Source: Companilactobacillus tucceti DSM 20183 (GTDB lineage: Bacteria; Bacillota; Bacilli; Lactobacillales; Lactobacillaceae). From it: a stretch of 54,903 nt of DNA. The notes below the pieces were generated by a model. That model saw only the letters and a program-made list of their open reading frames with translations. It was not told where the DNA came from and did no database searches. The position numbers and the translations under genes are program-made. The stretch spans positions 1 through 54,903 of the forward strand of contig NZ_AZDG01000016.1 of assembly GCF_001434665.1 (NCBI RefSeq). Reading direction: 5' to 3'. Below are positions 1 through 54,903 of this stretch, one piece after another. Within the stretch, counting starts at the first letter, position 1. Each line of letters opens with the position of its first letter.

Positions 1-1
1 A

Positions 2-46
2 TTAAGAGGTGCCTCAGGTCCAAAATCATTCATCAATACGATTTGA
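2..46 (+). other. Possible 3' end of an unseen plus-strand gene
   Basis: One plus-strand frame is open from the window edge and encodes LRGASGPKSFINTI before a TGA stop at 44-46, 17 bases before the stop of the leftward prenyl synthase gene. This could be the C-terminus of a convergent gene that starts outside the window. On the other strand an ATG at 33 reads MNDFGPEAPLN into the edge but has no ribosome binding site. Too little is visible to choose between them or to name a family. Confidence 0.2.
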
Positions 47-63
47 CAAAGAACCGACTTTTT

Positions 64-1035
64 TTAATCTACTCTGTTCATTAATTTCTTAACAACTTTA
101 GTTAAAATAGTACGACTTTCTTTATTTGGTAATTTATTTATTCTTCTTAAAGCATGATTACTATAGGTCAAGGCTATTTCTTTAGCTTTAGCCAAATAAC
201 CTTTATCAACAACAATTTGAGCCGCATTGGTTATTTCTTCATTGGTTAAATCATTTCTCGACAGTATTTCAATTAATTCAGCATCTTTAGCTTGTAATCC
301 AAGTATATATGGCAAAGAATAAACTCCATTTCGAAGATCTTCAAAATTAGGTTTACCTGTATCTTTACTATTTCCAAAATCAAGCACATCATCAATTATC
401 TGAAAAGACATTCCGATATCATGGCCGATATTTTTAGCCAAATTAACTAACTTTTGGTCACCACCAGAAACTACTGCACCCATCATGGTACTTAAACTAA
501 ACAATTCAGCCGTTTTTCCTGAAACTTCAGTTAAATACATTTTAGTAGTGGCATTGACATTGTAGTTGATCAACATCTGATCTAATTCACCCGTCAAAAT
601 TTTCTTCATACTTAAAGCATTTAAAACCACATATTTTTGTTCAGGTAAATATCTTGAAGCCAATTCAAAATATACTGTAAATAGATAATCACCAGCATAT
701 ATAGCGTTACGCTTACCATAACGGGTATGAATCGTTGTTTTTGAACGACGTAGTGGTGAATCATCAATAACATCATCATGGATCAAGGTAGCTACATGAA
801 GTAACTCTAATGAAGCAGCTAGAGGTATTAATTCTGAATCAGGCTTTTTTTCGGGTCCAAGTTCACTAAACAGAAGAAAAAAGGCTGGACGCAACATCTT
901 ACCGCCGGATGTTAGATCCTCGATCATAACTCTGATTTCTTCATTTTTTATATTAACAACATGATGGATATATTCGGTAGTCTGATCGACTTTTTTCCCC
1001 ATTTGCGAATATTTCTTCCAAATTGAATGCGCCAT
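64..1035 (-). CDS. Long-chain polyprenyl diphosphate synthase (HepT/DmkB-like)
   Basis: This trans-type isoprenyl diphosphate synthase condenses IPP units onto an allylic diphosphate to make the lipid tail for quinones. The 323-residue protein has GGKMLRP at 44-50, the first aspartate-rich motif DDVIDD at 87-92 and the second, DDVLD, at 215-219. The residue five before the first motif is Ala82, a small side chain, which in this family usually permits long products; this is an inference from known chain-length determinants. It is transcribed away from the UbiA prenyltransferase gene with 82 bp between the starts, matching the paired dmkA/dmkB genes of flavin-based electron transfer loci in Listeria and lactobacilli. 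The ATG at 1035 follows a GAGAGGGA ribosome binding site. Alternative: the catalytic subunit of heptaprenyl diphosphate synthase. The family is clear; exact chain length is not. Confidence 0.9.
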   Translation of the reverse strand: MAHSIWKKYSQMGKKVDQTTEYIHHVVNIKNEEIRVMIEDLTSGGKMLRPAFFLLFSELGPEKKPDSELIPLAASLELLHVATLIHDDVIDDSPLRRSKTTIHTRYGKRNAIYAGDYLFTVYFELASRYLPEQKYVVLNALSMKKILTGELDQMLINYNVNATTKMYLTEVSGKTAELFSLSTMMGAVVSGGDQKLVNLAKNIGHDIGMSFQIIDDVLDFGNSKDTGKPNFEDLRNGVYSLPYILGLQAKDAELIEILSRNDLTNEEITNAAQIVVDKGYLAKAKEIALTYSNHALRRINKLPNKESRTILTKVVKKLMNRVD

Positions 1036-1057
1036 GTAATCCCTCTCTACCCATTAC

Positions 1058-1087
1058 TTGTAGTAATATTTTAAATAACCTTATAAT
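1058..1087 (+). promoter_or_regulatory. Candidate promoter for the UbiA prenyltransferase gene
   Basis: A -35-like TTGTAG at 1058-1063 and a perfect TATAAT at 1082-1087 are separated by 18 bp, 31 bp ahead of the TTG start at 1118. The stretch lies in the divergent intergenic region shared with the prenyl synthase gene. Confidence 0.5.
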
Positions 1088-1117
1088 ATAATATATCAAA
1101 TTAAAAGGAATGATTAT

Positions 1118-2032
1118 TTGAAACCATCAATTTTCTTCGAACTAGTTGAAATTAAAGCCAAGACAGCTAGCGTTTTTCCATTTTTAATGGGTACTCTGTA
1201 TTCATATTATCACTGGCATTCAATTAACGCTCTTGAGTTGCTACTATTCTTTGTTGCCATGTTCCTATTCAATATGGCCGTAGATATTAACGACAATTAT
1301 TGGGATTACAAAAACGCCACTGGAAGTGAAAGTTTCCGTCGTGAAACCAACATTATCGGTGTTAATAATTTAAACATCCATTTAGTAGGTTGGCTAGATT
1401 TTTCATTTACTTTAATTGCTGCTATTATTGGCTTATTTATCGTATATAAAACTGGAATACCATTATTAATTATGGGAATATTTTGTTTTGCTGTAGGATT
1501 TCTCTACGCTGGCGGACCTAAACCCATTAATCGTGGCCCACTTGGAGAGTTCTTCTCAGGATTTACTATGGGTTATGTAATTTATTTGATTGCAATTTAC
1601 ATCAACACATTTAATTCTCCAACAGCAATCTTAGATTTTAAATTTTATGGTGACGCACTTTTATCATCACTATTAACTGTCTTTGCAATTTCCAATCTCT
1701 TATTAGCTAATAATATTGCTGATGAAAAAGAGGATATCGGATTAGGTAGAAAGACTCTTGTTTATTACCTTGGAAAAGATAACTCAATTTTTATTTTGAA
1801 GTCTCTATACGTTTTAGGATACTTAGCCCTAATTTGCTCAATCATTATTGGATTATTACCAAAAATGATGTTGTTGACTTTCTTGATTTCTCCAATAGTC
1901 TATAAAAACGCTATGAATTTTTCTAAAAATCCTATCAAAAAAAAGACATTTCCATTGATAATTAAAAATCTATTATTAATTACTTTGACTGAAGTTGTTA
2001 CATTTGCTCTAGGAGTTTTATTAAATTTTTAG
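1118..2032 (+). CDS. UbiA-family prenyltransferase (MenA/DmkA-like)
   Basis: This polytopic membrane enzyme joins a polyprenyl chain to an aromatic acceptor, most likely 1,4-dihydroxy-2-naphthoate, to give demethylmenaquinone. The 304-residue protein carries both Mg-diphosphate binding motifs of the UbiA superfamily: DINDNYWD at about 56-63 and ANNIADEKED near 197-206. About eight hydrophobic segments follow. The start is TTG at 1118 behind an AAAAGGAA ribosome binding site; no ATG suits better. Its divergent neighbour makes the prenyl donor, so the two form one pathway step. No genes for the naphthoate head group are in the window, so the acceptor may be scavenged or made elsewhere. The stop overlaps the end of the convergent acetate kinase gene by a few bases and no terminator is seen there. 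Confidence 0.9.
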   Translation: MKPSIFFELVEIKAKTASVFPFLMGTLYSYYHWHSINALELLLFFVAMFLFNMAVDINDNYWDYKNATGSESFRRETNIIGVNNLNIHLVGWLDFSFTLIAAIIGLFIVYKTGIPLLIMGIFCFAVGFLYAGGPKPINRGPLGEFFSGFTMGYVIYLIAIYINTFNSPTAILDFKFYGDALLSSLLTVFAISNLLLANNIADEKEDIGLGRKTLVYYLGKDNSIFILKSLYVLGYLALICSIIIGLLPKMMLLTFLISPIVYKNAMNFSKNPIKKKTFPLIIKNLLLITLTEVVTFALGVLLNF

Positions 2033-3222
2033 TTTAACAATTTAGCAAATCCATAAGTATCTTGAGCAATCATTAATTCCTCATTAGTTGGAATAGTGTA
2101 GGCAGCGATTGTAGAGTCATCAGTTGTAATTTTGACCTCTTTACCACGTAACTTATTATTTTCGGGATCAACTTTTACACCCATGTAACCAAAACTGTTC
2201 AAAATATCCTCACGGACTTCTTTAGAATTTTCACCTACACCGGCAGTGAAGGCCAAAACGTCAACTCCGCCCATTTCAGCCATGTATGATCCAACGTATT
2301 TAACAATACGATTACGGAAAATTTGTAATGCTAAGGCGGCACGTTCGTTAGTATCTTCAACAGCCTCAATATCACGCATATCAGCTGATACTCCGGAAAT
2401 ACCTAATAAACCAGATTTGTGATTTAAGATATCGATCATATCATTAATATCATTTAAGCCTAATTTCTTCATCAAATATGGAATCATTGAAACATCAAGA
2501 TCCCCACTTCTAGTACTCATTGTTATCCCAGCTAGTGGTGTGAATCCCATTGAAATGTCAAATGCCTTACCGTTTTTAATTGCACTGATTGAAGCACCAC
2601 TTCCAAGATGCAAAACGATTACATTCTTATCTTGAATTCCGCCATCAACAAGTTCATTTAGACGTTGAGCAATGTAACGGTGACTTGTACCATGAGCTCC
2701 GTAACGGCGAACTTTATATTTCTTGTAGTCTTCCAAATCAACACTGTATAAATAATTTTCTTCAGGAATATCTGCAAAGAATGAAGTATCAAAGACTCCA
2801 ACTTGAATTGCTTTTGGAACTAACTTCTTAAACACGTCGATATAGTAAGCTTCAACTTTATTATGAAGAGGTGCATATTCAGATAATTGTAAAATCTTTT
2901 GGAGGTTTTCATCAGTCACAATTTCTGACTTCTTGAACTCTTCTCCACCGGCTACAACACGATGACCGAACGCAACAATATCTTCAAATTTCTCAATAAT
3001 ATTTTTGTCTTTAAGCGCATCTAAAATCGATAAAACAGCAATTTCATTTGATTCAATTGCTTGTTCGTACTCAATTTTTTCACCATTATATTTCAGCTTA
3101 AAGACTGATTTTGGTGTACCCAACCGATCGATCATTCCGGAAGCAATCGTTGCTTTATCCGGCATTTCAAACAGTTTCCACTTCAATGTGGAACTCCCTG
3201 CATTTATAGCCATTATCTTCAT
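2029..3222 (-). CDS. ackA: Acetate kinase
   Basis: Acetate kinase converts acetyl phosphate and ADP into acetate and ATP, the last energy-yielding step of acetate fermentation in the cytoplasm. It shows the ASKHA-fold family signatures: N-terminal MAINAGSSTLKWKLF, GHRVVAGGEEF, GAHGTSHRYIA and the C-terminal TAGVGENS nucleotide loop. A TTG at 3228 would extend the frame by two residues, but it lies only 2 bp from the AAAAGGAG Shine-Dalgarno at 3231-3238, whereas the ATG at 3222 has 8 bp. I therefore start at 3222, giving 397 residues, the normal length. No pta gene is nearby. The gene converges on the UbiA gene with a short overlap and diverges from the coiled-coil gene. Confidence 0.95.
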   Translation of the reverse strand: MKIMAINAGSSTLKWKLFEMPDKATIASGMIDRLGTPKSVFKLKYNGEKIEYEQAIESNEIAVLSILDALKDKNIIEKFEDIVAFGHRVVAGGEEFKKSEIVTDENLQKILQLSEYAPLHNKVEAYYIDVFKKLVPKAIQVGVFDTSFFADIPEENYLYSVDLEDYKKYKVRRYGAHGTSHRYIAQRLNELVDGGIQDKNVIVLHLGSGASISAIKNGKAFDISMGFTPLAGITMSTRSGDLDVSMIPYLMKKLGLNDINDMIDILNHKSGLLGISGVSADMRDIEAVEDTNERAALALQIFRNRIVKYVGSYMAEMGGVDVLAFTAGVGENSKEVREDILNSFGYMGVKVDPENNKLRGKEVKITTDDSTIAAYTIPTNEELMIAQDTYGFAKLLN

Positions 3223-3347
3223 ATTCAAATCTCCTTTTTTTAGGTATTAACATTTGTTTTAAATGGCTCTATATCAGCTTTACACCAATTTAAAAAAATG
3301 CTACTCTTTAGTAACTATTATAAGTCTTTTCTTGGGGGAATTCATTC

Positions 3348-5255
3348 GTGAAATTATTTAATATGTTACGCAAAATAGATGAGAAACCAGATTTAAAAAA
3401 TGAAACTGTAACGGACGATTCACCCGATACACAAGAAAAGGATCAAATAACATCCAGTAATAATAATACACCAGCTGAAACGTCAGATGAAAGCGCTAAT
3501 TTGCCTGTTTCGATAAAAGATCAACGTATTGGCATCGAAGACCAGATGAATGAGCTATCTCATCAATATACTCAATTGAGAAATGATCTTAAAACTAACC
3601 TTTTTACTGAAAAAGATGAACTAGAAAACAAAAAAGATACACTATCAAATTATTTAGACACTCTTAATAGAGACCAAACTGAAACAGACGAAAAATTGGC
3701 TGATATTAAATCACAAAACGATAACGCTGAAAAAGAAAAATTGGCTAGAGTTCGTGCTGATCAAAAGGAACAAGAAGACTTTCTTTCCGATTACAAAGAT
3801 CAAAAGAACACTCTTACTGCCAAACTAGAACGTAACCAACAAACTCTTGAAGAAAAGCAAAAGGATTTAGCTGACAACGAACAATCCGAAAAAGACTTAT
3901 CAGGATCTATCAAAGAAGAAAAAGATCTACAAAAAATGCTTGCTTTGATGGAAGATCAAAAAACTGCTATTAACAAGTTATACGAGCAACGTGCTGAAAT
4001 TCAAAAAGACATCGATGATGTAAACGAAGAGATTCAAAAGCTCAATTCACAACTCGATGAAGTCAATGGCAAAATCAATCAAACCAATTCAGCAATCAAT
4101 TCTCTTAAGGGTAATGCTAATCAAATTGAAAGTAAGATCAAAAATGATCGTAACTACCGTATTGAAACGACTGCCAGTTTGGAAAGACATGTACAAAGCC
4201 TTGATGAAGAACACAAAAAAATCGAATCAGAATTATCTGAAGTTAACAACAACAAAGCATATATCGAAAAATACATTAAGGACGTATTCCATTCAGCCTT
4301 TTTAGTTCGCGATGTATACCTTGATAAAGACAAAGATTACTATGTTTTAGCTGACTCATTTGATAACAATAACCAAATGAACAACTTATTTGACATGATT
4401 CGTTTCCTAGAATCCAAATTGCAAAAACCAGTAACTGTTATCTCAACCTTCTATGATGAAAAATTATCCGAAAAAGTTGACTCAGAAATCCAATCAAATC
4501 ATCTTGAGACACCTAATGTAGTAAATCTATTTGATCAACTACAAGTAAGTGCTGATCCAACAGAACAACCTGTTACAATTCCTGAAAATGACGGTTGGAT
4601 AACAAGAACAGATGTAGAAAGTAAAGATACTTTAATTTACGATCAAAATAACAATCTACTAATGACAGTTGAATACGACGAAGAAAAAATCAACCGTATC
4701 AACTACTATAAAAATGAACAAATTAATAAAACTAATATTTATAACGCTGCTGGTCAATTATCATCAGTTCAAATTTTCAATAAGAAACAAGAATTGACTG
4801 AACAAAGCTTCTATAGAACTGATGGATCAATCGTCTTAACAGTTATATTTGACGGTGAAAAAGCAAACAGTTACCAATTATTTGATGCTAATGGTCTCCT
4901 AGAGCATGACTTCAATAAAAAAGATGAACTAATTGCTTGGTGGTTAAAGAGTCTAACCCTTGATAGCGATAATAGTGTCTTTGTTGGTAACAACGATGAT
5001 CTACTTTATAAGCTAATTACTAATGATAATAAAATCGAAAGTGATAAATTTATTCCACTTCTAACAAACGCTCAAAAGAACATCAAAGAAGTTATAAATC
5101 TATTGACTGCAAATACTAATATTTTGAATATTTTGGTTGAACACGCTGAAGATCTACAAGCAATTGAAACATCAACTACTAGAGATATAAGTGTAAGTTC
5201 AATTAGCCATTCAAGTAGCAACGAATTGTATTTACCAGACTCATTGAAGATTTAA
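3348..5255 (+). CDS. Coiled-coil protein with a TarM/GtfA-like beta-extension segment
   Basis: I do not recognise a named family for this 635-residue protein. Residues 1-60 are polar and low complexity; about 65-310 form a long charged coiled coil rich in Glu, Lys, Gln and Asp; the rest is globular. Residues about 420-530 hold repeats of the type YDQNNNLLMTVEYDEEKI, YNAAGQLSSVQIF and FYRTDGSIVLTVIFDGEKA. These resemble the DUF1975-like beta-strand extension of TarM and accessory-Sec GtfA glycosyltransferases, and the following LIAWWLKSL matches the segment that leads into the GT-B domain there. The GT-B catalytic half is missing. There is no signal peptide or membrane segment, so it should be cytoplasmic. 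The GTG start at 3348 follows GGGGGAA. The glycosyltransferase gene is 88 bp downstream, across a hairpin. An adaptor or length-sensing role in glycan assembly is only an inference. Confidence 0.55.
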   Translation: MKLFNMLRKIDEKPDLKNETVTDDSPDTQEKDQITSSNNNTPAETSDESANLPVSIKDQRIGIEDQMNELSHQYTQLRNDLKTNLFTEKDELENKKDTLSNYLDTLNRDQTETDEKLADIKSQNDNAEKEKLARVRADQKEQEDFLSDYKDQKNTLTAKLERNQQTLEEKQKDLADNEQSEKDLSGSIKEEKDLQKMLALMEDQKTAINKLYEQRAEIQKDIDDVNEEIQKLNSQLDEVNGKINQTNSAINSLKGNANQIESKIKNDRNYRIETTASLERHVQSLDEEHKKIESELSEVNNNKAYIEKYIKDVFHSAFLVRDVYLDKDKDYYVLADSFDNNNQMNNLFDMIRFLESKLQKPVTVISTFYDEKLSEKVDSEIQSNHLETPNVVNLFDQLQVSADPTEQPVTIPENDGWITRTDVESKDTLIYDQNNNLLMTVEYDEEKINRINYYKNEQINKTNIYNAAGQLSSVQIFNKKQELTEQSFYRTDGSIVLTVIFDGEKANSYQLFDANGLLEHDFNKKDELIAWWLKSLTLDSDNSVFVGNNDDLLYKLITNDNKIESDKFIPLLTNAQKNIKEVINLLTANTNILNILVEHAEDLQAIETSTTRDISVSSISHSSSNELYLPDSLKI

Positions 5256-5260
5256 CAATG

Positions 5261-5300
5261 CGGGGCAAAAGGCAGTCTAACTGACCTTTGCCCCGTATTT
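5261..5300 (+). terminator. Hairpin between coiled-coil gene and glycosyltransferase gene
   Basis: CGGGGCAAAAGG at 5261-5272 pairs with CCTTTGCCCCG at 5285-5295 with one bulged base. The tail is only weakly T-rich (TATTTTC), so it may act as a partial terminator or RNA-processing site that lowers expression of the downstream gene. Confidence 0.55.
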
Positions 5301-5343
5301 TCGAGCGTATAACGACTTTATTAAATAGATTGGAAGATATTTT

Positions 5344-6282
5344 ATGAAAACTATTTCTGTGATTGTTCCCTGTTATAACGAGGAAGAATCAATCGAACTT
5401 TATTATGAAGCCATGAATAAAGTTAAAACCGAAAATAATAAATTTAACTTAGAATACTGGTTCGTCGATGATGGTTCACATGACAAAACATTTAAAGTTT
5501 TGCGTGAACTACAAAAAAAGCATAGCGACGAAGTACACTATATTTCATTCTCCAGAAACTTCGGTAAAGAATCAGCACTATATGCCGGCTTGAACGAAGC
5601 TACTGGTGAATACACTGCCGTAATGGATGTAGACCTACAAGATCCTCCTGAAATGTTAGTAAAAATGTTTGATATGTTAGAATCTGAAGACAATGACTAT
5701 GATTGTATTGGAACAGCCAGAATGGACCGAGAAGGCGAAAACCCAATTATTTCATTCTTCTCAAACTCATTTTATGGTGTGATCAATAGAATGTCACAAA
5801 CTAAAATCATTCCAGGTGCCCGTGATTATCGCTTAATGACACGTCAAATGGTCGACGCTATTCTTTCTATGACTGAATACAACCGTTTTTCAAAGGGCAT
5901 TTTTAGCTGGGTTGGATTTAAAACTAAGTACTTACCATATAAGAACAGAGAACGTGTTGCAGGTACAACTTCTTGGAACTTTTGGAAACTATTTAAGTAC
6001 GCTATAACGGGTATCGTTGACTTCACTGAACGCCCTCTTATGTTCGCAACTTGGATGGGATCAGCCTTTTCAATAGCTTCAATTGTAGCTATTATTGCTA
6101 TAATTATTAGAAAAATCATCAACCCTATGAGTAGCGTAGATGGATGGTCTTCTATGGTAACTATTATTTTACTTATTGGTGGAATACAATTATTAAGTAT
6201 TGGTATTTTAGGTGAGTATATTGGTAAAATATTCCTTGAGGTCAAAAAACGTCCAATTTATATTATTAAAGATAAAAAATAA
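5344..6282 (+). CDS. Membrane-anchored GT2 glycosyltransferase (GtrB/CsbB type)
   Basis: This 312-residue enzyme probably transfers a sugar from a nucleotide donor to undecaprenyl phosphate on the cytoplasmic face, the first step of three-component glycan or teichoic acid decoration. The GT-A domain carries SVIVPCYNEEESI at 5-17, VDDGS at 41-45 and DVDLQDPP at about 96-103. Two membrane helices lie near 235-260 and 270-295, and the KRPIYIIKDKK tail is basic. This is the layout of GtrB, CsbB and YfdH. The companion GtrA flippase and a GtrC-type transferase are not adjacent. The gene follows the coiled-coil gene in the same direction, so the two may act together. The start is ATG at 5344 with a GGAAG site. 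The actual sugar cannot be told. Confidence 0.88.
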   Translation: MKTISVIVPCYNEEESIELYYEAMNKVKTENNKFNLEYWFVDDGSHDKTFKVLRELQKKHSDEVHYISFSRNFGKESALYAGLNEATGEYTAVMDVDLQDPPEMLVKMFDMLESEDNDYDCIGTARMDREGENPIISFFSNSFYGVINRMSQTKIIPGARDYRLMTRQMVDAILSMTEYNRFSKGIFSWVGFKTKYLPYKNRERVAGTTSWNFWKLFKYAITGIVDFTERPLMFATWMGSAFSIASIVAIIAIIIRKIINPMSSVDGWSSMVTIILLIGGIQLLSIGILGEYIGKIFLEVKKRPIYIIKDKK

Positions 6283-6291
6283 CTAAATTAG

Positions 6292-6331
6292 ACTGTTTGA
6301 GCATGCTTGTTGATATTCAGATAGTTTTTTT
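6292..6331 (+). terminator. Terminator after the GT2 gene
   Basis: ACTGTTTGA (6292-6300) pairs along its full length with TCAGATAGT (6317-6325), using two G-U wobbles that exist only in the plus-strand RNA. A run of seven T follows. Confidence 0.6.
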
Positions 6332-6340
6332 GTATATTTT

Positions 6341-6358
6341 ATTTATCAGATGATAAAT
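6341..6358. promoter_or_regulatory. Candidate TetR operator (perfect palindrome)
   Basis: ATTTATCA-GA-TGATAAAT is a perfect palindrome of 8-bp half-sites with a 2-bp centre. It sits 23 bp upstream of a TATAAT at 6382-6387 and adjoins the expected -35 position of the TetR gene, so it is well placed for autorepression. Operator function is inferred from position and symmetry. Confidence 0.45.
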
Positions 6359-6419
6359 TCACTTTTTTAAAATTATGTGGGTATAATGAAGTTCAATAAA
6401 TACGAGGGTGAAACAACTA

Positions 6420-7007
6420 ATGAATTCTAGAGATAAACAAGCTCAAAAGACAAAAAATGCTATCCTCGAAGTAGCGGCAAAGGATTTTTTATCCCAAGGC
6501 TATCAAGCGACTTCGACTAGGAAAATAGCTAATGAATTACATATTACTCAACCTAATATGTATCACTATTACAAGAACAAAAAAGTTCTTTATATGAAAG
6601 CCATCGAATACGCCGTCAGTGGCTTTAGCGAAGGCTTAATGAATGTTTATAAAGAAAACAAAGACCTGCCCTTTGAAGAAATGATCCTCACTATATCTAC
6701 ATATATGATCGAAAACTTCCGTATCAATTATTTTATGATGCGACATGACATGGAAACTGTCTTCACAGATGATGATCGCAAAGATATCAGCAAAAATTGG
6801 GATAGTGGCTATTACAAAGTTATGTTCAATATTTTTCAATCACATAAAAGCGAGTTACGTTCTGACCTAGCAATTCCAGTTCAAGTGGGAACCTTTTTGA
6901 CCATGCTTTTACCTTATATCGAGTATAATGATGCTAAGAGAAAGCGTAATATCGCTAATCTAAGTACAATGGTCAAAATTTTCATTGATGGTATTCAAAA
7001 AAAGTAA
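6420..7007 (+). CDS. TetR/AcrR-family transcriptional regulator
   Basis: This is a one-component dimeric repressor with an N-terminal helix-turn-helix and a variable C-terminal ligand domain. Residues about 10-55 give the TetR pattern: KNAILEVAAKDFLSQGYQATSTRKIANELHITQPNMYHYYKNKKVLY. The C-terminal 130 residues match no ligand class I know. A GTG at 6408 extends the frame by four codons, but that GTG is part of the GAGGGTG ribosome binding site serving the ATG at 6420, so I start at 6420 (195 residues). The antiporter gene starts 9 bp after its stop, so the two form an operon, and the regulator probably senses a condition relieved by cation/proton exchange. A perfect palindrome upstream at 6341-6358 is a likely operator. 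Confidence 0.88.
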   Translation: MNSRDKQAQKTKNAILEVAAKDFLSQGYQATSTRKIANELHITQPNMYHYYKNKKVLYMKAIEYAVSGFSEGLMNVYKENKDLPFEEMILTISTYMIENFRINYFMMRHDMETVFTDDDRKDISKNWDSGYYKVMFNIFQSHKSELRSDLAIPVQVGTFLTMLLPYIEYNDAKRKRNIANLSTMVKIFIDGIQKK

Positions 7008-7016
7008 GGAGGTAAT

Positions 7017-8174
7017 ATGAAGTTTATAACATTATTAGCACTAATGCTCTTCCTAACCCTTGTAGTTAGTCATATTTTTAATCGCCTTAACCTTCCAGCA
7101 GTTATTGGACAATTGATCCTTGGCGTAATCTTAGGTAAAGGTGTGCTAGATATTGTCAAATCGACTCACGAAGTTGAACTTTTTGCTGAGATCGGTGTTA
7201 TTTTGCTGATGTTTTTAGCTGGACTAGAAAGTGACTTAAAACTATTAAGGAAACATCTACGTCCTAGTATAAACGTGGCTATTATGGGAGTTATTTTACC
7301 GGTATTATTAACTTTGGTGACAGCCCTGATCTTTAATATCAATCTAAAAGAAAGTATCTTTATCTCAGTTGTTTTTGCAGCAACTTCTGTTTCTATTTCA
7401 GTTGAGGTATTAAAGAGTTTAAATTACCTATCTAGTAATTCAGGTGCCGTTATTCTAGGTGCAGCTGTTGCAGATGACATTTTAGCCATTTCAATTTTAA
7501 GTGTTATGTCTGGAACCTTAACAGGGAACTTTTCAGCTCAGAAATTATTGTTATTACTTGGTATGTGGATCGGATTCGGCGTTATTATATATGTAGCGCA
7601 TCGATGGATTATCCCTCAAATAATGAAGTTGTCTGAATATGTTGATGCAACCCACGCACCAACTATCATGGCATTGGTTGTCTGCATGATTTTTGCCTAT
7701 TTAGCTGATGCTGTTCAACTAGATGCTGTTCTAGGGGCTTTTGTTGCTGGGATTGCTATTTCAAATGCTCCAAAATATAACGAAAAAATTAATCACAATA
7801 TTGAGACTATCGGATATTCGGTTTTTATCCCTGTATTTTTCATAAGTATTGGAATAAACCTAGAATTTAATAGTTTCTTCCATGATTTTTGGTTAATTTT
7901 GATTCTAACGGTTACAGGAATAATTGGAAAACTATTTGGTGCAGGCTTTGGAGCAAAGATTTCCGGATTTGATCTGAAAGACTCATATATAATTGGTTCC
8001 GGAATGATATCTCGTGGTGAGATGGCTTTGATAATTGCTCAAATCGGATTTAGCGTAAAACTACTATCTGACGAATATTACTCAGCCGTTATTATCAGTA
8101 TTATTCTAATCACGATCTTAGCTCCATTCTTTTTAAAGCATTCTATTAGTAAAAAGCCATTAAACTCAAATTAG
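7017..8174 (+). CDS. CPA2-family cation/proton antiporter (NapA/KefB-like)
   Basis: This 385-residue membrane protein has about 12 to 13 hydrophobic helices and exchanges Na+ or K+ for H+. GAAVADDILAISILS near residues 143-157 contains the adjacent Asp-Asp pair that binds the ion in electrogenic CPA2 antiporters such as NapA. LDAVLGAFVAGIAIS near 240 and SRGEMALIIAQIG near 325 are further family signatures. There is no C-terminal TrkA-N (RCK) domain, so this is the short NapA-like form rather than full-length KefB/KefC. It follows the TetR gene at 9 bp with an AAGGAGG site and is probably controlled by it. Ion selectivity cannot be settled from sequence. Confidence 0.88.
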   Translation: MKFITLLALMLFLTLVVSHIFNRLNLPAVIGQLILGVILGKGVLDIVKSTHEVELFAEIGVILLMFLAGLESDLKLLRKHLRPSINVAIMGVILPVLLTLVTALIFNINLKESIFISVVFAATSVSISVEVLKSLNYLSSNSGAVILGAAVADDILAISILSVMSGTLTGNFSAQKLLLLLGMWIGFGVIIYVAHRWIIPQIMKLSEYVDATHAPTIMALVVCMIFAYLADAVQLDAVLGAFVAGIAISNAPKYNEKINHNIETIGYSVFIPVFFISIGINLEFNSFFHDFWLILILTVTGIIGKLFGAGFGAKISGFDLKDSYIIGSGMISRGEMALIIAQIGFSVKLLSDEYYSAVIISIILITILAPFFLKHSISKKPLNSN

Positions 8175-8262
8175 GAGTATACCTACTTTATTTAGGACTC
8201 TTGATAGATATATAATGGTAGCGTAAACAATATTATTTAGAAGACGAAGGAGACAAGTTATT

Positions 8263-9450
8263 ATGGCCCATATTTTAGTATTAGGTGCAGGTTACGGTGG
8301 ATTAAAGGCTGCTCGAGATCTAGCTAAAACTACTCCATCAGATACACAGATAGATTTAGTAGATAAAAATGAAAAACACGTAGAAAAAACAGCGTTACAC
8401 ATGATCGCTGCTGGTACAAGCAGAGCAGATGCCGTTAGTTTCGACGTTCGTTCTGTTCTCCCTTCAAACGTCAACTTCATCAAGGCTACTGTTAAAAACA
8501 TAGATCTTGATAATAAATCAGTTAGTTTCGAAGATCACGACGATATTTCTTATGACTACGTAATCGTAGCTCTAGGATTCAGATCAGAAGACTTCGGACT
8601 TGAGGGAGCAAGTGAAAATGCTCTTATCCTTCAAGATATTGAAACTGCTGAAAATATCTACAAGAAAATCAACGAAAACATTGCTAACTACAAGGAATCA
8701 CAAAATGAAGCTGATCTAAGCATCATCGTATGTGGTGCTGGTTTTACTGGTGTTGAAATTCTTGGTGAATTGATAGATACAGCTAAAATTCTTAAAGCAA
8801 AATACGGTGTTCCGGAAATTAAAGTTACATGTCTAGAAATGGCAACACATATTCTTCCAATGTTTGACGAAGGACTTGCTAATTACGCCGTTTCATTCCT
8901 AGAAAAACATGGTATCAAGATCTTAACTGGTGCCAAAATTACTAAGATCGAAAAAGATGGCGTTATCTACATGGATGGCGAAGAAGAAAAACGTGTTGAT
9001 GGTAGCACGATCATTTGGACAGTTGGTGTCAGTGGTAGTGACGTTATCAAAGATTCTGGACTTGAAGCTAGAAGAAATCGTGTAATGACAACATCATTCT
9101 TGAATCTTGAAGATCATCCAGAAGCATTCTTCATCGGTGATGATTCTGCTATGATTCCAGAAGGTGAAGAACGTCCACTTCCAACAACAGGTCAATTGGC
9201 TATTGCTGAAGGTACTGGCGCAGCATTCAACGTTGCAGCTTCAATTAATGGTAAAGATCTTAAGAAGTTTGTATACCACTCACTAGGTACAATTGCTTCA
9301 TTAGGTCAAAATCATGGTATTGCTGAAATTACAGATAAGAAATTGAAGTTCAAGGGCTTCCCTGCTTCACTTCTAAAACGTGGATCAGCTGACAGAAGTA
9401 TTTACGAAGTTGCCGGTATCAAGACAGCTATCAAAAAGGGTACAATTTAA
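8263..9450 (+). CDS. ndh: Type II NADH dehydrogenase (NDH-2)
   Basis: This single-subunit peripheral membrane flavoprotein oxidises NADH and reduces a quinone without pumping protons. The 395-residue protein has the FAD-binding GAGYGGLKAARDL at 8-20, a second Rossmann motif IIVCGAGFTGVEILGEL near 165-181 for NADH, and a C-terminal FIGDDSAM FAD loop near 288. It lacks an obvious transmembrane helix, as expected. In lactobacilli such enzymes feed either cytochrome bd or the EetA/EetB extracellular electron transfer route through demethylmenaquinone. The prenyl genes at the left of the window support a quinone link, but no cytochrome or eet gene is visible here. The start is ATG at 8263 with a GAAGGAGA site. 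A TATAAT at 8211-8216 may be its -10. A strong terminator follows at once. Confidence 0.93.
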   Translation: MAHILVLGAGYGGLKAARDLAKTTPSDTQIDLVDKNEKHVEKTALHMIAAGTSRADAVSFDVRSVLPSNVNFIKATVKNIDLDNKSVSFEDHDDISYDYVIVALGFRSEDFGLEGASENALILQDIETAENIYKKINENIANYKESQNEADLSIIVCGAGFTGVEILGELIDTAKILKAKYGVPEIKVTCLEMATHILPMFDEGLANYAVSFLEKHGIKILTGAKITKIEKDGVIYMDGEEEKRVDGSTIIWTVGVSGSDVIKDSGLEARRNRVMTTSFLNLEDHPEAFFIGDDSAMIPEGEERPLPTTGQLAIAEGTGAAFNVAASINGKDLKKFVYHSLGTIASLGQNHGIAEITDKKLKFKGFPASLLKRGSADRSIYEVAGIKTAIKKGTI

Positions 9451-9456
9451 AACACA

Positions 9457-9486
9457 AAAAAGCCTCAAGTTTTGAGGCTTTTTTTA
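9457..9486 (+). terminator. Terminator of ndh
   Basis: AGCCTCAA (9461-9468) pairs with TTGAGGCT (9472-9479), preceded by an A-run and followed by seven T. It is a canonical intrinsic terminator usable on the plus strand and possibly on both. Confidence 0.9.
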
Positions 9487-9493
9487 TTTGCAT

Positions 9494-9614
9494 AAAAAAA
9501 ATCCTGCACATATATGCAGGATCAGTTGGTAAACTGCGGCGACCTTCCGAACGTTTTCACGCAGATCACGTACATTTACCTGGTTTGGCACCTCCAGTAG
9601 TATCGCACGCAACT
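9494..9614 (-). ncRNA. Structured RNA element with its own terminator, family unknown
   Basis: Immediately downstream of amt on the minus strand lies about 120 nt that folds compactly. P1 is AGUUG (9614-9610) with CAACU (9528-9524). P2 is CUGG (9597-9594) with CCAG (9583-9580). P3 is GUAAA (9579-9575) with UUUAC (9533-9529), continued by P4, CUGCG (9564-9560) with CGCAG (9538-9534). P2 abuts P3 and P3 abuts P1 with no linker, giving a three-way junction. GCGA (9606-9603) could form a pseudoknot with UCGC (9542-9539). A perfect 8-bp hairpin, ATCCTGCA/TGCAGGAT (9522-9501), followed by a U-run then ends the transcript. No gene follows in that direction, so it is either a stand-alone sRNA or a structured amt 3' UTR. 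It does not match the SRP, tmRNA, 6S or riboswitch cores I know. Confidence 0.55.
9501..9522 (-). terminator. Terminator of amt or of the structured RNA
   Basis: ATCCTGCA (9501-9508) and TGCAGGAT (9515-9522) form a perfect 8-bp stem around a 6-nt loop. On the minus strand it is followed by seven U, from the A-run at 9494-9500. Confidence 0.85.
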
Positions 9615-9619
9615 ATACA

Positions 9620-10810
9620 TCAAGTCAATTTAATATGTTTTAAATCACCCAACTCAGGACTATAAATATCATCTTTAAAGAATCTCTTTAAACCTGATAC
9701 GATCAAACAATTTAAAATGACAACAAAAACGATCGTAAATAGTACACCGAGTGTTTGAACTAATAATAGTCTAAATCCACCACCGACTAGTAATCCATTA
9801 TTGATAACATTTGGATTTACAGCTTTAGTAGCAAATAACCCAGTTGTTAAAGATCCGATGATCCCACTAACACCATGGGAACCAAAGATGTCTAGGTAAT
9901 CATTGATATGAAGTTTATATTTTAAACTATTCATAAAGTAAAAACTCCCTATTGACGAAACCACACCGATAATAAGCGCAGCTGTTATCGTCACATAACC
10001 TGCGGCTGGGGTTACACCAACTAAACCACATATTGTACCCGTACAAATGCCGCTCAGCGTTATTTCTTTCTTATAGGTATTCTCTAAAGCAATCCACGTT
10101 AGCATGGCTGACAATGGAGCTATGGTCGTTGTCATAAAAGCCTGAATAGCTTGCGCATTTAATGAAAGAGCACTACCTGCATTAAATCCATACCATCCTA
10201 TCCACAATAGCGCCGTTCCCATTAAAATCCAAAAAGAATTTCCATTTGGGTGTTCAGTCGGTTTGTATGGTTTCAATAAGAAATTTGATAAAACTAAGGC
10301 AGTTATTCCTGCATCAATATGAATAACAGTACCTCCGGCAAAATCCATTACCCCCATTCTGGCAAGAAATCCATCGCTAGACCAAACCATATGTACCAAT
10401 GGATAATAAATTAAAAGTGACCATAAAATTATAAATCCAATAACAAATTTTATTCTAGTACGGTTGGCAATAGCTCCAATAAAAAGGGCCGGTGTCAAAA
10501 TAGCAAACATCATCTGAAATAAAACTACTACCTCGGTAGGTAATTTTGTCATTCCAAACATTGCCGTCATATTTATTCCAGACAAAAACAAATGATTAAA
10601 ATTTCCTATAATACCAAAATGATTTCCTTCAAATGCGGCTGAATAACCTACTAATATCCACATAAGACCAGCTATACCAAACATTAAAAAACTATCAAAT
10701 AAAATCCTAGTGATATTGCTTTTAGGAACAAATCCACCATAGAAAACTGCAATCCCTGGAGTCATAATCCACACCAATAGTGTAGCCAAAACCATAAACA
10801 CAATACTCAT
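9620..10810 (-). CDS. amt: Ammonium transporter (Amt family)
   Basis: Amt proteins form trimers in the membrane that take up ammonium. This 396-residue protein has about 11 hydrophobic helices and both pore histidine contexts: DFAGGTVIHIDAG near 155 and FGSHGVSGIIGSL near 310. The residue after the first pore histidine context is Asp (HIDAG) where many homologues have Asn (HINAG), a small deviation. The frame could open at GTG 10819, but that codon overlaps the AAGGGTG Shine-Dalgarno; the ATG at 10810 has about 8 bp spacing and is preferred. The usual partner, a PII protein (GlnK/GlnB), is not adjacent on either side. The structured RNA element follows its stop codon directly. Confidence 0.93.
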   Translation of the reverse strand: MSIVFMVLATLLVWIMTPGIAVFYGGFVPKSNITRILFDSFLMFGIAGLMWILVGYSAAFEGNHFGIIGNFNHLFLSGINMTAMFGMTKLPTEVVVLFQMMFAILTPALFIGAIANRTRIKFVIGFIILWSLLIYYPLVHMVWSSDGFLARMGVMDFAGGTVIHIDAGITALVLSNFLLKPYKPTEHPNGNSFWILMGTALLWIGWYGFNAGSALSLNAQAIQAFMTTTIAPLSAMLTWIALENTYKKEITLSGICTGTICGLVGVTPAAGYVTITAALIIGVVSSIGSFYFMNSLKYKLHINDYLDIFGSHGVSGIIGSLTTGLFATKAVNPNVINNGLLVGGGFRLLLVQTLGVLFTIVFVVILNCLIVSGLKRFFKDDIYSPELGDLKHIKLT

Positions 10811-10925
10811 CAGTATCACACCCTTAATTATTTAATGGTTGTGATTGTACTTCTTTTGAGATGAGAGGTATACCAATTTGACTTCACCACTTAAAATTTA
10901 TTTAATTTATCAGTATACATATTAT

Positions 10926-10954
10926 TTGTTTAAACATTAGATAAGTATTATTAT
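10926..10954 (+). promoter_or_regulatory. Candidate promoter of the DUF1003-kup operon
   Basis: TTGTTT (10926-10931) and TATTAT (10949-10954) are spaced by 17 bp, about 32 bp before the ATG at 10987. A small inverted repeat, GATAA/TTATC, overlaps the -10. I see no c-di-AMP riboswitch core in this leader. Confidence 0.45.
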
Positions 10955-10986
10955 CTATGTGAATTTATACAAAGGAGGTTAGTAAA

Positions 10987-11751
10987 ATGACTGTTAGAAA
11001 AAATCAAATTTGCGTCATTTGTAACAACAGATTCTCAGTTACAGAGGGGCTATTTATTCGAGATTTAAGCCCCAAGTTGAAAAATTCGATCTATGAAAAA
11101 ATTCCTAACGCTAAAACTTCCTCTTTTGTATGTTTGAAAGATATTCAAAAAACTCGTCTCTCCCAAATGGAAGACATGATTGAAAAAGACTTACAAAAAG
11201 ATCGTATGATGAATGAGGCTCTTCAAAAGGAATTAGCTAAAGATAATTATGTAACCAGAAATATCAATGATACGATGCACGGTAAGTTAACCAAGGGACA
11301 AAAACTTGCTGATATTGTAGCAAGATTTGGTGGTAGTTGGGGGTTCATCATTACATTTACAATTATTTTAGTGATTTGGATGGGAATTAACGTCACCCAC
11401 TTTTTAGGAGTACATTTTGATCCTTATCCTTTCATATTATTAAATCTATTCTTAAGTTGTATCGCCGCTATACAAGCTCCTATCATCATGATGAGTCAAA
11501 ATCGTCAAGCAGATCGTGATCGTTTTGACGCTGAAAATGACTATAGAACAAATACTAAATCTGAAATGGAAATAAGAGTTTTGCATGAAAAAATAGATCA
11601 ACTTAACGAAGTCCAATGGCCTCATATCTTGGAAATTCAAAAAATGCAAATTTCTATTCTAAGTGAATTAGAAAACGAGATTCAAAATCTTAAAGATGAA
11701 AAGAACCCACCATCCTCAAGAAAAAGACATCCCACAAAGCGAGATATTTAG
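10987..11751 (+). CDS. DUF1003 domain membrane protein
   Basis: Function is unknown. The 254-residue protein begins with a CVICNNRF cysteine pair near 9-12 and another cysteine at about 49, a possible small metal-binding knuckle. It then has the DUF1003 core: WGFIITFTIILVIWMGINV (first membrane helix, about 119-137) and PFILLNLFLSCIAAIQAPIIMMSQNRQADRDR (second helix and signature, about 153-184). A coiled-coil stretch and a basic tail close it. The ATG at 10987 follows AAAGGAGG. Kup starts 17 bp after its stop with its own AAGGAGG site, so the two are co-transcribed, which suggests a role in K+ uptake or its control; this is an inference from context. Confidence 0.85.
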   Translation: MTVRKNQICVICNNRFSVTEGLFIRDLSPKLKNSIYEKIPNAKTSSFVCLKDIQKTRLSQMEDMIEKDLQKDRMMNEALQKELAKDNYVTRNINDTMHGKLTKGQKLADIVARFGGSWGFIITFTIILVIWMGINVTHFLGVHFDPYPFILLNLFLSCIAAIQAPIIMMSQNRQADRDRFDAENDYRTNTKSEMEIRVLHEKIDQLNEVQWPHILEIQKMQISILSELENEIQNLKDEKNPPSSRKRHPTKRDI

Positions 11752-11768
11752 TGTAAGGAGGTAAAAGA

Positions 11769-13790
11769 ATGATTAGAAAAACATCCTCTTTTTCTAAATT
11801 GGGTATGCTGATTACTTTAGGAATAGTCTACGGAGACATCGGAACATCGCCGTTATACGTAATGAACGCCATTATTAACGATGCAGGTAGTTTAAAAGAA
11901 GCAGTTCCTGAATATATAGTTGGCAGTATCTCTTTAATTTTTTGGACACTAATGTTAATTACAACAATTAAATACGTACTTGTAGCAATGAAGGCAGATA
12001 ACAATCGTGAAGGTGGAATATTTGCCTTATTTGCTTTAGTGAAATCCAGCAAAAAATGGTTGATCATACCAGCCCTTATCGGTGGATCCGCCCTTTTAGC
12101 TGATGGCACACTAACTCCAGCCGTTACGGTAACGTCTGCTATGGAGGATATCAAGGGACAAAAACTTGGCGGTTTTAATTTTTCAAATGATCAAGCCATA
12201 ATTCTAATAATAGTAACTGTCATTTTATTAACTATTTTTGTAATTCAAAAGTTTGGTACCGAAAAAATTGGACGTTCATTTGGTCCAATAATGTTAGTCT
12301 GGTTTTCTTTTATTGGAATAATCGGCCTAAAGAGTTTATTTTCCAATCTAAGTATTCTAAAGGCTATTTCTCCTATATATGCCATAAATGTTTTATTCAG
12401 TCCCGTTAATCATGTTGGTATTTTTATTCTTGGTAGTGTATTTCTATCAACAACTGGTGCCGAAGCACTCTATTCAGATATGGGACAAGTTGGAAAACAA
12501 AACATCTATGCAACCTGGCCATTTGTTTATTCAATGTTGATGCTTAATTATCTCGGACAAGGTGCCTGGGTAATGACAAATTATAGATCCAATAAATTTA
12601 TTGGTATTAATTCCGTTAATCCATTTTATGAAATGATCCCAAATGACCTCAAATTATTTGCAATTATTATTGCAACTCTAGCTGCCATAATTGCTTCCCA
12701 AGCTTTAATAACTGGGTCTTATACTCTTGTTCAAGAAGCCATTGGTTTAAAAATATTACCTCGTTTAAAAGTAAAATTTCCTGGTAAATTAATGAGCCAG
12801 CTTTATATTGGGACAGTTAACTGGATCCTTTGTCTAATAACTCTAGGTATCGTTTGGGGATTCAAAACATCTGAACATATGGAAGCAGCATACGGTTTAG
12901 CCATCACGATCACCATGTTGATGACAACAATTTTGTTACATCAATTCTTAATTATGAAAAATCATCGTCATTTAGCTTCTATATTTCTTATCTTCTTTGT
13001 CACTCTAGAATCATTATTTTTAATATCCAGTTTAGTAAAATTCGTTCATGGTGGTTATATAACCGTTATAATCACAACTTTAATCCTTATGATTATGATA
13101 ATTTGGTATTTTGGCAATAAACGCCGTGATGCTTATATGAACGAAAGTGAAAATGTTTCTTTGCTTGATTTCATCCCTCAGCTAGAGAAATTAAGTAACG
13201 ATGATTCCATCCCTATGTATGCTACTAACCTAGTCTACATGCACAATATACATTCTGACTATTCCATGAAACGCTCGATTATTTATTCTATTCTTGATCA
13301 AGACCCTAAACGTGCTAAAGTTTATTGGTTTATCTCTGTAAATCAAACCGATGTCCCATACGAATGCAATTACTCAGTCGATATGATGCACACTAGAAAT
13401 GTAGTAAATGTTCAACTAAATTTAGGCTTTAAAAAATCGCAACATGTTAACATTTATATTCGTCAAATAATCAATTCGTTAATGAATGACGGAGCAATCG
13501 ATAGACAAGATCCCAAATACTCTATGCTCCCAAATAGACATGTTGGATCATTCAAATTCATTATCCAAAATCAACAATTCCAAGATTTAGGTGCACAGGA
13601 ATATATGCGTAGTCTTGATAGATTCTTAATTGGTGGTAGATTACTTTTACAAAATATTACTATTAGCCCATCACTATGGTTTGGACTGGAATTTAGTGAT
13701 GTTGTAGAAGAAAAAGTTCCATTATTCTTGGGTAGTCATGAAGATCCTTACTTAGTTTTGAACAACATTAAAAACAAAACAAAAAAATGA
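11769..13790 (+). CDS. kup: KUP-family potassium uptake protein
   Basis: KUP transporters import K+ with protons across the membrane. The 673-residue protein is of normal length: twelve hydrophobic helices in the first 450 residues, with the signature [14 protein letters not shown] near 18-31, then a cytoplasmic C-terminal domain of about 220 residues. In lactic acid bacteria Kup homologues are inhibited by c-di-AMP, and the c-di-AMP phosphodiesterase gene gdpP lies 27 kb away in this window; the link is known for the family, not shown here. It is co-directional with the DUF1003 gene. Its final lysine codons supply the A-run that serves as the U-run of the convergent GNAT terminator. Confidence 0.93.
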
Positions 13791-13809
13791 TTCCCATAAT
13801 GAGAATCAT
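13781..13809 (-). terminator. Terminator of the GNAT gene, overlapping the kup 3' end
   Basis: On the minus strand ATGATTC (13809-13803) pairs with GAATCAT (13793-13787) and is followed by seven T that are antisense to the last lysine codons of kup. Confidence 0.75.
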
Positions 13810-13831
13810 CAGTCGAAAAATATTTGAATAC

Positions 13832-14263
13832 TTAACTTTTAATTTCTTTAGTCCAGACTAACTGATATTCTTTTTCGTTATTGTCTGGTTCAATGTCTTC
13901 AACAGAAACTTTAAAATCATTTCGTTGATAAAACTTTCGTGCTTTATAGTTTTTCTCGTAAACTTCTAGACTTAACTTGTCATAGTGTTGTTTCAAATAA
14001 TCTAACAGTTTTTTACCTATACTGTGACCACGAAACTCCTTTTTAACAAATATTCCTGCAATGTAATTATCCATTAGACCCGCAAATCCTTTGATACCCT
14101 GCTCATCATAAACGTAAATATCAGCTTGCTTGAATTGTTTCTTAACATCGTCCAAATAATTTATCCAGTATTCTTTATCTACAAAGGGATGAGCTTCCAG
14201 ATTACCATTAAGCCAAATATCGCCTATTTCATCTATTTCATTTTGCTTCATCTTTCGAATCAT
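13832..14263 (-). CDS. GNAT-family N-acetyltransferase
   Basis: This is a cytoplasmic acetyl-CoA-dependent N-acetyltransferase of about 143 residues; the substrate is unknown. The acetyl-CoA pyrophosphate loop FRGHSIGKKLLDYL lies mid-protein, followed by LEVYEKNYKARKFYQRNDF, the usual motif B region of the fold. The open frame could extend to 14308, but residues before MIRKMKQNEID have no start signal, and that ATG at 14263 has an AAGGTGG ribosome binding site about 10 bp upstream. The extra upstream codons would also run into the pncA terminator. The gene is convergent with kup. It resembles the YesJ/YjaB-like small GNATs often called putative acetyltransferases. Confidence 0.85.
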   Translation of the reverse strand: MIRKMKQNEIDEIGDIWLNGNLEAHPFVDKEYWINYLDDVKKQFKQADIYVYDEQGIKGFAGLMDNYIAGIFVKKEFRGHSIGKKLLDYLKQHYDKLSLEVYEKNYKARKFYQRNDFKVSVEDIEPDNNEKEYQLVWTKEIKS

Positions 14264-14299
14264 CTTTTTCCGTCCACCTTCAACTCTAAGCTTAAAAGT

Positions 14300-14345
14300 A
14301 AGAGGCATGACTCCGACAAACTGTCGTAATCATGCCTCTTTTATT
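14300..14345. terminator. Bidirectional-type hairpin after pncA
   Basis: AAGAGGCATGA (14300-14310) pairs perfectly with TCATGCCTCTT (14330-14340) across a 19-nt loop. The minus-strand tail is ACTTTTAAG, the plus-strand tail TTATTATTTTTT. It separates pncA from the GNAT gene. Confidence 0.75.
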
Positions 14346-14898
14346 ATTTTTTAATCGTAGCTCCTAATACTTTTTCAAAATGTTCCATAGCCCAATCGTG
14401 GCCTACTTGATTAAATGATGCTACACCTTGGCTATGAACAACGATCTTATATCCTAAATTATAGGCATCAACGGCTGTATGTAATACACAAATATCAGTA
14501 CATACACCAACTAAATGAAGTGTATCGACATCTCTTTCTCGTAATCTTAGATCCAATGCTGTACCAGCAAAGGCGCTGTAGCGAGTTTTATCGAACATTT
14601 CAACGTTATCTTCTGATTTATGTTTCTCGTACCAATCTTTCAAGTCTCCAAAAAATTCTCTTCCCCATGTATCACGCATATTGTGGGCTGGAAAAAGTTT
14701 AGTCTCTGGATGATATGAATCAAATGGTTTATGAAGATCAGTTGGTAAATATACCCAATCACCTGATTTTCTCATATCCTCTGCTATTTTCATGATTCTT
14801 GGTTCGATCAACTGTCCTGGTTTACCGCAAGTTAATGCACCATTATCGGCAACAAAATCGTTTGTATAATCAATGATTAAAAGAGCTTGGTTTGACAT
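14344..14898 (-). CDS. pncA: Nicotinamidase (isochorismatase-like hydrolase)
   Basis: This cytoplasmic cysteine hydrolase deamidates nicotinamide to nicotinate for NAD salvage. In 184 residues it shows the family triad: Asp10 in LIIDYTNDFV, a Lys in FDKTRYSAF near 103, and a Cys in GVCTDICVLHTA near 136-140. DLHKPFDSYHPETKLFPAH supplies the metal-binding Asp and His residues typical of nicotinamidases. The N-terminal DYTNDFVADNGALTCGKPGQ is very like Bacillus nicotinamidase, which supports this over a generic isochorismatase. It stands alone, with a terminator hairpin after its stop. Confidence 0.85.
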   Translation of the reverse strand: MSNQALLIIDYTNDFVADNGALTCGKPGQLIEPRIMKIAEDMRKSGDWVYLPTDLHKPFDSYHPETKLFPAHNMRDTWGREFFGDLKDWYEKHKSEDNVEMFDKTRYSAFAGTALDLRLRERDVDTLHLVGVCTDICVLHTAVDAYNLGYKIVVHSQGVASFNQVGHDWAMEHFEKVLGATIKK

Positions 14899-14973
14899 GA
14901 GAAATACCTACTTTCTTTTTTACTTTGATTATTAATGGTAAAGGAGATTAAGTCAAATGTAATTAACAATTAT

Positions 14974-15837
14974 TTATTCTGTAGGAGTACTTTCATCAAA
15001 TTCAATTATCTTTTTAGCAATTTCTTCTGGTTTTTCTAAAAATGCTATGTGGCCTGTTCCTGAAATATCTTCCATTGTAAGATTAGGGACACGTCCAATA
15101 GTAGCCTTAGCATCCTTGATACCAGCTTCTCCAAGAATTTGGTCTCCATCTGAAAATAAAGCTAATGTTGGTAAATTAACTTTACGCATACGACGATTTA
15201 ATGCCATTTCTTCAAGATACTTATCTGTTGATCTTAGCAATTTTTTGGCAATTTTTTTATCCGTCTCACTAGCAGATTTTGCAATAATATTAGAATCTTC
15301 CAAAGCTGAAGTATCAAATCCTTTTGCAAAGTAGAGATTAGACTTAACTGAAGATTTAGCCATTTTTCCCAACAAAGGTATTGATGAAAAAGTGGTTGAA
15401 GTATCTAAGTCAGCATACTTTTCTGTAGCTGGAGTATTTAACATGATTTTCTTAGACATTGCTATATCATGTTGTTCGGCCATTCGATTGACAATAAGTC
15501 CACCAACTCCGTATCCAAACACAATTACTGGTTTAAGAACCTTTATACGTCCTATTCCTTCCCACATAGCCCAAGCTTCAACATCGATATTATATAAATC
15601 ATCTTTTGCTTCACTAGACTTACCTTGACCTAACAGATCCATGGCAACAACCGTATATTTGTCGGTCAAATAAGGTGTAATTGAATCATAGTATGAAATC
15701 GATCCATTAATGCCTGAAACTAAAACAATTATTTCTTTATCGTCATTAACATCGCCAGTTACTCTGACATTTACAAATCCACGTGATGTTTCTAATTTAT
15801 TTTCCAAATCTATTTGCCTCTTTATCTTTTCTATCAT
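14974..15837 (-). CDS. Alpha/beta-hydrolase-fold protein lacking the nucleophile serine
   Basis: The 287-residue protein has a complete alpha/beta-hydrolase outline: SGINGS oxyanion turn at about 41-46, DLLGQGKSS at 67-75, the nucleophile elbow, an acid candidate in FSDGDQILG, and the catalytic-type histidine in GTGHIAFLEKPEEI near the end. The elbow reads FGYGVGG, however: residue 110, where GxSxG has Ser (or Asp/Cys), is Gly, encoded by GGA on the minus strand. It is therefore unlikely to be a normal esterase; it may be a binding protein, a cofactor-free lyase or dioxygenase relative, or a decayed enzyme kept in frame. No signal peptide is seen. It lies alone between pncA and the divergent permease gene. 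Confidence 0.78.
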   Translation of the reverse strand: MIEKIKRQIDLENKLETSRGFVNVRVTGDVNDDKEIIVLVSGINGSISYYDSITPYLTDKYTVVAMDLLGQGKSSEAKDDLYNIDVEAWAMWEGIGRIKVLKPVIVFGYGVGGLIVNRMAEQHDIAMSKKIMLNTPATEKYADLDTSTTFSSIPLLGKMAKSSVKSNLYFAKGFDTSALEDSNIIAKSASETDKKIAKKLLRSTDKYLEEMALNRRMRKVNLPTLALFSDGDQILGEAGIKDAKATIGRVPNLTMEDISGTGHIAFLEKPEEIAKKIIEFDESTPTE

Positions 15838-15977
15838 TCAAAATATACCGAAAATATGGGACTTTTGCATTGTATTTGTTTCTTTTTAATCAAAAAGTAA
15901 TCTTATTGAGCATAATTCTATTCTATCAAAGTTTTTTAGCTTTATATTTAGCGTGAAATATATTTAAGCAATTAGTA

Positions 15978-16007
15978 TTGACATAAGGTATAAAAATTAC
16001 GTAATCT
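15978..16007 (+). promoter_or_regulatory. Candidate promoter of the amino acid permease
   Basis: A perfect TTGACA at 15978-15983 and TAATCT at 16002-16007 are 18 bp apart, 30 bp before the ATG at 16038. Confidence 0.5.
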
Positions 16008-16037
16008 AGTAAATGTTATTTTACAGGTAGGTATATT

Positions 16038-17411
16038 ATGAAAGAAAAAATTTTTAAAAAAGCAGATTATAAGCAATTCATCTCTAAAGATGCGCATTTT
16101 ACAAAATCTCTTACTAAAAATAATCTGATTGCCATGGGAATTGGCTCGATTATTGGTACAGGAATTTTCATTTTACCTGGGATCGTTGCTTATTCAACAT
16201 CCGGACCAAGTATCACTATATCTTTTGTGTTGGCTGCAATCGTTTGTATTTTGGCAGCTATGTGTTTTGCGGAACTTTCTTCAACTTTTCCTGTAGCAGG
16301 TAGTACTTATTCATATGGAAGTATCGTTTTTGGTCAATTACCCGGCTGGATAGTTGGTTGGGCATTGTGCCTAGAGTACATATTAGGTGTCTCTGCGGTT
16401 TCTTCTGGATTCTCAGCCTACTTTGTTAGTTTGTTCCAAGGATTTGGTATAGAGCTTCCTAAGGCGCTAACCGGACCATTTATTCCCTCTCAAGGGACAA
16501 TTATCAATTTACCCTCAGTAATAGTCTTAGTTTTGATCTATTTCTTATTAAGACGAGGTGTACAAGCTTCAGCAAAAATGAATGCGGTGATGGTTTTTGT
16601 TAAATTAGCCGTAATCATTGCATTTATTGTCATTGGTTTATTCTATATTAAGCCAGCAAATTATCATCCCTACTTTCCCATGGGAGGACTTGGAGTGGTA
16701 AAAGGTGCCGCACTTGTTTTCTTCGCTTATCTAGGATTTGATGTTATTCCATCTTCAGCGCCTGAAGTAAAAAATCCTCAAAAAAATATCCCAGCTGGTA
16801 TTATGATCTCTTTAGCCATATGTGCAGCTCTATATTTGATCATGGCGTCAGTTTTAACAGGGATGGTAAATTATAAGGATCTAAATGTTTCCGATCCAGT
16901 TGTTCTAGCTCTTAGATACGTTGGCCTTGGTAAAATTGCCTTTGTCATTACAATCGGAGCCTTAGCCGGTATGTTTACTATGATGTTAAACACTCTATAT
17001 GGCGGATCACGTCTAGTTTATGCTCTAGGACGCGATAAAATGATTCCACAAAGATTTGGAAAGCTCGATAAAAAGGCTAATATGCCCCTACTTTCACTAA
17101 ACGCCATAACGATAATGGCAGTTTCATTAGGTGGACTAGTATCATTAAAGGAACTAACTAGTTTAGTTAACATTGGCACTTTATTATCATTTACATTTGT
17201 TTCATTGGGAGTTATAAAATTAAGAAATAGAACTGATGTCCCTGAAAGTGGGTTCCATGTTCCTTTCTATCCAGTATTCCCAATTTTGTCAGCATTGTTG
17301 TGTATTCTATTGATGACACAAGTAAGTATAAATTCTTGGATCGCATTTATCGGCTGGATTGCAGTTGGAATCGGTATATATTTTGCTTACGGCTATCGTC
17401 AGGCAAACTAA
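16038..17411 (+). CDS. APC-family amino acid permease (YfnA/cationic type)
   Basis: This 457-residue, 12-helix membrane protein imports amino acids with protons. The N-terminal IAMGIGSIIGTGIFILPG near 33-50 is the substrate-binding unwound helix motif of APC transporters. The next helices (SFVLAAIVCILAAMCFAELSS) and GFDVIPSSAPEVKNPQKNIP near 235-254 match the YfnA/BcaP/CAT subgroup, which carries branched-chain or cationic amino acids. The soluble N-terminus is about 30 residues. The start is ATG at 16038 with a modest AGGTAGG site. It is monocistronic, followed by a repeated two-hairpin element, and converges on the sulfur amino acid enzyme gene. Substrate cannot be fixed from sequence. Confidence 0.85.
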   Translation: MKEKIFKKADYKQFISKDAHFTKSLTKNNLIAMGIGSIIGTGIFILPGIVAYSTSGPSITISFVLAAIVCILAAMCFAELSSTFPVAGSTYSYGSIVFGQLPGWIVGWALCLEYILGVSAVSSGFSAYFVSLFQGFGIELPKALTGPFIPSQGTIINLPSVIVLVLIYFLLRRGVQASAKMNAVMVFVKLAVIIAFIVIGLFYIKPANYHPYFPMGGLGVVKGAALVFFAYLGFDVIPSSAPEVKNPQKNIPAGIMISLAICAALYLIMASVLTGMVNYKDLNVSDPVVLALRYVGLGKIAFVITIGALAGMFTMMLNTLYGGSRLVYALGRDKMIPQRFGKLDKKANMPLLSLNAITIMAVSLGGLVSLKELTSLVNIGTLLSFTFVSLGVIKLRNRTDVPESGFHVPFYPVFPILSALLCILLMTQVSINSWIAFIGWIAVGIGIYFAYGYRQAN

Positions 17412-17420
17412 AATAGAGAA

Positions 17421-17526
17421 AGAGTGTGACAAAGAGCATTTTGTAGATATGTAGTCCTTTGTTGCACGTTTAGTCTATAAAAGTTCAGAAAAGAGGGATC
17501 GTGACCTATGTCACGACCCCTCTTTT
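17421..17526 (+). repeat. Two-hairpin intergenic element, copy A
   Basis: Hairpin 1 pairs GTGTGACAAAG (17424-17434) with CTTTGTTGCAC (17457-17467) including two G-U wobbles. A CACGTTTAGTCTATAAAA segment follows at 17465-17482. Hairpin 2 pairs AAGAGGG and TCGTGAC (17491-17505) with GTCACGA and CCCTCTT (17510-17524), ending in a T-run. The same layout and shared words recur after purA at 46421-46549. Hairpin 2 is a terminator for the permease and, having a G-U pair in place of an A-C mismatch on the minus strand, also suits the convergent gene. Confidence 0.75.
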
Positions 17527-17555
17527 TGCATTAAATATATCTAAACATGATTTTT

Positions 17556-18698
17556 TTATACATACTCTAAAGCTTGTTTTATATCATCAATCAAATCATG
17601 ATAATCTTCTAGTCCAATTGATAAGCGTATCAATTCGTCTTTGATTCCTACTTTTAGTCTTTCTTCACGTGGAATCTCCGCATGTGATTGAAATGCCGGA
17701 ACCTCCGCCAAACTTTCAACTGCTCCTAAACTAACTGCAAATGAAAATACTTTAATATGATTTACAAATTCTTTTGCATCAAGTCCTGGATTTAATTCAA
17801 AGGATAGTACTCCACCAAATCCCTTGCATTCATCTTTAATCGCTTCAAAATTTTTATCGCCATCATGACCAGGATAATGGATCACACTGATATGTGAATC
17901 TTTCTCCAAAAATTCAATCACTTTTTGAACATTGAACAAATGACGATCCATTCTTACTGCTAATGTTTGGATACCTCTTTGTAAAATACTAGACTCCTGT
18001 GGTGGCAATACAGCCCCTGTAGTATTTTGATAATTATATATCTGTTCAGCGACATCCTTATCTTTAGCAACCACTACCCCTGCAACTAAATCAGAATGTC
18101 CTGCTAAGTATTTAGTTGCTGAATGAATTACAACATCCGCACCTAAATTAAGTGGTTGTTGCAAGTATGGTGATAGAAAAGTATTGTCGATCAACGTCAA
18201 AATATGATGTTTTTTTGCAATAGCTGTTATTTGACGAACATCTGTCAGTTGTAATAGTGGATTTGTTACAGTTTCAAAATAAATAGCTTTAGTATCTGCA
18301 GAAATAGCTTTTTCAACTGCATCAGAATCTCTTGTATCAACTGATGTGAAAGTAATTCCATTTGGCTTTAAATATTCATTGATATATCTGAAGGTTCCAC
18401 CATAAATATTTTCACCAATAACAATATTATCGCCAGGCTTAAAAAGAGAGAATGCTGCTGTAATTGCTGCCATACCAGAAGCAAATGCAAATCCAGCAAA
18501 ACCATTTTCTAGTTTAGCTAGTAGTTGCTCTACTGATGCTCTTGTTGGATTACCTGATCTTTCATAGTCCCAACGAACATCAGCTCCGAATTTAGGATAA
18601 ACATAAGTTGATGAATTATAAACTGGAGTATTGATGGCACCGGTATTATTGTCGTCAACCTTACCTCCATGAATCAATGTAGTATTAAATTTTGACAT
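17556..18698 (-). CDS. Cystathionine gamma-synthase/lyase-type PLP enzyme
   Basis: This is a cytoplasmic PLP enzyme of the Cys/Met metabolism family, fold type I, normally a tetramer. The PLP lysine is Lys196 in HSATKYLAGHSDLVAG. YERSGNPTR near 45-53, FASGMAAI near 72-79 and SLGAVESL near the C-terminus are conserved. At 380 residues it has normal length. Sequence alone cannot separate cystathionine gamma-synthase (MetB), beta-lyase (MetC/PatB-like) or gamma-lyase (MccB), so I leave the symbol blank. The ATG at 18698 has a GAGGGGGAG site. It is monocistronic with a good promoter; I see no T-box or SAM riboswitch in the 160-nt leader. It shares a bidirectional terminator with the convergent permease. 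Confidence 0.88.
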   Translation of the reverse strand: MSKFNTTLIHGGKVDDNNTGAINTPVYNSSTYVYPKFGADVRWDYERSGNPTRASVEQLLAKLENGFAGFAFASGMAAITAAFSLFKPGDNIVIGENIYGGTFRYINEYLKPNGITFTSVDTRDSDAVEKAISADTKAIYFETVTNPLLQLTDVRQITAIAKKHHILTLIDNTFLSPYLQQPLNLGADVVIHSATKYLAGHSDLVAGVVVAKDKDVAEQIYNYQNTTGAVLPPQESSILQRGIQTLAVRMDRHLFNVQKVIEFLEKDSHISVIHYPGHDGDKNFEAIKDECKGFGGVLSFELNPGLDAKEFVNHIKVFSFAVSLGAVESLAEVPAFQSHAEIPREERLKVGIKDELIRLSIGLEDYHDLIDDIKQALEYV

Positions 18699-18747
18699 AT
18701 AAAACTCCCCCTCAAATTTACATTATCAATACGCTTTATTGGCAAGT

Positions 18748-18776
18748 ATATTAGCATTGTTTTAATTTCATTACAA
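18748..18776 (-). promoter_or_regulatory. Promoter of the Cys/Met PLP enzyme gene
   Basis: On the minus strand TTGTAA (18776-18771) and TAATAT (18753-18748) are 17 bp apart, with a TGC extended -10. The start codon is about 50 bp downstream. Confidence 0.6.
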
Positions 18777-18796
18777 CACACGTCAATGATCAAAAT

Positions 18797-18830
18797 AATA
18801 CAGAATGTTTCACATGGAACATTCTGTATT
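18797..18830 (-). terminator. Terminator hairpin of the Gfo/Idh gene, containing a parS-like core
   Basis: AATACAGAATGTT (18797-18809) and AACATTCTGTATT (18818-18830) form a perfect 13-bp stem. The minus-strand tail ATTATTTTG is moderately U-rich. The apex holds TGTTCCATGTGAAACA (read on the minus strand, 18821-18806), one mismatch from the ParB-binding parS consensus. Confidence 0.65.
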
Positions 18831-18861
18831 CAGAACGTACGTTTCCACTATATATAGTATT

Positions 18862-19764
18862 CTAATTTTTATGAACAATTTTGTAACAGGTTTCATGACT
18901 CAATATAGATGACTTGGGACTAACTGGATTCTCTAATTTTTCAGAAACAGCACGCAAGAACTCCATAATTATTTTCTTAAAGCCTCTTGTTACCAAGTTC
19001 TGTTCCCAATCAGGACGTGAAAGCTGTTGTACTCCACCCGTAGTATATTCTTCCAAATTGCTTAAATTGGTCACGACAGATCTCTGGCTTTCACCTTGAA
19101 CAACACTTTGCTCCAAATTCAATCCACTGATCATATTAGTTACGACTTGAATATGACTATTTTTAGTCTCAGCATCAAAATACATTTGCGCTAATTTATC
19201 ATCTTTTAGAACCAATTTTGATCTTGTCGTCTCTATTGGCTCGTCCATTAAATAAAAAGCTGTATCAATACTGTGAATTGCTAAATCAAAGATAGCTTGA
19301 TCAACATTCTGTTCAACATCTTCTCGTGTTTTTTCTACCGTTATCATTCTCTTATTAGGGATTTTTTTTAATTCTTGATTATACGGTGCAAAACGACGAT
19401 TAAAGCCGCAAGTTAATAACAAATTTTTTTCTTCAGCCAATTTATAAAGTTCTTTAACTTCACCGATGTCATCAGAAACCGGCTTATCAACATACACATT
19501 TATTCCAGATAAAAGTAGCTTTTTAATAATAGCTGCATGAGTTTTTGTTGGAGTATGTACAAATACAGCTAACGGTTTTTCAGCAATTAGCTGATCTAAG
19601 GTCTGATGTAAATGACTAAAATTATATTTAGCTTTTAAGAATTGACCCTTATCTTTGTTACGAGTTGTTAAATGCCATTCAAATTGATCCTGTAATTCAG
19701 ACATAACAGGTAGATATGCTTTTTGAGCAATTTTTCCTAATCCAATAACTCCTATTTTTTCCAA
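18862..19764 (-). CDS. Gfo/Idh/MocA-family oxidoreductase
   Basis: This is an NAD(P)-dependent sugar or cyclitol dehydrogenase family member of 300 residues. The N-terminal Rossmann motif VIGLGKIAQKAYLPVM sits at 6-21. YVDKPVSDD near 91-99 holds the EKP-type lysine, with Asp replacing the more usual Glu. DLAIHSIDTAFYLMDEP near 160-176 carries the family's catalytic-region histidine. The C-terminal alpha/beta substrate domain is shorter than in many relatives (300 rather than about 330-350). The ATG at 19764 has a GGAGAA site. It is monocistronic between two terminators and the substrate cannot be inferred from neighbours. Confidence 0.85.
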   Translation of the reverse strand: MEKIGVIGLGKIAQKAYLPVMSELQDQFEWHLTTRNKDKGQFLKAKYNFSHLHQTLDQLIAEKPLAVFVHTPTKTHAAIIKKLLLSGINVYVDKPVSDDIGEVKELYKLAEEKNLLLTCGFNRRFAPYNQELKKIPNKRMITVEKTREDVEQNVDQAIFDLAIHSIDTAFYLMDEPIETTRSKLVLKDDKLAQMYFDAETKNSHIQVVTNMISGLNLEQSVVQGESQRSVVTNLSNLEEYTTGGVQQLSRPDWEQNLVTRGFKKIIMEFLRAVSEKLENPVSPKSSILSHETCYKIVHKN

Positions 19765-19821
19765 AGGCGTTCTCCTTTAATCCTAATATTACTAATCTTA
19801 TTACTTAATATTTTAATATAC

Positions 19822-19868
19822 AAAAAAAGCGTGATGGCAAAGTTGAAAAACTTCTCCATCACGCTTTT
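19822..19868. terminator. Bidirectional terminator after adenine deaminase
   Basis: AAAAGCGTGATGG (19825-19837) pairs with CCATCACGCTTTT (19856-19868), with an inner AAGTT/AACTT stem. A-runs and T-runs flank both sides. It ends the five-gene operon on the minus strand. Confidence 0.85.
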
Positions 19869-19881
19869 ATGAAATTTTATT

Positions 19882-21555
19882 TTAATCAAATAACGGAATC
19901 TTTTCTTGTGTCTTTACATTAAACATCCCTACGTCAGAGATTTTTAATTCCGGTGATACTAGTAATGACAAAGTTGAAAATGACATGATCTCATTGAAGT
20001 TTACATATCCCAATCGATTCATAGCTTTTCTAACTTCTTTTAATTTGTCAGCTAAAATTTCTACTGGTTCACTACTGATAATACCTCCAACATTTAAAGG
20101 AGTATTAGCAGTGATTTTACCATTCTCAGCAACTATATAGCCACCTTGTTGATCGATTAACTGATGTTGGACCTCAAGCATAGACTTTAAATCAGTTCCC
20201 ATAACCATTAAATTATGATGATCATGTGCCCAAGTAGTTCCCACTGCACCAGATTTATTCAGCGTATTTTTAACTAATCCAAAACTGACATTACCATTTT
20301 TGCCATATCTTTCCTGAACTACTAATAATGAAAGACCTGCAGATTGCCAATCCACCTTATCATCAATAACATTTAATTCTACTTTTTCATGTTCAGTAAA
20401 AGTTCCATGTTCATTAACGACCATTACATTTGCAGTAACTTTTGATTTTGAACTTATCAAAATCAAATCAGCTTCTGAAAATTTTCTAGCATGAACAGTA
20501 TTCTGTAAATATTTAGGAAAATCAGAACGTCTTGAAGGTAACTCTTCAGTTGAAATTCCCGACTTAAATACTCGATCAATTTCAAATTCATTTAAATCAG
20601 ACAACATAATCAAATCAGCAATTCGTCCTGGAGTAATTGCTCCTCGATCGTTCAAGGACATTCTTCTGGCAGGAGTATAAGTTGACATATAAATAGCTTT
20701 CTCAACTGGTAAACCTAGTTTGATAGCTTCTTTGACAATTAAATTCAAATGACCATTTACTAAATCATCTGCCATAACATCGTCAGTAACAAAACCTGTA
20801 TATTCATAGAGATTATTTTTAACGATTGTTTCCATATTCTCTTTTGAAAGGGATTTTTTCTGTAGTTGAATATACATGCCATTACTAATTCGCTCTAACA
20901 TTGTTTTAGGAGCTTGGAATGTATGATCGGAAGTGATTCCACTTGCTACAAACTTGGCTAGATCTTCGCCAGTATATTTAGGACAATGTCCTTCAAGTGG
21001 CATTGTTGGACGCTTATTTTGACACAAACGAATAATTTGTCTGATCAAAGATTCAGGTTCATCAACTATTCCCTTAAAGTTCATAGCTTCGCCTAAACAG
21101 ATGATACGTTTATCCTTCAAAAGTTCACTAACTTCACTTAATCCAATGACCCCACCAGTAGTTTCCATATCCGTTCTAGTTGATGGAACAGAGGATGGAA
21201 TGGCATAAAATGTATCAATGACACTTCGTTGACTCATAAAGTTTTTTAGTCCCTGTAATCCAGCTACATTAGCAATTTCATGTGCATCAGCAATTACAGT
21301 TGTGGTACCAAATTTAACCGCCATTTTACCAAAGTTAGCAGGTCCCGTCATAGAACTCTCGATATGCATATGCGAATCGATCAACCCTGGTATAAGATAT
21401 TTGCCTTTAGCATCAACTATATTTTTGGCATCATAACCCAAATCTGTATCAACTCTTACAAATTTGCCTTCGTTGATAGCAACATCTTTTGATTCAAACG
21501 TTTGGTTAAAAGTATTAAAAACTTTTCCATTAATGATTAAAGTGTCTATTTTCAT
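19882..21555 (-). CDS. ade: Adenine deaminase
   Basis: This metal-dependent amidohydrolase deaminates adenine to hypoxanthine in purine salvage. The 557-residue protein has the AdeC layout: an N-terminal beta domain, the metal site HMHIESS with His62 and His64, GHCPKYTGEDLAKFVASGITSDHT near 193-217, and the C-terminal region with TTWAHDHHNLMVMG near 427-440 typical of the family. It is the last gene of the ABC transporter operon, 10 bp after the binding-protein gene. The location implies the imported substrate is a purine or that the operon is switched by purine status; a PurBox-like pair overlaps the operon promoter. The ATG at 21555 has a weak AAAGAGG site consistent with coupling. Confidence 0.93.
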   Translation of the reverse strand: MKIDTLIINGKVFNTFNQTFESKDVAINEGKFVRVDTDLGYDAKNIVDAKGKYLIPGLIDSHMHIESSMTGPANFGKMAVKFGTTTVIADAHEIANVAGLQGLKNFMSQRSVIDTFYAIPSSVPSTRTDMETTGGVIGLSEVSELLKDKRIICLGEAMNFKGIVDEPESLIRQIIRLCQNKRPTMPLEGHCPKYTGEDLAKFVASGITSDHTFQAPKTMLERISNGMYIQLQKKSLSKENMETIVKNNLYEYTGFVTDDVMADDLVNGHLNLIVKEAIKLGLPVEKAIYMSTYTPARRMSLNDRGAITPGRIADLIMLSDLNEFEIDRVFKSGISTEELPSRRSDFPKYLQNTVHARKFSEADLILISSKSKVTANVMVVNEHGTFTEHEKVELNVIDDKVDWQSAGLSLLVVQERYGKNGNVSFGLVKNTLNKSGAVGTTWAHDHHNLMVMGTDLKSMLEVQHQLIDQQGGYIVAENGKITANTPLNVGGIISSEPVEILADKLKEVRKAMNRLGYVNFNEIMSFSTLSLLVSPELKISDVGMFNVKTQEKIPLFD

Positions 21556-21565
21556 ATTTGCCTCT

Positions 21566-22618
21566 TTAGTTCATTGTTTGATTCCAAGTTTTGATCCATG
21601 TTGGTAATTCTTTATTTACATAGTTAAAGTCGATCAATTTAGCACGTTTTGCTACATCCCCAAATGTCATATGTTTAACATCGCGTGTAAGACTAACTTG
21701 ACTATTTACAGGAGCGTTATTCAATGAATCTGAACCTGCAACAACTGTTTGAGAATCTTTACCGATACGATAGTCAATATACTTGTATGCTGCTTCAGTA
21801 TTCTTACTATTCTTCAAGATTGAAACTGTATCATAATTTGCATATGTTCCTGATTCTGGTACTACATAATCTACATCTGGAGCTGCTCCTTGAATCATAT
21901 CAACTGCAAAGTCACCAACAACAGCAGCGTCGATCTCACCAGACTTGAACATATTAGCTAAATCAGAAGATTTTGAATATGTCTTAACAACATTAGGCTT
22001 TAATTCTTTTAAAGCACCAAAAGCAGCTTTTCCATCATCTTTTGTTACATCAGTTTTTGCATGTTCACTTGCTACATAAACCATAGCTGGACCAAATGTT
22101 GTTGAAATATCAGGAATTGCAATTCTGTTTTCTAACTTCTTATCCCACAATTGATCCCAAGAAGTAATTTTACCAACTGTCTTAGGGTTATAAATGATAC
22201 CTATACTGTTAACTGTATATGGAACACTGTTTGTATCTTTAGCTAATTTTTGTTGTTCTTTACTTAAATACTTGAAATTCTTAATCTTATCGAAGTCTAA
22301 TTTTTTGAATAGACCTTTCTTTTGACCAGCCACAGCGTTGTTTTGAGCTAGTTCGATAACATCGACGCTAGAATTAGGATTATGTTCAATTTGAGTAAAT
22401 CTTGATGAACTATCTCCAAATTGACTCTTAACTTTAAGTTTATTTTCCTTTTGGAATGGTTTGAAAACATCATTTGTCATTTGCTTAGTAGCTAATCCAA
22501 AAGTAGATACAGTTAATTGCTTACTTTCTTTACTACTACTATTGTTACTGCATCCAGCTACTAATAATGTAACTAGTAAAGTTGTGATGATCGCAAAGAA
22601 TTTAGTATTTTTTTTCAT
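21566..22618 (-). CDS. ABC importer substrate-binding lipoprotein (POPT class)
   Basis: This is an extracellular lipid-anchored solute-binding protein of 350 residues. The signal peptide ends in the lipobox LVAGC with Cys23, followed by a Ser/Asn linker. The mature part has the two-lobe pattern of the PotD/PhnS/FbpA-type binding proteins: TVSTFGLATKQMTNDVFKPFQKEN, VDVIELAQNN, VPYTVNSIGIIYNPKTV, SEIDAAVVGDFA-like segment and TEAAYKYIDYRIG. Those clans bind polyamines, phosphonates, thiamine or ferric ions; polyamine importers look closest in length and partner types. Because adenine deaminase is in the same operon, a purine-related ligand should be considered. The ligand is not known. Confidence 0.85.
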   Translation of the reverse strand: MKKNTKFFAIITTLLVTLLVAGCSNNSSSKESKQLTVSTFGLATKQMTNDVFKPFQKENKLKVKSQFGDSSSRFTQIEHNPNSSVDVIELAQNNAVAGQKKGLFKKLDFDKIKNFKYLSKEQQKLAKDTNSVPYTVNSIGIIYNPKTVGKITSWDQLWDKKLENRIAIPDISTTFGPAMVYVASEHAKTDVTKDDGKAAFGALKELKPNVVKTYSKSSDLANMFKSGEIDAAVVGDFAVDMIQGAAPDVDYVVPESGTYANYDTVSILKNSKNTEAAYKYIDYRIGKDSQTVVAGSDSLNNAPVNSQVSLTRDVKHMTFGDVAKRAKLIDFNYVNKELPTWIKTWNQTMN

Positions 22619-22627
22619 GTTAATCTC

Positions 22628-23629
22628 CTATTTATCCTCTAATTCAATTAATGATTGTTTTGGAAAATTCAATGTAATTTCAGCATTCGTTGAAGACTGA
22701 TCTTCAGTAGTATTGACTTTCAAAGTACCTATTTCAGTTTCAACAATATATTGATAGTAGTTACCTAAAAAGTTTTTCGAAATGACTTTCCCCAAAAGAT
22801 TATTTTCTCCTGAGCCAATTTCGATGTTCTCTGGTCGAATAGTTAACAATTTCCCCGTAATCTCTTTATGAAATTGCCATTGTTTACTTTCGGCCCATTC
22901 TTTTGAAATAAAGTTATCATAACCTATAAATCTTGCAACAAACTCAGTCTTTGGATTCTTATAAATATTTTGCGGTGTATCTAATTGTTCGATTTGACCT
23001 TTATTCATTAAAGCCACTCGATCAGAAATGGCAAAACATTCCTCCTGATCATGAGTAACAAAGATAGTTGTCATCTTTAATTTTTGTTGCAGACGATGTA
23101 TTTCTTCACGCATCTCAATACGAAGTTTTGCATCAAGATTACTTAATGGCTCATCTAATAACAAAACGCTAGGATTGATTGCCAATGCTCTGGCTAATGA
23201 TACTCGTTGTTGTTGTCCACCAGATAATTCACTTGGCATACGATCCTTCAAATTAGATAAACCTGTTATATCTAAAATATCTAATGCTTTTTTTTCGATT
23301 GTTTTTTTATCTAACTTACGTCTCTTTAAACCAAAAGTAATATTTTGAAAAATTGTCATATGTGGAAACAAAGCGTAACTTTGGAAAACCATTCCAAAAT
23401 TTCTCTTATAGACTGGAACCTTGCTAATATCTTTTCCGGAGACCCTTATCGTTCCTTTTTGAATCGGGATCAAACCAGAAATTAGTCGAAGCATTGTTGT
23501 TTTTCCGCAACCACTAGGACCTAAAATAGATAACAATTCACCATCTTTAATGTTCAATGACAAGTCATCGAGAATCTTTTTATCCTTTTGGTAAGACATT
23601 GATAAATCTGTTATTTCAATATTTGCCAA
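22628..23629 (-). CDS. ABC importer ATP-binding protein (PotA-like)
   Basis: This is the cytoplasmic ATPase that drives the adjacent permeases. The 333-residue protein has Walker A GPSGCGKTT at 37-45, the Q-loop MVFQSYALFPHM, the signature LSGGQQQR near 134-141, Walker B VLLLDEPLSNLD and the switch His in TIFVTHDQEE. A C-terminal TOBE domain of about 95 residues, as in PotA, follows from about 240 (LLTIRPENIEIG). It lies 9 bp downstream of the second permease gene and 9 bp upstream of the binding-protein gene. It is one of only two ABC-type ATPase genes in the window and clearly belongs to the importer. Confidence 0.92.
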   Translation of the reverse strand: MANIEITDLSMSYQKDKKILDDLSLNIKDGELLSILGPSGCGKTTMLRLISGLIPIQKGTIRVSGKDISKVPVYKRNFGMVFQSYALFPHMTIFQNITFGLKRRKLDKKTIEKKALDILDITGLSNLKDRMPSELSGGQQQRVSLARALAINPSVLLLDEPLSNLDAKLRIEMREEIHRLQQKLKMTTIFVTHDQEECFAISDRVALMNKGQIEQLDTPQNIYKNPKTEFVARFIGYDNFISKEWAESKQWQFHKEITGKLLTIRPENIEIGSGENNLLGKVISKNFLGNYYQYIVETEIGTLKVNTTEDQSSTNAEITLNFPKQSLIELEDK

Positions 23630-23639
23630 GTTAAATCTC

Positions 23640-24422
23640 CTATGTCAATTTGTTTAGTCCCAAGTATTTCTCAACAATGATCATCATCAAGGCGGTAATG
23701 ATCATTAAAATAACTGAAACAGCGGAAACCGTCGGATCGTAATTATTTTCTAGATAATTAAGAATAGATGTCGGTAGCATATTCAAATCCGGTCCGTTTA
23801 AGAACAAACTTATTGGAATATTATTGAACGAAGTTATAAAAGAAAGAATAAAAGCAGCTACAACGCTTTGCTTAATATTAGGAATCACTACTTTAAAGAA
23901 AGCAGTAAGCTTATCGTACCCAACCATCCAAGCAGCCTCTTCGATACTCTCGTCAAACTCCATCATCCCTGCTGTAATCAAACGAACTACATATGGTAAA
24001 CAAAGTAAGAAATGACCAACGATCAAACTGATGAAAAGTGGTAATTGTAAACTAATTACTAATGCCTGATACAAAGCAAAACCTATTACGATCTCAGGTA
24101 TTAAGGCGGGACTTAAAAAAATCGTTTGAAACCAATCCTTATGGTGAATATCAAATCTAGTTAATACATAAACAATAGGAGTACCTACTAATAAGGCTAA
24201 AAATGATGCCAAAATAGCAACTATCGAACTCATTTTTAGACCTTCAACAAAATCAGGCTGCTGAAAAACATTTTTATACCAGTCAAAAGTAAACCCTTTG
24301 ATTGGAAAAGAAATGGCTGATTCTTGACCAAATGATGTAACGATAACAATCAGTAAAGGTACAACTAAAATCACTAAAACTAAAAATCCTACTACAGACG
24401 AAAACTTTATTCTTGTTCTCAT
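23640..24422 (-). CDS. ABC importer permease subunit 2 (PotC-like)
   Basis: This 260-residue inner-membrane permease has six predicted helices. The ATPase-coupling EAA loop reads EEAAWMVGYDKLTAFFKVVIPNIK near 150-173, the standard EAA...G pattern. GIRT-like N-terminal and IISLFLNGPDLNMLPTSILNYLE segments fit PotC/PhnV subunits. Its ATG at 24422 overlaps the stop of the first permease gene by 4 bp (ATGA), so translation is coupled. It pairs with that subunit to make the heterodimeric channel. Confidence 0.9.
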   Translation of the reverse strand: MRTRIKFSSVVGFLVLVILVVPLLIVIVTSFGQESAISFPIKGFTFDWYKNVFQQPDFVEGLKMSSIVAILASFLALLVGTPIVYVLTRFDIHHKDWFQTIFLSPALIPEIVIGFALYQALVISLQLPLFISLIVGHFLLCLPYVVRLITAGMMEFDESIEEAAWMVGYDKLTAFFKVVIPNIKQSVVAAFILSFITSFNNIPISLFLNGPDLNMLPTSILNYLENNYDPTVSAVSVILMIITALMMIIVEKYLGLNKLT

Positions 24423-25243
24423 TTAGTATTTCTCCGATCCAGCAACTTTGTTCCATAATTCATAATCGTCATAACTAGAATGGCAATTACAGTTAGAACA
24501 ACGGCTACTACACTTGCACTAGTCCAATCACCTAATGTGATGGATTGTTGTTGTAACAGTGTTGCTAGTACCATGTTCTTATTTCCACCTAACAATTGTG
24601 GAGTTGTATATGCGGTCAGTGAACCAACAAATACTAAAATTGATCCCGTCAGCATTCCAACCGACAATTGTGGCAAAATAACTTTAAAAAACACCACCAT
24701 AGGTCTTGCACCAATTACTGAAGCGGCTTCTTCGACTTCAAAATTCAGCTGACCAAATGAACTTACCAGTGATGTGATCATAATCGGTAAAAATAGATAA
24801 ACCGATCCAACTACGATCGAAAAGTTCGTGTATAGCAGAGTCAGAGGTTTATCAATAATATGGAGTTGCATTAAGAAATTATTGATAACACCGTTTTTGC
24901 CTAAGATAGTGATCCAGGCAAAGTTTCTAACTACCGCATTAGTCAGTATTGGGAACAAAACAATGATAGAAACAACTTTCTTCCATTTTTCTCCAAGTCG
25001 TGATATCCAATATGCTGTTGGTAATCCCAGCGATAACGTTACTAAGGTCGTAACAACTGCAATTATTAACGTTCGGGCAATAACTTGCATGTTGCCAGTG
25101 CTATGAAAGAAGCTGAGATATTTTTCTAAGAAAAATTGATCTCCCGTAAACGTTGGCAAGAACATCTGCAAAATCGGCAATATCAACAAAACAATTATCA
25201 ATAACAGTCCTGGAGATAGCAGTAAAACAGTAGATCTTTTCAA
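24419..25243 (-). CDS. ABC importer permease subunit 1 (PotB-like)
   Basis: This first gene of the operon encodes a 274-residue permease with six hydrophobic helices. The EAA loop EEAASVIGARPMVVFFKVILPQL near 179-201 contacts the ATPase. Length and helices fit PotB-type subunits. The start is a TTG at 25243; an AAAGG site lies about 10 bp upstream and no ATG near it is better. Promoter, extended -10 and PurBox-like sites lie 30-90 bp upstream. Transcription runs through to adenine deaminase with gaps of at most 11 bp. Confidence 0.9.
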   Translation of the reverse strand: MKRSTVLLLSPGLLLIIVLLILPILQMFLPTFTGDQFFLEKYLSFFHSTGNMQVIARTLIIAVVTTLVTLSLGLPTAYWISRLGEKWKKVVSIIVLFPILTNAVVRNFAWITILGKNGVINNFLMQLHIIDKPLTLLYTNFSIVVGSVYLFLPIMITSLVSSFGQLNFEVEEAASVIGARPMVVFFKVILPQLSVGMLTGSILVFVGSLTAYTTPQLLGGNKNMVLATLLQQQSITLGDWTSASVVAVVLTVIAILVMTIMNYGTKLLDRRNTK

Positions 25244-25275
25244 ATTATGACAACCTTTCTGAAATCAATACCAGT

Positions 25276-25304
25276 AATATAGCAGAAAGTACGAACAATT
25301 TCAA
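25276..25304 (-). promoter_or_regulatory. Promoter of the ABC-adenine deaminase operon
   Basis: On the minus strand TTGAAA (25304-25299) and TATATT (25281-25276) are exactly 17 bp apart, with a TGC extended -10. This is the best promoter in the left half of the window. The spacer contains a CGAAC-type PurBox half. Confidence 0.7.
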
Positions 25305-25332
25305 ATTTGTTTTTTAATATAGTTCGTATTTT
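25286..25332. promoter_or_regulatory. PurBox-like inverted pair (candidate PurR operator)
   Basis: AAAGTACGAACAAT on the plus strand (25286-25299) faces AAAATACGAACTAT on the minus strand (25332-25319). Both are one base off the Bacillus PurBox consensus AWWWCCGAACWWT and are arranged as inverted repeats as in PurR-regulated genes, though the 19-bp gap is slightly wider than the usual 16-17. One box covers the promoter spacer, the other adjoins the -35. PurR itself is not in the window. Confidence 0.5.
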
Positions 25333-25352
25333 ATACGTAATAAAACCTAATA

Positions 25353-25390
25353 ATAAAAAAAATACAAAAATCGTTCGTTTGATTTTTGTA
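25353..25390 (-). terminator. Second hairpin with T-run upstream of the ABC operon
   Basis: TACAAAAATC (25363-25372) and GATTTTTGTA (25381-25390) make a perfect 10-bp stem with an 8-nt loop containing CGAAC on the minus strand, followed by eight T in that direction. It may insulate the operon from mnmG readthrough. Confidence 0.65.
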
Positions 25391-25429
25391 TCGTTTTAGT
25401 CTTTTCAGAAATCAACTTTCATATAGAAG

Positions 25430-25483
25430 ATTTGAATAAAAAAATACGAGCAGTGATCCTATATTGGATCACTACTCGTATTT
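25430..25483 (-). terminator. Terminator of mnmG
   Basis: AAATACGAG plus AGTGATCC (25442-25459) pair with GGATCACT plus CTCGTATTT (25466-25483), with a single C/A mismatch between the arms. The minus-strand tail is a T-run from the A-run at 25436-25444. Confidence 0.85.
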
Positions 25484-25513
25484 AACTTAACTACTAACTT
25501 GAGTAGTTTTTAC

Positions 25514-27415
25514 TTACGAAATTTTAGCTATTCTACCTTGTTCAATATAAACACTCAAAATTCCAATATCAGCTGGATTAACGCCACTAATACGACTTGC
25601 TTGAGCAATTGTTTCTGGATTGATCTTAGATAACTTCTGAACAGCCTCAGTTGCTAGACTAGGAACCTTTGTATAATCAATACGATCTGGAATTTTTTTA
25701 GATTCCATCTTCTTTAATCGTTCGATTTTCATTTGTTCTTTCTTGATATAGCCAGCGTATTTTATTCCAATTTCAACTTGCTCTTTAACACGACGATCTA
25801 CAGGACCCTCTTCAGGATCACCGATCATACTAATAATATCTTCATAGTGAACTTCAGGACGTCTTAACAAATGATCTGCTAAAATACCATCTTTTAGACT
25901 CTTCAAGTTATGACTTTGCATAAATGGTTCTGCCATTTTTGGTGTGATCATTTTACGATTCAAACGTTGTAGTTCTTTCTTGATTGCTTCACGTTTTTTA
26001 TTAAATTTATCATATCTTTCATCACTAATAAGTCCCAAATCATGACCCTTATCTGTTAAACGCAAATCTGCATTATCATGGCGTAAAATCAAACGATACT
26101 CTGCACGACTTGTTAATAAACGATATGGTTCATTAGTACCCTTAGTTACTAAATCATCGATCATAACGCCGATATAAGCTTCATCTCTATGTAAAATAAA
26201 TGGCTCTTTACCCTCAGCACGCAAAGCTGCATTAATCCCCGCCATTATTCCTTGACCAGCGGCCTCTTCATATCCTGAAGTTCCATTCATTTGTCCAGCA
26301 GTAAATAAATTCTTTACTACTTTTGTTTCCATGTTCAACTTAAGTTGCCATGGTTCAATAACATCATATTCAATTGCATATCCTGGTCTCATCAGTTTGG
26401 CATTTTCTAATCCAGCAACTGAATGAACCATCTTTAATTGAACTTCTTCTGGCATAGATGTTGAAAAATCACCTACGTAATATTCTTCTGTATCCTTACC
26501 TTCTGGTTCCAAGAAGATTTGGTGACGAGGTTTGTCTGCAAAACGAACGATCTTATCCTCAATTGAAGGACAATATCTAGGACCAACACCCTTGATAACC
26601 CCTGAAAACATTGGTGCTCGATCAAGATTTTCACGGATTATTTGGTGTGTAGTGGAATTTGTATATGTCATCCAACATGATAATTGGTCTTTTAAATATT
26701 GTGAATCTGGTGTATCAAATGAAAAATGATTTGGTTCTTTGTCACCTGGTTGTTCTTCTGTTTTAGAAAAATCAATTGTATCTCTATTTACACGTGGTGG
26801 TGTTCCTGTTTTAAAACGAGTCAGCTTAAAGCCATTCTCTTCAAGATTTTCAGACAACTTGATTGAAGGAATACTATTGTTTGGACCTGAAGAATAAGTA
26901 AGTTCACCAATAATAATTTTACCTCTTGATGAAGTACCAGCAGTTAAAACAACAGCTTTAGCATGATATCTAGCTCCAGTGGCCGTTACAACGCCTTTAC
27001 ATACACCATCTTCAACTATTAATTTATCAACTATACCTTGTCTTAATGTCAAATTAGGTTCTTCTTCAAGAACTTCCTTCATCATTCGATGATACATATT
27101 CTTATCAGCTTGAGCACGTAACGCTCTAACAGCTGGACCTTTACCAGTATTCAACATACGCATTTGAATATACGTTTTATCAATATTATGGCCCATTTCA
27201 CCACCAAGAGCATCGATTTCACGCACAACGATTCCCTTTGCTGGACCACCTAAAGAAGGATTACATGGCATAAATGCAACCATATCCAAATTTATTGTTA
27301 CTAGAAGAGTCTTTTGACCCATTCTTGCAGCTGACAGCGCAGCTTCAGAACCAGCATGTCCCGCTCCTACGACAATTACATCATAATTCTCTGAATCAAA
27401 TTCTTTAACTTGCAT
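25514..27415 (-). CDS. mnmG: tRNA uridine-34 carboxymethylaminomethyl modification enzyme MnmG
   Basis: MnmG (GidA) with MnmE installs the cmnm5 group on U34 of tRNAs read by split codon boxes, in the cytoplasm. The 633-residue protein shows the FAD motif [17 protein letters not shown] at 17-33, [11 protein letters not shown] near 52-62, the GERPRYCPS-like [15 protein letters not shown] near 276-290 and the GidA C-terminal helical domain ([30 protein letters not shown]). It lies 8 bp after mnmE in the same direction, the standard pair. In many Firmicutes rsmG and parA-parB (noc) follow it; here a terminator and the ABC operon follow instead. Confidence 0.96.
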
Positions 27416-27423
27416 AAATCCAC

Positions 27424-28812
27424 CTATTTTCCTAAACAGAATTGTGAGAATAGTTGTGTTATCAATTCATCTGGGTAACTTTCACCAGTGATCTCACCTA
27501 ACGTATCCCAACAAGATGTCATATCGATCTGGACCAAATCAATTGGCATCCCTGCCTCAATCCCTGAAATAACATCGTTCAAATTTTCTTTTGCTTGTCT
27601 TAATAAACCAGCCTGTCTTGCACTGGTAATGATCACATTATTACTACTATCCTCAATTCCAGAATTAAAAATATGACCAATAGTTTGTTTAATTTTTTCA
27701 ATTCCTTCATTCGTTATAGCGGATGTTTGTAGTATAGTATCGTCTTTATTTATTTGTTTTACCGTTTCAGGCGTTATAACGGGTACTAAGTCATTTTTAT
27801 TAAAAATGATGATTCTATGTTTACCACTGGTTGCTTCAAGTAATTGAATGTCATCACTTTCTAGTTCTCTACTAGAATCAAGAACAACAATAACTAAATC
27901 AGCATCTTTTAAAGCCTTTTTAGATCTTTCAACACCAATTTTCTCTACTTTATCATTGGTATCACGCACACCGGCAGTATCGATCAGCTTTAGCGGAACG
28001 CCGTCAATATTGACATATTGCTCAACGATATCTCTAGTAGTTCCAGCAACGTCCGTTACAATAGCCTTATCCTCGTCCAATAGACGGTTTAAAAGACTAG
28101 ATTTTCCAACATTTGGTTTTCCAACAATTGCAGTTGCTAAACCATGTTGCAATATTTCACCACTATCAGCTGTTTTTAATAAGCTATCGATATTTTTGCT
28201 AACTAATTTGGCTTTTTCCAACAACATTTTGGTTGTTAGTTGCTCAGTATCATACTCAGGATAGTCAATATTGACCTCTACTTGAGCTAATGAATCTAAT
28301 ATTTCCTGACGCAAGTTAGTAATTAAATGATTTAAATTACCATCTAATTGGTTAACGGCAACTTGCATAGCTTTATCTGTCTTAGCCCGAATCAAATCCA
28401 TAACGGACTCAGCTTGAGTTAAATCGATCCGGCCATTTAAAAATGCTCGCTTAGTAAATTCACCTGGTTCGGCCATACGAGCACCAGATCCAATTAACAA
28501 TTGCAAAACTTTATTAGTAGCAACGATCCCACCATGAGTATTAATTTCAACTACATCTTCTCTAGTAAAAGTCTTAGGAGCTAACATAACTGAAACCATA
28601 ACCTCATCAACTAAAGATCCATCGACGGGATCAACGATATGCCCATAATTAATCGTGTGACTCTCAACTTTAGTAAGATCCTTACCTTTAAATACTTTTT
28701 GGGCAATTTCTACCGCCTGATCACCTGAAAGACGAACAATTGAAATTGCGCCCTCCCCAGGTGGGGTCGAAATAGCAGCAATAGTATCATATTCAGTAAC
28801 TGCACTTGCCAT
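27424..28812 (-). CDS. mnmE: tRNA modification GTPase MnmE
   Basis: MnmE (TrmE) is the GTPase partner of MnmG. The 462-residue protein has an N-terminal tetrahydrofolate-binding domain ([21 protein letters not shown]), a helical domain split by the G domain, and the G motifs [15 protein letters not shown] (G1), TTRD (G2), DTAGVRD (G3) and NKND (G4). The C-terminus ends FCLGK, the conserved C-(I/L/V)-GK motif. Start is ATG at 28812 with an AGAGGA site. The gene directly follows yidC but beyond a terminator; the jag/khpB gene usual at this position is not present. Confidence 0.96.
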
Positions 28813-28845
28813 AATAGTCCTCTTTTCCCATTTTTAAGCACAAAA

Positions 28846-28884
28846 AAAGTGCATAATCCACCAATTTTGGCGGAAAAGCACTTT
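28846..28884 (-). terminator. Terminator between yidC and mnmE
   Basis: AAAGTGC (28846-28852) pairs with GCACTTT (28878-28884). An inner CCACC/GGCGG stem has a G-U pair only in minus-strand RNA and an A-C mismatch on the plus strand, which points to minus-strand function. A T-run follows on the minus strand. A second weaker hairpin (TTCTAAAAC/GTTTTAGAA, 28910-28937) lies just before it. Confidence 0.75.
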
Positions 28885-28947
28885 GACTACTTTTCTATAT
28901 ATGTTCAATTTCTAAAACATCTTAACTAGTTTTAGAATAATTGTCAA

Positions 28948-29787
28948 TTATCTACGTTTGTAAGCACGTTTCTTAGCTTTTCTAATCTTACGTTGCTTCT
29001 CACGTTCTGCTTCTTCCTTTTCCTTTTGAATACGACGATATTTGAAAGGATTTTGGAAAACCAATGTCTGAATAACTTGGAAAGCATTTGTTACAACCCA
29101 ATATAATGTAATAGCTGATGGGAATGTCAAAGCTGGTACGAAAATAAAGATTGGCATGACATAAGTCATCAATTTAGTAGTTGTATTTTGATTAGGTTGT
29201 GAAAAACTTGCGATGTATGTACTTAAGAAAGTAAATACAGCGGACAAAATTGCCATAATGTAGTATGGATCTGCCTTACTTAACTGCATCCATAGGAAAG
29301 TTCCATAGCGAAGTTGTTCAGTCTTGTAAATAGCTTGATACAAGGCAAACATAACTGGCATTTGAACTAATAATGGCAAACAGCCTGCCACCGGATTAAC
29401 TCCAGCCTCACTATAAAGTTTTTGAGTTTCTTCTCTTAATTTTTGTTGTGTGTCGGTATCCTTAGCAGAATATTTCTTTTGAAGTGCTTGTAATTGTGGT
29501 TGAACTGTCATCTGCTTGTTCATACTTCTGATTTGGTACCAGTTTAGAGGTAACAAAACAACTCTAACAATTAAAGTAAACAGAACAATAGCCCATCCGG
29601 AACTATTTCCAACTAATGAAGCCAACCAAAGGATAAATTGAGAAAAACTATATAGAACATAGTGGTCCCAAATTCCTGTACTGTGACTAGTGATGGGTTC
29701 ATTAAGATTAGAACAACCTGATAAAACTAAAACAACACCAAGTAATAAAGCCACACCTAAGTATTTTTTTAAGCTTTTTTTATTCAC
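28948..29787 (-). CDS. yidC: Membrane protein insertase YidC (lipoprotein form)
   Basis: YidC inserts and folds membrane proteins, alone or with SecYEG. The 279-residue Gram-positive form has a lipoprotein signal with lipobox LSGC (Cys25) and five helices. The first membrane helix region LFTLIVRVVLLPLNWYQIRSMNKQM holds the conserved positively charged Arg of the hydrophilic groove. VNPVAGCLPLLVQMPVMFALYQAI is the YidC signature. The C-terminal 30 residues are strongly basic (RRIQKEKEEAEREKQRKIRKAKKRAYKRR), fitting ribosome binding. It lies 30 bp after rnpA in the same direction. Lactobacilli usually have two paralogues; only one is here. Confidence 0.95.
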   Translation of the reverse strand: MNKKSLKKYLGVALLLGVVLVLSGCSNLNEPITSHSTGIWDHYVLYSFSQFILWLASLVGNSSGWAIVLFTLIVRVVLLPLNWYQIRSMNKQMTVQPQLQALQKKYSAKDTDTQQKLREETQKLYSEAGVNPVAGCLPLLVQMPVMFALYQAIYKTEQLRYGTFLWMQLSKADPYYIMAILSAVFTFLSTYIASFSQPNQNTTTKLMTYVMPIFIFVPALTFPSAITLYWVVTNAFQVIQTLVFQNPFKYRRIQKEKEEAEREKQRKIRKAKKRAYKRR

Positions 29788-29817
29788 TTTTACACCTATA
29801 TATTATTATTTTTTATC

Positions 29818-30159
29818 TTACCCTAGTATTTTACCTAATTTTAGCAAATGTACGATATTTTTTTTCGTCTCGAACATATCTAAATCAACGGCTGGTTTTC
29901 GAGCAATAATCAAAAAGTCCAGTTCAGCTGGTATTTCCGGTTTCAATTCCAATAGAGATTGTCTAACGTAGCGTTTTACACGATTACGTCCAACCGCTGT
30001 ATGTGAAACTTTTTTACCAACTGATAATCCTACGCGAAAATGCTTTTGATCTTTTTTATCAATTTGATAAAGAACAAAATTACGATTTGCGACTGATTGT
30101 CCGTTTGAATAAACATATTGAAACTCATTTTCTTTTTTAATTCGATAGCTCTTTCTCAT
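29818..30159 (-). CDS. rnpA: Ribonuclease P protein component
   Basis: RnpA binds the RNase P RNA and helps 5' processing of tRNA precursors. The 113-residue protein is basic, with the conserved [14 protein letters not shown] (RNR motif) near 58-71 and the N-terminal [17 protein letters not shown]. The ATG is at 30159. It follows rpmH on the minus strand and is separated from it by a hairpin that looks like a partial terminator, which would set L34 output above RnpA. Confidence 0.95.
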
Positions 30160-30184
30160 ATGTCACCAGACGTTTCCTTGTTTG

Positions 30185-30220
30185 TAATAAAAAAGGACCA
30201 CTAAAAAATCAGTGATCCTT
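30185..30220 (-). terminator. Hairpin with U-run between rpmH and rnpA
   Basis: On the minus strand AAGGATCACT (30220-30211) pairs with AGTGGTCCTT (30202-30193), a 10-bp stem with one U-G pair, followed by six U. It is placed to attenuate rnpA after rpmH. Confidence 0.8.
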
Positions 30221-30225
30221 CAAAA

Positions 30226-30366
30226 CTAAGCTGATAATACTTTTCTACCTTTTTTGCGGCGTCTTGCAAGAACCTTGCGACCATTACTTGTACTCATTCT
30301 CTTCATGAAACCATGGACGCGTTCACGATGACGCTTCTTAGGTTGAAATGTTCTCTTTGTAGTCAT
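30226..30366 (-). CDS. rpmH: 50S ribosomal protein L34
   Basis: This 46-residue protein of the large subunit, too short for many gene finders, reads [20 protein letters not shown] onward and ends GRKVLSA. The [19 protein letters not shown] and [16 protein letters not shown] pieces are diagnostic. The ATG at 30366 follows an AGGAGG site. It is the first leftward gene from oriC and adjoins the DnaA-box region, the classical rpmH-dnaA arrangement. Confidence 0.96.
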
Positions 30367-30428
30367 CAATAAACCTCCTGAATCTTATTTAACAAATTTT
30401 TTTCACTTCTTCAGACAATTGCTTAACT

Positions 30429-30457
30429 ATAATACCATGCAATGCAACGAATTTAAA
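30429..30457 (-). promoter_or_regulatory. Candidate promoter of rpmH-rnpA
   Basis: On the minus strand TTTAAA (30457-30452) and TATTAT (30434-30429) are 17 bp apart with a TGG extended -10, about 63 bp before the rpmH ATG. Confidence 0.5.
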
Positions 30458-30784
30458 CAATAAATTTCTAATTACTTCTATAGAGTTCTCAAAATCAATC
30501 TTATTTTTTTTGAACAAATTTCCTGTGGATAATGTGTGGATGAAATTAACACCTTCTTTTGTCCACAGAACTTTCGACAAAGTTATCACCGTTATTTTTT
30601 TGCTGTGTTTTAGTTTTCCACAGGATGGTTATTAAAAAAATAGTTCGTCCATTTCGCCTATATAAAGGCATTCTGACCCAATACTGTTTGTGGATAACTA
30701 TGTTAACAACTATATTTTTCCTACTTTTCAACAAGCAGGTATTTTTAGTAAATCCACCTTGTTATTTTTTTATAATTTAAACAT

Positions 30785-30813
30785 TTGTTCTGTGGAAAAC
30801 TATTTTATACAAT
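30785..30813 (+). promoter_or_regulatory. dnaA promoter with a DnaA box in the spacer
   Basis: TTGTTC (30785-30790) and TACAAT (30808-30813) are 17 bp apart. A near-consensus DnaA box TGTGGAAAA (30791-30799) fills the spacer and another, perfect, lies at 30848-30856 ahead of the start, which would allow autorepression by DnaA. Confidence 0.6.
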
Positions 30814-30878
30814 GATAAACTATACAATGTCATTTTTCTGGAAAAAATTATCCACACTAAAAGATTGGGGGGAAATCT

Positions 30879-32252
30879 TTGCAAAATATAAATAACGACT
30901 CAAATAATCAACTTAAAGAATTTTGGGATTACCTAACCAGCAAATTAAAATCGAATTTAACCCCCGTAAGTTACACGACTTGGGTAGAAAGTGCGAATCC
31001 TTTATATATATCAGGAAACGATTTACATATTTCTGTTCCTAGTAATCTTCACAAAGAATACTGGGAGCGTCATTACGCTGAAGATATTGCTATCTATTCT
31101 TTTGAATTTAACGGTATTGAATTAAATCCTATTATTGAAACTGCAGACGATGATACAAAAAAAGAGGAACCTGAAAGAGTTCCTCAAAATAACACTGAAA
31201 TACAAAATACCACTGGACATGTATTTCATAACTCACATTTAAATCCTAAATATACTTTTGATTCCTTTATTACAGGAAGTGGAAACCAAATGGCACATGC
31301 CGCAGCTCTTGCTGTTGCCGAAGAGCCTGGTGTCATTTACAATCCATTGTTTATTTATGGTGGTGTTGGTTTAGGTAAAACTCACTTGATGCAGGCCATT
31401 GGACATCAGATGATCAAACTGGAACCCGCAGCTAAAGTTAAATATATTACCAGTGAAACTTTCACAAATGACTTCATAAATTCTATTCAAACAAGAACTC
31501 AGGATGAATTTAGACAAGAATATCGTAATGTAGATTTATTACTAATAGATGATATTCAGTTCTTTGCGGAAAAAGAAGGTACACAAGAAGAATTTTTCCA
31601 TACCTTCAATGAACTATATGCTAATAGTAAACAAATCGTTATGACTTCTGATCGTCTTCCAAATGAAATACCAAAACTTCAAGAAAGATTGGTTTCACGT
31701 TTTAGATGGGGACTTCCAGTTGACATAACTGCTCCAGACTTAGAAACAAGAATTGCTATTTTAAGAAATAAGGCGAAAGCTGAAAATCTAGAAATACCTG
31801 ACGACACACTTTCTTATATTGCCGAACAAGTTGATACTAATGTCCGTGAACTTGAGGGAGCACTTTTAAGAGTTCAAGCTTACTCAACTATGAATAAAGA
31901 AGACATCACAAAATCAATCGCAGCTGATGCCCTAAAATCATTGAAACTAAACAATGAACAAAATGGATTAACTATTAATAAGATCCAAAGTAGGGTAGCA
32001 AAATATTATCGTGTATCTGTTAACGACTTAAAAGGAAAAAAACGAGTCAAAACAATTGTTGTTCCCAGACAAATTGCTATGTACCTTGCTAGAGAATTGA
32101 CTGATAAGTCCTTGCCACAAATCGGAATGGAATTTGGTGGTAAAGATCATACGACAGTCATGCACTCATGTGATAAAATATCCGAGTTAGTCGCAAAAGA
32201 TGACGAAATAAAACGAGCTGTTAATGAATTAAAAGATGAACTCAGAAATTAA
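30879..32252 (+). CDS. dnaA: Chromosomal replication initiator protein DnaA
   Basis: DnaA binds the DnaA boxes, oligomerises with ATP and opens oriC. The 457-residue protein shows domain I (WDYLTSKLKSNLTPVSYTTWVESANPLY), a short linker, the AAA+ domain with Walker A GGVGLGKTHLMQA and Walker B LLLIDDIQFF, the arginine finger region PKLQERLVSRFRWG, and the domain IV helix-turn-helix with the signature GGKDHTTVMHSCDKI. The TTG at 30879 follows a run of GGGGGG and gives the expected N-terminus; no ATG is usable. dnaN follows after a gap with more DnaA boxes. Confidence 0.97.
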   Translation: MQNINNDSNNQLKEFWDYLTSKLKSNLTPVSYTTWVESANPLYISGNDLHISVPSNLHKEYWERHYAEDIAIYSFEFNGIELNPIIETADDDTKKEEPERVPQNNTEIQNTTGHVFHNSHLNPKYTFDSFITGSGNQMAHAAALAVAEEPGVIYNPLFIYGGVGLGKTHLMQAIGHQMIKLEPAAKVKYITSETFTNDFINSIQTRTQDEFRQEYRNVDLLLIDDIQFFAEKEGTQEEFFHTFNELYANSKQIVMTSDRLPNEIPKLQERLVSRFRWGLPVDITAPDLETRIAILRNKAKAENLEIPDDTLSYIAEQVDTNVRELEGALLRVQAYSTMNKEDITKSIAADALKSLKLNNEQNGLTINKIQSRVAKYYRVSVNDLKGKKRVKTIVVPRQIAMYLARELTDKSLPQIGMEFGGKDHTTVMHSCDKISELVAKDDEIKRAVNELKDELRN

Positions 32253-32412
32253 CATGTTGAAAAGTTTTAATCTTGTATAGAGTTATCCACACCTGTTAAT
32301 AACAGGCAAAAGTCAAGAGTATGTTACGTTTAAAAAAGTTTTCCACAGAATAAACAGCACCTACTCTTACTTCTATTTATATTTATTAATTAATTAAAAG
32401 AGGGAGTCACCT
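32253..32412. other. oriC, dnaA-dnaN part (DnaA boxes and AT-rich unwinding stretch)
   Basis: A perfect DnaA box is at 32283-32291, directly followed by a CCTGTTAATAACAGG palindrome (32292-32306). A one-mismatch TTTTCCACA box is at 32339-32347. An AT-only-like stretch at about 32376-32400 is the likely unwinding element. A further perfect box lies inside dnaN at 32775-32783. Confidence 0.8.
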
Positions 32413-33549
32413 ATGAAATTTTCAATTGATCGTTCTAAATTCGTGAATCAAACAAATAATGTTCAACGAGCCATTTCAACAAAAACAACAATTCCTATAC
32501 TTACAGGAATGAAACTAGACTTATCAGAAAATGGATTAACAATAACAGGTAGTAATTCAGACATTTCAATTACTTCTTTTATCTCAAAAGATGACACAGA
32601 CAACGACTTAAGAATTGAAAGCACTGGATCTATTGTTTTACCAGCTAGATTTTTCAATGAGATCATTAAAAAACTTCCTGGGGATAACTTTGATTTAGAA
32701 GTTTTAAACAATAATCAAACTTTAATCTCATCTGGAGTATCTGAATTTACTATTAATGGATTAGATGCAAGTAATTATCCACATCTACCAGAAGTAGAAA
32801 CATCAAATCAATTAGTTTTCCCCACAGATTTATTTAAAGAGGTCGTAAATCAAACAGTTATTGCTGTTTCAAATCAAGAAAGCAGACCTGTTTTAACTGG
32901 TGTAAATTTCTTGATCAGTAATGAAGGCCTTACTTCTGTTGCAACCGATAGCCATCGTCTTGCTCAAAGAAGAATCGATATAACTAGTGACGAAGATTAC
33001 AATTTAATAATTCCTGGAAAGAGTTTGACTGAATTAGTTAGAACAATTAGTGATTCTGTTAAAGAAATTTCTATGTCGATCTCTGAAAACCAAGTTTTAT
33101 TCAGTTTTGACAATGTAATGTTCTACTCACGCTTGTTAGACGGAAGATATCCTGAAACTGATCGCCTAATTCCAGCAGATTCAAATACAAGAATAACTTT
33201 TGATTCAACGAAACTTTTAGGTTCAGTAGAAAGAGCTTCACTTCTTTCACATGAAAGTAGAAATAATGTCATTAAATTAGAAATAAAGACAGCGGAAAAG
33301 AAAGCAACACTTTATGGAAATTCTCCAGAAGTTGGTACTGTTGAAGAAGTATTAGACTTTGAATCACTTGAAGGTGATGATTTGGAGATTTCATTTAATC
33401 CCGATTATCTAAAAGATGCGTTAAGATCATTCGGTGGAAATACCAACATAGAAATGAGTTTTACTTCACCATTGCATCCATTTACTTTAAGACCAATTGA
33501 GAATAAAGATAACTTTGTTCAATTGATTACACCTGTAAGAACATTCTAG
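32413..33549 (+). CDS. dnaN: DNA polymerase III sliding clamp (beta subunit)
   Basis: This dimeric ring tethers DNA polymerase to the template. The 378-residue protein has the three-fold clamp repeat; recognisable parts are MKFSIDRSKFVNQTNNVQRAISTKTTIPILTGM, ASNYPHLP, VATDSHRLAQRRI and the C-terminal PFTLRPIENKDNFVQLITPVRTF. The ATG at 32413 has an AGAGGGAG site. A strong terminator follows, so dnaA-dnaN is its own unit. Confidence 0.97.
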   Translation: MKFSIDRSKFVNQTNNVQRAISTKTTIPILTGMKLDLSENGLTITGSNSDISITSFISKDDTDNDLRIESTGSIVLPARFFNEIIKKLPGDNFDLEVLNNNQTLISSGVSEFTINGLDASNYPHLPEVETSNQLVFPTDLFKEVVNQTVIAVSNQESRPVLTGVNFLISNEGLTSVATDSHRLAQRRIDITSDEDYNLIIPGKSLTELVRTISDSVKEISMSISENQVLFSFDNVMFYSRLLDGRYPETDRLIPADSNTRITFDSTKLLGSVERASLLSHESRNNVIKLEIKTAEKKATLYGNSPEVGTVEEVLDFESLEGDDLEISFNPDYLKDALRSFGGNTNIEMSFTSPLHPFTLRPIENKDNFVQLITPVRTF

Positions 33550-33556
33550 ATTTGTC

Positions 33557-33595
33557 AAAAAAGGATCCGAACATTTCGTTCGGACCCTTTTTTTT
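33557..33595 (+). terminator. Terminator of dnaA-dnaN
   Basis: TCCGAAC (33566-33572) and GTTCGGA (33578-33584) form the core, extended by AAAAGG/CCTTTT pairing, with a run of eight T at the end. Confidence 0.9.
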
Positions 33596-33702
33596 ATCTA
33601 ATTTGGAAATATACCAATATTTCGTGCTGTCTGTGATTTTTTTATCTTTTTTAGTGGGGAACTACTAAACAGGCTTAAAATTGCTCTAAACGCTTGATAA
33701 GT

Positions 33703-33730
33703 TGTTTTTCGAGTGAAAAACCTCTATAAT
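33703..33730 (+). promoter_or_regulatory. Promoter of yaaA-recF-gyrB-gyrA
   Basis: TTGTTT (33703-33708) and a perfect TATAAT (33725-33730) are 16 bp apart, 47 bp before the yaaA start. Confidence 0.6.
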
Positions 33731-33776
33731 TATTGTATGTCAATAAATATGTAAATCTAATAAATAGGGTGTTAAT

Positions 33777-33986
33777 ATGTCGCAAAAAATAAAGATTGAA
33801 ACAGAATTTATAACGTTAGGACAGCTTTTGAAAGACGTTGGAATTATTTCAACCGGTGGTCAAGCAAAGTGGTTTTTGCAAGATAATGCCGTACAACTTA
33901 ACGGTGAATTGGAGAATCGTCGAGGTAAAAAGTTACGTAAGGGCGATGTTTTGGTTATTCAAGATGAATCTTATGAAATTGAATAG
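33777..33986 (+). CDS. yaaA: S4 domain protein YaaA (RlbA)
   Basis: This 69-residue S4-fold RNA-binding protein is the usual small gene between dnaN and recF. The S4 core reads TLGQLLKDVGIISTGGQAKWFLQDNAVQLNGELENRRGKKLRKGDVL. It is thought to help 50S ribosome assembly. Start ATG at 33777. The recF TTG is 6 bp past its stop, so translation of recF probably depends on it. Confidence 0.93.
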   Translation: MSQKIKIETEFITLGQLLKDVGIISTGGQAKWFLQDNAVQLNGELENRRGKKLRKGDVLVIQDESYEIE

Positions 33987-33992
33987 CCACAT

Positions 33993-35114
33993 TTGTATAT
34001 AAAGGAACTACGGCTCCACAATTATCGCAATTACGAGTCTTTAAAAATTGATTTTTCTCCGAATATTAATATCTTTTTGGGAAGAAACGCCCAAGGTAAA
34101 ACTAATTTATTAGAATCGATGTATTTTTTAGCTTTGACGAGAAGCCATCGAACATCTAGCGACAGAGATTTGATTATGTGGGGTAGTGATTTTGCCAGGA
34201 TATCTGGAACCGTCATTAAAGATAATTCAAGTAATCTTCAAATGGATCTGGTGATCAGTAAGTCTGGTAAAAAAGCTCGTTTAAATAATTTAGAACAACG
34301 CAAGTTATCAAGTTACATTGGTAATTTGAATGTTGTTTTGTTTTCTCCGGAGGATCTATCGATCGTAAAAGGTAATCCAGGTATTCGCAGAAAGTTTATT
34401 GATATGGAGTTTGGTCAAATTTCAGCACAATATTTGAAAACTGTTAGTCAATTTAGACGTGTCTTAAAACAAAGAAATGTTTATTTGAAAAAATTGCAAC
34501 ATCAGAAAAATCCAGATTTAGTTTATTTAGATGTTTTGTCAGATCAATTATCTGGATATTGTGCTGAGGTAGTGAAAATGCGCTTAGATTTCTTATCACG
34601 TTTACAAGTTTTCATGAGTAAAATTCATGCAGATATTACTGATAATCAAGAAGAACTTGAACTCAGTTATAGTAGTGCAATTGATGTAAATGAAAAAAGT
34701 ATTGAAAACATTTATAATAATTACAAAGATGTTTTCAAAGAAAACGTAAAAAAGGAAATTCAACGTGGCGTTACATTATACGGACCACACCGTGATGACA
34801 TTAAATTTATGATCAACGGTAAGGATGCTCAAGATTTTGGATCACAGGGGCAACAGCGTTCTGTAGCTTTAAGTTTGAAACTATCAGAAGTTGAGTTGAT
34901 AAAAGAAGAGGTTGGAGATTATCCAATTTTATTATTGGATGATGTTTTATCTGAATTGGATCGAAAGAGACAGACTCATCTTTTAACTTCGATAAGCAAT
35001 CGTATTCAAACTTTTATTACTACAACTTCATTAGAAGATGTCGATCAAACTTTAGTTAGAGATCCAAATATTTTGAATATTAGTAACGGAGTAGTTCAAC
35101 AGGAGGAAATTTAA
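33993..35114 (+). CDS. recF: DNA replication and repair protein RecF
   Basis: RecF is an SMC-like ATPase that loads RecA at gaps with RecO and RecR. The 373-residue protein has [14 protein letters not shown], Walker [15 protein letters not shown], the signature region [18 protein letters not shown] and Walker [13 protein letters not shown]. The start is TTG at 33993, only 6 bp after yaaA and with no clear Shine-Dalgarno, so translational coupling is likely. The stop TAA overlaps the gyrB ATG by one base. Confidence 0.96.
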
Positions 35115-37066
35115 TGGCTGAAAACAATAGAGAAGCTGAACTAGAGAAAAAAGAAGAATTGGCCGAAGAATATGATGCCAGCCAAATTCAAGTTCTCGAG
35201 GGACTTGAAGCTGTTCGTAAAAGACCAGGTATGTATATTGGTTCAACTAGTAAGCAAGGTTTACACCATCTTGTATGGGAAATCATTGATAACGGTATTG
35301 ATGAAGCCTTAGCAGGTTTTGCAACTAAAATCGACGTTACTGTTGAATCAGATAATTCAATTACTGTTTTTGATGATGGTCGTGGTATTCCAATCGATAT
35401 TCAAAAGAAAACAGGTAAGCCAGCTCTAGAGACTGTTTATACGATCTTGCATGCTGGTGGTAAATTCGGCGGTGGCGGATACAAGGTTTCGGGTGGACTA
35501 CACGGTGTTGGTGCCTCAGTTGTTAATGCCTTGAGTAGTGAACTTGATGTTGTTGTTACCCGTGCTGGTAAAAAATACGGCATAGATTTTGCTAAGGGTA
35601 AAGTTGTACATCCAATGCACGTCCTTGGTGATGCTCCAGAGTTTGAACATGGAACTAAGGTTCACTTTGTTCCAGATCCTGATATTTTTACTGAAACAAC
35701 AGTTTATGATGATAAAGTTTTAACGACTAGAATTCGTGAATTGGCTTTCTTAAATAAGGGATTGAAACTTACCTTTACAGATAAAAGAGCTGATACTGCT
35801 GAAAAATTGGTTTTCCATTATGAAGGCGGTATTAAAAGTTACGTTGAATTTATGGATAAGGAAAAAGAGGTTCTATTTGATGAACCTATTTACCTTGAAG
35901 GTGTTCAAGATGGCATAACTGTTGAAGTTGCTCTTCAATATACAGATGAATATCATACTAATTTGATGACTTTTGCTAATAATATTCATACTTATGAAGG
36001 TGGTACTCATGAGGTTGGATTTAAGACAGCTTTAACACGTGTTATCAATGATTATGCGCACAAGAATAAGTTGTTAAAAGATAGTGAAAAGCTTTCCGGG
36101 GAAGACGTTCGTGAAGGTATGACTGCTGTTGTCAGTGTTAAGCATCCGGATCCTCAATTTGAAGGTCAGACTAAGACAAAATTAGGTAATAGTGATGCCC
36201 GTACGATCACTGATCGTTTATTCAGTGAGCATTTCATGAAATTCCTGATGGAAAATCCAAGTGTTGCTAAGAAAATCGTTGAAAAGGGTAGTTTAGCTAC
36301 TAAAGCCAGAATGGCTGCTAAACGTGCTCGTGAGGTTACTAGAAAACAAAATGGATTGGAAATCAGTAATTTACCTGGTAAATTAGCAGATAATTCAAGT
36401 AAAGATCCAGAAATATCAGAATTATTCATTGTCGAGGGTGATTCAGCCGGTGGTTCTGCAAAGACTGGACGCTCACGTCTTACACAAGCTATTTTGCCTA
36501 TTAGAGGTAAAATTTTAAATGTTGAAAAAGCAACAATGGATAAAATTTTGGCTAATGAAGAAATTAGAACTTTATTTACAGCTATGGGTACAGGTTTTGG
36601 GGATGATTTTGATATTTCCAAAGCTCGTTATCATAAAGTTATTATCATGACCGATGCCGATGTTGATGGTGCTCATATTCGAACACTATTATTAACATTG
36701 CTCTATCGTTATATGCGTCCGGTTGTTGATGCAGGCTATGTTTATATCGCTAAACCACCTTTGTATCAAGTTCGTCAAGGTAAGATGATGAAGTACTTTG
36801 ATACTGATAAAGAAAAAGATGATTTTGTAGCACAACTTTCACCAAAACCAGAACCAAAGATCCAACGTTACAAGGGTCTTGGTGAAATGGATGCTGATCA
36901 ATTATGGGAAACAACTATGGATCCTGACAAGAGAAGATTAGATCGAGTTAATCTCGATGATGCTATAGAAGCTAATAAGATCTTCTCAATGTTAATGGGC
37001 GATAAAGTTGAACCAAGAAGAGAATTTATTGAAGACAATGCACGTTATGCCGAAGTAGATTATTAG
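35114..37066 (+). CDS. gyrB: DNA gyrase subunit B
   Basis: GyrB is the ATPase subunit of gyrase, which introduces negative supercoils. The 650-residue protein contains the GHKL ATPase ([34 protein letters not shown]), the transducer domain and the TOPRIM domain ([13 protein letters not shown], and DADVDGAHI with acidic metal ligands). The C-terminal PLYQVRQGK and [19 protein letters not shown] are standard. The N-terminal 25 residues are acidic and Lys-rich. RBS AGGAGG lies inside the end of recF. Confidence 0.97.
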
Positions 37067-37084
37067 GGGAGGTAAAGCAAGTTA

Positions 37085-39649
37085 ATGGACGATCGAAGAA
37101 TATCCAATGTTAATCTAACGGAAGTTATGAAAAAATCTTTCGTGGATTATGCCGCTAGTGTTATCGTTTCAAGAGCACTTCCAGATGTACGTGACGGTTT
37201 AAAACCAGTTCATCGTCGTATTCTTTACGGAATGAATGAACTTGGTGTTACACCAGATAAGCCATATAAAAAGAGTGCTCGTTTTGTCGGTGACATTATG
37301 GGTAAATATCATCCTCATGGGGATTCTGCCATTTATGAATCAATGGTTAGAATGGCTCAAGACTTTAGTTATCGTTATCCATTAGTTGATGGACACGGAA
37401 ACTTTGGTTCTATTGATGGTGATCCGCCCGCTGCCATGCGTTATACAGAAGCTCGTATGAGCAAAATGGCAGTTGAAATGTTGCGTGATATTAATAAAGA
37501 TACCGTTGATTTAGTGCCTAACTATGACGGTGAAGAAAAAGAACCAATGGTACTTCCTGCACGTTTCCCTAATTTATTAGTTAATGGTGCTACAGGAATT
37601 GCTGTTGGTATGACAACTAATATCCCTTCACATAACTTAAAAGAAGTTATTGATGCTTTACACATCTTAATGAGAAATAAAGATGCAACGATTGCTGATT
37701 TGATGAAGGTTCTTCCTGGTCCTGATTTTCCTACTGGTGGAATTATCATGGGACGCTCAGGAATCAGAAAAGCTTATGAGAATGGTAAAGGTACTATAAT
37801 CTTACGAGCTAAAGTTGACGTTGTTACTAAAAAGAGTGGACAGGAACAAATTATTGTTACTGAGTTACCATACATGGTCAATAAAGCTAACTTGGTTGAG
37901 CGTATTGCTGAATTAGCTCGTGATAAAAAGCTTGATGGTATTACTGATCTTAACGATGAATCTGACCGTGAAGGTATGAGAATTGTTATCGATGTTCGTC
38001 GTGATATGAGTGCCTCAGTTGTTTTAAATAATCTATATAAATTAACTCAATTACAAATTTCTTATGGTATCAACATGGTTGCTATCGTTGATAAGACACC
38101 ACGTGTCTTGTCACTAAAAGAAGTATTAGTTTATTATTTGAAACATCAAGAAGTAGTTATTAGAAGAAGAACTCAATATGAATTAAATCGTGCCCAAGCA
38201 CGTGCTCATATTCTTGAAGGTTTGAGAATTGCTCTTGATCATATTGATGAAATTATCAGTATTATCAGAGGTTCACAAACTTCAAGTGTGGCTAAACAAA
38301 CTTTGATGGATCGTTTTAAATTATCAGATAAACAATCGCAAGCTATTCTTGATATGCGTTTGGTTCGTTTGACTGGTTTGGAACGTGAAAAAGTTGAAGC
38401 AGAGTATCAAGATCTTTTAGTTAAAATTGCTGATTACAAAGATATTTTAAATACACCAGAACGTGTAGATAAAATTATTTATGATGAATTGCTTGAAATT
38501 CAAGAAAAATTCGGTGATGAGAGAAGAACTGAAATTCGCGCTAGTGAAGTGGCCAATATTGAAGACGAAGATTTGATCGAAGAAGAAAATATTCTAATCG
38601 TCTTGACTCACAATGGCTATATTAAGCGTTTATCTGCTGATGAATTTAGAGTTCAAAATCGTGGTGGTCGTGGAATCCAAGGTATGGGTATTCATGACGA
38701 TGACTTTATTGAGCATATGATTTATGCATCAACTCATGATAGAATGCTTTTCTTTACTAATACGGGTAAGGTTTATCGAACAAAGGGTTATGAAGTTCCT
38801 GAGTACGGTCGTACTGCTAAAGGTATCCCCGTGATCAATTTATTGAATATCGAGAAGGGTGAAAAGATTCAAACTGTTATTAATGTTGGTCGAGACATTG
38901 ATAAAGAAAATTCATTCCTGTTCTTTGTCACTAAATACGGAACTGTAAAGAGAACACCTGTAACTGATTTTGCTAATATTAGACATTCTGGACTTCGTTC
39001 TATTACGTTAAAAGATGGCGATGAATTAACTAATGTCTTTCTAACAAACGGCGATAAGGTTATCTTTATCGGTACACACAAGGGTTATGCTGTAACCTTT
39101 AGAGAAAGCGATGTTCGTCCAATGGGAAGAACTGCTGCTGGTGTACGTGGTATTAAATTGCGTGAAGAAGATTACGTTGTTGGTTCTTCGATCGTTGAAC
39201 CTGGACAAGAAGTTCTAACTATCTCAGAAAAAGGTTATGGTAAGCGTACTAAGGTTGAAGAGTATCCAATCAAAGGACGTGGTGGTAAGGGTATAAAGAC
39301 CGCTAATGTAACTGAAAAGAACGGACCTATTGCTGGTGTAACTTCTGTTAATGGCGATGAGGATATCATGCTTATTACTGATAAGGGAGTTATGATACGT
39401 TTTGATGTTGAAAGTGTATCGCAAACAGGACGTGCTACTTTGGGAGTAAGATTGATCAAGGTGGATGATAATTCAATCGTTTCAACAATGGCTAAGATCG
39501 AACATGAGGATCCAGATGACGGGGATGAAAATACTTCTGATTCAAATCCTGATGATTCAAATAATTCAGATGATAATGTAAAAGATGACACTGACGAATC
39601 TAGTGCTTCAGCAGATTCCAGTGAAGACTTAAATAACACTGAAGAATAA
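37085..39649 (+). CDS. gyrA: DNA gyrase subunit A
   Basis: GyrA cuts and rejoins DNA in gyrase. The 854-residue protein has the winged-helix active-site Tyr in [10 protein letters not shown] near 120-126, [23 protein letters not shown] (quinolone-determining region, with Ser and Asp/Glu as in susceptible types), and the six-bladed C-terminal wrap with the GyrA box [11 protein letters not shown]. It ends in about 45 acidic Asp/Ser/Asn-rich residues, a longer tail than most Firmicutes GyrA have. The start is ATG 37085, 18 bp after gyrB with an AGGGGAGG site. It ends the operon at a terminator. Confidence 0.97.
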
Positions 39650-39654
39650 AAAAA

Positions 39655-39719
39655 TGTGTTTCTGCGTAATTTGATATGTATCAAGTTTTTGATACGTGTC
39701 AGGCAGAAACACTTTTTTA
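39655..39719 (+). terminator. Terminator after gyrA
   Basis: GTGTTTCTGC (39656-39665) pairs with GCAGAAACAC (39703-39712), enclosing a second hairpin, GTATCAA/TTGATAC (39678-39695). A run of six T follows. The A-run on the other side makes it usable in both directions. Confidence 0.8.
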
Positions 39720-39739
39720 TTGGAAAATTTATCTAGAAA

Positions 39740-39767
39740 TTGTTTGGTAATTATGCTAAACTATAAC
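39740..39767 (+). promoter_or_regulatory. Promoter of rpsF-ssb-rpsR
   Basis: TTGTTT (39740-39745) and TATAAC (39762-39767) are 16 bp apart. The roughly 70-nt leader before rpsF holds a small GTTCT/AGAAC hairpin next to the AGGAGG site, a possible site for S6:S18 autoregulation, though I could not match the full known motif. Confidence 0.5.
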
Positions 39768-39846
39768 ATCGTGAGTATAAAATGTAGTTAATTTATGCTC
39801 CTTGTTCTTTAATTAGAACCATTAGACCATAAGGAGGTGTACAGTC

Positions 39847-40143
39847 ATGGCTGAAACACATTACGAAATTACATACATCATCAAACCTGATGTTGAAGAA
39901 GACGCAAAGAAGGCTCTAATCGATCGTTTCGATAAGATTCTTACAGATAATGGCGCCAAAGTAATCGATTCCAAAGACTGGGAAAAGAAACGCTTAGCAT
40001 ATGAAATTGCTAACTATAAAGAAGGTGTCTACCATATTGTAAACGTAGACGCTGACAACGATGAAGCAATCAACGAATTCGATCGTCTATCAAAGATCGA
40101 AGATAACATTCTTCGTCACATGATCATCAAACGTGAAGACTAA
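39847..40143 (+). CDS. rpsF: 30S ribosomal protein S6
   Basis: S6 pairs with S18 on the platform of the small subunit. The 98-residue protein reads [17 protein letters not shown], with [25 protein letters not shown] and [12 protein letters not shown] typical. Start ATG 39847 behind AAGGAGG. First gene of the conserved rpsF-ssb-rpsR operon; a parS site sits in the gap to ssb. Confidence 0.97.
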
Positions 40144-40146
40144 TTT

Positions 40147-40162
40147 TGTTTCACGTGAAACA
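40147..40162. promoter_or_regulatory. Perfect parS site (ParB/Spo0J binding)
   Basis: TGTTTCACGTGAAACA is a perfect 16-bp palindrome that equals the Bacillus-type parS consensus. It lies between rpsF and ssb, about 9.3 kb right of dnaA. ParB homologues load here and recruit SMC for segregation. No parA or parB gene is in the window. Confidence 0.92.
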
Positions 40163-40180
40163 TTTTAAGGAGGCAGGTAT

Positions 40181-40729
40181 ATGATTAATCGAGTAGTTCT
40201 AGTGGGACGCCTGACACGTGATCCTGAACTTAGATATACTGCCAATGGTGCAGCAGTTGCCAGTTTTACAGTCGCTGTAAACAGACAATTTACTAATGCT
40301 CAAGGTGAGCGCGAAGCTGATTTTATTAATTGTGTTATTTGGAGAAAAGCCGCTGAGAATTTCTCTAACTTTACTAATAAAGGATCACTTGTTGGAATTG
40401 ATGGACGTGTACAAACACGTAACTATGAGAACCAACAAGGTCAAAGAGTTTATGTAACTGAGGTAGTTGTAGAAAACTTCTCATTGCTTGAGTCTAGATC
40501 TGATAGTGAAAGAAGAGCTAATTCAAGTAATAACGGTAATTCTAATCCAAATCAAGCTCCTAATTACAACCAACAAAATCAATCATCAAATCAGTCTCCA
40601 GCAAATAACAACAATAATAACTTTAACAATCAATCTAACAATAACAGTAACAACTCAAATAATATGGGCGATCCATTTGCTGACAACAGTAAACCAATCG
40701 ACATATCAGATGACGACTTACCATTCTAA
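40181..40729 (+). CDS. ssb: Single-stranded DNA-binding protein
   Basis: SSB coats single-stranded DNA during replication and repair. The N-terminal OB fold ([19 protein letters not shown] to about residue 105) is canonical. Residues about 112-170 are a disordered Asn/Gln-rich linker, and the end ISDDDLPF is the acidic tip that recruits partner proteins. 182 residues is on the longer side because of the linker. RBS AAGGAGG. The repetitive AAC/AAT codons of the linker create long false open frames on the same strand. Confidence 0.97.
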
Positions 40730-40748
40730 AGTGAAGGGAATGACATAA

Positions 40749-40985
40749 ATGGCTCAACAAAGAAGAGGCGGACGTAGAAGACGTAAAGTTGACTTCATCG
40801 CAGCTAACCATATCGAATATATCGATTATAAAGATACAGAATTACTTAAGAGATTTATCTCAGAACGTGGTAAGATTTTGCCAAGACGTGTAACTGGTAC
40901 AAGTGCTAAGAATCAAAGAAAGCTTACAATTGCTATCAAACGTGCAAGAATCATGGCTCTATTACCATTCGTTGCAGAAGATTAA
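40749..40985 (+). CDS. rpsR: 30S ribosomal protein S18
   Basis: S18 forms a heterodimer with S6 in the small subunit. The 78-residue protein reads [71 protein letters not shown], a standard zinc-free form without the N-terminal cysteines. Third gene of the operon, ending in a terminator. Confidence 0.97.
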
Positions 40986-40998
40986 TTGAAAATTAATT

Positions 40999-41025
40999 AA
41001 GACCACTGAAAAGTGGTCTTTTTTT
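40999..41025 (+). terminator. Terminator of rpsF-ssb-rpsR
   Basis: AAGACCACT (40999-41007) pairs with AGTGGTCTT (41012-41020) around a 4-nt loop, followed by a T-run. Confidence 0.92.
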
Positions 41026-41139
41026 ATTCTCTTATTTATTAGAATACCTATCGAGTCATCACTAAAGTATTATATTTAGATATTAAAAGTGAATCTAGGC
41101 TGTGATAAAATTAGAGGGTACGTTTAAGAGGGGACTAAT

Positions 41140-43146
41140 ATGGAAAAAATAAAATCTAATCTGCGATTTTTCCTTTCTCGAGTAGATTATTCAACACAAC
41201 TGACAGCGCTATCTTTAATCGTCATGTTAGTGTCAATTTTAATTGTTGGCCTAGTTCATGGTTCACTAAGTGGTTATATTCAAGCTGTGCTTGTAATTAT
41301 CTCGTTGATACTTTTTGTATACCTCTTCTTGCTTTTAGGTGAAAAGGCCGGTAAGTATACGAATAATTTACAGTATCGTATTGATCGAGGAACGGACAAT
41401 AGTTTTGTCGAGTATCCTTTGGGGATCCTACTTTACGATGATGATAATCAGGTTCAGTGGGTAAATCCTTATTTCGTTGAAAAGACTGGAATTGATTCGA
41501 TCTTTAGTATGAGTTTATCTGATATTTCTAATGATTTAGTTTCATTAGTTAGTGATAATCAAAAAGATGAATCTCATAAAACTGTCAAAATAGGTGACAA
41601 ATACTATTTAGTTCAGATTCAGCGTGAACTGCAAACAATGTACTTTATGGATATAACTCATTATTCTAAGATTGAACGTCGTTATGAAGATAATCGTTCT
41701 GTAATTGGACAGGTTTATTTAGATAATTATGCTGAAATTACTCAATCTATGAGTGATAGAGATGTTTCTAATTTGGATAATTACATTACAAATGAATTAT
41801 CGAATTGGGCATCTAGTGAACAAATGTTCCTAAAGAGAATCGATGATGACCATTTCTTCATTGTTGCTTATTCAGGTAAGATTTTTAACATGGAGAAAAA
41901 AGGATTTAAAATTTTGGATGTTATTAGAGAATATACATCTCAACAAAATGTTCCATTAACTTTGAGTATGGGATTCTCATATGGTGTTGATGATCTGAAT
42001 GTTTTGAATGATGAAGCTCAAAAAAATCTTAACTTGTCATTGGGACGAGGTGGAGATCAAGTAGTCGTTAAAGAAATTGGCCAAAAAGCTCGTTTTTATG
42101 GTGGTAACACTGATCCTATGGAAAAGAGAACACGCGTTCGTGCAAGGATGATCAGTGAAGCATTACAGGAATTACTAAAAGATAGTGATCAAGTTTTAGT
42201 AATGGGACATAATCATCCCGATATGGATGTTTTAGGGTCATGTCTTGGAATCAGAAGAATTGCTCAAATGAACAATACTACATGTAAAATCGTAATTGAT
42301 ACGAAGAATTTACATACGGATGTCAGTCGATTAGTTCAAATGATCGATGATGATCCTAATATTAAAGATGATATTATTTCTTCAGAAGAGTCAATGAATA
42401 TAATCACATCAAATACTTTGATCGTTATGGTCGATCACTCTAAGCAAAGTATTTCAATTAATCCTGAATTGTTCAATAAAGCTAGTGAAAAGGTGGTTGT
42501 GATCGATCATCATCGTCGAGGTGAAGAGTTCCCAGAAAATCCAATGTTGATTTATATTGAACCTTACGCTTCATCTACTAGTGAATTGATAACAGAAATG
42601 CTTGAGTATCAACCTAAGAATAAAAAAGCAATTGAAAAGATTGAAGCAACATCATTGTTGGCAGGTATCACGGTCGATACTAAATCATTTTCACTTAGAA
42701 CCGGTACTAGAACTTTTGATGCTGCTAGTTATTTACGTTCTGTTGGTGCCGATGAGACATTGATTCAAAATCTCTTAAAAGAGAATATTGATTCATTTAT
42801 TCAAAGAAATCATTTGATTGAATCTATTACAATGGTTGGAAATCAAATGGCAGTTTGCTTTGGTGAAAACGATCGAGTGTATGATCCAGTTATTGTTGCC
42901 CAGGCGGCTGATACACTGTTATCATTAAACAATGTCGAAGCTTCATTTGTAATTAGTAAACGACCTGATGATAGAGTTGGAATATCTGCTCGTAGTTTAG
43001 GTAATATTAATGTTCAAGTTATTATGGAGAAATTGGGTGGTGGTGGTCACTTATCTGATGCTGCTACTCAAATATCCGATGTAACCGTCGGTGAAGCTAA
43101 AGATCAATTAGTACAGGTCTTGTCTGAAATTGAAAATAAAAACTAG
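41140..43146 (+). CDS. gdpP: Cyclic-di-AMP phosphodiesterase GdpP
   Basis: GdpP hydrolyses c-di-AMP to pApA and so controls potassium and osmotic balance, cell wall stress and beta-lactam tolerance. The 668-residue membrane protein has two N-terminal helices (about 17-60), a degenerate PAS domain, a degenerate GGDEF domain and a C-terminal DHH-DHHA1 phosphodiesterase with MGHNHPDMDVLGS, VVVIDHHRRGEEF and GGGGHLSDAA. All three DHH metal motifs are intact. The ATG at 41140 follows GAGGGG. It lies 12 bp before rplI, the standard gdpP-rplI-dnaB order. Kup and the CPA2 antiporter in this window are plausible downstream targets of the second messenger; the link is known from related species, not shown here. 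Confidence 0.96.
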   Translation: MEKIKSNLRFFLSRVDYSTQLTALSLIVMLVSILIVGLVHGSLSGYIQAVLVIISLILFVYLFLLLGEKAGKYTNNLQYRIDRGTDNSFVEYPLGILLYDDDNQVQWVNPYFVEKTGIDSIFSMSLSDISNDLVSLVSDNQKDESHKTVKIGDKYYLVQIQRELQTMYFMDITHYSKIERRYEDNRSVIGQVYLDNYAEITQSMSDRDVSNLDNYITNELSNWASSEQMFLKRIDDDHFFIVAYSGKIFNMEKKGFKILDVIREYTSQQNVPLTLSMGFSYGVDDLNVLNDEAQKNLNLSLGRGGDQVVVKEIGQKARFYGGNTDPMEKRTRVRARMISEALQELLKDSDQVLVMGHNHPDMDVLGSCLGIRRIAQMNNTTCKIVIDTKNLHTDVSRLVQMIDDDPNIKDDIISSEESMNIITSNTLIVMVDHSKQSISINPELFNKASEKVVVIDHHRRGEEFPENPMLIYIEPYASSTSELITEMLEYQPKNKKAIEKIEATSLLAGITVDTKSFSLRTGTRTFDAASYLRSVGADETLIQNLLKENIDSFIQRNHLIESITMVGNQMAVCFGENDRVYDPVIVAQAADTLLSLNNVEASFVISKRPDDRVGISARSLGNINVQVIMEKLGGGGHLSDAATQISDVTVGEAKDQLVQVLSEIENKN

Positions 43147-43158
43147 GAGGAATCCATC

Positions 43159-43614
43159 GTGAAAGTAATTTTTACTGCTGATGTAAGAGGAAAAGGAAAA
43201 AAGGGTGAAGTAAAAAACGTTGCAGATGGTTATGCCCAAAATTTCTTAATTAAAAACAATAAAGCTATTGAAGCAACAAAACAAAATATGTCTAAATTAA
43301 AGGCCGAACAAAACAAAGAAGCTAAGGATTATAAAGAAGAATTAGCTAAGGCGAAAGAATTGAAGCAAGAAATTGAAGATGATAAAACAGTCGTTGAAAT
43401 TTCTGCTAAATCTGGTGCTGATGGTCGTTTGTTTGGTTCCGTTACAAGTAAAAAGATTTCTGAAGAATTAGAAAAGCAATATGGAATCAAAGTTGATAAA
43501 CACAAGATGGAATTAAACGAAGGTGTTAAATCATTGGGTTATATCAATGTCAAAAGTAAAATTTTTGAGGGTGTGGAAGCAACTATTAGAGTACATGTTG
43601 CTGAAAAGAAGTAA
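43159..43614 (+). CDS. rplI: 50S ribosomal protein L9
   Basis: L9 spans the large-subunit surface with two small globular domains joined by a long helix. The 151-residue protein starts [36 protein letters not shown], then the long Lys/Glu helix and a C-terminal RNA-binding domain ([25 protein letters not shown]). The GTG at 43159 follows AGGAGG. Next, dnaB begins 5 bp after its stop. Confidence 0.96.
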
Positions 43615-43619
43615 TTTAA

Positions 43620-44996
43620 ATGAATAATGAAATGACGACAAGAATACCTCCTAATGACAAGGATGCTGAACAAGCTGTTTTAGGTGCGGTATTTTTAAGC
43701 CAGGATGCACTAGTTGAATCAATGGAATATGTTGATGCAGAAGATTTCTATCAACATGCTAATCAATTAGTATTTCAGGCTATGGTTAATTTAAACGAGC
43801 AAGAATCACCAGTTGATGTAGTCACTGTCCAAAATGAATTGGATCGACTAAATCAAATTGAGGATATTGGTGGGGTCAGTTATTTAGCTGAATTGGCTAA
43901 TGCTGTACCAACAGCTGCAAATATAAGTTATTATGCCCGTATCGTTAAAAATAAAGCGGTTTTGAGACGTTTGATCAATGCAGGTACAAATATTGTCTCT
44001 CGTAGTTTTGAAGAGTCAGAGGACCTAGATACGATTATTGATCAATCTGAAAAAGACATCATGGAAGTTTCTGAGAATCGTAGTCATCAAGGCTTTAGAA
44101 AAATTTCTGATGTTGTTAAATCGTCATTTAATGAAATTGATAAATTATATAGTGAAGATACTGATGTTACTGGTTTATCTACCGGTTATAAAGATCTAGA
44201 TAACTTAACTACTGGTCTGCATAAAGATGAACTTATAATTTTAGCAGCACGTCCAGGTGTTGGTAAAACAGCGTTTGCTTTGAATTTGGCTCAAAACGCT
44301 GCAACTAAGGATCAAGCGACCGTTGCTATTTTCTCATTGGAAATGGGAGCTGAACAACTGGTTAATCGTATGATCTGTTCTGAAGGTAGCATTGATGCTA
44401 ATTCACTTCGTACTGGTCAATTGGATGAAAATCAATGGAATAGTCTGGTTGTTGCCATGGGTAGTCTGTCTAGAACTAATGTTTATATCGACGATACTCC
44501 AGGTGTTAAAATGGCTGAAATCAGATCAAAATGTCGTCGACTTTTAAAAGAAAGCGGCAATTTGGATTTGATTATTATTGATTACTTACAGTTGATCGAA
44601 GGTACGGGACAAGAAAATAGACAACAAGAAGTTTCTGTTATTTCTCGTAATCTAAAAAAATTAGCAAAAGAATTACATGTACCAGTAATTGCGCTGTCAC
44701 AGCTTTCTCGTGGAGTTGAACAAAGACAAGATAAAAGACCAATGTTGTCAGATATTCGTGAATCTGGTTCAATTGAACAGGATGCTGATATCGTAGCTTT
44801 CCTTTATCGTGATGATTATTATCGTGATGAAGATGGTGATGATAACAGTGAACCACAAGATCAAGAAGACCAAGATGTCGGTGAGGTAGAAGTAATTGTT
44901 AGTAAAAACCGTTCTGGTCCGCGTGGTACAGCCAAGTTATTGTTTGTAAAGTCCTATAATAAGTTTTCTTCGATAGCAAATATCCCTGAAAATTAA
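43620..44996 (+). CDS. dnaB: Replicative DNA helicase
   Basis: This hexameric helicase (called DnaC in Bacillus) unwinds DNA at the fork. The 458-residue protein has the N-terminal helicase-primase interaction domain (PPNDKDAEQAVLGAVFLSQDALVES) and the RecA-like motor with Walker A AARPGVGKTAFALN, DLIIIDYLQLIEG and SKNRSGPRGTAKLLF. It starts 5 bp after rplI; the ATG at 43620 has a weak GAAG site. An acidic insert (DEDGDDNSEPQDQEDQDVGE) near 402-422 is a lineage feature. Confidence 0.96.
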   Translation: MNNEMTTRIPPNDKDAEQAVLGAVFLSQDALVESMEYVDAEDFYQHANQLVFQAMVNLNEQESPVDVVTVQNELDRLNQIEDIGGVSYLAELANAVPTAANISYYARIVKNKAVLRRLINAGTNIVSRSFEESEDLDTIIDQSEKDIMEVSENRSHQGFRKISDVVKSSFNEIDKLYSEDTDVTGLSTGYKDLDNLTTGLHKDELIILAARPGVGKTAFALNLAQNAATKDQATVAIFSLEMGAEQLVNRMICSEGSIDANSLRTGQLDENQWNSLVVAMGSLSRTNVYIDDTPGVKMAEIRSKCRRLLKESGNLDLIIIDYLQLIEGTGQENRQQEVSVISRNLKKLAKELHVPVIALSQLSRGVEQRQDKRPMLSDIRESGSIEQDADIVAFLYRDDYYRDEDGDDNSEPQDQEDQDVGEVEVIVSKNRSGPRGTAKLLFVKSYNKFSSIANIPEN

Positions 44997-45100
44997 AAAG
45001 CTAAGAAGAGATAGTATGAGCATTAGATTAATAGAATGAACCAATCATTCTAGATAGTCATAGTAAGTGTAGAAACCTGTCTTTTTGTAGCTTGTTTTAA
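44995..45100 (+). promoter_or_regulatory. Nested hairpin leader between dnaB and purA
   Basis: AAGCTA (44998-45003) closes with TAGCTT (45088-45093). Inside, TATGA (45015-45019) pairs with TCATA (45058-45062) and an 8-bp TAGAATGA/TCATTCTA hairpin (45032-45052) lies within that. A short U-run (45082-45086) precedes the outer 3' arm. It may terminate dnaB mRNA or regulate purA; no known riboswitch core or PurBox is visible. Confidence 0.35.
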
Positions 45101-45128
45101 AAACTCAATCAATTAAGAGGAGATAGAC

Positions 45129-46415
45129 ATGACAACAGTTGTTGTAGTAGGTACCCAATGGGGTGATGAAGGTAAAGGAAAGATTACCGATTATTTTAGT
45201 GGTGAAGCAAATATCATTGCTAGATATCAAGGTGGAGATAATGCCGGACACACTCTAAACATTGATGGTAATGTTTACAAATTAAGATCAGTTCCTTCAG
45301 GAATTCTTTATCCTGATAAGACTAGTGTTATTGGTAATGGTGTTGTTTTAAATCTAGAATCTCTTTTAGAAGAATTAAATCGTTTGCATGATCAAGGTGT
45401 AGATACTTCAAATTTGAAGATATCTAATCGTGCACAGTTGATCTTGCCTTATCATATTAAATTGGATTCACTTCAAGAAGCAGCAAGAGGTGATTCTAAA
45501 GTTGGTACAACTAATAGAGGTATTGGACCAGCTTATATGGATAAAGTTGCTCGTATTGGTATCAGAATGGCTGACATTCTGGATAAAGATATCTTCAAAG
45601 ATCTACTTACAGAAAACTTGAAACAAAAAAATGAGTTATTTACAAAAATCTATAATTCTGATGAAATCAAGTTTGATGATGTGTTTGAAAAGTATTATCA
45701 ATTTGGACAAGAAGTAAAAGATCGTGTTATTGATACTTCAGCTTATTTGAATAAAGAGTTGAAAAATGGAAAGAACGTTTTATTTGAAGGTGCACAAGGT
45801 ATCATGCTTGATATTGATCATGGTACATACCCATATGTAACTTCATCAAACCCTGCCGGTGGTGTAACAACAGGTGCTGGTATTGGTGCTCCAATGGTTG
45901 ATAAGGTTATTGGAGTTGTAAAAGCTTATACATCCCGTGTCGGTGCTGGTCCATTCCCAACAGAACAAGAGAATGAAGTTGGGAATTTCTTGCGTGAAGC
46001 TGGCCATGAATACGGAACAGTTACACACCGTCCTCGTCGTGTTGGTTGGTTAGATACAGTTGTATTACGTCATTCATGTAATGTAGCTGGTGTTACTCAC
46101 CTTTCACTAAATTGTTTAGATGTTTTAACTGGTCTTAAGGAAATTAAAGTATGTACTGGTTATGACTTAAACGGAAAAATAATTGACGAATATCCTGCTA
46201 ATTTAAATATCTTGGCTAAATGTAAGCCAGTATATAAGACATTTGATGGCTGGACTGAAGATATTACAGGTGCTAAGAGTATCAGTGAATTACCAGATGC
46301 TGCTAAAGCATATCTTGAGTTTTTAAAGGAACAACTTGGTGTTGAGTACGCTACCGTATCAGTTGGTCCTGACCGTGAACAAACAATTGAAGTTAATGAC
46401 GTTTGGAACGCCTAA
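45129..46415 (+). CDS. purA: Adenylosuccinate synthetase
   Basis: PurA joins IMP and aspartate with GTP to form adenylosuccinate, the first committed step to AMP. The 428-residue protein has the P-loop [24 protein letters not shown], the [13 protein letters not shown] and the [16 protein letters not shown] motifs, and the GTP-specific STTTGRRR-type [13 protein letters not shown] near 298. In this window it faces adenine deaminase metabolically: one makes AMP from IMP, the other returns adenine to hypoxanthine. RBS AGAGGAG. The following two-hairpin repeat ends transcription. Confidence 0.97.
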
Positions 46416-46420
46416 TGAAA

Positions 46421-46549
46421 AGAGTGTGACAAAAGACGGTTTGCCACCGGATCGTAGCTATGTAGAGGTTACAGTCTTTTGTCACACGTTTAATCTATAA
46501 AAATTTGAAATCGAAAAAGGAGCAGTGACCCATGTCACTGCTCCTTTTT
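46421..46549 (+). repeat. Two-hairpin intergenic element, copy B
   Basis: Hairpin 1 is a perfect 14-bp pairing of GTGTGACAAAAGAC (46423-46436) with GTCTTTTGTCACAC (46473-46486). CACGTTTAATCTATAAAA follows (46484-46501). Hairpin 2 is a perfect 16-bp stem (46513-46528 with 46533-46548), apex CCAT, and T-rich end. The layout and words match copy A at 17421-17526, while stem letters differ in compensating ways. Hairpin 2 terminates purA and probably also the convergent gene. Confidence 0.8.
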
Positions 46550-46555
46550 TTTCAT

Positions 46556-47482
46556 CTATTTATTGTTATTTGTTGAAATTATTCCACTTTGAAATCTAAT
46601 AAATTTGTTGCTATTTCTGTTGTAAGTTAAAGTGTAGTAAAAATGGTTATCTTTACTTAATTGTTTAATATAGACTCTAGAATATCTAGGCACATCAGAA
46701 ATTTCGTAACCAACTATTCCATAATTAGTGACTCTAGAATTAGAATTTTTGGCCAGATTATAAAGCCCTTTATTACTTTTATCGGGATCAAGTCCTAAAT
46801 TGATTGCTATTTGATTGAAACTACCAGGTTCTGAAGCGTTATTCATAGATAAGTTGGAATTAATAATGGCCGTTTTCAGACGCTGCATAAAGTTCTTGGA
46901 GTTATTTATACCAGTTTCTCCAACCTTAACATCAGGAATGATGAAACGCGGTGGATATGTATTAGAGGTACTTTTTAAATATTTAACAGAGAATATTTCA
47001 TTTCTTTTGTGATATAGGCGATAACGATAACTAGTTATTTTGTCGGTATCATTATATTGGTTGAGACTGACTGTTAAATATTTTCCCTTACGGTCTTTTC
47101 CAAAATTAAGTAAAGTGACATCGTGAATATATTGATGTGACTGTTTTTTTATCTTTTCAGTGAGAGATTTGTCTTGTTTTTCCGTAAGAAAATTGAAATC
47201 TTTGGTTGCTTTGTAGTTGCCATTGATAGTATTGACTAGATTAATAGCTTGAGTTTTATCACCTTCAAAGTCCTTATCATTCAGTTTGATTGATTTAGGT
47301 GTTATTCCTTTATCGACATTTTTAGGATTGACGACTAATGAAAAAGGAATTGTCAGGGAAGATATCTTATTAACGGTCTTAGTTTTGATATTTCCCCAAT
47401 TGAATACATAAGTTAAAATTATTAAGATCAGAATTAGTAAAGTGATCAATAGTTTTAGATGTTTTTTAAATAATTTTTTCAA
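46556..47482 (-). CDS. Membrane-anchored extracellular protein of unknown function
   Basis: I do not recognise this 308-residue protein. Residues about 7-27 form one N-terminal membrane helix, after which the rest is polar, Lys/Asn/Ser-rich and presumably outside the cell. Tyr-rich strands such as SYRYRLYHKRNEIFSVKYL and RYSRVYIKQLSKDNHFYYTLTYNRNSNKF suggest a beta-sheet fold. There is no lipobox or cysteine. The start is TTG at 47482 with a GGTGAG site. It is divergent from the dead-LDT/PBP operon with 62-74 bp between starts, so it may share regulation. It is the only minus-strand gene right of oriC in the window. Confidence 0.6.
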   Translation of the reverse strand: MKKLFKKHLKLLITLLILILIILTYVFNWGNIKTKTVNKISSLTIPFSLVVNPKNVDKGITPKSIKLNDKDFEGDKTQAINLVNTINGNYKATKDFNFLTEKQDKSLTEKIKKQSHQYIHDVTLLNFGKDRKGKYLTVSLNQYNDTDKITSYRYRLYHKRNEIFSVKYLKSTSNTYPPRFIIPDVKVGETGINNSKNFMQRLKTAIINSNLSMNNASEPGSFNQIAINLGLDPDKSNKGLYNLAKNSNSRVTNYGIVGYEISDVPRYSRVYIKQLSKDNHFYYTLTYNRNSNKFIRFQSGIISTNNNK

Positions 47483-47556
47483 AATTTCTCACCCTTTATA
47501 ATTGTGGTACTTTAATATATATAATATACAAAAAGAAGCGTTAATTGAGGAAAATC

Positions 47557-48855
47557 GTGAAAGATAAAAAAGATTTAAAGGGAAATTCTAAATCAGTGCA
47601 GTATTTACTACTAGGAGCTAAGGTAATAGCTATTTTTACAGCCGTTATCTTTTTTGTAATGCTTTCACGTGGAGTTGTTAATGCTGCCGTAACTGCAAAG
47701 ATAAATAATCAATATCAGGATAAGACACATAAAGTTTTAAAAACAGATGTTAATTCTTCTTCAGCTAGTTTTATTGGAAAATTAATCAAGACTAGTGGAA
47801 AGTACGTAATTACTAAAGACAATATTAAGAGATATCAAGAATTAGAAGATTATATTGAGGCCAGAATGAATCGTGCTGATGCTGTGTCGGCTCTTTTTGA
47901 TGGCAATAAAAACTATAAAGATGGTGTATCTAGTGGCCAAATAGATGAGTTAGATAAAAAGTTACTTAAAGAAAGAAATCAAGATGTCTATCAAAAGCAA
48001 CGTAATAGATTAGATATGATTCAGGTTTGGTATGAACAAACTCAAGATGCTAACGGATATATCTCTAAAACTTGGGATAAGTTTAATGATGATAACGCAA
48101 GCCTAGATATAAAGAAGATCTCAATGGTCAATGCATATTATAAATTGATCAAGAATAAGACTATTAAAAAGCAATGGACAGAAGCAGTTAACAAGATGAC
48201 GGATTATTATGCAAATCATAAAGGTGCCAGTGCTAGAGTTACCGCGGCTAAAGAACAATTGGACGAGCTGAGAAATGCTCCATTAACTGAAAAGTATAAA
48301 CCAGCTAATGTCGATATTATTGGTACTTTGGACAAATCAAGTAATGATTCAGATACTTTAAGTAATGCAGGTATAACTGGAAAGACCGTATTGTATTACG
48401 ATTCAAGTAGTAATAAATTGGCTTTAATGACTAATGTTAATGGCAATTATGTAGCAGAAGATGGTTATATTTCAGTAAGTAATTCAAGAGTAAGTTCTGG
48501 TAAATATTCTATTAAGAAAGTTATTACTTCAGCTGGAAGTAATGATGCAATTATTACTGATAGTAGTAATAGTAGCTTTGGTCAGTATTTGAACAATGCC
48601 AGTGATAGTACTCTATCAAATAATGATATTACCGATGCGGATAATACAACTGCTGACTTTAATTCAGCTACTCCAGTCTTTTGGATGAAAAATAATAGTA
48701 GCTTGAATAGATCTATTTACTTCAGTAATGGATCAACGATTGGTTTTATTTATTCAGGTGGTAGTAGCTATAATAACGGATTACAAATAAGCTCTTCAGA
48801 TTTAGCCAGTTTACAATCTAAGATATCATCAGGAACCACATTCTACGCTGATTAG
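47557..48855 (+). CDS. Membrane-anchored protein with a degenerate L,D-transpeptidase-like C-terminus
   Basis: The 432-residue protein has one N-terminal membrane helix (about 16-40), a helical middle region (about 60-250) and a C-terminal domain (about 270-432) that reads like YkuD L,D-transpeptidase: TVLYYDSSSNKLALM, then VSSGKYSIKK in place of the usual PTGTYTI, PVFWMKNNSS in place of PYWMRF, and YNNGLQISSSDLASL...GTTFYAD in place of SHGCIRMSNSDLKAL...GTTVYI. The catalytic Cys, His and Arg of SHGCIR are Gly, Asn and Gln. It is therefore probably not an active transpeptidase. The GTG at 47557 has GAGG 7 bp upstream; the TTG at 47545 is worse placed. It lies 8 bp before the PBP gene, so a regulatory or scaffold role in wall synthesis is an inference. 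Confidence 0.6.
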   Translation: MKDKKDLKGNSKSVQYLLLGAKVIAIFTAVIFFVMLSRGVVNAAVTAKINNQYQDKTHKVLKTDVNSSSASFIGKLIKTSGKYVITKDNIKRYQELEDYIEARMNRADAVSALFDGNKNYKDGVSSGQIDELDKKLLKERNQDVYQKQRNRLDMIQVWYEQTQDANGYISKTWDKFNDDNASLDIKKISMVNAYYKLIKNKTIKKQWTEAVNKMTDYYANHKGASARVTAAKEQLDELRNAPLTEKYKPANVDIIGTLDKSSNDSDTLSNAGITGKTVLYYDSSSNKLALMTNVNGNYVAEDGYISVSNSRVSSGKYSIKKVITSAGSNDAIITDSSNSSFGQYLNNASDSTLSNNDITDADNTTADFNSATPVFWMKNNSSLNRSIYFSNGSTIGFIYSGGSSYNNGLQISSSDLASLQSKISSGTTFYAD

Positions 48856-48863
48856 GGGTCATT

Positions 48864-51494
48864 ATGCGAGAAGTTAAGCGAAATACAATAAAGAGAAAAC
48901 ATAGAAAATGGCCATGGGTATTATTGATTTTGATTATTCTTATTACCAGTGGATCAGGTATTTTTTGGATGAAGTATGGATATGATATTAAAAGTGCAAT
49001 TGCTGATGGCTATTCATATAGTGAAGGATTAACTAAGAGTGATTTTCGTCCAAAAAATTCAACTGTCATATATGATCGTAACGGTAAAGTTTTAAAAAAA
49101 TTATCTCAATCAAGTTCAGACTATGTGCCAATAAGTAATATCAATCCAAAAATTAAAAAAGGATTGGTCAAAGTAGAAGATCAGAGATTTTATATTCACC
49201 ATGGGGTTGATGTTTACGCAATTCTTCGTTCACTAGGAGCACGTGTAATTCATCGTAGGATCGAAGGGGGATCTACTTTAACACAACAATTAGTTAAAAA
49301 CGTTGTTCTAAAAGATCAATCTCAAACTGTTGATCGTAAATTAAAAGAGATGGTCATCGCTCAACAATTAGAGAAAAAGTTTACTAAGAAGCAGATTCTA
49401 GAATTTTATATTAATGATGTTTACATGGGTCATGGTTCATATGGGTTCAGCAGTGCAGCCGACTACTATTTTTCGGAAAATCAAAATAAGTTATCAATTG
49501 ATAAACTAGCAATGCTAGTTGGTATTCCTAATAATCCAGCGTATTATGATCCAGTCAACTATCCGCAACGCTCACTTAAGCGTAGAAACATGGTACTGTA
49601 CATTTTCTATAATAATAAGTTGATAAGTCATAACGCCTATTTGAATGCTAGAAAACGACCATTAGGCTTAAAAATCAATGAACACAAATTTGATAATGAT
49701 GTTTCCAATAACTATGCATTGAGCTATGCAGTAAACAATGCAGCAGAAGAATTAATGAAATCATCAGGGTTCATGATGAAGTATAAGTTCAATAGTGATA
49801 AAGAAATGAGTCAGTACTATGCAAATTACCAACAAGAATTTGATCGTGCGCGTGGTGAATTAGTTGAAGGTGGATACAGTATTCATACGACTATTGATAT
49901 GGATGTTCAAAATAAGATTGAAAAAATCGTATCAGATACTTATAAATCCTATACAGGGCGAGATGTTCATGGGAAATTGGCTCCTCAAGTATCAAGTACG
50001 GTGGTAGACAACCAAACTGGGGATGTTCTGGCGATTGTTGGTGGTAGAACAACTGAAGGAGATCAAGTTAACCGAGCAATCAATGGTTATCGTCAACCAG
50101 GTTCTGCAGCAAAACCTATTACAGCATATGCTCCAGCTTTTGAAAGAGGTTATTTGCCACAAAGTACTGTAATCGATTCTGCTATTGCAGGTAGAAAAAA
50201 TTGGTATAACGGATATAAGGGGAAGACTACCGTCAGGGATGCTTTGGCAAATTCAATTAATACAGTTGCTTATAAATTAGCTTTAGATGATAACAAACAT
50301 TTATACTATAATAATTTGTCTAAAATGGATTTCGCTAGAATATCTCCAGAAGATGATAATCCTATTATTGCCATTGGTGGATTCAAAAATGGTGTAACTA
50401 CAACTGAAATGGCATCCGCCTATAGTTCATTTTCAAGAGGAGGTAAATTTATATCTCCAAGTAATTTGAGTAGTATTTATGATAATGAAAATGAACGTTA
50501 TATTTATCAAAATACGCATCCTAAAACGTCTGTCTATACTAAAGATGCAAGTTACATGACATTAAATACTATGCAATCAGTTATTACTGATGGATCTGGT
50601 AAAAATGCCAAGCTCGATAATTATGACTATACTGCTGGTAAAACTGGTACGACTGATGATAGTAAGGATTCGTATTTTGTTGGTATGACTCCTAAATTTA
50701 CTATCGCTAACTGGACAGGTAACGATATGCCTTCAACTTTGACAGCGGCTGAAGAAGGTCTTTCTATGCAAGCATTTAAGGCAGAGGGAGAATACTTGGT
50801 TGATACTCTAAAAGAAAAGAATAAAAACTTTAAAAAGCCAAGTACAATAATTGTCGATGGGGATAAATTGTCCGTTCAAAATAAAAATAAAGAACCAAGT
50901 ATACAAGATATTATCGATAATGATTTTTCAAAATATAATTCAGAACAAAAGAGTAAGAATGCTGAACGTTTGGCTAACTTAGACTATCGAATTATTTATC
51001 ACCTTACTAAAAAAGAAGAGTACTCCCGTGAACGTAAGGTTGAGAAAGCCATTGAAAAATATAAAGATTCGCCGATTATTAAAGAATCACAGTACAATAA
51101 GAAATTGGATGATTTACAAAAGATTCGTTATTTGAATGCAAATGTAAAACGTCAAAATGCTAAAAGTGACTTTAATAACCAGATTCTTGATTTGCAAAAA
51201 TCTCTCAATATGAGTCAAGCTATGTTCCAGACTTCAAAGGATAATAAGAAGATTGCTGAGTATAATCAAGAAAAAGAAAAAATAGAATCAGAGCGCGAAT
51301 CTAAACGTAAGAGTAAAGTTAATAATTTGATGCCACAATATAATACACAACTTCAAAAAGTTAAAGATGCTTATGCTAATAATGATTCTGATAAAGAAAA
51401 CCAGAAACAGAAATTAATTGATATTATGAATGAAATAAGAAGCTACGGTGGAAATGTTCCAGATGTTAAAATAAACGTCAATAGTAGTAATTAA
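48864..51494 (+). CDS. Class A penicillin-binding protein with extended coiled-coil tail
   Basis: This bifunctional peptidoglycan synthase polymerises glycan strands and cross-links them outside the membrane. The 876-residue protein has a basic N-terminus and one membrane helix (about 17-37). The GT51 transglycosylase has VEDQRFYIHHGVD (catalytic Glu about 106) and GGSTLTQQLVKN (about 135). The transpeptidase has RQPGSAAKP (Ser about 414), SIN near 465 and KTGTT near 593. From about 656 to the end it carries some 220 Lys/Glu/Asn-rich residues predicted as helical coiled coil, an uncommon extension. RBS is GGGGTC, with 8 bp to the previous gene. The PBP1a/2a-like family is certain; the subclass is not. 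Confidence 0.93.
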   Translation: MREVKRNTIKRKHRKWPWVLLILIILITSGSGIFWMKYGYDIKSAIADGYSYSEGLTKSDFRPKNSTVIYDRNGKVLKKLSQSSSDYVPISNINPKIKKGLVKVEDQRFYIHHGVDVYAILRSLGARVIHRRIEGGSTLTQQLVKNVVLKDQSQTVDRKLKEMVIAQQLEKKFTKKQILEFYINDVYMGHGSYGFSSAADYYFSENQNKLSIDKLAMLVGIPNNPAYYDPVNYPQRSLKRRNMVLYIFYNNKLISHNAYLNARKRPLGLKINEHKFDNDVSNNYALSYAVNNAAEELMKSSGFMMKYKFNSDKEMSQYYANYQQEFDRARGELVEGGYSIHTTIDMDVQNKIEKIVSDTYKSYTGRDVHGKLAPQVSSTVVDNQTGDVLAIVGGRTTEGDQVNRAINGYRQPGSAAKPITAYAPAFERGYLPQSTVIDSAIAGRKNWYNGYKGKTTVRDALANSINTVAYKLALDDNKHLYYNNLSKMDFARISPEDDNPIIAIGGFKNGVTTTEMASAYSSFSRGGKFISPSNLSSIYDNENERYIYQNTHPKTSVYTKDASYMTLNTMQSVITDGSGKNAKLDNYDYTAGKTGTTDDSKDSYFVGMTPKFTIANWTGNDMPSTLTAAEEGLSMQAFKAEGEYLVDTLKEKNKNFKKPSTIIVDGDKLSVQNKNKEPSIQDIIDNDFSKYNSEQKSKNAERLANLDYRIIYHLTKKEEYSRERKVEKAIEKYKDSPIIKESQYNKKLDDLQKIRYLNANVKRQNAKSDFNNQILDLQKSLNMSQAMFQTSKDNKKIAEYNQEKEKIESERESKRKSKVNNLMPQYNTQLQKVKDAYANNDSDKENQKQKLIDIMNEIRSYGGNVPDVKINVNSSN

Positions 51495-51562
51495 TGGGTT
51501 GTCATGAGGTAAACAATCTATTAACATTTATGTAGTTGGAATATTAATGGAGGTTAAGGATA

Positions 51563-51817
51563 ATGAGCTTAGCAGATAAAGTTTCTGAAGGTAGAATCTT
51601 ATTATTTAAGTGCAGTCAGTGCAATCATCCGGCCATGCTGATCCTTAAGAAGAAGGAACTGGAAAATAATCCAGACGACTCTGTTAAATATGAAATTACG
51701 ATGCAATGTCCAAGGTGTAGAAATGAAGATACCTTTATTTTGAATGATGGTAAAGTGGATATAGCATCTAAATCTGAAAAGACAGATCGGGTTCCTAATC
51801 TTGATCGTGTACTATAG
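51563..51817 (+). CDS. Small zinc-ribbon protein
   Basis: This 84-residue cytoplasmic protein of unknown function has Cys17-x2-Cys20 and Cys49-x2-Cys52, spaced 28 apart, a four-cysteine zinc ribbon as in YgiT/DUF-type proteins. The pairs read KCSQC and CPRC. The remainder is charged, and the tail SEKTDRVPNLDRVL is conserved-looking. The ATG at 51563 has GGAGG 9 bp upstream. It sits between the PBP and LCP genes with terminators after it, so envelope linkage is only positional. Confidence 0.75.
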   Translation: MSLADKVSEGRILLFKCSQCNHPAMLILKKKELENNPDDSVKYEITMQCPRCRNEDTFILNDGKVDIASKSEKTDRVPNLDRVL

Positions 51818-51819
51818 AA

Positions 51820-51848
51820 AACATTCCTTTAGTGGGATGTTTTTTTGT
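51820..51848 (+). terminator. Terminator of the zinc-ribbon gene
   Basis: AACATTCC (51820-51827) pairs with GGGATGTT (51834-51841) with one T-G pair, followed by a run of T. Confidence 0.85.
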
Positions 51849-52024
51849 TTTATTTTCAAATTTAATTGGATTCGAATTTGACAGAATCGTTTAAACTTTT
51901 ATAATTGTTTCAACGTACACTAAATTTCTTCATATTTTTAGGGTATATTATTAACGTTGTACAAATATGTCCGTTTTCCAAACTTAACGGAAAATATCAA
52001 GGGTATACTAAACGGAGTTTATTT

Positions 52025-53230
52025 ATGAATAATAAAAATAATATGTCTAGGGAGCGTAGACGACGTTTAACTAGAAATAGTGCGTTGGCTTCTGGAAATG
52101 GTGGGAGTTCTAAAAAATCCTTCCTAAAAATTCTAGGCTTAGTAGTTTTGACAGTATTTTTTGTATTAGGTGCTTATGGATTTAGAATTTATGCTCAAAC
52201 TCAAGAATCTTTGGGTAAGACTTACAAAGCATTAGATGGCAAACAAGCTTCAGCTAAGATTTCTGATCAAAAACCCATCTCGATTTTACTATTGGGTGTA
52301 GATACGACTGATGGCGGCGTTAGAGATATGGAAGTAGATTATCGTGGTAATTCAGATACGATGATCGTAGTAACAGTCAATCCTAAAACAAATAAGACCA
52401 CTATGGTGTCAGTTCCAAGAGATACCATGGCTCAAATTTGGAAAGGTGTTGGCAATAATACTAAGAAAATTCAAAAGATAAATTCGGCTTATAATATAGG
52501 AAATGAAGAAAGTGCGGTTGTGACAACTGAGAAGTTATTGAATGTTCCTATTGATTACTACGTTAAAGTTGATTTTAATTCATTGAAGAAAATCGTTAAT
52601 AGTGTTGGCGGAGTAGACGTTGATGTACCATTCAGTTTTTCATATGGTGATACTGATGAAAAGGAATCTCATTTTAAAAAGGGTGAAATGCACCTTAATG
52701 GTAAACAAGCTCTGGATTATTCAAGAATGAGATATGAAGATCCTGAAGGGGATTATGGTAGACAAAAACGTCAAAGACAAGTAATCTCTGCTATTATTAA
52801 GAGTGCTGCAAGTGCTAATACATTTACTCACTATCAAAAAGTCTTGAATAGTATCTCAAATTCAATGACAACTAATTTAAGTTTTAGTGATATGCAATCC
52901 ATATTCCTTAACTATCGTGGAGCTTCCAAGAAGATCGGTTCTGACCACGTACAAGGATTTAGTTCAACGATTAATGGATCATCTTATGAGATTGCTCCAA
53001 CAAAAGAGTTGCAACGAGTGTCTGATAAGTTAAGAAAGCAATTGGATCTAACACCAGCAACATTAGATAATCAAGAAACAAAATTGAATAAGTACAATAA
53101 ATCTTTAGGCTTTTCATTTAACTATACTGGCGACCAAAGTCAGAATTATGAAACTAAGATTAGAAGTACAACAAGTAGTGAAGGTACTAATAAAGATAGA
53201 GACGATGAAATCGGACTATCAGGATTTTAA
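52025..53230 (+). CDS. LytR-CpsA-Psr (LCP) family cell wall ligase
   Basis: LCP proteins transfer teichoic acid or capsule precursors from undecaprenyl phosphate to peptidoglycan on the outer face of the membrane. The 401-residue protein has a basic Arg-rich N-terminus (RERRRRLTR), one membrane helix (about 30-50), and the LCP core ISILLLGVDTTDG, YRGNSDTMIVVTVNPKTNKTTMVSVPRDTM and the Arg/Asp-rich ALDYSRMRYEDPEGDYGRQKRQRQV. A longer frame begins at 51905, but those 40 residues have no start signal; the ATG at 52025 has GGAG 7 bp upstream. The C-terminus is low-complexity, Ser/Thr/Asn-rich. It completes the envelope cluster. Confidence 0.92.
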   Translation: MNNKNNMSRERRRRLTRNSALASGNGGSSKKSFLKILGLVVLTVFFVLGAYGFRIYAQTQESLGKTYKALDGKQASAKISDQKPISILLLGVDTTDGGVRDMEVDYRGNSDTMIVVTVNPKTNKTTMVSVPRDTMAQIWKGVGNNTKKIQKINSAYNIGNEESAVVTTEKLLNVPIDYYVKVDFNSLKKIVNSVGGVDVDVPFSFSYGDTDEKESHFKKGEMHLNGKQALDYSRMRYEDPEGDYGRQKRQRQVISAIIKSAASANTFTHYQKVLNSISNSMTTNLSFSDMQSIFLNYRGASKKIGSDHVQGFSSTINGSSYEIAPTKELQRVSDKLRKQLDLTPATLDNQETKLNKYNKSLGFSFNYTGDQSQNYETKIRSTTSSEGTNKDRDDEIGLSGF

Positions 53231-53232
53231 TT

Positions 53233-53268
53233 AAAAGGCTGAAGCATAATTTGTTTCGGCCTTTTGTT
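53233..53268 (+). terminator. Terminator of the LCP gene
   Basis: AAAAGGC (53233-53239) and a GAA extension pair with GCCTTTT (53259-53265) and TTTC, with T-rich sequence at the end. Confidence 0.75.
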
Positions 53269-53294
53269 ATGTTTTTAAATTAAGGAGTTTATTT

Positions 53295-54836
53295 ATGAGT
53301 GTTTTAGAGGTACATGATTTAACACAACAATTCTTGGATAAGAAGTTATACGACAATGCAAGTCTCCAAGTAAATAAGGAAGATCATCTGGGAATCACTG
53401 GTCAAAATGGAGTGGGAAAGTCTACTTTTATCAAAATTTTAACCGGTCAAATCGAACCAGACGAAGGTAAAATAACCTGGCAAAAACACTTAACTGTTGG
53501 TTATTTGGATCAGCAGGCAAAATTGGTTGAAGGGATGTCTATAAAAGAATACCTTCAAACAGCTTTTAGTGATTTGTATGAAGCTAATGATAAGTTAACT
53601 GAAATTTATATGAATGACCCAGATGAAGATGATTTGGAAAAAGCAGGAAAACTACAAGAGATACTAGATGCTAATGATTTTTATGAACTAGATACCAAGA
53701 TAGAGCAAGTGGCTACAGGTCTAGGATTGGACGCTATTGGCTATGACCACGATGTTTCGAAATTAAGTGGTGGACAACGTTCAAAGATTATTTTGGCAAA
53801 AATTCTATTAGAAAAACCGGATATGATTTTACTAGATGAGCCAACTAATTATTTAGACACTAACCATATTGAGTGGCTATCAGATTATTTGAATAACTTT
53901 GAAGGAGCATTCATTGTTATTTCCCATGATTACAACTTCTTAGATAAGATAGTTAACTGTATAGCTGATATTGAATTTGGCAGAATCACTAAGTATACCG
54001 GAACTTTAAAACAAGTTATGAAGCAAAAGGCTGCCAACAAAGAAACATATATGAAGGCATACGTTAAGCAGCAAGAAAAGATATCTAAAACTAAGGCATA
54101 TATTAGAAAGTTCAAGGCTGGTACTAGATCAAAAAGTGCTAAGAGTCGTGAGAAACAATTAGCTCACATGGATGTCCTAACACCACCTGGTAATAAGAAA
54201 ATTGCTAGCTTTAATTTCCCATATCAAGAAATTCCTAGTTCAAGAATGGTATTAGAAGCTAATGATTTGAAGATAGGTTATGACGAACCTCTATTTGATC
54301 AGAAGTTGAACTTCTCGATTGTTAGTGGAGAGAAAATGGTTATTAAGGGATTTAATGGTATCGGTAAATCTACGTTGATCAAAACGTTACTAGACATAAT
54401 CAAACCAATTGAAGGTAACTACGAATTTTCTGAAGTTGTAAAAATAGGATATTTCAAGCAGGATTTAGTTTGGAAAAATAAGATGGCAACTCCATTTCAA
54501 ATCGTTGGAGAAGAACACCCTGATAAAGATAATAAAGAAGTGCGCCAAGTTTTAGCTAGAACTGGATTAACTAGTCAGCAGATCATGTCTCCAATTAGAT
54601 CATTATCTGGTGGGGAACAGACCAAAGTTAAAATTGCTGATTTGATGTTTGATCCTACTAACTTTCTATTTATGGATGAACCAACAAACCATTTGGATGA
54701 TGAGAGTAAAGCATCATTAAGAAAAGCGCTAAAGAACTACCCTGGATCTATGATATTGGTTACTCACGAAGAGGACTTCTATAGTAGTGATTGGATCGAT
54801 AAGGTACTAGATATAGAGAAAATAAAAAAAATGTAA
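53295..54836 (+). CDS. ABC-F family ATPase (YbiT/YkpA-like)
   Basis: ABC-F proteins bind the ribosomal E site and modulate translation; they are not transporters. The 513-residue protein has two ATPase halves: GQNGVGKSTFIK near 34-45, LSGGQRSKI and LLDEPTNYLD, then GFNGIGKSTLIK near 353-364, LSGGEQTKV and MDEPTNHLD. The 80-residue interdomain linker (about 230-310) is Lys-rich with a coiled-coil pair. No transmembrane segment is present. Its type resembles housekeeping YbiT/YkpA rather than the antibiotic-resistance members with longer arms, but this is an estimate from linker length. RBS AAGGAG. Confidence 0.92.
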   Translation: MSVLEVHDLTQQFLDKKLYDNASLQVNKEDHLGITGQNGVGKSTFIKILTGQIEPDEGKITWQKHLTVGYLDQQAKLVEGMSIKEYLQTAFSDLYEANDKLTEIYMNDPDEDDLEKAGKLQEILDANDFYELDTKIEQVATGLGLDAIGYDHDVSKLSGGQRSKIILAKILLEKPDMILLDEPTNYLDTNHIEWLSDYLNNFEGAFIVISHDYNFLDKIVNCIADIEFGRITKYTGTLKQVMKQKAANKETYMKAYVKQQEKISKTKAYIRKFKAGTRSKSAKSREKQLAHMDVLTPPGNKKIASFNFPYQEIPSSRMVLEANDLKIGYDEPLFDQKLNFSIVSGEKMVIKGFNGIGKSTLIKTLLDIIKPIEGNYEFSEVVKIGYFKQDLVWKNKMATPFQIVGEEHPDKDNKEVRQVLARTGLTSQQIMSPIRSLSGGEQTKVKIADLMFDPTNFLFMDEPTNHLDDESKASLRKALKNYPGSMILVTHEEDFYSSDWIDKVLDIEKIKKM

Positions 54837-54854
54837 CTTTTTTCAGAAAAGTAC

Positions 54855-54903
54855 TTGCAAAGGTGTTACTTAACTAGTAATATATTACCTGTTGTTGCGA
54901 CAG
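54855..54903 (+). promoter_or_regulatory. Strong promoter at the window edge, likely rRNA or tRNA operon
   Basis: TTGCAA (54855-54860) and TAATAT (54878-54883) are exactly 17 bp apart, behind an AGTAC upstream element and followed by a GTTGTTGCGACAG leader. No protein start follows, and the style fits stable RNA promoters of lactobacilli, so an rRNA or tRNA operon may begin just beyond the window. Confidence 0.45.

Follow-up and report, generated by a model that had tools for sequence, protein, structure and literature searches.

What is encoded on the minus strand between the convergent genes ndh and amt of Companilactobacillus tucceti DSM 20183? The window analysed here is the whole stretch of 54,903 nt of contig NZ_AZDG01000016.1 (assembly GCF_001434665.1), and a preliminary description of it had proposed a compact RNA at 9494–9614, folded as a three-way junction with its own terminator, which might be a trans-acting sRNA, a product processed from the amt mRNA or a structured 3′ UTR controlling amt stability. 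On comparative sequence evidence the element is a free-standing gene for a small non-coding RNA, one whose family is absent from Rfam 15, and it is almost certainly a real gene that has been conserved. A promoter-like site, a structured non-coding body and an intrinsic terminator follow one another on the minus strand between the two convergent genes (Table 1).

Table 1. Features of the small RNA locus in the window, with positions counted from the first nucleotide of the window.
Feature	Positions	Strand	Remarks
ndh	8263–9450	+	Convergent neighbour
amt (ammonium-transporter-like)	9620–10819	−	Identity presumed from the name given in the preliminary description; 3′ end carries the −35 box; outside the RNA
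−35 box TTGACT	9623–9628	−	Last two sense codons (Leu-Thr) of amt; TTGAC conserved in homologues
Extended −10 box TGCGATACT, hexamer GATACT	9599–9604	−	Ends at 9599
Predicted transcript, ~99 nt	9494–9592	−	Start predicted from the −10 box; U-run taken as the end
Near-invariant 5′ element GGUGCCAAACC	9582–9592	−	Mini-hairpin P1 (GGU-GCCAA-ACC); exact antisense of 23S local positions 2507–2517
Long bulged hairpin P2-P3-P4	9528–9580	−	Folding and covariation
P2	9580–9574 with 9534–9528	−	Long hairpin
P3	9569–9564 with 9544–9539	−	Long hairpin
P4	9563–9559 with 9554–9550	−	Long hairpin
Tetraloop GAAA	9558–9555	−	Apex of the long hairpin
5-nt bulge CGGAA	9549–9545	−	Long hairpin
Intrinsic terminator stem-loop	9500–9523	−	U-run after the stem ends at 9494

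The terminator hairpin with its U-run reported previously is indeed present (stem 9523–9500), so that the small RNA gene in the window possesses an intrinsic terminator of its own, and no gene follows on the minus strand before the convergent ndh, again as described. A T-run comes after the hairpin in most of the homologues listed, with none nearby in loci such as L220 and L129. A second, symmetric terminator hairpin lies at 9456–9484 in the window, with a minus-strand T-run after it and an A-run before it; it is probably the terminator of the convergent ndh and a second stop for the small RNA behind its own terminator. At the upstream end, the promoter match in the window taken alone is no better than chance (one found against 1.5 expected in shuffled sequences), and its weight comes instead from conservation, a sigma-70-type promoter being common to the homologues of the gene. 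Given this shared promoter, we read 9614–9593 as promoter DNA and not as RNA, which shifts the 5′ boundary from the vicinity of 9614, where it had been placed, to a predicted start at 9592.

A BLAST search of 150 relatives yielded 29 genomes with a match, 11 of which had short matches only and were dropped. An RNA with the 11-mer GGTGCCAAACC is present in 18 of the 29, and TTGAC and NATACT boxes stand upstream of the RNA in every one of these 18 homologues. A covariance model built from them (R1) recovers the RNA in 34 of 36 Companilactobacillus genomes and in 130 of 397 Lactobacillaceae genomes, covering 12 of 40 genera, with one match per genome. The genus genomes lacking an R1 match are G001, which is full-size and a single contig, and G034, which is small (1.5 Mb). 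A wider model (R2), applied to 395 genomes of the order, finds the RNA in 128, which represent 30 of 80 genera; two or three matches occur in 15 of them. In the class it finds the RNA in four of 348 genomes, all four of which fall inside the order. The RNA is thereby found under six family labels of one order and is usually single-copy per genome. A pattern scan of named genomes gave at least 119 loci; among the matches listed are Levilactobacillus, Lactiplantibacillus, Lacticaseibacillus, Lentilactobacillus, Secundilactobacillus and Ligilactobacillus, as well as Enterococcus, Vagococcus, Carnobacterium, Listeria kieliensis and MAGs of Streptococcaceae. A pattern match in Neptunicoccus (L191) was taken as likely chance, and the plasmid and phage collections gave no match to the window RNA, so that a copy carried on such an element was discarded as a candidate. 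All statistics on the 11-mer given below rest on 94 rows, corresponding to 87 distinct copies, which were found by the model or by a BLAST-started model and form a subset of all model matches; the pattern matches L123–L244 contain the 11-mer by construction and were left out. Three weak matches (L149:1982, L162:2702 and L151:5011) were dropped at E ≤ 0.01, with 64 sources used instead of 68.

The earlier reader had recognised no SRP, 6S, tmRNA or riboswitch core in the element and had proposed an Rfam search, and the absence of a known core is borne out: no family of Rfam 15 reaches the gathering score anywhere in the window, and none covers the RNA in 15 distinct homologous loci. In eight homologous loci scanned at gathering the matches are to tRNA, T-box and TPP, none of them on the RNA, and in eight scanned at E ≤ 0.1 only tRNA appears, together with a sub-cut-off RsmY match elsewhere in L273. 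The best sub-cut-off match, to the Bacillus sRNA ncr1175 (RF02450), was rejected; it scores 30.0 bits against a gathering value of 60 and aligns the two terminator hairpins (9523–9452), not the RNA body. No description of the small RNA was found in the titles and abstract starts of the literature searched, and supplementary or RNA-seq tables may list copies.

That this stretch of the minus strand is structured and non-coding, as first proposed, is supported by folding as well as by the homologues in other genomes. The segment 9496–9595 gives z = −4.05, and 9490–9620, which approximates the stretch originally described, gives z = −2.46; none of 200 shuffles was as stable in either case. The shape of the RNA has to be redrawn, however: in place of a three-way junction, the conserved fold consists of a 5′ mini-hairpin, one long hairpin with a 5-nt bulge and a terminator hairpin, arranged in a row. 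The helix formerly named P1 (AGUUG/CAACU) has its 5′ strand upstream of the −10 box and forms five of five pairs only in the window, with zero to three in the other 17 aligned loci. The GCGA of a possible GCGA/UCGC pseudoknot overlaps the −10 box and so lies outside the predicted RNA, and the CUGG/CCAG pairing also draws on bases upstream of the predicted start. CUGCG/CGCAG is not a conserved pairing, CUGCG being composed of the last 5′ base of P3 and four 5′ bases of P4, and CGCAG spanning the inner loop into the 3′ strand of P2. The GUAAA/UUUAC pairing is conserved and persists as part of P2. Family-wide, the apical loop is small and in many copies GNRA-like, and the bulge has the form YNGAA and faces a conserved GG. 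In many of the tRNA-linked copies described below, and in several others, the long hairpin itself runs into the T-run with no separate terminator. The conserved GG facing UUYNGAA near a small, often GNRA-like loop recalls T-loop/D-loop-like contacts.

Covariation among homologues, which the preliminary description had named as a check, is strong. In A3, a MAFFT alignment of 18 sequences made without structure, the consensus of which afterwards supplied the structure, both sides have changed in 10 of 21 pairs, 98.1% of cells pair, and the covariation score is 0.384, whereas shuffles give 0.222 and slid controls do not exceed 0.120; the measure of further pair types does not rise above shuffles in this alignment (420 of 500 as high). 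Two further alignments were fitted to the model and hence lean towards it: A6, with 64 sequences, shows changes on both sides in 15 of 21 pairs (27 of 500 shuffles as high) and a score of 0.672 against 0.228, and A7, with 42 other sequences including three pattern-found viral contigs, shows 16 of 21 pairs and 0.670 against 0.249. The covariation score beats all 500 shuffles and every slid control in A3, A6 and A7 alike. An internal pseudoknot between the loop GCCAA and a hairpin sequence UUGGC fits many copies, and was rejected on finding that the hairpin side varies (UCGGC, CUGGC and others) and the loop is constant. A small protein-coding ORF was likewise dismissed: the cores are 67–70 nt long, so the reading frame shifts between relatives, and stops occur in three of 18. 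A GTG-start frame (VPN...) inside the 11-mer does stay open in 15 of the 18 aligned copies, these frame shifts notwithstanding, and is probably a by-product of composition.

The RNA occurs in two genomic forms. Promoter-type copies make up 49 of the 87 distinct copies, all in Lactobacillaceae; six (L112, L044, L081, L084, L088 and L101) were classed as such from their sequences. In a promoter scan that takes the best of 32 placements, at least eight of the 12 hexamer bases are matched in 48 of these 49, as against at most six in 37 of the other 38 copies and seven in the remaining one, and the best-scoring −10 ends 6–7 nt before the 11-mer in 46 of the 49. The gene thus has what is expected of an autonomous unit, its own promoter at a fixed distance from the conserved body. 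Most of the 38 other copies lie just after tRNA-Lys(CUU), and nearly all sampled loci outside Lactobacillaceae have the RNA directly behind this tRNA. ARAGORN calls tRNA-Lys(CUU) in 21 of 24 loci (missing L128, L242 and L243) and, in a further set, in 33 of 35 (missing L250 and L284); all five misses retain the 3′ part of a tRNA ahead of the RNA. In 51 of 52 loci the RNA model begins 0–2 nt past the end of the called tRNA; the exception is L267, at 6 nt. In the tRNA-linked genomes the RNA lies in the 3′ flank of the tRNA; in the window amt is upstream instead. Among the distinct Lactobacillaceae copies examined, 49 of 51 stand apart from the tRNA, and promoter boxes accompany nearly all of these. 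The family pattern does not hold for the tRNA-linked Ligilactobacillus copies L161, L205 and L212, nor for an Enterococcus MAG copy, L215, which shows no tRNA; extra copies without an intact tRNA are found in L273, L274 and L283.

Some of these loci have further features. In L283, from an Enterococcaceae genome, three 154-nt direct repeats (2569–2722, 5874–6027 and 10819–10972) each combine a tRNA-Lys-like sequence with the RNA; the repeats flank ORFs of 477 aa and then of 328 and 634 aa, and an intact tRNA is called in the first repeat only. The arrangement looks like cargo inserted at, and restoring, the tRNA–RNA site. Three contigs of a viral collection (L242 944–1012, L243 8442–8510 and L244 8556–8624) carry the 3′ part of a tRNA together with the RNA. 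In L242 and L243 the RNA adjoins a 413-aa ORF and another ORF, which we take from their sequences to be integrase-like (the 413-aa ORF) and an IS30-like transposase, and the copies there suggest a prophage attachment point.

The neighbourhood of amt itself is incidental, as, of the 32 genomes of the genus compared, four have amt beside the RNA and 14 a ClC-type channel gene, with neither seen there in the remaining 14 (all positive genomes except G004 and G014, out of 34; flanks of 1.5–4 kb, some ending at a contig end). The earlier proposal to look for the element next to amt in close relatives therefore has a divided outcome: the RNA is conserved in them, and adjacency to amt holds in only four of 32. 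The same figure speaks against processing of the RNA from the amt mRNA.

The most constrained part of the RNA is its 5′ end. Of the 87 distinct copies, 81 have the 11-mer GGUGCCAAACC without any change, a count biased towards copies that keep it since the search models contained the 11-mer, and the flanking bases on either side take all four letters. The pair just outside it in the 81 copies is G-C in 35, U-A in 12, C-G in seven, U-G in six and unpaired in 21, so that P1 is extended in many copies, not all; in enterococci, the hairpin-closing G-C lies outside the rRNA complementarity and serves the hairpin only. The complement of the element, GGTTTGGCACC, occurs exactly at two places in the 2.17-Mb genome of the window (G000), the RNA gene and the 23S rRNA. 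The 23S site, at local positions 2507–2517, is antisense to the 11-mer and lies beside the peptidyl-transferase centre. We take it to be a strand of helix 89 that immediately precedes the peptidyl-transferase loop on the 5′ side; in the mature 50S subunit this strand is presumably paired in helix 89, buried and not free. The chance of an exact 11-mer complement in that 23S rRNA is about 0.0007, a figure that flatters the match because the rRNA was compared after the 11-mer had been noticed. Of 34 rRNA loci, the site is readable in 28, which come from 12 genomes (Enterococcus mundtii, Carnobacterium and a Listeriaceae genome among them), and it is identical in all 28; six loci were masked fragments. 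The duplex has an energy of −21.0 kcal/mol, and none of 300 shuffled elements does as well against the same rRNA. When the predicted 99-nt RNA is cofolded with the rRNA segment, the gain over the separate folds is 10.6 kcal/mol, rising to 15.7 kcal/mol with three more 5′ bases. At the DNA level the complementarity to 23S in the window extends to 13 nt (GAGGTGCCAAACC), the first two bases of which precede the predicted start. A naked 67-nt rRNA segment folds to a complementary hairpin, GAGGU-UUGGC-ACCUC, and a 120-nt segment does not.

The exceptions to the 11-mer differ in kind. In L040 and the second copy in L273 one base differs and a G-U pair is kept both with the rRNA and in P1, and in L104 a changed loop base breaks one rRNA pair and leaves the P1 hairpin intact. 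Three divergent, tRNA-linked copies have an altered 11-mer (L267 2500–2567, L268 2366–2434 and L269 2487–2555): a new hairpin stands in its place in L267 and L268, with loss of the rRNA complementarity, and the changed element of L269 has no exact rRNA match. All three have drifted in the bulge and lost its usual form, which is possibly decay or a change of partner; the 23S rRNA of G112, the genome of L268, is unchanged at the site. Allowing at most one mismatch, complement sites number 43 on the two strands of G000, including the two exact ones in the gene and in 23S; the reversed pattern gives 11. An excess over the reversed pattern is seen in five of six genomes, the Listeriaceae genome G566 being different (24 vs 29), and mRNA partners therefore have to be considered.

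Our preferred reading, to which we assign a probability of roughly one in three, is a trans-acting RNA that uses its 5′ element, with 23S rRNA pairing as the putative mechanism. Action in trans through the 5′ element is likely in itself, and the option of a trans-acting sRNA raised at the outset gains indirect support from the gene's own promoter, its own terminator and conservation that is independent of its neighbours. Pairing with 23S rRNA would be the most specific hypothesis, with odds of between one in four and one in three; the changed 11-mer letters of the three divergent copies speak against it, as do the hairpin nature of the 11-mer itself, the loop change in L104, the enterococcal closing pair that serves the hairpin only, and the presumed pairing of the rRNA strand within helix 89 of mature subunits. 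An RNA of the ordinary trans-acting kind would pair short sites in several mRNAs through the same element, altering their translation or stability, and would make the 23S match a coincidence. A 5′-end seed followed by a terminator hairpin is the usual build of trans-acting sRNAs and is the build seen here, and the 43 sites with up to one mismatch in G000, against 11 reversed, may include targets, although that excess may also reflect codon usage. However, mRNA seeds usually drift between genera, and this one is exact in nearly all distinct copies, and G000 has no exact 11-nt site other than 23S and the gene. We regard this reading as possible, though less likely than not. We also hold as possible, and no more firmly than that, a protein-binding role, in which both hairpins, the 5′ one and the bulged one, would serve as recognition sites (in sequestration or in a small ribonucleoprotein) and pairing with another RNA would be dispensable. 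The outer P1 pair is G-C, U-A or C-G in 54 of 81 copies, L267 swaps letters with pairing kept, and the asymmetric YNGAA bulge and opposed GG are highly conserved, as they would be in a protein or tertiary site; such a binder would nevertheless have to read the loop plus all three stem pairs, and no common neighbour gene marks the locus within the genus (amt, ndh and one ClC gene were checked).

Two readings confined to cis fare less well. The RNA could be a 3′ trailer and terminator of tRNA-Lys(CUU) that aids tRNA processing and was later dispersed without a function in trans, which would account for the tight spacing behind the tRNA and for the hairpin there usually ending in a T-run. This we consider improbable, as the Lactobacillaceae copies that have left the tRNA are under the same sequence constraint and a terminator has no need of a near-invariant 11-mer. 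Least probable is the structured 3′ UTR controlling amt mRNA that the preliminary description had entertained. The RNA does lie directly downstream of amt in four genomes of the genus, and in the window the −35 box overlaps the amt 3′ end, but comparison of the remaining 28 genomes of the genus showed no amt next to it, and a promoter and terminator of its own make the RNA a separate unit.

If pairing with 23S rRNA is indeed what the 5′ element does, the following course can be envisaged. Where the RNA is linked to the tRNA, cleavage by RNase Z at the 3′ end of the tRNA would leave the RNA with almost the 5′ end that the promoter sets in Lactobacillaceae, from which we infer that function depends on a 5′ end at GGUGCCAAACC. 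The 5′ mini-hairpin would present the loop GCCAA and then open into an 11-bp duplex with 5′-GGUUUGGCACC-3′ of 23S rRNA, or one of 13 bp in this species should the transcript start two bases earlier than predicted. As the naked rRNA segment can fold to a complementary hairpin, contact may begin with a loop–loop kiss with GAGGU-UUGGC-ACCUC, followed by zipping up. Pairing would be most plausible on an immature or broken 50S subunit in which helix 89 is open, and the long hairpin may stabilise the RNA or bind a protein. Taken furthest, and unlikely on balance, the model is that of an RNA found across the order and antisense to the peptidyl-transferase region. After a kissing contact, its 5′ hairpin would pair with the strand of helix 89, and the RNA would chaperone, hold back or monitor the final step in assembly of the 50S subunit, or would flag broken subunits; its synthesis would be coupled to that of tRNA-Lys where the two are linked and driven by a separate promoter in Lactobacillaceae.

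Whatever its partner, a structured RNA absent from Rfam 15 is widely kept in lactic-acid bacteria and their relatives, and because the tRNA-linked and free forms place nearly the same 5′ end, the 5′ element offers a clear handle for experiments. Were the 23S pairing true, this would be, to our knowledge, the first genome-encoded bacterial RNA aimed at the catalytic region of the ribosome, and RNA-guided ribosome assembly in bacteria would become directly testable.

Several known systems invite comparison. RNAs of the 3′ETS-leuZ type are tRNA 3′ external transcribed spacers that act as sRNA sponges in E. coli, and the tRNA-linked form resembles them in being made from the 3′ flank of a tRNA transcript; the present family differs in being structured, in spanning six family labels and in its detachment from the tRNA in 49 of 51 Lactobacillaceae copies. 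With RoxS/RsaE, trans-acting base-pairing sRNAs of Firmicutes, the RNA shares its short length, its own promoter, an intrinsic terminator and a conserved putative pairing element, whereas that element is not C-rich, sits in a 5′ mini-hairpin and has its exact complement in 23S rRNA and not in mRNA. If the 23S pairing is real, the closest analogue would be the small nucleolar RNAs of eukaryotes and archaea, which pair with rRNA; these have a C/D or H/ACA architecture, which we do not claim for the window RNA, and we know of no guide machinery of that kind in bacteria.

Two other RNAs come from the same bacterial groups or carry a similar association. The 23S-methyl RNA motif (RF01065), named in PMC7724050, is likewise conserved in enterococci and their relatives and is connected with 23S rRNA through its name, but neither the window nor the scanned homologous loci match RF01065. 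PMC8414754 notes that 6S RNA (SsrS) and tRNA-Lys are likely one transcript in some Streptococcaceae. Thus the 6S RNA of lactic-acid bacteria is also, in some species, a regulatory RNA beside a tRNA-Lys gene (PMC8414754); the loci of our RNA give no 6S match, and the order of the two genes is reversed, the tRNA lying downstream of 6S in that account and upstream of the RNA in the family described here.
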